Virus record (IMG/VR): IMGVR_UViG_3300020455_000764
Span: 1 to 20,747 of that record
Direction: 5' to 3' (one strand)
From: a virus
Length of the DNA stretch: 20,747 nt
Shown: one piece after another, positions 1-20,747 of the stretch
How positions within the stretch are numbered: the first letter of the stretch is position 1
Layout: every line of letters starts with the position of its first letter
Made by a program: the position numbers and the translations under genes
Notes under the pieces: generated by a model
Seen by the model: only the letters and a program-made list of their open reading frames with translations
What the model was told of the DNA's origin: nothing
Database searches by the model: none

Positions 1-2331
1 AACATCATCCTTAAATGGATTAGGCATTTTCAATGTTAAGAATTTAATCTTATCACCTTCTTTAATAGTCTCATACTTATTTAGCAATTTACTATTTTGT
101 CTTAAATTTAGATTATAGATCAATGCACCTTTAACATGGCGAGGGGTACTCTTTTTATAAATGTGTGTATTATCTTGATACTTCAAAAGACCATTAACAC
201 TTCTTGGGAAAGATACTTCTTCAACAGGCAGTTCAGTAAATTCTTTTTTGAATTCATCTATAAACTCAATCAATGCGGCCTCATCTTTAGTCATTATAAC
301 TGTTAATGCCTCTTTAATCTTTTCTCTACACGCCTTTGGTGTTGATGACTTGACTGCCTCAATACCCATAATCTTTAGTTTAGGTTCTTCATAGTCAACA
401 CCTTCAGAATTATATACATTTAAAATATATCTTTTCTTTGCAGTCCAGATACCTTTATTAGCAATTACTTCTTTATCCATAACCATCTTTTGTTTGTAAG
501 CGTGTGTGTAGTCAGCCAACTCTTGATACTTTTCATCAATGTAAGGTTTAAGTTTCTGATCACAAAATTTATCTAGAATGTTTACAGTCTTTTTGATATC
601 ATCACCAAGACCCATTTTCTTTACAACATCACCCATACGAATATAGATTGAGTCTGTATCTGAAGCAACAACATAATCTACCTTTTCAGTTTTCAATAAC
701 TTATTAAGATATTCATTGACTCGTCTTTGTATAAATCTAATTGAGTATTGACCTGCAAGTGTGATACCCTCTGCCTGTCTTACATCATAATATCTACAAT
801 ACTTGTTGCCGATAGCACCATAGGCACTATTCAATGCGATCTTTCTTGCCATTTGTATATTATTATACTTAGAAATATTATTTTGAATTTGTTTATTACC
901 TTTATCTTTTTGCTGTTTCTTTTGCTCAGCAATCATTAACTTTTTATATTTACTTCTATCTGTATAATACTTCTCCATCAATTCACCTAAGAACCCAGGT
1001 TTATCAGTTCTAAATATCGCACCGTTAGGTGTCATAGTTCTTTTTTCAAACTTAGAAAAATCAACTTCACGATCAAGCATTCTATCTACACTTGCAAGTT
1101 CAGGTTGAAAACCTATAATAGTTTCAGGCGATATATTATACTGCATAATTAAATGTGGGTACAAACTATTCAAATCATAACTAACAATCCAGTCGTGAAA
1201 TCCTACAATAGGATCTTTTACATAGGCACCTTCATAACCACGAGCACCTTCGTGTTCTTCTTTTTGTGGTATAACTATGCCTTTATCTTTTAAGAAATTA
1301 AATATAATCGCATCCCACATTGTAACCTGTTGGAATACTTCTTGAAAGTTTACCTTTGCCTCATAGGCCATAGTCAAATGTAATTCAATTAGTTTCATTT
1401 TATCTTCTAGTCTGTCAACTAATTCTACATCTTGAATATTATAATCTACAAATGATTGATAGTCCTTGGTGTACCAGTCTTTGAAACTATCGTAAGGGTT
1501 ATCATCTTTATATTCACCGAGTTCTACACCAGCAATAAAGTTAAGACGATAACTCTCTTGTTTTGAATAAGTATATTTCTTATACAAATCTAGATAGTCT
1601 AAAGTTGATACGCCAAGAATGTCATAATGTTGAATCTCACCACCGAATTGTTTGTTTTGAGATTTTGATTCTACAATACCCCAAGGACTTAATTTAGCAG
1701 ATTGATCTTCACCCATTAAATAGTTAATACGATTTATCACATAGGTCATATCAAAGAATTTACAATTCCAACCTGTGATTATATCAGGATCATATTCTTG
1801 CCAGAATTTAATAAATGCTTCTAATAGTTGCTGTTCAGTTGTGAAGTTTAGATATGTGACCTTTTCATTATCATTTTTATATTCACCCATGCCGAATACA
1901 ATAATGTCTTTTGTTGAATGTGATTTTACAGTAATACAAATCAATGGTTCGATTGCAGTTTTAGGATCAGGAAAACCATTCTCACAAGCAGTCTCAATAT
2001 CAATCGTAATCATATTGAGTTTAGATATATCCCAATCTATATTACCTTTGAATTCATCTGATATAAAAGCGTGTTGATGTCTAGTATTACCAAAGTATTC
2101 AAACCCGGTGACACCATCATATTGTTTTAACCATTCTCTTTGCTCATAAGTGCTATCAAAATTTATTCTCTCACACGGCCTACCGTCAAGAGTTTTATAC
2201 TTAGTTTCTTTTTTTACTGGAACAAATAGAGAAGGTTTATAGTTAATTCTTTTTTGAATTCTTTTACCGTTAACAATGGCACGAACCAAAAGACGACCAC
2301 GATGTGGTATAACGGATGTGTAGAACTTCAT
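1..2331 (-). CDS. 43: T4-type gp43 family B DNA polymerase, C-terminus cut by the window edge
   Basis: This is the replicative DNA polymerase with 3'-5' proofreading exonuclease, the catalytic centre of the T4-like replisome. Reading from the ATG at 2331 gives 777 open residues before the left edge; T4 gp43 has 898, so the C-terminal thumb and clamp-binding tip are missing. Exonuclease motif I is DIET at 111-114, followed by an Exo II-like ITGWNCKFFD segment and an Exo III-like YNIQD segment. The polymerase motifs are A (DLNSLYP, D386), B (KIALNSAYG, from K497) and C (SDTDS, D558 and D560). No intein or frameshift was seen. It lies just downstream of the TauD-like oxygenase gene, but a near-perfect sigma70 promoter overlapping that gene's stop codon suggests separate transcription. 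There is no Shine-Dalgarno sequence, consistent with a leaderless start. In T4, gp43 likewise follows regA, here separated from it by three accessory genes. Confidence 0.97.
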   Translation of the reverse strand, partial: MKFYTSVIPHRGRLLVRAIVNGKRIQKRINYKPSLFVPVKKETKYKTLDGRPCERINFDSTYEQREWLKQYDGVTGFEYFGNTRHQHAFISDEFKGNIDWDISKLNMITIDIETACENGFPDPKTAIEPLICITVKSHSTKDIIVFGMGEYKNDNEKVTYLNFTTEQQLLEAFIKFWQEYDPDIITGWNCKFFDMTYVINRINYLMGEDQSAKLSPWGIVESKSQNKQFGGEIQHYDILGVSTLDYLDLYKKYTYSKQESYRLNFIAGVELGEYKDDNPYDSFKDWYTKDYQSFVDYNIQDVELVDRLEDKMKLIELHLTMAYEAKVNFQEVFQQVTMWDAIIFNFLKDKGIVIPQKEEHEGARGYEGAYVKDPIVGFHDWIVSYDLNSLYPHLIMQYNISPETIIGFQPELASVDRMLDREVDFSKFEKRTMTPNGAIFRTDKPGFLGELMEKYYTDRSKYKKLMIAEQKKQQKDKGNKQIQNNISKYNNIQMARKIALNSAYGAIGNKYCRYYDVRQAEGITLAGQYSIRFIQRRVNEYLNKLLKTEKVDYVVASDTDSIYIRMGDVVKKMGLGDDIKKTVNILDKFCDQKLKPYIDEKYQELADYTHAYKQKMVMDKEVIANKGIWTAKKRYILNVYNSEGVDYEEPKLKIMGIEAVKSSTPKACREKIKEALTVIMTKDEAALIEFIDEFKKEFTELPVEEVSFPRSVNGLLKYQDNTHIYKKSTPRHVKGALIYNLNLRQNSKLLNKYETIKEGDKIKFLTLKMPNPFKDDV

Positions 2332-2337
2332 AATTTT

Positions 2338-2366
2338 ATTATAACAAATTTAAATTGGTTAGTCAA
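2338..2366 (-). promoter_or_regulatory. Near-consensus sigma70 promoter for gp43, probably giving a leaderless mRNA
   Basis: On the minus strand there is TTGACT (2366-2361), exactly 17 nt of spacer, then TATAAT (2343-2338). The gp43 ATG begins 6 nt after the -10 box, about where transcription should start, and no Shine-Dalgarno sequence can fit. The -35 box overlaps the stop codon of the upstream oxygenase gene. The same layout recurs at 10047-10075. Confidence 0.7.
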
Positions 2367-3609
2367 GCTCTTTGTTAGGTAAATGTGTAAAAACTTTTAA
2401 TAAACTAAGACCATTAGACTCATCTAATCTTTCACCAGATATTGGTTTATTAATATCTAACCATAATGGCACACCTAACTTAGAATGATTTTGACAACTT
2501 CGCCATAGAATTCTTTTGCTAGGGTTTAAAGTCCTTGCATTATTTCTAGCGTGAATAGTAAGTAATTGATCAAAGATAATAACATCACCATCTTCCCATT
2601 CGTGATCATACCTATACTTATCATTATCAATATAACTATCAAATAACTCCATAGAAAAGTTTGGGTCATCAATCATATCTTCGACTACAGCCATTGAACT
2701 AAATGTGTGTTTGCCCCACTTAGTTTCGATAGGACATTCAAATACAAATGGTATGTCAATGCCTTTATTACCAGGTACAGCTGCACCTAATTCTTTTGCT
2801 TTTATAATTCTTCTTGTATTATTACTAGGTGTACTTTCATTATATAATTTCTTTATTTGATTTATAACATCATACTTAGATTCAGTAATTTGTCCTGCGT
2901 CTAATAAAACCAATTCTCTTGCTACATCTTGAGGATCATCATAAGAAGATTGTAGCATTCTCCCTATTCTTGCTCTTAATGTTTTTGATTTATCTTTTTG
3001 CTCTTGAGTAAAGTCTGAATACGCTCTATTCACATTCGATACAGGCGTTATACTTCCTGCTGTATGTTGAACACCATAGAGAGATACTAGATTACCATAC
3101 TGGTGTGTAAAATGATTAGTTAAGTTTGTGTGAAAAACTAAATCTTTAATGCCGAATAGGCCTCTAGGTCTACCACTAACTTCTTGTATCCAAGGAAAGT
3201 CAGAATTAAACCAACCCATAGGATTGAGATAGTCTAAATCATTTTCATTATGATACTGCAGGCCTGTGCCGTACTTAATACCATCTTGCTCAAATTTAGT
3301 ATCTGAATTTTTATTTAAGTATGATTGTTTTGCTTTCTGTATTACTTTGTTAGGGTCGTTAGGTTTTAATTCATCGCCATAGATCCAACTCTCCCAATCA
3401 ACAATATTATCTCTAACTAATTTGTATTGATTGTGTCCGAAGGCACTTGAAAGTTTTGAAAAATCTTTTAACTCTAGGTCTTGTCTTTTTAAAACGATAC
3501 ACCCATAGTGTAGTAAAAGATGGCCTAAATCTTTTAATTGATTTTCGTCTAATTCTTTTACTTTAAGATCAACAAAGGCTGCGTTGCCGTTTGCTAATTC
3601 TTCAATCAC
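2359..3609 (-). CDS. TauD/clavaminate-synthase-like 2-oxoglutarate-Fe(II) oxygenase
   Basis: A 416-residue protein with features of the TauD/TfdA-type non-haem iron dioxygenases, which couple 2-oxoglutarate decarboxylation to substrate hydroxylation. The probable iron ligands are H120 and E122 in YHNEN (an H-x-E variant, as in clavaminate synthase, rather than H-x-D) and H353 in LLTIHARN. The R-x3-R pair R366/R370 in RILWR matches the 2OG-binding region of TauD (RVMHR). The substrate cannot be inferred. The start is a GTG at 3609-3607 overlapping the TAG of the upstream gene by one base; the next methionine is residue 131, too late to keep the fold. It is the last gene of the RegA/RimK operon. 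It is longer than E. coli TauD (about 283 residues), with extra sequence between the first and last ligands. Confidence 0.8.
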   Translation of the reverse strand: MIEELANGNAAFVDLKVKELDENQLKDLGHLLLHYGCIVLKRQDLELKDFSKLSSAFGHNQYKLVRDNIVDWESWIYGDELKPNDPNKVIQKAKQSYLNKNSDTKFEQDGIKYGTGLQYHNENDLDYLNPMGWFNSDFPWIQEVSGRPRGLFGIKDLVFHTNLTNHFTHQYGNLVSLYGVQHTAGSITPVSNVNRAYSDFTQEQKDKSKTLRARIGRMLQSSYDDPQDVARELVLLDAGQITESKYDVINQIKKLYNESTPSNNTRRIIKAKELGAAVPGNKGIDIPFVFECPIETKWGKHTFSSMAVVEDMIDDPNFSMELFDSYIDNDKYRYDHEWEDGDVIIFDQLLTIHARNNARTLNPSKRILWRSCQNHSKLGVPLWLDINKPISGERLDESNGLSLLKVFTHLPNKELD

Positions 3610-3920
3610 TATTCAGTAATTAAACCTTTAGGTGTCTGTATTAGTCCACTACCAAAGTTTTTATTATAATGATTCAATAAATCAAGACCGGGTTCTTCTA
3701 TTAAAAGAACATCATCTTTTGCAATATTAATTTCTCTTGAATCTGTAAATGGAAACCAAGGGGCGAATTGTAGAGTGCCTTGACCACTCTCACCTGCACC
3801 AACAAAACCTAATGCCATAGGTTTCTCCATAGTATATTTGTCTTTCAACTCACTTACTTTAGCAATTATAAAATCGCCTACTTTTAATCGTAGGACTTTC
3901 ACTTCACTTGTCTTAGCCAT
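3609..3920 (-). CDS. Conserved-looking 103-residue phage protein, possibly small beta-barrel
   Basis: I do not recognise a named family with certainty. The protein opens with a KVLRLKVGDFIIAKV segment, predicted as beta strands and reminiscent of small Sm-like or SH3-like barrels. It continues with an aromatic APWFPF stretch, then an acidic strand (DDVLLIEEPGLDLL) and ends with HYNKNFGSGLI. From memory, proteins with a similar KVLRL start and NxxFGSGI end occur in marine T4-like phages, but I cannot confirm this here. Its ATG shares one base with the stop of the RimK-RimB gene (TAATG), and its TAG shares one base with the GTG of the oxygenase, so it is translationally coupled on both sides. 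No signal peptide, membrane segment or catalytic motif is visible. Confidence 0.75.
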   Translation of the reverse strand: MAKTSEVKVLRLKVGDFIIAKVSELKDKYTMEKPMALGFVGAGESGQGTLQFAPWFPFTDSREINIAKDDVLLIEEPGLDLLNHYNKNFGSGLIQTPKGLITE

Positions 3921-5314
3921 TATGCTTTCCTTATGTCAACATCAAATGGTGTGGTTAATAAGTATTTTCTAGCAGGATTAACCATAACATTTAATCGTTT
4001 CATAAATTTCCTATCTAATAGGATAGGTGTGCGATCTTCTCTATCATCTATTGTAAAGAGAGTGTCGCTATAGATGGTGCCTGCAAATTCAACATCTAAT
4101 TTTATTAGTGGGCGATCTTCGTCATAATCTCTAAGACCTCCTACTTTAATATTGTCCATTCTAACTAAGTTAGCAGAATATCGTTTATCTAATAACTTCC
4201 AACTAACTTTTTTGCCTTCTATTTTAATATCTTGTCCATGAATAACATTCTGTCCACTATTGCCTGTATCAAATTTAGCAACTAGTTCTAAATTTCCTAG
4301 TTTTATAATTTCTTTAAATCCACATTCGGTTGGAACATAAACCCAGTTATCTCTATTTTCAAAGTATTCTATAATCTCTTTTGATATATTTCTATTTGTT
4401 GCCTGTTCAACTCCTTCGGTACCAGCAGAAGAGTTTACCTCAATAAAAAATGGTTCATCTTTTTCTCTATTCTTAGAAGGTATAAAATCAACACCAGTCC
4501 ATAACCCGCCGACTGCTTTTGCAGCCTCAATACATTTTGTTATTTCTAATTCTGTAAGTTTTAATTCTTTTGCTTTTGCACCTTGAGATATATTGCTTCT
4601 AAAGTCGCCTTCTAAAACATCTCTTCTCATAGCCGCAATAACTTTACCACCTAAGACATGGACTCTGGCGTCATATTCTGTTGGTATATATTCTTGTAAT
4701 AGTAAATCTGAATCTTCATCTTGTTTATATAATACTTGCACTAGACTTGTTAATGATTTTTCAGACTCAACAAATAATACACCTACACCTTTAGAACCTC
4801 TAAGTGTTTTAAGTATGATAGGAAAATCTGTATCTAGTTGCTCAAATGCCTCTTGTATATTATCAGGATCAGATACTAGAACAGTTTTAGGTTGTCTTAG
4901 ACCTACATCAGCAAGTCTTAATGAAGTTCTGTATTTATCAGCACAGGTACTTATTGTTTGTCTTGAATTAACACACACAATACCTGCCTTTTCTAATTGT
5001 GATATTAAGTCCATCCAAGAGTCTTTTCTTGTAATAGACCCACGAATAACTGCCACAGTAGTCTCAGCAGATATTTCAAATCCTTTTTTATCTTTTTGAT
5101 TGTGTACTCTACGAACACCATCCTCTAGTGTCATATATCCACCAGATAGTTTATATAGATAGTTCTTATAACCTTTTTTATCTGCCTCTTCTCTTAGTCT
5201 ATCAGCAGTATGAAATTCTTTTGCCTGTTCAGGCTCATCTGTAATAATGAGCAATCTAAATTTTTGTACTTCAGACTCTTCAGTAATATATTCATTAAAC
5301 TTAACTGGTTTCAT
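3920..5314 (-). CDS. RimK-like ATP-grasp ligase fused to a RimB-like retropepsin domain
   Basis: This 464-residue protein joins two domains usually encoded by separate genes. Residues about 16-320 form a RimK-type ATP-grasp ligase: nucleotide-loop segment LRGSKGVGVL (171-180), LLLQEYI (204-210) and the metal-binding EVNSSAGTEGVE (292-303), close to the EVN-x-SPG-x-EG of RimK. Residues about 325-455 resemble the RimB/'ATP-dependent zinc protease' family, with the retropepsin-like signature AKFDTG (D349) and a closing RKYLLTT strand. In bacteria RimK adds glutamates to the C-terminus of ribosomal protein S6, and RimB trims them. The phage protein may modify host S6 or another target; that is inference. 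The ATG at 5314 overlaps regA by 14 nt. The gene sits in the conserved regA-43 interval of T4-like phages, as an insertion. Confidence 0.85.
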   Translation of the reverse strand: MKPVKFNEYITEESEVQKFRLLIITDEPEQAKEFHTADRLREEADKKGYKNYLYKLSGGYMTLEDGVRRVHNQKDKKGFEISAETTVAVIRGSITRKDSWMDLISQLEKAGIVCVNSRQTISTCADKYRTSLRLADVGLRQPKTVLVSDPDNIQEAFEQLDTDFPIILKTLRGSKGVGVLFVESEKSLTSLVQVLYKQDEDSDLLLQEYIPTEYDARVHVLGGKVIAAMRRDVLEGDFRSNISQGAKAKELKLTELEITKCIEAAKAVGGLWTGVDFIPSKNREKDEPFFIEVNSSAGTEGVEQATNRNISKEIIEYFENRDNWVYVPTECGFKEIIKLGNLELVAKFDTGNSGQNVIHGQDIKIEGKKVSWKLLDKRYSANLVRMDNIKVGGLRDYDEDRPLIKLDVEFAGTIYSDTLFTIDDREDRTPILLDRKFMKRLNVMVNPARKYLLTTPFDVDIRKA

Positions 5315-5720
5315 CTACCTTTTTACCTATATTGTACTTTGTCTCTAATGTCCAGTTGCCTTTATCTTTGAAAGATATGACCTTTATTTGAGACAATGGT
5401 GCTTTATTTTCAGCGATATCAGAATTAACTATACTAATTAATCCCCAATCTGCTAATAATTGTGCTATAGTATTTCTTCTTTCAATATCATTTTCAGATA
5501 AATTGCTATGTTTGCCATCTAAAGCAAATAGTTCTTTAAAATGTACGATAAAATATCTGCCTTGTTTATGAAGTATGTGGCAAGATTGAAATAGTTTTTT
5601 GTCTTTTCTAGACGCAACACCTATTCTTGTTAGTGTCTCTCGAACCTTCAGAAAGTCGTCAGGTTCTTTTAAAGAGACCTCGAGCATACTCTCGGGACTC
5701 CATTGTGTTTCCTCACTCAT
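5301..5720 (-). CDS. regA: RegA translational repressor
   Basis: An RNA-binding protein that in T4 binds near the start codons of early mRNAs, including those for gp44 and gp45, and blocks ribosome access. From residue 12, MLEVSLKEPDDFLKVRETLT aligns with the start of T4 RegA (MIEITLKKPEDFLKV...), followed by matches in CHILHKQGRYFIVHFKE, DDIERR-like and LLADWGLI segments. The protein is 139 residues against 122 in T4. The ATG at 5720 overlaps the gp62 stop (ATGA) and is preceded by an AAGGTGG Shine-Dalgarno, so I chose it; this adds 11 residues before the T4-like start. An internal ATG at 5687 would give a T4-length N-terminus. Its position after gp62 and in the run towards gp43 matches T4. 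Confidence 0.95.
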   Translation of the reverse strand: MSEETQWSPESMLEVSLKEPDDFLKVRETLTRIGVASRKDKKLFQSCHILHKQGRYFIVHFKELFALDGKHSNLSENDIERRNTIAQLLADWGLISIVNSDIAENKAPLSQIKVISFKDKGNWTLETKYNIGKKVDETS

Positions 5721-6112
5721 TTTGTTCCACCTTTAAATAATTTTTCTTTAATATACTTAATATGATCCTTAGAGAGTATCTTTAGAGCGTCTTTTGCCTT
5801 GTCATTACTATAACCATAATACTCTTTTACAACATCAATATCTTTTAACTTAGACGCTCTTATGAACGGACTAAATCGTTTCTTTTTTCTAACACTATTT
5901 ATATAGAATTGAAACTGTATATCTTTATCGAGATGGCTATGGCGATTCATTTCATTAGCCAACATTAAGGTGTCTGGGAATGCAGACATTATCTTATTCG
6001 TTATATAGGCAGGATATTTCTTTGCCCACATCTGATCATCTGAATTGACCAGGTTCTCTTTTGTGTAATTGATTGCGTTAAGATAATGTTTTAGTTCATA
6101 GGGATTTGACAT
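5717..6112 (-). CDS. 62: T4-type gp62 clamp-loader small subunit
   Basis: In T4 one gp62 joins four gp44 ATPase subunits to load the gp45 clamp onto primer-template DNA. This 131-residue protein starts MSNPYELKHYLNAINYTKE and contains WAKKYPAYITNKIMSAFPDT and FYINSVRKKKRFSPFIR, recognisable gp62-type segments. It is shorter than T4 gp62 (187 residues), as is usual in marine relatives as far as I recall. It overlaps the peroxiredoxin gene by 17 nt upstream and regA by 4 nt (ATGA) downstream. No strong Shine-Dalgarno is present, so coupling to the upstream gene is likely. The operon position between gp44 and regA fits T4, but two accessory genes now separate it from gp44. Confidence 0.9.
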   Translation of the reverse strand: MSNPYELKHYLNAINYTKENLVNSDDQMWAKKYPAYITNKIMSAFPDTLMLANEMNRHSHLDKDIQFQFYINSVRKKKRFSPFIRASKLKDIDVVKEYYGYSNDKAKDALKILSKDHIKYIKEKLFKGGTK

Positions 6113-6599
6113 ATTCTAATATCTTTTCTGGTGTTGACTCTTCGTATGGATCTTCGTCATCACTCATATTATTTATGCCAGGTTCTATAAACATTTCTTT
6201 CACTATACCATTAACAATATATGAAGAATATCTCCATGATCTTTGACCAAAATTCTGTACTGGTTTATCAACCAACATTCCTAATTGTCTAGTTATGGAA
6301 CCACTGCCATCGGGTATTAGTGTAATCTTTTTTATGCCTAAGTCTTTACCCCAAGCGTTCATAACAAAATGGTCATTGACTGATATACAATAAACATCAT
6401 CAACCTTTTTTGTATCTATAAACTGCTCGTACATATCTTCATAGGCAGGTACTTGTTTAGATGAACAGGTAGGTGTAAATGCACCTGGTAACCCAAACAT
6501 AACTATTCTTTTGCCATAAAATAATGTAGGCATATCAGTCTCGGTTACTAATTCATCTTTGAATAAAATTCTGTTATCAAATAATTTCACATTGTTCAT
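6096..6599 (-). CDS. Peroxiredoxin, Prx5/AhpE-like
   Basis: A thiol peroxidase that would reduce hydrogen peroxide or organic hydroperoxides. The 167-residue protein has the active-site block PGAFTPTCSSKQ (38-49) with peroxidatic cysteine C45 and T42, and the later RSWRYSSYIVNG strand typical of the Prx5 subfamily. Another cysteine (VYCISVND, C71) is not at an obvious resolving position, so the enzyme may act as a 1-Cys type with a host thiol reductant. There is no signal peptide, so it should be cytoplasmic. A Shine-Dalgarno (AAAGGA) precedes the ATG at 6599. The gene lies between gp44 and gp62, an insertion into the clamp-loader operon, so it should be expressed with the replisome. Confidence 0.9.
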   Translation of the reverse strand: MNNVKLFDNRILFKDELVTETDMPTLFYGKRIVMFGLPGAFTPTCSSKQVPAYEDMYEQFIDTKKVDDVYCISVNDHFVMNAWGKDLGIKKITLIPDGSGSITRQLGMLVDKPVQNFGQRSWRYSSYIVNGIVKEMFIEPGINNMSDDEDPYEESTPEKILEYVKSL

Positions 6600-6617
6600 A
6601 ATATAATTTTCCTTTAT

Positions 6618-6944
6618 TTATTTTACTGAATCGAATATGACTTGAAGTCTCCTGACTGCACCCATATCACCCTCTAGTTTTATCTCGCCATTCATAAATG
6701 CACTGGCGCTTGTTTTTGTTCCTTGTTTTAATTGTTCCCATAAATCACAGGACATTTTAACAGTAGCATCCGAGGTCTTAACTTCATTAGATACCATTAT
6801 AGTTGTTGGTCCATTCTCTGAGCTACCATCTAGACATACAACACCTTCTCCGAAATCAAAGGTAACTATCGCACCGCCTAGATCAACTGACTTACCATTA
6901 AGGCCTGTTGTAAGCTCTGTTGTTATGCTTGTTAAATCAGCCAT
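6618..6944 (-). CDS. SCP2-like sterol/lipid-carrier domain protein
   Basis: A 108-residue single-domain protein resembling the SCP2 (sterol carrier protein 2) fold. After an N-terminal helix come strands GAIVTFDFGEGVVCLDG, a KMSCDLWEQLKQGT helix, and the characteristic segment SAFMNGEIKLEGDMGAVRRLQVIFDS, where F-x-NGxIKxEGD is the family signature. Such domains bind hydrophobic ligands in an internal tunnel; the ligand in a phage is unknown. A strong Shine-Dalgarno (AAGGAG) precedes the ATG at 6944. It lies 10 nt after gp44 and 18 nt before the peroxiredoxin, and pairs with it as an accessory insertion between the two clamp-loader genes. No membrane segment is present. Confidence 0.82.
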   Translation of the reverse strand: MADLTSITTELTTGLNGKSVDLGGAIVTFDFGEGVVCLDGSSENGPTTIMVSNEVKTSDATVKMSCDLWEQLKQGTKTSASAFMNGEIKLEGDMGAVRRLQVIFDSVK

Positions 6945-6954
6945 ATTTTTCTCC

Positions 6955-7890
6955 TTATTTAAATTTGCATTGACTCATAATTTCAGTCAAGCAGGCCACA
7001 AGATTAATTTCTTGATCTGCCACAAAAGCAGACTTATAAGAATAGTCTGCTAATATTAATACAGCATGAGGTATAGTTTCTGATTCTAAATTCTCATACA
7101 TTGTATCATATATTCTTCTAAAAACCACAACAGGATCATTGTCTAAATTATTGACTACCCATTTTCTCATACTGGTAAAATCTTTTTCTTTTAATAATGT
7201 TATAAGTTTATTTAGGTTATCATCAGAAATATTTGTTAATATGCCTGTATCTATCTTACCACTTACAGAATACCTTTGTAGTTCATTTAGTATTCTTCGA
7301 TAGTCAGGAAAATGTTTATTAATAAGTTCAGCAACAACTGCCTCATCAAAAGGCACAGTTTGCTCTTTAAGAATGATACCAACTTTAGCAAATAGTTTAC
7401 TCGCAAGGACTGGTCTATCTTTATTGGCAATTTTAAAATCTATTGTTGAAAATCTACTATGTAATGGTTCGATAAGTCTATTCTTAAAATTACAAGTAAG
7501 AATAAATCTACAATTCTTGTGGAACTCTTCTATAAAACCACGCATAGCAGGTTGAGTAGATTGTGGGTTTAGATAATCTGCCTCATCTAGTATAACAACC
7601 TTCTTACCGCCTGATAATGATACCGTGGAGGCAAAGTTTTTGATCTTGGTTCGAAGGGTGTCAATACCAGATTCTTCAGAACCGTTGATAAACATATAGT
7701 CAGCATTCATCTGCTCACATAATGCTCTCGCAACGGTAGTCTTACCACACCCAGGAGGACCTGCAAGTAGTAAGTTTGATATCTCACCTCTATCTACAAA
7801 GGACTGAAAGGTCTCTTTGATATCTGTCGGTAAGATACACTCATCAATAGTCTGTGGTCTATATTGCTCGACCCACAAAAAATCACTCAT
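6955..7890 (-). CDS. 44: T4-type gp44 clamp-loader ATPase
   Basis: The AAA+ motor of the clamp loader: with gp62 it uses ATP to open and place the gp45 ring. In this 311-residue protein the Walker A motif is GPPGCGKT (44-51), the Walker B motif is VVILDEAD (98-105) and the SRF segment (145-147) supplies the arginine finger. The N-terminal WVEQYRPQTIDECILP is the usual RFC/gp44 opening, and the length is near T4 gp44 (319). The ATG at 7890 is one base past the stop of the 65-residue gene and has no clear Shine-Dalgarno, so translation is probably coupled. In T4 the next gene is 62; here SCP2-like and peroxiredoxin genes intervene. Confidence 0.96.
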   Translation of the reverse strand: MSDFLWVEQYRPQTIDECILPTDIKETFQSFVDRGEISNLLLAGPPGCGKTTVARALCEQMNADYMFINGSEESGIDTLRTKIKNFASTVSLSGGKKVVILDEADYLNPQSTQPAMRGFIEEFHKNCRFILTCNFKNRLIEPLHSRFSTIDFKIANKDRPVLASKLFAKVGIILKEQTVPFDEAVVAELINKHFPDYRRILNELQRYSVSGKIDTGILTNISDDNLNKLITLLKEKDFTSMRKWVVNNLDNDPVVVFRRIYDTMYENLESETIPHAVLILADYSYKSAFVADQEINLVACLTEIMSQCKFK

Positions 7891-7891
7891 A

Positions 7892-8089
7892 CTAATACTT
7901 ACTAAAATGTTTCACCAAGGTTTCTAGTTTACCTTCAGCATTTGCTAATGCTTCTAACTTCTTTTCAGCAGAAGCTACAAAATCAATATGATCCGCAACA
8001 CCACTAGTTTTAGTTAAAAACATTTCTAAATCTACCTTTGCGGTTTCTACATCCGCCTCTAGTTTTTTCTTTAATGCATTTGTTATCAT
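7892..8089 (-). CDS. Small helical protein of unknown function between gp45 and gp44
   Basis: I do not recognise this 65-residue protein. It is rich in Lys, Glu, Ala and Leu with heptad-like spacing (KKKLEADVETAKVDLEMFL, then AEKKLEALANAEGKLETLV), so it probably forms a helical hairpin or coiled coil. No catalytic residues, cysteines or membrane segments are visible. Its ATG overlaps the gp45 stop (ATGA), and its stop lies one base before the gp44 start, so the three genes are coupled. The position suggests a clamp or clamp-loader accessory factor, but that is inference from location only. Confidence 0.75.
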   Translation of the reverse strand: MITNALKKKLEADVETAKVDLEMFLTKTSGVADHIDFVASAEKKLEALANAEGKLETLVKHFSKY

Positions 8090-8760
8090 TTACTTATTTT
8101 ACTATCTGGTTCTAAAGCAATCCAATATTCAATAGGTTTTACTTTGTTTTTGAAATGTGATATTGATTTACTAGATACAGCGACATCATAATCACCTGAC
8201 ACTATTTTTAGATTCTCAATCTTAAAATTAAATGTAAAATCAGCAGACGCTTCTGTGCCTACAAATTCTTCATAAGAATTAGCAGAATTCTTTTTGTCGT
8301 GTACTTTAAGAATAACATCTTGACCTTTTTTACCTACTAATGATAGATCAGGCAACTTCATAATTGCAGCCATCTTTAATAGTTTGCCTAGTATCTCATC
8401 TTTTAATTCAAAGTTTACATCAGCGTCAGGCATAACTACATCTTTTTGAGGTGAGGTTACAACACTCTCATCTGAATAATAATATTTTGCCTTAGACTTT
8501 GATCCAGTAGAACCAATAGTCATAAACTTTTCATTTGAAATATCCACATCAGGTTTATCTATTGCAGATACAATACCCAATAATTCAGATAAATCATATA
8601 CAGCAAATTGTTTATCAAACGATTCTGTAATCGTTGCCTTTGCTAATATATTCTTCATTGTAGAAATGGTAGATAGTTCACTACCAGGTTTCACTAGAAT
8701 ATTAGTATTGATATCTGAAAAGTTTTTCAATACCTCTAGTGTTTGATCACTTAGTTTCAT
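8086..8760 (-). CDS. 45: T4-type gp45 sliding clamp
   Basis: A processivity clamp that forms a trimeric ring in T4, tethers gp43 and also activates late transcription. The 224-residue protein (T4: 228) opens MKLSDQTLEVLKNFSDINTNIL, matching T4 MKLSKDTTALLKNFATINS, and shares FAVYDLSELLGIVS, the FNFKIENLKIVSGDYDV strand pair and the C-terminal EYWIALEPDS. Two adjacent ATGs are possible (8763 and 8760). A GAGG Shine-Dalgarno inside the upstream gene lies 6 or 9 nt away; I chose 8760 because it restores the T4-like MKLS start. The 5' end overlaps the DUF3310-like gene. If late transcription is T4-like here, gp45 would also matter for TATAAATA-type promoters. Confidence 0.95.
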   Translation of the reverse strand: MKLSDQTLEVLKNFSDINTNILVKPGSELSTISTMKNILAKATITESFDKQFAVYDLSELLGIVSAIDKPDVDISNEKFMTIGSTGSKSKAKYYYSDESVVTSPQKDVVMPDADVNFELKDEILGKLLKMAAIMKLPDLSLVGKKGQDVILKVHDKKNSANSYEEFVGTEASADFTFNFKIENLKIVSGDYDVAVSSKSISHFKNKVKPIEYWIALEPDSKISK

Positions 8761-9016
8761 CATTTGTTTCCTCACTCATTAATAATATAATATAATGGAC
8801 TGCTTTTAACAGGTCAGTCCGATTGTACCCGTTCTTCTTACCATACCTACACAAATATTTAATTGCATTTGCTTGGCAGAAATCTTTATTGATATTCAGG
8901 TGTCTCAAAATATCTTGAACCTGAAAACCCTCATCTGTTGTGGAATAGTGTTGTGTATATGTTGACTGCAAATAAGAGTCAATCTCTTTTATAATTTTTT
9001 CTTCACCGTATTTCAT
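8747..9016 (-). CDS. DUF3310-like phage protein (SaV-like)
   Basis: An 89-residue protein resembling the DUF3310 family found in many phages, where it is often loosely labelled a nucleotide kinase without strong evidence. The diagnostic part is VQDILRHLNINKDFCQANAIKYLCRYGKKNGYNRTDLLKAVHYIILL, with the family's F-x-x-GNAIKY-x-x-R-like helix and the closing K-A-x-HY-I. The open frame extends to an ATG at 9031, but a GAGG lies 5 nt before the ATG at 9016, so the start MKYGEEK is preferred. Its 3' end overlaps the start of gp45 and contains its Shine-Dalgarno. A structured leader with three hairpins lies upstream. Confidence 0.75.
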   Translation of the reverse strand: MKYGEEKIIKEIDSYLQSTYTQHYSTTDEGFQVQDILRHLNINKDFCQANAIKYLCRYGKKNGYNRTDLLKAVHYIILLMSEETNDETK

Positions 9017-9038
9017 CTTCACCTCATTCATAATATAG

Positions 9039-9065
9039 TGGGTATTGTTTGTGGCACAATACCCA
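9039..9065 (-). other. Perfect 10-bp hairpin just upstream of the DUF3310/gp45 gene pair
   Basis: The arms TGGGTATTGT (9039-9048) and ACAATACCCA (9056-9065) pair perfectly around a 7-nt loop. On the minus strand the hairpin ends 22 nt before the ATG at 9016. It has no U-tract in either direction, so it is more likely a 5'-leader element or processing site than a terminator. Confidence 0.6.
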
Positions 9066-9076
9066 AAAGCCTTATG

Positions 9077-9095
9077 GTGTCTCTTAGCAAGACAC
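9077..9095 (-). other. Second leader hairpin upstream of DUF3310/gp45
   Basis: GTGTCT (9077-9082) and AGACAC (9090-9095) form a 6-bp stem with a 7-nt loop. A third, weaker stem (ATAGG/CCTAT, 9106-9127) lies further upstream, so three hairpins are strung along about 90 nt of leader. The sequence superficially recalls a tRNA anticodon arm but has no T-arm. Confidence 0.45.
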
Positions 9096-9133
9096 TCTAC
9101 CTCTAATAGGACTTACGAATTGCCTATCAGTAC

Positions 9134-9141
9134 TATTTATA
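9134..9141 (-). promoter_or_regulatory. TATAAATA, T4 late-promoter-like box
   Basis: An exact match to the T4 late promoter consensus lies on the minus strand 3 nt after the stop of the helix-turn-helix gene and at the head of the leader for DUF3310/gp45. In DNA this AT-rich the octamer is expected several times by chance (two others fall in coding sequence), so only the intergenic position supports it. Confidence 0.35.
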
Positions 9142-9144
9142 CGA

Positions 9145-9414
9145 TTAATAAGCGTATTTAGTACCATAAAGTTTCTGAATCCCAGCAGCAATTATTGCTT
9201 TTGTAGGGGTTCCAACTCTGTAAGAAGTGTTGTTACCATTAGTACCAGTGTTCTGGTTAATGTAGATCATGTGACCTTCACTTCTTAGAGTATCAATCAT
9301 CGCTCTAGGTGATACTAGGTCAAATCTTGATCTTAGAGTCTTCCAGAATACTGGTTGACCTTTATTTAAAAGGTTTAGTACCTTTTGTTTTTTTGATAAT
9401 TTAGCTCTTGCCAT
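9145..9414 (-). CDS. Small winged-helix/helix-turn-helix-like protein
   Basis: An 89-residue basic protein. The core KLSKKQKVLNLLNKGQPVFWKTLRSRFDLVSPRAMIDTLRSEGHMIYINQNTG reads as a winged helix: helix, turn, recognition helix (SPRAMIDTLRSEG), then a beta wing ending in TSYRVG. It is likely a DNA- or RNA-binding regulator; the target is unknown. The frame is open upstream to 9537, but that part overlaps bS21. The ATG at 9414 has a textbook AAGGAG 6 nt upstream, so I used it. It is the last gene of the metallopeptidase-bS21 operon and ends just before the TATAAATA box. Confidence 0.8.
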   Translation of the reverse strand: MARAKLSKKQKVLNLLNKGQPVFWKTLRSRFDLVSPRAMIDTLRSEGHMIYINQNTGTNGNNTSYRVGTPTKAIIAAGIQKLYGTKYAY

Positions 9415-9490
9415 TCTTATCTCCTTCTGTTTTGCCACTTCACTTGTAAACACATTCTGAACCCATAGTGGCACATGGATACCGAATATC

Positions 9491-9700
9491 TTAGGAGTGC
9501 CTTTCACGGCGTCTCCGTAATCTTTTTTCTTTTGCAACTCTTCTCAAACTCTCTTTATGTTTTCGTTGTCTCTTCAAACTTGGTTTCTCATAAGACTCTC
9601 TTAGTCTCAACTCACGAAGGATACCTTCCTTCATTAACTTCTTTTTTAACTGGCGAATAGCCCTCTCAACATTATTACCCTTGACTACTACTTGTACCAT
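9491..9700 (-). CDS. rpsU: Ribosomal protein bS21
   Basis: A 69-residue, strongly basic homologue of small-subunit protein S21, which sits near the anti-Shine-Dalgarno end of 16S rRNA and helps translation initiation. The match runs the whole length: [20 protein letters not shown], a [16 protein letters not shown] core (family: GI-REM-R-YEKPS) and an Arg/Lys-rich tail. The MVQV...NNV start is like alphaproteobacterial S21, which hints at the host. It overlaps the upstream metallopeptidase gene by 26 nt and its ATG has only a poor AAAGAG nearby, so reinitiation is likely. bS21 genes are known in some phages, including pelagiphages. The product could replace host S21 on the ribosome and bias initiation towards phage mRNA; that effect is inference. 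Confidence 0.93.
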
Positions 9701-10040
9701 ACTCTTTATCTATTTGTTCCTTTATATAATCCATCAACCAAGGGTTGTCAACAAAGACATTCATTATACCATTTGTTAGTGTATTCACAATCTTTTCTTC
9801 TTTGTCAAACTTTTCCATAGTCTGAACCATACCATATTGATATACAATGCCATGTATAACTTCGTGTAATAAAGTATTGGCACCGTGTAGTGTTTCAACA
9901 TAGTCACCTCTTAAACCAATCTTACGCTCATTATTAAAGAATTCACCAACTGCCTCTTCGGTAGTGGCAAATGATTCTGGCCAGATATCAATATCATATT
10001 TTTGATAACCAATTTTAATCTGATTTTGTAATTTACTCAT
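9675..10040 (-). CDS. Small HExxH metallopeptidase-like protein
   Basis: A 121-residue protein with a zinc-binding HEVIH motif (H59, E60, H63) and a downstream EEKIVNTL segment whose E82 is a plausible third ligand, the pattern of compact ImmA/IrrE- or SprT-like zincins. The N-terminal part ([16 protein letters not shown]) and the GLRGDY strand also fit small phage zincins of this type. The target is unknown; a host or phage regulatory protein is possible. No signal peptide is present. The ATG at 10040 lies 6 nt from a near-consensus -10 box with no Shine-Dalgarno, so translation is probably leaderless. It is the first gene of an operon with bS21 and the helix-turn-helix protein. Confidence 0.8.
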
Positions 10041-10046
10041 ATGTTT

Positions 10047-10075
10047 ATTATACTAAATTTTTTATCATAAGTCAA
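10047..10075 (-). promoter_or_regulatory. Near-consensus sigma70 promoter with ATG at the expected start site
   Basis: The minus strand shows TTGACT (10075-10070), a 17-nt spacer and TATAAT (10052-10047), then 6 nt to the ATG of the metallopeptidase gene. The expected transcription start coincides with the start codon. It shares GCTTGACT and the 17-nt spacer with the gp43 promoter. Confidence 0.75.
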
Positions 10076-10090
10076 GCCTTAAATACAAAT

Positions 10091-10123
10091 CTACACCAAA
10101 GACCATTACAATCTTTGGTGTAG
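10091..10123 (-). terminator. Strong hairpin after the MoxR/CobS-like gene, probable terminator
   Basis: The arms CTACACCAAAGA (10091-10102) and TCTTTGGTGTAG (10112-10123) form a perfect 12-bp stem with a 9-nt loop, 18 nt after the CobS-like stop. The following minus-strand bases (ATTTGTATTT) are only moderately U-rich, so termination may be partial or the hairpin may protect the mRNA 3' end. Confidence 0.6.
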
Positions 10124-10141
10124 CAAGGACTATAATAGATT

Positions 10142-11326
10142 TTAGAAGTTTTGGTTATCTACTTCTTCCTCACTATCATTGGATTCTTCTTCTATTTCCT
10201 CTTGACCATAATTTGACACATCTTCCCCAGCGTCAACTTTGGTATAGAGGTCTAAGAAACTTGCCTTAGTATCATCATCAAATCTATTGACACATAACTC
10301 AATCGCCTTCATTTTATCTGAGAAGATAGAATAGGCCTCAATGATGTGGACTAATCGTCTAGTGGATATGATCTCATCAATACCACCATCATAGTAGGTT
10401 TTTCTGATAACATCTGCCCAGGTCACTAGATTTTTAGCATACTCTGAAGCAGTTTTGTTTACTAAGTCTTTTGTTTTAAGAACATTCTCTAGGATTCTAT
10501 TCTCAATCTTTACAGTAGGATAACTTTGTTCAACTGTGATTGGGAATCTTTCTAGAAATGCCTCGTTAAGAACATTGGTACCGATAAATTTACCACTATC
10601 AGAACCTTGCCCTTTAGTGTTGGCAGTAGCAACAACTGTGAAACCATCTTTTGGTTTAACAAACTTGTTAATCTTTTTAACAAAGATACCGTTGCCTTCT
10701 AAGATCGGTTGTAAACACATAATCTTATTTGAAGCAAGGTCAATCTCATCTAAGAGAAGAACAGCGCCTCTTTCCATTGCCTCGATAACTGGCCCGTTCT
10801 GCCAGACTGTATCGCCATCACGCAATCTATAACCACCGAGTAAGTCATCCTCATCGGTCTCAATCGTAATATTGACACGGATCAATTCTCTATTCAACTC
10901 GGCAGCAGCCTGGGTGACATTTAAAGTCTTACCATTACCAGATAAACCAGTAATGAATATTGGATAGAAACTTTTTGATTTTAATATTGACTTGATATCT
11001 TTGAAATGACCCCAAGGTACAAACTCAGCAAATCTATTTGGCACAACTTTGCCTTCTAAACTTGATACTATATAAGCAGCCTTAGTTTCAATTTTGTCAT
11101 TGACATCAATTTTTTCAGGTTCAACAACTTCAGTCTTAACAGGTACTGAACCTTTGATTGGTAATTGATATTGACCTCTAGAGATTTTGTACTTATCATT
11201 TTTTAACCAAGACTGATTTTTATAACCATTCTCTTTTTGAAAAGTATTAATATCATTTCTAGAGACTACATCAGTACCGAGAGCAGAATACATCGCCTCG
11301 GCAAATTGTTTTTGTGATTGATTCAT
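10142..11326 (-). CDS. MoxR/CobS-like AAA+ ATPase
   Basis: A 394-residue AAA+ ATPase of the MoxR/CobS type. Residues 1-56 form a small N-terminal domain also found alone in the 82-residue gene nearby. The ATPase core has Walker A GLSGNGKT (127-134), the YRLRDG-x-x-VWQNGPV insert characteristic of CobS/MoxR (166-180), Walker B VLLLDEID (189-196), sensor 1 ATAN (233-236) and the ERFP segment near R260. The tail is very acidic. CobS works with CobT in cobalt chelation, but phage versions are more likely general MoxR-VWA remodelling pairs; the neighbouring VWA protein supports this. The ATG at 11326 has AGGA 8 nt upstream and a leader of about 30 nt behind promoter A (11361-11389). Confidence 0.88.
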   Translation of the reverse strand: MNQSQKQFAEAMYSALGTDVVSRNDINTFQKENGYKNQSWLKNDKYKISRGQYQLPIKGSVPVKTEVVEPEKIDVNDKIETKAAYIVSSLEGKVVPNRFAEFVPWGHFKDIKSILKSKSFYPIFITGLSGNGKTLNVTQAAAELNRELIRVNITIETDEDDLLGGYRLRDGDTVWQNGPVIEAMERGAVLLLDEIDLASNKIMCLQPILEGNGIFVKKINKFVKPKDGFTVVATANTKGQGSDSGKFIGTNVLNEAFLERFPITVEQSYPTVKIENRILENVLKTKDLVNKTASEYAKNLVTWADVIRKTYYDGGIDEIISTRRLVHIIEAYSIFSDKMKAIELCVNRFDDDTKASFLDLYTKVDAGEDVSNYGQEEIEEESNDSEEEVDNQNF

Positions 11327-11360
11327 ATTATAGTCCTTTTGTTTTCTTTAATATACTATT

Positions 11361-11389
11361 AGGCTAACATTTTTTTTAGTGAAAAACAA
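11361..11389 (-). promoter_or_regulatory. Promoter A of the CobS-like gene (TTGTTT-17-TAGCCT)
   Basis: The minus strand has TTGTTT (11389-11384), 17 nt of spacer and TAGCCT (11366-11361) followed by AAT. The same -35 box, spacer length and TAGC-A/C-TAAT -10 region occur upstream of the CobT-like gene, embedded in a shared 22-nt block. Each box alone is weak; the duplication is the main evidence. Confidence 0.55.
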
Positions 11390-11403
11390 GCGAATAATGG
11401 ATT
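11382..11403 (-). repeat. 22-nt promoter-region repeat, copy A
   Basis: This block matches 14057-14078 at 21 of 22 positions and includes CCATTATTCGCTTG upstream of and into the -35 box (copy B has T in place of the second C). The two copies lie upstream of the CobS-like and CobT-like genes in the same orientation. Confidence 0.8.
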
Positions 11404-11442
11404 GTAAGTCATTGTATTATAAAGGTTAACCATGATTATCTT

Positions 11443-11468
11443 AGAGTGTTGCAAAAATGCAACACTCT
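11443..11468 (-). terminator. Perfect 11-bp hairpin after the 82-residue gene, probable terminator
   Basis: The arms AGAGTGTTGCA (11443-11453) and TGCAACACTCT (11458-11468) pair around a 4-nt loop, 11 nt past the stop of the 82-residue gene. A TTTT follows on the plus side only, so in the minus direction it is a strong stem without a U-tract. The segment 11445-11458 is identical to 14131-14144. Confidence 0.55.
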
Positions 11469-11479
11469 TTTCATTGAAA

Positions 11480-11728
11480 TTAGTCAATATTATCAACTGT
11501 TTCAACTGATTCGGCAGACGCTTCTGCTTCTGCAAAAGTCTCTTCCAAAGAAGGCAATCTATATTCCCCTCTTCCCACTCTAAACTGATGGTCTTTCATC
11601 AGCCAAGCAGGTTTCTTAACGCCAGTCTTGGCGCCAAGGTCGATAATGCCTTGTCTAGTAATAGTACCAGAATAACCATTATCATTAGCAGTCTTTACGA
11701 ATGCCTTTTGGTTTTTATCTAGGTTCAT
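11480..11728 (-). CDS. Stand-alone homologue of the CobS-like N-terminal domain
   Basis: An 82-residue protein. Residues 6-59 align with residues 1-56 of the CobS-like ATPase: both have a short helical opening, a T/N-x-x-GI/IN-x-x helix, then WL-x(3-4)-KF/Y-x-x-x-RG-x-Y-x-LP (here KPAWLMKDHQFRVGRGEYRLP, broken across positions 39-59). The remaining tail is Glu/Ser/Ala-rich and acidic. The domain may bind the VWA partner or a substrate, with this free copy acting as adaptor or competitor; this is inference. The gene starts 13 nt after the CobT-like stop with a GGGA upstream, so the two are co-transcribed, and a hairpin follows its stop. Confidence 0.8.
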   Translation of the reverse strand: MNLDKNQKAFVKTANDNGYSGTITRQGIIDLGAKTGVKKPAWLMKDHQFRVGRGEYRLPSLEETFAEAEASAESVETVDNID

Positions 11729-11741
11729 TTTATTGTTCCCT

Positions 11742-14027
11742 TTAGGCGACTAGTTTTATGAATCGGTTAAGTACGAAACGACTTTGTAAAGAACCAGTTC
11801 TGGATTTAGCAAAGAGTCTTTTCAACTCACCCGTTTTAGCATTTTCTGATGGGGTCGCCATAGCCTCATCGGAAACTTTCATTGATTGCGAAGCAATCGT
11901 ATAATGTTCATCATAAGGAGTATTATGTTTACCTCTCTCGGTAACAATACACTTATTCTTTTTCCACTCTTGATGTAAATTCTGTCTTGTCTTTTCTGAG
12001 ACATTGTAATAACCATTGTCAATTTTACCGTGTGTCTCTTGATGTTGCCACATATCAACACCTTTTCTACTTTGAATATAGAAGCCAACAACTTTTGTGC
12101 CTGTCTCATATCTCAAGTTCTCAATAAGATTTCTGGTAAATGATCTACTTGAATTGGACTTGTATTGTCTTTTATTTTTTCTACTCACAAAATAAGTATT
12201 GAGGCCATTAGATGGTGCCCAATCACGATACCTGATATGATCTGGTTCATATCTTTTACAACCACTATCTGAATACCCGTCAGTCAATATAATAGTATTC
12301 ATTTTATCAATATTGTATTTTGAAATAAACTCAGGAACTAAAGTATGAAAAGCAATAAGAGCGTCATTCAATGGTGTTGATGACATATGGTAATTTTGAG
12401 GATAAGTTATATCATCCCAAATATTATCATCAAACATATTTCTTCTACTTCTAAACCCGCCGATTGAATTAGCGAGAGCATAAAGGTTGAATAGATTAGT
12501 TTCATAATCTTTGTTATTCATTCTAGAAGATGACCAGTTTATCAATCTGAAATCGCCATCAACTCTTGTATCGCCTAATTTGTATTTAACATTATCATCT
12601 TTAAATTCTCTATAATGTCTGCTGTTTTCAGAATTATTAGTAAAAGCATAAACTTCGTAAGGTACATTAATTTTTCTACAAAACATAGTTAGGTTAATTA
12701 ACTGTTCAACTGTCGGTAAAATTTTATCGTGCATAGAACCTGACCAGTCTAACAATAACATCAAGCCGTGGTTCTTGCCATCAGGTATAATTGTTAATCT
12801 TTTGAATACATCATCAGCATATTTGTATGAATGTAATTTAAGGGGATCAATAACGCCAGTCTTATCTGAAGAGGCACGAGCATATAAAGCAGCAGATTTT
12901 TTCTGTTCAAATTCTTTAACTAGATACATCACAGTTTTAAGTGATCTCTTAGCAAACTTTTTATATTCAGTTTTAGCAGAAACGAATGCCTGTTTAGTTC
13001 TTTCAGGTTCTCTATAATAAGAGCCATTATCTAACATATGTGCCCAATGTTTATTAAAGTCTCTAATTACATCTTTATAGTCAACAATAATATCTTTCTG
13101 GTTAAACTTATGTAAATAAGCATACTCATTGTTTTTAGCGTCTTTATCTAAAATTTCATCTCTCATTGATTCCCAGTTTCTGTCAGTTTCAGAAATTGCC
13201 TGATCTAAGTTGTCTGTTTTACCAGCAACACCAGTAGAAACTGGGTCTCTTTGTTGTATCTCTTCTTCTTTGTCTTTTTTATTATTTGAAGAAGCGTCAC
13301 CCTCTTCGCCTTCTTCTTCAGCCTCATCTTTCATAGTGCCGTCTGTATTTAAAGGTTGAGCATTTTCTTTTTCTTCGTCTGTCAACTCTTCAGGTTTAAC
13401 TTCTTCGTATTCATGGTCATCAAAATTGATTTCTTGATCTCTACCTTTTTCTTCTCTTTCAACATTACAATATTCTTGCAACAATTTAGAAACTTTAATC
13501 ACATCTTCTGGTGTTTCTAGTTCTTCGATCATCTTAACAAATCTCATCTCTTCATTTGTGAATTCTACATCTGAAGAAATATGAGAAGATTTAAAATGAA
13601 TATTTAATCTATCAATTAAAAGGTAATCGTTAATATCTTTATCAACTGTACCAAAGAAGTTTTTGGCAATCAGTTCTCTATAACCACGAATGAATGATTG
13701 TCTTAAACCATTATATCGTCTCTTAATAAGTTTTTCAATACGAGCATCCTCAACAACATTTACTATTGAGTGATTAATTTTTTGTTTATGTGCCTTAGTC
13801 AATAATGACATTGGCGTATATAAAGCGTGGCCAACTTCGTGTGCCACAAATAAGTCGGTGACTGGTTCTGATAAGTCTTTTTTCCAGATAGGTAATGTTA
13901 AGATACGATTCTTAACATCAAAGGAAGCAGTCTGAGTCTTTTTATATTGAACCTCTAGACTTTCTGTAGCAAGAAGATTCGCAAGATACGACTTTGATTC
14001 TTTGTTGACTATATATTTCTGTCTCAT
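11742..14027 (-). CDS. CobT-like protein with HExxH and VWA domains
   Basis: A 761-residue protein, the largest complete gene here. Residues about 1-130 hold a zincin-like site, AHEVGHALYTP (H63, E64, H67), with E93 in NVVEDARIEK as probable third ligand. Residues about 195-265 are a low-complexity acidic linker. The C-terminal half is a von Willebrand A domain with the MIDAS motif DWSGS (D427, S429, S431) and a later ILTDGYSDSG. Phage and bacterial CobT-like proteins of this type pair with MoxR/CobS ATPases to insert metals or remodel complexes; the peptidase-like site suggests proteolysis or metal handling. The substrate is unknown. The ATG at 14027 lies 8 nt from the -10 box of promoter B with no Shine-Dalgarno, so the mRNA may be leaderless. 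Confidence 0.85.
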   Translation of the reverse strand: MRQKYIVNKESKSYLANLLATESLEVQYKKTQTASFDVKNRILTLPIWKKDLSEPVTDLFVAHEVGHALYTPMSLLTKAHKQKINHSIVNVVEDARIEKLIKRRYNGLRQSFIRGYRELIAKNFFGTVDKDINDYLLIDRLNIHFKSSHISSDVEFTNEEMRFVKMIEELETPEDVIKVSKLLQEYCNVEREEKGRDQEINFDDHEYEEVKPEELTDEEKENAQPLNTDGTMKDEAEEEGEEGDASSNNKKDKEEEIQQRDPVSTGVAGKTDNLDQAISETDRNWESMRDEILDKDAKNNEYAYLHKFNQKDIIVDYKDVIRDFNKHWAHMLDNGSYYREPERTKQAFVSAKTEYKKFAKRSLKTVMYLVKEFEQKKSAALYARASSDKTGVIDPLKLHSYKYADDVFKRLTIIPDGKNHGLMLLLDWSGSMHDKILPTVEQLINLTMFCRKINVPYEVYAFTNNSENSRHYREFKDDNVKYKLGDTRVDGDFRLINWSSSRMNNKDYETNLFNLYALANSIGGFRSRRNMFDDNIWDDITYPQNYHMSSTPLNDALIAFHTLVPEFISKYNIDKMNTIILTDGYSDSGCKRYEPDHIRYRDWAPSNGLNTYFVSRKNKRQYKSNSSRSFTRNLIENLRYETGTKVVGFYIQSRKGVDMWQHQETHGKIDNGYYNVSEKTRQNLHQEWKKNKCIVTERGKHNTPYDEHYTIASQSMKVSDEAMATPSENAKTGELKRLFAKSRTGSLQSRFVLNRFIKLVA

Positions 14028-14035
14028 ATGTCATT

Positions 14036-14064
14036 ATGCTACTACATATTGGTATCAAAAACAA
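14036..14064 (-). promoter_or_regulatory. Promoter B of the CobT-like gene (TTGTTT-17-TAGCAT)
   Basis: The minus strand has TTGTTT (14064-14059), a 17-nt spacer and TAGCAT (14041-14036) followed by AAT. It matches promoter A in both boxes, spacing and upstream block. The ATG at 14027 starts 8 nt after the -10 box, so the leader would be absent or only a few bases. Confidence 0.55.
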
Positions 14065-14078
14065 GCAAATAATGGATT
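14057..14078 (-). repeat. 22-nt promoter-region repeat, copy B
   Basis: This is the second copy of the block at 11382-11403, with one difference (T in place of C before GCTTG). It covers the -35 box and about 14 nt upstream, the usual place for an activator site or UP element. Confidence 0.8.
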
Positions 14079-14127
14079 ATTCCGCTATTTAAAATCAAGT
14101 AAAATCAATAACTTAGGCGATAGTCTC

Positions 14128-14155
14128 AAAAGTGTTGCAAAAATATCACACTTTT
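14128..14155. other. Hairpin between the divergent CobT-like and hsp20 promoters
   Basis: AAAAGTGT (14128-14135) and ACACTTTT (14148-14155) form an 8-bp stem with a 12-nt loop. The inner 14 nt at 14131-14144 are identical to 11445-11458 in the other intergenic region. It could block antisense read-through between the divergent genes, or form part of a duplicated control region. Confidence 0.45.
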
Positions 14156-14158
14156 TAC

Positions 14159-14190
14159 TTGATTTTTTGAGAAAAATACTTATATATATT
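14159..14190 (+). promoter_or_regulatory. Candidate sigma70 promoter for hsp20
   Basis: TTGATT (14159-14164) lies upstream of a TATATATATT run (14181-14190) that offers a -10 box with 16, 18 or 20 nt spacing. Transcription would begin near 14196, right at the first hairpin of the leader. No sigma32-type boxes were seen. The exact -10 is ambiguous because of the alternating TA run. Confidence 0.4.
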
Positions 14191-14195
14191 AGTAT

Positions 14196-14251
14196 GAGAC
14201 GCCGATTCGGGTCTCTTAAACGACTCGCTTTTGGAAAGGAGACAAATAATG
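14196..14251 (+). promoter_or_regulatory. ROSE-like RNA thermometer candidate in the hsp20 leader
   Basis: Two hairpins fill the leader. The first pairs GAGAC (14196-14200) with GTCTC (14211-14215), with an inner CCG/CGG. The second pairs CUC-G-CUUU (14224-14231) with AAAGGAG (14235-14241) around a UGG loop, with G14227 bulged. This buries the entire Shine-Dalgarno, which lies 7 nt before the ATG at 14249. The 5' arm contains UCGCU (14225-14229), an exact match to the U-U/C-GCU core of ROSE thermometers, which control small heat-shock genes in Alpha- and Gammaproteobacteria. GUCUCUU (14211-14217) could also pair with the Shine-Dalgarno in an alternative fold. The structure is predicted by eye. 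Confidence 0.6.
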
Positions 14252-14689
14252 AACACCAAAAGTCTATCATTTTGGTCTGATTTCAGACCTCACACAATAG
14301 GGTTCGATAATATATTCGATAATCTCGACTATCTACGAACTGTACCAAATAACAATTATCCCCCATATAATATCAGAAAGATCAATGACACTCATTGGGC
14401 TGTTGATATCGCATTGGCAGGATTCTCTAAAGAAGATATACAGGTTGAACATAAACCAGATGAAAATTCTCTGGTTATTAAATCTGTAATGTCTAAGGAA
14501 GAGAAGGATGTTGAAGATAATGACGGCATTCTACATAGGGGTATATCTAAACGCCAATTCACCAGATCGTTCAGTATCGCTGATGATGTACTAGTAAAAA
14601 GTGCAAAATTAGAGAACGGAATGTTGTCTGTCGAATTAGAGAGAATTATACCTGAAGAGAAGAAACCTAAGATTATTGATATTAAATAG
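14249..14689 (+). CDS. Hsp20 (alpha-crystallin family) small heat-shock protein
   Basis: A 146-residue small heat-shock chaperone that holds unfolding proteins in a refoldable state. The alpha-crystallin domain spans about 44-133: it starts INDTHWAVDIALAGFSKEDIQV and ends AKLENGMLSVEL, where the family motif is A-x-x-x-NGvL. A C-terminal I-x-I-type motif (IIDI, 142-145) would anchor oligomers. The frame is open upstream from a TTG at 14231, but the ATG at 14249 has AAGGAG 7 nt upstream and is clearly the start. It is the only supported plus-strand gene, divergent from the CobT-like gene. Hsp20 is common in marine T4-like phages and may help capsid or tail assembly; here its leader suggests heat-controlled translation. 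Confidence 0.94.
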   Translation: MNTKSLSFWSDFRPHTIGFDNIFDNLDYLRTVPNNNYPPYNIRKINDTHWAVDIALAGFSKEDIQVEHKPDENSLVIKSVMSKEEKDVEDNDGILHRGISKRQFTRSFSIADDVLVKSAKLENGMLSVELERIIPEEKKPKIIDIK

Positions 14690-14696
14690 TCTTTTT

Positions 14697-14737
14697 GACG
14701 CCCTAGGATCGCCGAGGATGGTGGTATCTAGGGTGTC
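14697..14737 (+). terminator. Long hairpin between convergent hsp20 and the small membrane gene
   Basis: GACGCCCTAG (14697-14706) pairs with CTAGGGTGTC (14728-14737), 10 bp including one G-U. An inner stem ATCGCC/GGTGGT closes on a GAGGAT loop. It starts 7 nt after the hsp20 stop. A second small stem (GTAC-TCTA-GTAC) and a C6-TATTTTT run follow up to about 14761, so the whole region may act as a terminator. Structured RNA of another kind is not excluded. Confidence 0.5.
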
Positions 14738-14761
14738 GAGTACTCTAGTACCCCCCTATTT

Positions 14762-14860
14762 TTACCAAATCGCAATAATAAATACAACTATCATAAAGAC
14801 AATAAATGCCCAGGTATCTAGTCTATACTTCTCAATGATTGTTTCTTTTTTTGATTTCAT
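14762..14860 (-). CDS. 32-residue single-pass membrane peptide
   Basis: A short open frame encodes a charged N-terminal segment (MKSKKETIIEKYRLD) followed by TWAFIVFMIVVFIIAIW, a 17-residue hydrophobic stretch long enough to cross a membrane. The lysine-rich start predicts an N-in orientation. No Shine-Dalgarno is visible before the ATG at 14860, so evidence rests on the clean amphipathic-to-hydrophobic pattern and on the otherwise unexplained gap between the methyltransferase and hsp20. It lies 46 nt downstream of the methyltransferase stop on the same strand. Possible roles include a small holin-like or membrane-associated regulator, but nothing in the sequence decides. Confidence 0.5.
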   Translation of the reverse strand: MKSKKETIIEKYRLDTWAFIVFMIVVFIIAIW

Positions 14861-14906
14861 AATCTATATAGTTTTTATACAGATCCGATTTGGGAGATAA
14901 TGTATG

Positions 14907-16016
14907 TCAGTTTGACAATGGCTTCTGAAATATAAAGGTAGGTTCAAATTTACGACCAGTTATATTTGGTCTTTCATATCGACCCATATATCTTTGTGTC
15001 TGTTTCTTTTTTGCAACACCATCAAGTGTTGATGTATCACTACCACCTTGTTGAGTAGATAGTGATAACCACCATGTATCTGTATGTTCAAACCCTACTT
15101 CGATTGCAAGATCAACTGTATCCTCTTCAAATGTTTTATACTGTTTCGTATTGGCAACATTAAGAGCAAGAAACTTGCCTGGTTTCAATCCGTGATATGC
15201 ATTGGCAATAGTCTTTTTAAGAAACTCTATTTTCCACAAGTCTGAATTATCAAACTTAATACTTGACTGTTCTGGTTCATCACCATATGCTTCCCAACCA
15301 AAGTAAGGTGGACTTGTAAATACAAAGTCTATACTATTCTCATTGGGTATATATGTTTCACTACCTTGTCTTAGTAATGTATATGATCTATAACTATGGC
15401 CATAATCTTCTAGTATCTGCTCTAAACCTTCATATGTAGGTATACAAGGATCAGTACCTATATAATTTACACCAGCACATATCGCACCTAGTAATCTACC
15501 ACCATAACCCATACTTGGATCCCATACTGTACCTGCTTCTGTACCTTCTAGTGGACTTTCTTTATCAACAAACACATCATATAGGGCTGCAGCTGCAGTA
15601 GGTCTAAAGTTAGATACCATTTGAGTACCTGTATATCTTCTTAACATAGACCTCATATCTGAGTCTGTTATTTGATGAGCAGCCTTTTGTTTAAAAAATG
15701 TGCCTGTAAGTATCTTATTGATACCTTTCTTTAGGTGTTCTTCATCATTCCATATCTCTACTGGTGTTCTCATTTTACCACACTTGATACCCCAAGCATG
15801 TTCCATGTATGACCAAGCAAGATTAAGACCATGTGCTGATTGGCCTATGACCTTATTCTTTCTATCTATTAGTGTATCTCTTTTGAAATTGTATAACTGG
15901 TTGAATGTATCATCTCGCCATTTTCTATCAATAGGATAATAAGGAAAACCTTTATTAAGAATTGTATTATATGCTTCGTCTAATACTTTATTATCGTCTT
16001 TATCAATTACTATCAT
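14907..16016 (-). CDS. SPPY-type DNA methyltransferase (amino-methyltransferase)
   Basis: A 369-residue S-adenosylmethionine-dependent DNA methylase. The SAM-binding motif I is WDPSMGYGGRLLGA (165-178), a variant of DPF-GSGT, and catalytic motif IV is TSPPY (234-238), which is typical of N4-cytosine and some N6-adenine enzymes. SNFRPTAAAALYD (135-147) may be motif X. Motif I precedes motif IV, and the roughly 130 residues before them may hold the target-recognition part. No restriction endonuclease is adjacent, so it is an orphan enzyme, probably protecting phage DNA or altering regulation. The ATG at 16016 overlaps the GNAT gene by 14 nt. The target sequence cannot be predicted. Confidence 0.87.
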   Translation of the reverse strand: MIVIDKDDNKVLDEAYNTILNKGFPYYPIDRKWRDDTFNQLYNFKRDTLIDRKNKVIGQSAHGLNLAWSYMEHAWGIKCGKMRTPVEIWNDEEHLKKGINKILTGTFFKQKAAHQITDSDMRSMLRRYTGTQMVSNFRPTAAAALYDVFVDKESPLEGTEAGTVWDPSMGYGGRLLGAICAGVNYIGTDPCIPTYEGLEQILEDYGHSYRSYTLLRQGSETYIPNENSIDFVFTSPPYFGWEAYGDEPEQSSIKFDNSDLWKIEFLKKTIANAYHGLKPGKFLALNVANTKQYKTFEEDTVDLAIEVGFEHTDTWWLSLSTQQGGSDTSTLDGVAKKKQTQRYMGRYERPNITGRKFEPTFIFQKPLSN

Positions 16017-16467
16017 ATAAATAAATATCGCCTGGTATCGTTCCTTTTGACCAAGAGGTGTCGCCTATTTTTAACATACCATTCTTTTCATAAAACTTTT
16101 TAGCAATATCATTTTCACTTCTTACACTCAAGAAAACTCTGGTATTAATATGCTTAAAAAATTTATGTAGAACTTCTTTAGCAGAACCATTTCTATTCTT
16201 TGCAACTATCTGGTGTAGAATACAATCGCCTGGTTGTGCCAATATCTCCTCGTTGAGTCTTTGTTTTCTTTTGTATATATTATACACTATAACAACATCT
16301 TGGTCAAGAACTACTTGGCCTTTGGCAATATTTCTTTTTAGATAGTCTGTTCTTATATGTGGGAAGTACTTTTTGTTATTCTTAAATATATTCCAAACAG
16401 TATCAAAATCGGTATCTTTAGCATGATTTAACATATCATATATCGCATTTCGGTATTTACATAACAA
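16003..16467 (-). CDS. GNAT-family N-acetyltransferase-like protein
   Basis: A protein of 154 residues (or 143 from the alternative ATG at 16434) with a GNAT-like ending: GSAKEVLHKFFKHINTRVFLSVRSENDIAKKFYEKNGMLKIGDTSW. The V-x-x-EN-x-x-A-x-x-FYEK-x-G helix-strand pair is the usual C-terminal half of GNAT enzymes, which transfer acetyl from acetyl-CoA to amines. The acetyl-CoA-binding loop (normally Q/R-x-x-G-x-G/A) is only weakly recognisable around AKNRNGSA. The substrate is unknown; protein or small-molecule acetylation are both possible. It overlaps the oxygenase-like gene upstream by 40 nt if the first ATG is used, or by 7 nt from 16434, and no Shine-Dalgarno clearly favours either. Confidence 0.72.
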   Translation of the reverse strand: MLCKYRNAIYDMLNHAKDTDFDTVWNIFKNNKKYFPHIRTDYLKRNIAKGQVVLDQDVVIVYNIYKRKQRLNEEILAQPGDCILHQIVAKNRNGSAKEVLHKFFKHINTRVFLSVRSENDIAKKFYEKNGMLKIGDTSWSKGTIPGDIYLYDSN

Positions 16468-17111
16468 TCCATAACTAGGTGTATTCTATCTGTATCTGAT
16501 AAGTTTTCTACAGCGTGTGCCTTTCTAACATCTGTATAATAGAAATGACCTGTCTTTAGTTTATAGTCTTGTTTAAATTTATTATCATCCCATATAGAAA
16601 ATGTAACCAAGTCATTCGTTCTAACTGGCATATGTATTCTTGTTATTTGACCATCATCTATGCCTAAGTCTTTATCTATTTTATCTGTATGCTTATTAAT
16701 AACTTTACCTGCTTCTAATTTCATAAACCGAACTCTCTCCATTCTACAAGGTAATGTTTTAAGAACATCTAGTATAGGTTTCATTTCTGGTGCCTTATAT
16801 AGATCAGTCCATTGTAGTTTAGAATCGCTCTTCACTTTAGTTTTTAACACACCTGGTTTGGTTACATCTAGTGGATCTTGACTATAACCTTTTAGTGCAA
16901 TAGCAGTCCAGTCTGACCCTTTTGTATATTTTGTTTTTACTTTATGAAAGTCTAAAGTATCTAGATAATCTGCAACAGGTTTTAGTAATTTTTCATCTAC
17001 TGGTTGAAAGTGCCAGTTATTATCTTCTTCAGTAAAATAATTTAATTCTTTAAATCCTGTACCATTAGGTACTGCACTTAGTTTTCTACCATCACTCAAA
17101 ACCCAATTCAT
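16428..17111 (-). CDS. Aspartyl/asparaginyl beta-hydroxylase-like 2OG-Fe(II) oxygenase, copy 1
   Basis: A 227-residue protein of the AspH-like cupin family. Iron ligands are H141 and D143 (NKHTDKID) and H199 (KAHAVEN), with R209 (DTDRIHLVMDC) as 2OG-binding arginine. A GHFYYTDVRKAHAVEN segment precedes the last histidine, as in other members. These enzymes hydroxylate aspartate or asparagine side chains in proteins or small molecules. It is clearly paralogous to the next gene: both share GYS-x-DP near residues 75-80, the LPC-E-x-x-R-FMKL/FAKL stretch and the final RIHL/RVHL-x-x-DC. The ATG overlaps the upstream stop (ATGA), with GGAGG 11 nt before it. Confidence 0.8.
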   Translation of the reverse strand: MNWVLSDGRKLSAVPNGTGFKELNYFTEEDNNWHFQPVDEKLLKPVADYLDTLDFHKVKTKYTKGSDWTAIALKGYSQDPLDVTKPGVLKTKVKSDSKLQWTDLYKAPEMKPILDVLKTLPCRMERVRFMKLEAGKVINKHTDKIDKDLGIDDGQITRIHMPVRTNDLVTFSIWDDNKFKQDYKLKTGHFYYTDVRKAHAVENLSDTDRIHLVMDCYVNTEMRYMIC

Positions 17112-17839
17112 TGTACTAATAACCTCCTAAATTCTTTATTTGATATACAATCTATTAATAAATGTACTCTATCTGTATCACCTTTATTTTCTATTGAATG
17201 CCAACCCTTAACATCTGTATAATAATAATGTCCTAAATTTAAATGCATTTTTCTTTCTGGCCCATCTTTACCTTGAGGATAAACACTAAAAGTTGCCTTA
17301 TCATTTGTTTGTAAGGGTACAGCAATTCTTGCAATTTCACCATCTTGTAAGCCGAATGACTGATCTATTGCGTCCGTATGTGGTTCTAAAAATGCACCAG
17401 GCAATAGTTTTGCAAATCTTATTCTTTGAAATTCGCAAGGTAAAGGTTCTAATATTTCTTCTACGATTCTAAATACATCACCGTTTCTTATAGAACAGTC
17501 TTGTAAGGTTCCGCCTTCGTGTAAGTATTCTATCTCAAACTCATAACCTTCATAAACTTTTTCTTTTACAAATTTAGTATCTAGAGCAACATTAGGTCCT
17601 GTAAATACTGTATCTCCTGCCTGAACTCTAGGCCCACACTCTTCAGCAGGTTTACCACACTTTCTAGGATCACTTGAATATCCTCTTAATGATAACATAG
17701 ACCAATCACCATTCTTACTACTACGGGTATTAACATCTGTCCAACCTAGTGCGTCAAGATGATTAAATACTTTTGATAGATCACCTTTAAACGGTTGTAT
17801 AATTAATTCTCTAAGATTGGGATTGATTCCTAGCTGCAT
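17108..17839 (-). CDS. Aspartyl/asparaginyl beta-hydroxylase-like 2OG-Fe(II) oxygenase, copy 2
   Basis: A 243-residue paralogue of the preceding enzyme. The metal site is H154 and D156 (EPHTDAID) and H214 (KGWHSIEN), with R224 in DTDRVHLLIDC for 2OG. It carries a cysteine-containing insert at about 60-110 (DPRKCGKPAEECG and following), absent from the shorter copy, which may confer a different substrate. Its ATG at 17839 overlaps the deformylase by 29 nt and has AGGA 8 nt upstream. The pair probably arose by tandem duplication followed by divergence, since identity is concentrated around the active site. The substrates are unknown; ribosomal proteins and peptides are candidates only by analogy with other 2OG hydroxylases. 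Confidence 0.82.
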   Translation of the reverse strand: MQLGINPNLRELIIQPFKGDLSKVFNHLDALGWTDVNTRSSKNGDWSMLSLRGYSSDPRKCGKPAEECGPRVQAGDTVFTGPNVALDTKFVKEKVYEGYEFEIEYLHEGGTLQDCSIRNGDVFRIVEEILEPLPCEFQRIRFAKLLPGAFLEPHTDAIDQSFGLQDGEIARIAVPLQTNDKATFSVYPQGKDGPERKMHLNLGHYYYTDVKGWHSIENKGDTDRVHLLIDCISNKEFRRLLVQ

Positions 17840-18350
17840 TTTTTATATCCTTTTTTCTTTTCTTTTCTGCTCTTTTTATTTTTTCTTTAGATACTAAACT
17901 GGTAAATACTATACCTTCCATATGATCGTATTCATGTTGAAATACACGAGCAGACATACCATGTAGATATTCTTCTATTGTTTCTTTATCATCATTTTCA
18001 TATTTTACTTTAACCCAAGATGGTCTTTTAATTGATAAGAATAACCAAGGAAAAGTTAAACAACCTTCTTTCATTAATATCTTATCTTTACTGAATTCTA
18101 ATATCTCAGGATTCCAACATTGTCTAACTTTTCCCTCTTCAACTAACGGATGACCACCCATGATAAACATACGAAATGGTAGCCCTATTTGATTAGCAGA
18201 TAATCCTATACCACCATATCTGACCATTTCTTTTTCCATGGCACCAGTTATATCTTTTCGTGAATCATCACCTATAAGATCATCTGTAAACAAAGGTATC
18301 TTCTTGTTTATTATCTCAGCAGTAGGATCAACTAGGAAGTGTTTTGTCAT
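17811..18350 (-). CDS. def: Peptide deformylase
   Basis: The metalloenzyme that removes the N-formyl group from nascent bacterial proteins. All three family motifs are present in the 179-residue product: GIGLSANQIG (47-56), EGCLTFP (95-101, metal ligand C97) and QHEYDHMEG (138-146, ligands H139 and H143, catalytic E140). The tail is Lys/Arg-rich. The frame is open to an ATG at 18368, but the ATG at 18350 overlaps the SDR stop as ATGA and gives a normal N-terminus, so it is preferred. Marine phages often carry deformylases, thought to speed maturation of phage or host-photosystem proteins; no photosystem genes are seen here. It belongs to a run of overlapping genes from gp46 to the methyltransferase. 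Confidence 0.95.
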   Translation of the reverse strand: MTKHFLVDPTAEIINKKIPLFTDDLIGDDSRKDITGAMEKEMVRYGGIGLSANQIGLPFRMFIMGGHPLVEEGKVRQCWNPEILEFSKDKILMKEGCLTFPWLFLSIKRPSWVKVKYENDDKETIEEYLHGMSARVFQHEYDHMEGIVFTSLVSKEKIKRAEKKRKKDIKNAARNQSQS

Positions 18351-19033
18351 TTTTCTTGACCATCCCAAGTTTGACTAAAGTTTTGACCATATAGTTGATC
18401 TCCTACTTCAGTAGCTTTTGTCTCATATTTTCTATCTCGTCTAGGTGCGATTGTACTATTGCCTGTATTAAAAGATAAAACTTTTATCTGCATATGTTTA
18501 GGCCCATTCACAACCCATTGTACCATTTCAGCAACTTCACTAGGTTTCATAAAACAATATTCATCTATAAAAGGCGTAAACATTGTTGTTGCTTGTGTTT
18601 TAACAAACCCTGGCGATATATTAGTCACCCTACATCTATGGTGTTCGTTAAATCTTTCTGATAAATAAAGACTTGCAAAGTTTAATCTTGCCTTATCACT
18701 TACATAAGGTGTCCAGTCTTTATTATATCCCATTTGTTGAAAGTGTGTATGTGCCTCGCCTGAGGTAGAACTCATATTAATAATTAATTTATCTTCATAC
18801 TGCCACTTTTCATATAATTGATAGAGTATATGACATTGTGAATCTGGTGCATACACATTGTTAATGAATACATCTGGATTCTCTTTTGTTAACCAGTTTA
18901 TTACACTCTTGGTTCTCATAACATTGATACCAGTACTAGTGCTGGCACCAACTACTTCGTGGCCATCCTTTTCTAAAAGGTCTTTGATACATTTACCAAT
19001 ACCTTTTGTGTGTCCTGTTATCGCTATTTTCAT
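18347..19033 (-). CDS. Short-chain dehydrogenase/reductase
   Basis: A 228-residue NAD(P)-dependent SDR enzyme. The cofactor-binding motif is TGHTKGIG (6-13), the NNVY-type segment (58-61) stands in for NNAG, the catalytic serine lies in NMSSTSG (86-92) and the YxxxK pair is Y110/K114 (YVSDK). The later ITNISPGFVKTQ-type strand (NISPGFVKT) is also typical. The substrate is not apparent; sugar or cofactor reductions are common for the family. The ATG at 19033 has AGGAG 7 nt upstream, which overlaps the gp46 stop region. The stop overlaps the deformylase start (ATGA). Confidence 0.88.
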   Translation of the reverse strand: MKIAITGHTKGIGKCIKDLLEKDGHEVVGASTSTGINVMRTKSVINWLTKENPDVFINNVYAPDSQCHILYQLYEKWQYEDKLIINMSSTSGEAHTHFQQMGYNKDWTPYVSDKARLNFASLYLSERFNEHHRCRVTNISPGFVKTQATTMFTPFIDEYCFMKPSEVAEMVQWVVNGPKHMQIKVLSFNTGNSTIAPRRDRKYETKATEVGDQLYGQNFSQTWDGQEK

Positions 19034-19043
19034 AATTTTTCTC

Positions 19044-20747
19044 CTATGCTACCCTAGTAAAGTTTTTATATTTTTCATATTTAATTACTTGGGTAAATTT
19101 GTCTATTAGTATATCGCCTTTATGTGATATAACAAATACATTTTCTTTACTTAAAGAATTTATTATCTTCATAAACTCTTCGGTACCAGACGAATCAAGT
19201 GAACTATCTAACACCTCGTCTAGTATTAATAAATTGGTGTTAGTAGAGTTTTTAATCTTGGCAATTTCTCGCCAAGTAAATAAAATTGATAAATCAATTC
19301 TTAATTTTTCACCTTCACTAAAGTTATTGTAATTGAAGGCGTCTCTAAATCTAGATTTTATTGTTTCGTTAAACTCGTCATCTAAAGTAAAGTTGACATA
19401 AAAATCTAGTCTCTGGAGGTGTTTATTTATAAGTTGATTCATAACAGGTAAATACTGTTTGATAATTTTAGTTTTAATACCAGTGTCAGTCATCAATTCT
19501 CTGGCAGTATCTAGATATAGTTTATCATCTTTGAGTTTAACTTTGTTTGTTTCTGCTTCGCTGTATGATTCTTTTAGCTGTTTAAGCACACCTTTTGCTT
19601 CGCCAGTGCTTTCTTTCTCATCTCTTAAACCATCTACCTCACCTCTAACTGACCTAATGTATCTGTCAACATTTTCAATAGAGGTTTTATATCTTTCAAT
19701 CAACATTTCTTTTTCTCTTATAGCAACGGAGGTGTCATTAATTGTTTTCATTCGTGATTCTATTTTCTCAATACTATTACTCAACTCAGACATACCTTTT
19801 TCTATTTCACCTAGTTTTTCTTTTCTATCTTTAATTTGCTCTGTCTTAAAAGCCTCATCTATGGTTTGCCTACAAGTAGGACACTCGTCATTATCTTCAA
19901 AGAACTTCAACATATTTTTATGTTTGGTACAATTATTTTCTAACTTTGCCTCTAACTGATGAAACTTCATATGTTTACTCTTTACATCTGATTCATCTAG
20001 TATCTTATCTCTTAGGGTGGTGATTTCTTTTTCTAAATCTTTTATATCCTCTTCATATTGTTTCTTACCAGTTTCTTCTTTTTCTATTTGTGCCTCTTTA
20101 GACTCGATAGATTGTTTGTTTCTATATTGTAAATCTTGTATGTGTTTGTCTTGATCAGATATTTTTTCTTCAAATAGATTTACTGAAAATTCTGCTGATC
20201 GTATCTCTTCATCTTTTGCTTTATTCTTTTCTCTCAATAATAAATTCATTCTAGAAAATATTTCTATATCTAATATCTCTTCTACAACCTGTCGTCTATG
20301 CCTTGCCCGTAATCTCATAAATGGCACAAAACTAGAGCTGCCTAGAATTACAACCTGTGTAAATGACCTAAAGTTTAATCTTAGTATATTATCTTCTAAG
20401 TGTTTTTGATAGTCTTTTGAGGCTGCGTCTTGATTCAACATCTTATCATTACACCAGATTTCAAATATTGCTGGTTTGATACCTCGTTTAATCGTGTAGT
20501 TATTAGAACCTATTTGTAAGTCTATTTCTACTAAACAATCTTTCTCATTTATAGAATTGACTATCTGATCTTTTTTGATATCTCTAAATGGTCTATTGAA
20601 AAGACCAAAACATAGGGCGTCTAACATTGTAGATTTACCCGAACCGTTATCGCCTATTATAAGTGTAGTGCCACCTGTGTTTAGTGGGACTTCTATGAAT
20701 TGTTGACCTGTACTTAAAAAGTTTTTATATCTTACTGTTTTAAATTC
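19044..20747 (-). CDS. 46: T4-type gp46 recombination endonuclease subunit (SbcC/Rad50-like), start beyond window
   Basis: The ATPase subunit of the gp46/gp47 nuclease that resects DNA ends for recombination-dependent replication. The frame is open to the right edge, giving 567 residues; T4 gp46 starts only a few residues earlier, so almost the whole protein is present. The Walker A motif is GDNGSGKST (visible residues 32-40), followed by MLDALCFGLFNRPFRDIKK, very close to T4. The centre is a long coiled coil interrupted by the zinc hook CPTC (visible residues 289-292), where two molecules join. The C-terminal part has the ABC signature (SEGEKLRIDLS) and Walker B LLILDEVLDSSLD. gp47 is not in this window and is expected just upstream. 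Confidence 0.94.
   Translation of the reverse strand, partial: EFKTVRYKNFLSTGQQFIEVPLNTGGTTLIIGDNGSGKSTMLDALCFGLFNRPFRDIKKDQIVNSINEKDCLVEIDLQIGSNNYTIKRGIKPAIFEIWCNDKMLNQDAASKDYQKHLEDNILRLNFRSFTQVVILGSSSFVPFMRLRARHRRQVVEEILDIEIFSRMNLLLREKNKAKDEEIRSAEFSVNLFEEKISDQDKHIQDLQYRNKQSIESKEAQIEKEETGKKQYEEDIKDLEKEITTLRDKILDESDVKSKHMKFHQLEAKLENNCTKHKNMLKFFEDNDECPTCRQTIDEAFKTEQIKDRKEKLGEIEKGMSELSNSIEKIESRMKTINDTSVAIREKEMLIERYKTSIENVDRYIRSVRGEVDGLRDEKESTGEAKGVLKQLKESYSEAETNKVKLKDDKLYLDTARELMTDTGIKTKIIKQYLPVMNQLINKHLQRLDFYVNFTLDDEFNETIKSRFRDAFNYNNFSEGEKLRIDLSILFTWREIAKIKNSTNTNLLILDEVLDSSLDSSGTEEFMKIINSLSKENVFVISHKGDILIDKFTQVIKYEKYKNFTRVA

Follow-up and report, generated by a model that had tools for sequence, protein, structure and literature searches.

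A probable ROSE-type translational switch in the hsp20 leader of T4-like and jumbo phages

The 5′ leader of hsp20 in a marine T4-like phage was found to contain two hairpins that are likely to form a ROSE-type translational switch. The leader lies in IMG/VR record IMGVR_UViG_3300020455_000764 (20.7 kb; "the window" hereafter means the whole stretch of 20,747 nucleotides), which is T4-like by its gene content, including an SbcC/gp46-like recombination protein, a CobS-like ATPase, and a phage peptidase. We file the element as a phage-borne variant of known ROSE, as the structural criteria are met; the Rfam cut-off is not met, and thermal function is inferred. Far from being restricted to this phage, the element accompanies hsp20 widely among T4-like and jumbo phages. 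The features of the window are as follows.

14181–14188, + strand: box TATATATA, putatively a T4-late-type promoter and differing from TATAAATA at one position; unchanged across the four closest sequences
14194–14241, + strand: entire element, delimited by its match to the phage covariance model R1 (27.4 bits; E = 1.2e-5 in a search of 490 kb)
14196–14215, + strand: hairpin I, GAGAC-G(bulge)-CCG-AUU-CGG-GUCUC; supported by covariation, a swap test, and a retained bulged G
14216–14223, + strand: variable 8-nt linker from hairpin I to hairpin II; diverged among the nearest relatives
14224–14241, + strand: hairpin II, of the thermosensing type, in which CUCGCUUU pairs with AAAGGAG; matched by ROSE_3 and R1
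14249–14689, + strand: hsp20, encoding an IbpA-like small heat-shock protein of 146 aa (Pfam HSP20, 2.1e-14; phrog_432 Hsp20, 2.2e-42)

Both hairpins lie within 14194–14251. In hairpin I, GAGAC (14196–14200) and CCG flank the bulged G14201 and pair with CGG-GUCUC (14208–14215). In hairpin II, CUC (14224–14226) and CUUU (14228–14231) flank the bulged G14227 and pair with AAAGGAG (14235–14241); the anti-Shine-Dalgarno (anti-SD) arm CUCGCUUU thus contributes C/U/C and C/U/U/U, and the whole SD AAGGAG (14236–14241) is paired. The ROSE core UCGCU (14225–14229) stands opposite AGGAG (14237–14241). The AUG at 14249 follows the SD by 8 nt and opens the Pfam HSP20 gene; transcription of this stretch as its leader is inferred. 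An earlier sequence-only reading had described the SD as paired with CUC-G-CUUU around one bulged G, with a UCGCU fit to the ROSE core and hsp20 as the downstream gene, and all of this was correct in sequence and position. Three marks of a ROSE-like thermometer are therefore present: the U(U/C)GCU arm, a bulged G opposite the SD, and at least one upstream hairpin, namely hairpin I. The fourU criterion was not met, as no UUUU pairs with AGGA in the window leader. The motif Y-G(bulge)-C-Y / R-G-G is common to both hairpins of all elements, and hairpin I resembles a second copy of the ROSE core.

The Rfam model ROSE_3 (RF02523) matched the window over its full length (1–69) at 33.8 bits (E = 8.8e-6) in a permissive scan of 151 bases, in which the next-best Rfam family reached E = 0.11. 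A scan with the Rfam ROSE models had been proposed in the sequence-only reading; it produced this match, which remained below the ROSE_3 gathering threshold of 43 bits. At gathering threshold, Rfam returned nothing in the window or in 20 loci, and the family is therefore visible solely by sub-threshold search. The hsp20 leader was the sole ROSE_3 match within the window. None of 50 related phage contigs exceeded the gathering cut-off, and their best ROSE_3 matches (E about 1e-7 to 1e-4) were located at hsp20 leaders, apart from a few that preceded other genes. Pseudomonas controls gave one ROSE_3 match per genome (44.6–60.4 bits), and 14 control genomes gave none at E 0.01.

R1 was built from 17 phage leaders, with the window and its close relatives left out of the seed. 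It yielded 82 matches, those of seed members being by construction, and nearly all lay at leaders of hsp20, dnaK, or small uncharacterised proteins. In the reverse test, this phage-trained model recovered Pseudomonas ibpA leaders with E values down to 1e-9, as well as another proteobacterial IbpA leader (L380), of which it matched the last two hairpins. E. coli ibpA was not found by R1.

Relatives of hsp20 were gathered by protein similarity alone (80 loci), and both hairpins were present in nearly all of them. Plain MAFFT alignment (A1) misaligned the stems of these divergent leaders, and an anchored test and the covariance model were used instead. For the lower stem of hairpin I, the anchored test gave an average of 5.67 of 6 pairs, versus 3.88 ± 0.14 (maximum 4.30) when partners were swapped between phages. 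Among 65 distinct R1 matches, 95.3% of cells were paired versus 76.1 ± 0.8 in shuffles, and the covariation score was 0.511 versus 0.176 ± 0.010 in shuffles and at most 0.148 in slid controls. This 65-element alignment was fitted to R1 and is thus biased towards the model, a bias that the anchored test does not share.

All 11 pairs of hairpin I showed two-sided compensatory changes in the R1 alignment of phage elements. Among the nearest relatives, the basal pair 14196–14215 reads C-G in L004, against G-C in the window. The sequence-only reading had recognised this GAGAC/GTCTC hairpin and overlooked its bulged G14201, a position at which the unpaired G is kept in 63/65 distinct elements. In hairpin II, 97.8% of cells were paired across the same elements, two pairs showed two-sided changes, three of six pairs never varied, and a 20-nt block was invariant among the nearest relatives. 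Because its 3′ side is the SD, variation in hairpin II is small and its covariation thin. Its unpaired G is kept in 59 of the 61 distinct elements having a letter at that column, and the U(U/C)GCU arm is conserved in the 65. Lack of conservation or covariation of this arm in homologous phages had been named in advance as grounds for refutation; the arm is conserved and hairpin I covaries, so the refutation did not materialise. The ROSE-type identity put forward earlier is thus backed by an independent model match, the architecture, the partner gene, and covariation across phages.

Some clades depart from the standard form. In one (L065, L072, L074, L075, and L076), A replaces the bulged G of hairpin II (CUUACUU/AAGGAG), and in L065, L074, and L075 the bulge of hairpin I is likewise A (GGGUACC/GGGCCC), as if both hairpins change in concert. 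In another (L017, L020, L021, L024, L026, and L030), CUGUCU, not CUUGCUU, stands opposite AAGGAG, and this variant arm falls outside the U(U/C)GCU definition.

The element precedes hsp20 in most related phages, including pelagiphages, many T4-like cyanophages, PA5oct, and freshwater jumbo phages. At 17 of 22 named phage hsp20 loci, R1 gave E below 1e-3: the pelagiphages Mosig, HTVC008M, and HTVC115P; the cyanophages S-PM2, Syn33, Syn19, S-ShM2, S-SSM4, S-RIM8, ACG-2014b, ACG-2014f, P-RSM1, P-TIM40, and S-CREM1; and C48C1, AG-345-P14, and PA5oct. The P-SSM7 leader matched weakly (0.08), with the motif visible by eye, SCTP-2 has a degenerate form at best, the element is seemingly absent from the S-TIM61 locus, and S-CAM7 could not be judged. 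In the Prochlorococcus phage P-HM2 (L332), the annotated hsp20 start lies upstream of a ROSE-like leader seen by eye (GUGUCGCCUUCGGGGACA...ACUCGCUAUAAUAGGAG..AUG), and the start is therefore probably misannotated. Seven of nine complete named phage genomes (141–440 kb) contained a single R1 match, located at hsp20.

When 2.9 million viral contigs were scanned with a DNA pattern that took no account of genes, at least 120 loci were found. Among the 120 matches listed, 113 had an SD and an ATG, and the other seven were chance matches without a start. Downstream of these 113 were 104 hsp20 genes, one dnaK, and eight truncated ORFs or unassignable cases, so that every classifiable ORF among the matches listed was hsp20 or dnaK. 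In bacterial genomes, the pattern mainly found chance matches in GC-rich coding DNA, and those with an SD and an Hsp20 ORF were solely Pseudomonas-type ibpA by sequence. Given the ROSE-like fold and the presence of the element in most relatives examined, these phages probably tune chaperone synthesis to temperature or protein damage at translation. This is apparently the most widespread candidate phage RNA thermometer. The hsp20 gene is a cyanophage core gene without a settled role, for which host protection or capsid scaffolding has been cited (PMC7674155). A conserved translational switch in isolated phages such as S-PM2, Syn33, and S-ShM2 would tell when Hsp20 is needed and make its role testable.

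The putative late box of the window ends 5 nt upstream of the element, and a weak sigma70-type match (TTGAGA-17-TAGTAT) lies in the same stretch. A TATAAATA-like box was present in 48/63 distinct upstream stretches versus 5.8% of random stretches, and in 45/63 distinct elements it stood 1–6 nt before hairpin I (first model base). A highly similar late-promoter consensus has been identified in silico for S-PM2 (PMC2988020). By inference, a T4-late-type promoter probably drives transcription of the leader; the RNA 5′ end would then fall at or just inside hairpin I, and this hairpin would stand at the transcript 5′ end. The start site is unmapped. A start downstream of 14224 had been named in the sequence-only reading as a second ground for refutation, and the late-promoter-like box lies upstream of the element, not downstream of that position.

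Folding at several temperatures, also proposed in the sequence-only reading, gave a predicted opening that depended on the length folded. With 24 nt of coding sequence, the SD unpaired probability in the window was 0.05 at 10 °C, 0.16 at 25 °C, 0.44 at 37 °C, and 0.59 at 42 °C; for the leader alone it rose only from 0.02 at 10 °C to 0.11 at 42 °C. Across 49 phage leaders, predicted SD exposure was 0.13 at 10 °C and 0.30 at 45 °C, compared with 0.36–0.48 for control ribosome sites and 0.37–0.49 for upstream-shuffled leaders at the same temperatures. Phage hsp20 SDs were thus more hidden than control SDs (0.13 vs 0.36 at 10 °C, p = 2e-5). When only the leader was considered, 8% of dinucleotide shuffles hid the SD equally well. 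For a 91-nt stretch, the minimum free energy structure at 37 °C was a non-ROSE fold with the SD in a loop, a close competitor that needs the coding sequence of this phage. For these reasons, thermodynamics alone is weak evidence. Absolute exposure values are rough, since nearest-neighbour rules omit the non-canonical pairs of ROSE. Within 14223–14263, codons 3–5 contain CCAAAAG, to which CUUUUGG of the anti-SD arm can pair, freeing the SD. This alternative gains weight with temperature, depends on the window phage's own coding sequence, and is not general; much of the window's predicted thermal response rests on this competition.

The short ROSE-like element of Pseudomonas ibpA has been shown experimentally to be a thermometer (Krajewski 2013, PMC3669281), in which hairpin II, unlike hairpin I, melts (PMC3669281). 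Because the homologous hairpin II melts, the phage switch is inferred to open on warming; its heat response rests on folding and homology and has not been shown. At low temperature, hairpin II would hold the SD against the UYGCU arm, and ribosomes could not bind, a block that is itself inferred for the living cell. The bulged G may leave the helix marginally stable, such that warming would open it and Hsp20 would be made. Hairpin I may be a stable aid to folding or to the stability of the mRNA, and possibly a binding site. Several points count against a thermosensing switch: the ROSE_3 score below the gathering cut-off, the thin covariation of hairpin II, the small opening of the leader alone, and the narrow temperature ranges met by marine hosts.

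The signal could also be protein aggregation. E. coli IbpA represses its own mRNA via the 5′UTR, for which both R93 and an aromatic side chain at position 34 are needed (PMC10474464). The closest NCBIfam model to the window Hsp20 was IbpA (3e-31, below its cut-off), and the protein has R at the R93 position and Y at the Y34 position, as expected of a self-repressing small heat-shock protein. At the R93 position, phage Hsp20s have R in 139/150 and K in 11/150; position 34 is Y or F in 150/150. Since the leader-binding arginine of IbpA is kept, aggregate sensing is a serious alternative signal: phage Hsp20 would bind its own ROSE leader and repress itself, and unfolded phage or host protein, for instance during bulk capsid synthesis, would draw Hsp20 away and allow translation, temperature being secondary. 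The late-type promoter box fits this timing, and hairpin I is strongly kept although it is dispensable for thermosensing in Pseudomonas (PMC3669281). However, the arginine could persist by descent alone, the 11 phage Hsp20s with K, a substitution that abolishes activity in E. coli IbpA, still keep the element, and binding data are lacking. We regard this explanation as possible rather than probable, and it is compatible with thermosensing, not exclusive of it. Only tentatively, we suggest that T4-like and jumbo phages keep the ROSE leader on hsp20, and in some cases on dnaK, mainly to sense intracellular aggregate load through Hsp20 self-repression and so to time chaperones to late virion synthesis. 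Phage Hsp20s retain the residues through which the leader could act as an aggregate sensor.

It is rather unlikely that the hairpin merely slows translation or makes the mRNA more stable, without regulated opening. The modest opening of the leader alone up to 42 °C and stable ocean temperatures would suit this, and mRNA protection by a 5′-terminal hairpin is possible, as discussed in PMC3669281. Yet a plain blocker needs no unpaired G in the same place in both hairpins, and the tight association with chaperone genes would remain unexplained. A two-state fold in which GUCUCUU of hairpin I (14211–14217) competes for the SD had been raised as a possibility in the sequence-only reading, and its complementarity to AAGGAGAC is present in the window; we rejected this riboswitch-like fold as very improbable, as its ensemble probability was ≤0.005 at 10–50 °C and the pairing is broken in L003 and L004, which keep both hairpins. 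That a stretch complementary to the SD resembles ROSE merely by chance, for which only the equally hidden shuffles speak, is excluded by covariation, genome-wide specificity, and bidirectional model matches; that the element is more than this is settled by comparative evidence, not by thermodynamics.

Returning to the ROSE-type switch, the phage leader resembles the Pseudomonas ibpA ROSE_3 in its two hairpins within about 60 nt, its U(U/C)GCU arm, which pairs with the SD and leaves one G bulged, its unpaired AUG, its hairpin I core GAUGCCGA..UCGGGUC, for which the Rfam structure shows a bulged G, and the small heat-shock gene downstream. It differs in falling below the Rfam cut-off, in being AU-rich, in having a phage late-type promoter box where Pseudomonas has a sigma32 promoter, and in being carried by phages of cyanobacteria and Pelagibacter, where it sometimes precedes dnaK. 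Classical ROSE elements (Bradyrhizobium hspA, RF00435; E. coli ibpA, RF01832) have the SD-hairpin motif and target gene family in common with the phage element, whereas they have three or four hairpins rather than two. Gamma-proteobacterial IbpA self-repression through the ibpA 5′UTR (PMC10474464) likewise combines a ROSE-type leader with a small heat-shock protein bearing R93 and Y34, as in phages; it is known there and hypothetical for phage Hsp20. The element and hsp20 are inferred to descend together from the same stock as bacterial ibpA/ROSE.

Phage RNA thermometers on record are lambda cIII, SP-beta blyA (fourU), and a gut Caudoviricetes sigma70 gene (fourU) (PMC11182007). As inferred for phage hsp20, a temperature-responsive RNA structure controls a phage gene in each, but they are not ROSE, do not control chaperone genes, and have no reported wide conservation. 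In the open-access literature, we found no description of a phage ROSE or phage hsp20 thermometer, whether in T4-like phages, for which the sequence-only reading was aware of no case, or otherwise, and no experiment on any such phage leader. As far as that literature shows, this would be the first phage ROSE element.

A near-perfect Pseudomonas-type ROSE_3 with an ibpA-like gene occurs in the 22.6-kb record of Pseudomonas phage Y7 (L210, OQ572409). The record is unverified and may be host DNA, and we gave its leader no weight.

ROSE-type elements also precede small proteins of 85–101 aa without a Pfam or PHROG family in three freshwater phage contigs. These ORFs look phasin-like by eye, an identity that Pfam and PHROGs did not confirm.

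L082, 801–862: ROSE-type element before a small protein
L084, 691–749: ROSE-type element before a small protein
L372, near 1485–1560: ROSE-type element before a small protein

In several freshwater large-phage contigs, the element stands before dnaK, followed by hsp20, which extends ROSE-type leaders to dnaK. To our knowledge, ROSE control of dnaK (Hsp70) is unusual.

L083, 4353–4303, − strand: ROSE-type element 5′ of dnaK, in a 524,565-base contig
L060, 994–1048: ROSE-type element 5′ of dnaK; hsp20 next, without its own element
L066, 978–1030: ROSE-type element 5′ of dnaK; hsp20 next
L067, 888–937: ROSE-type element 5′ of dnaK; hsp20 next
L077, 931–977: ROSE-type element 5′ of dnaK; hsp20 next

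In L066, L067, L077, and L083, the hsp20 that follows dnaK has an element of its own.
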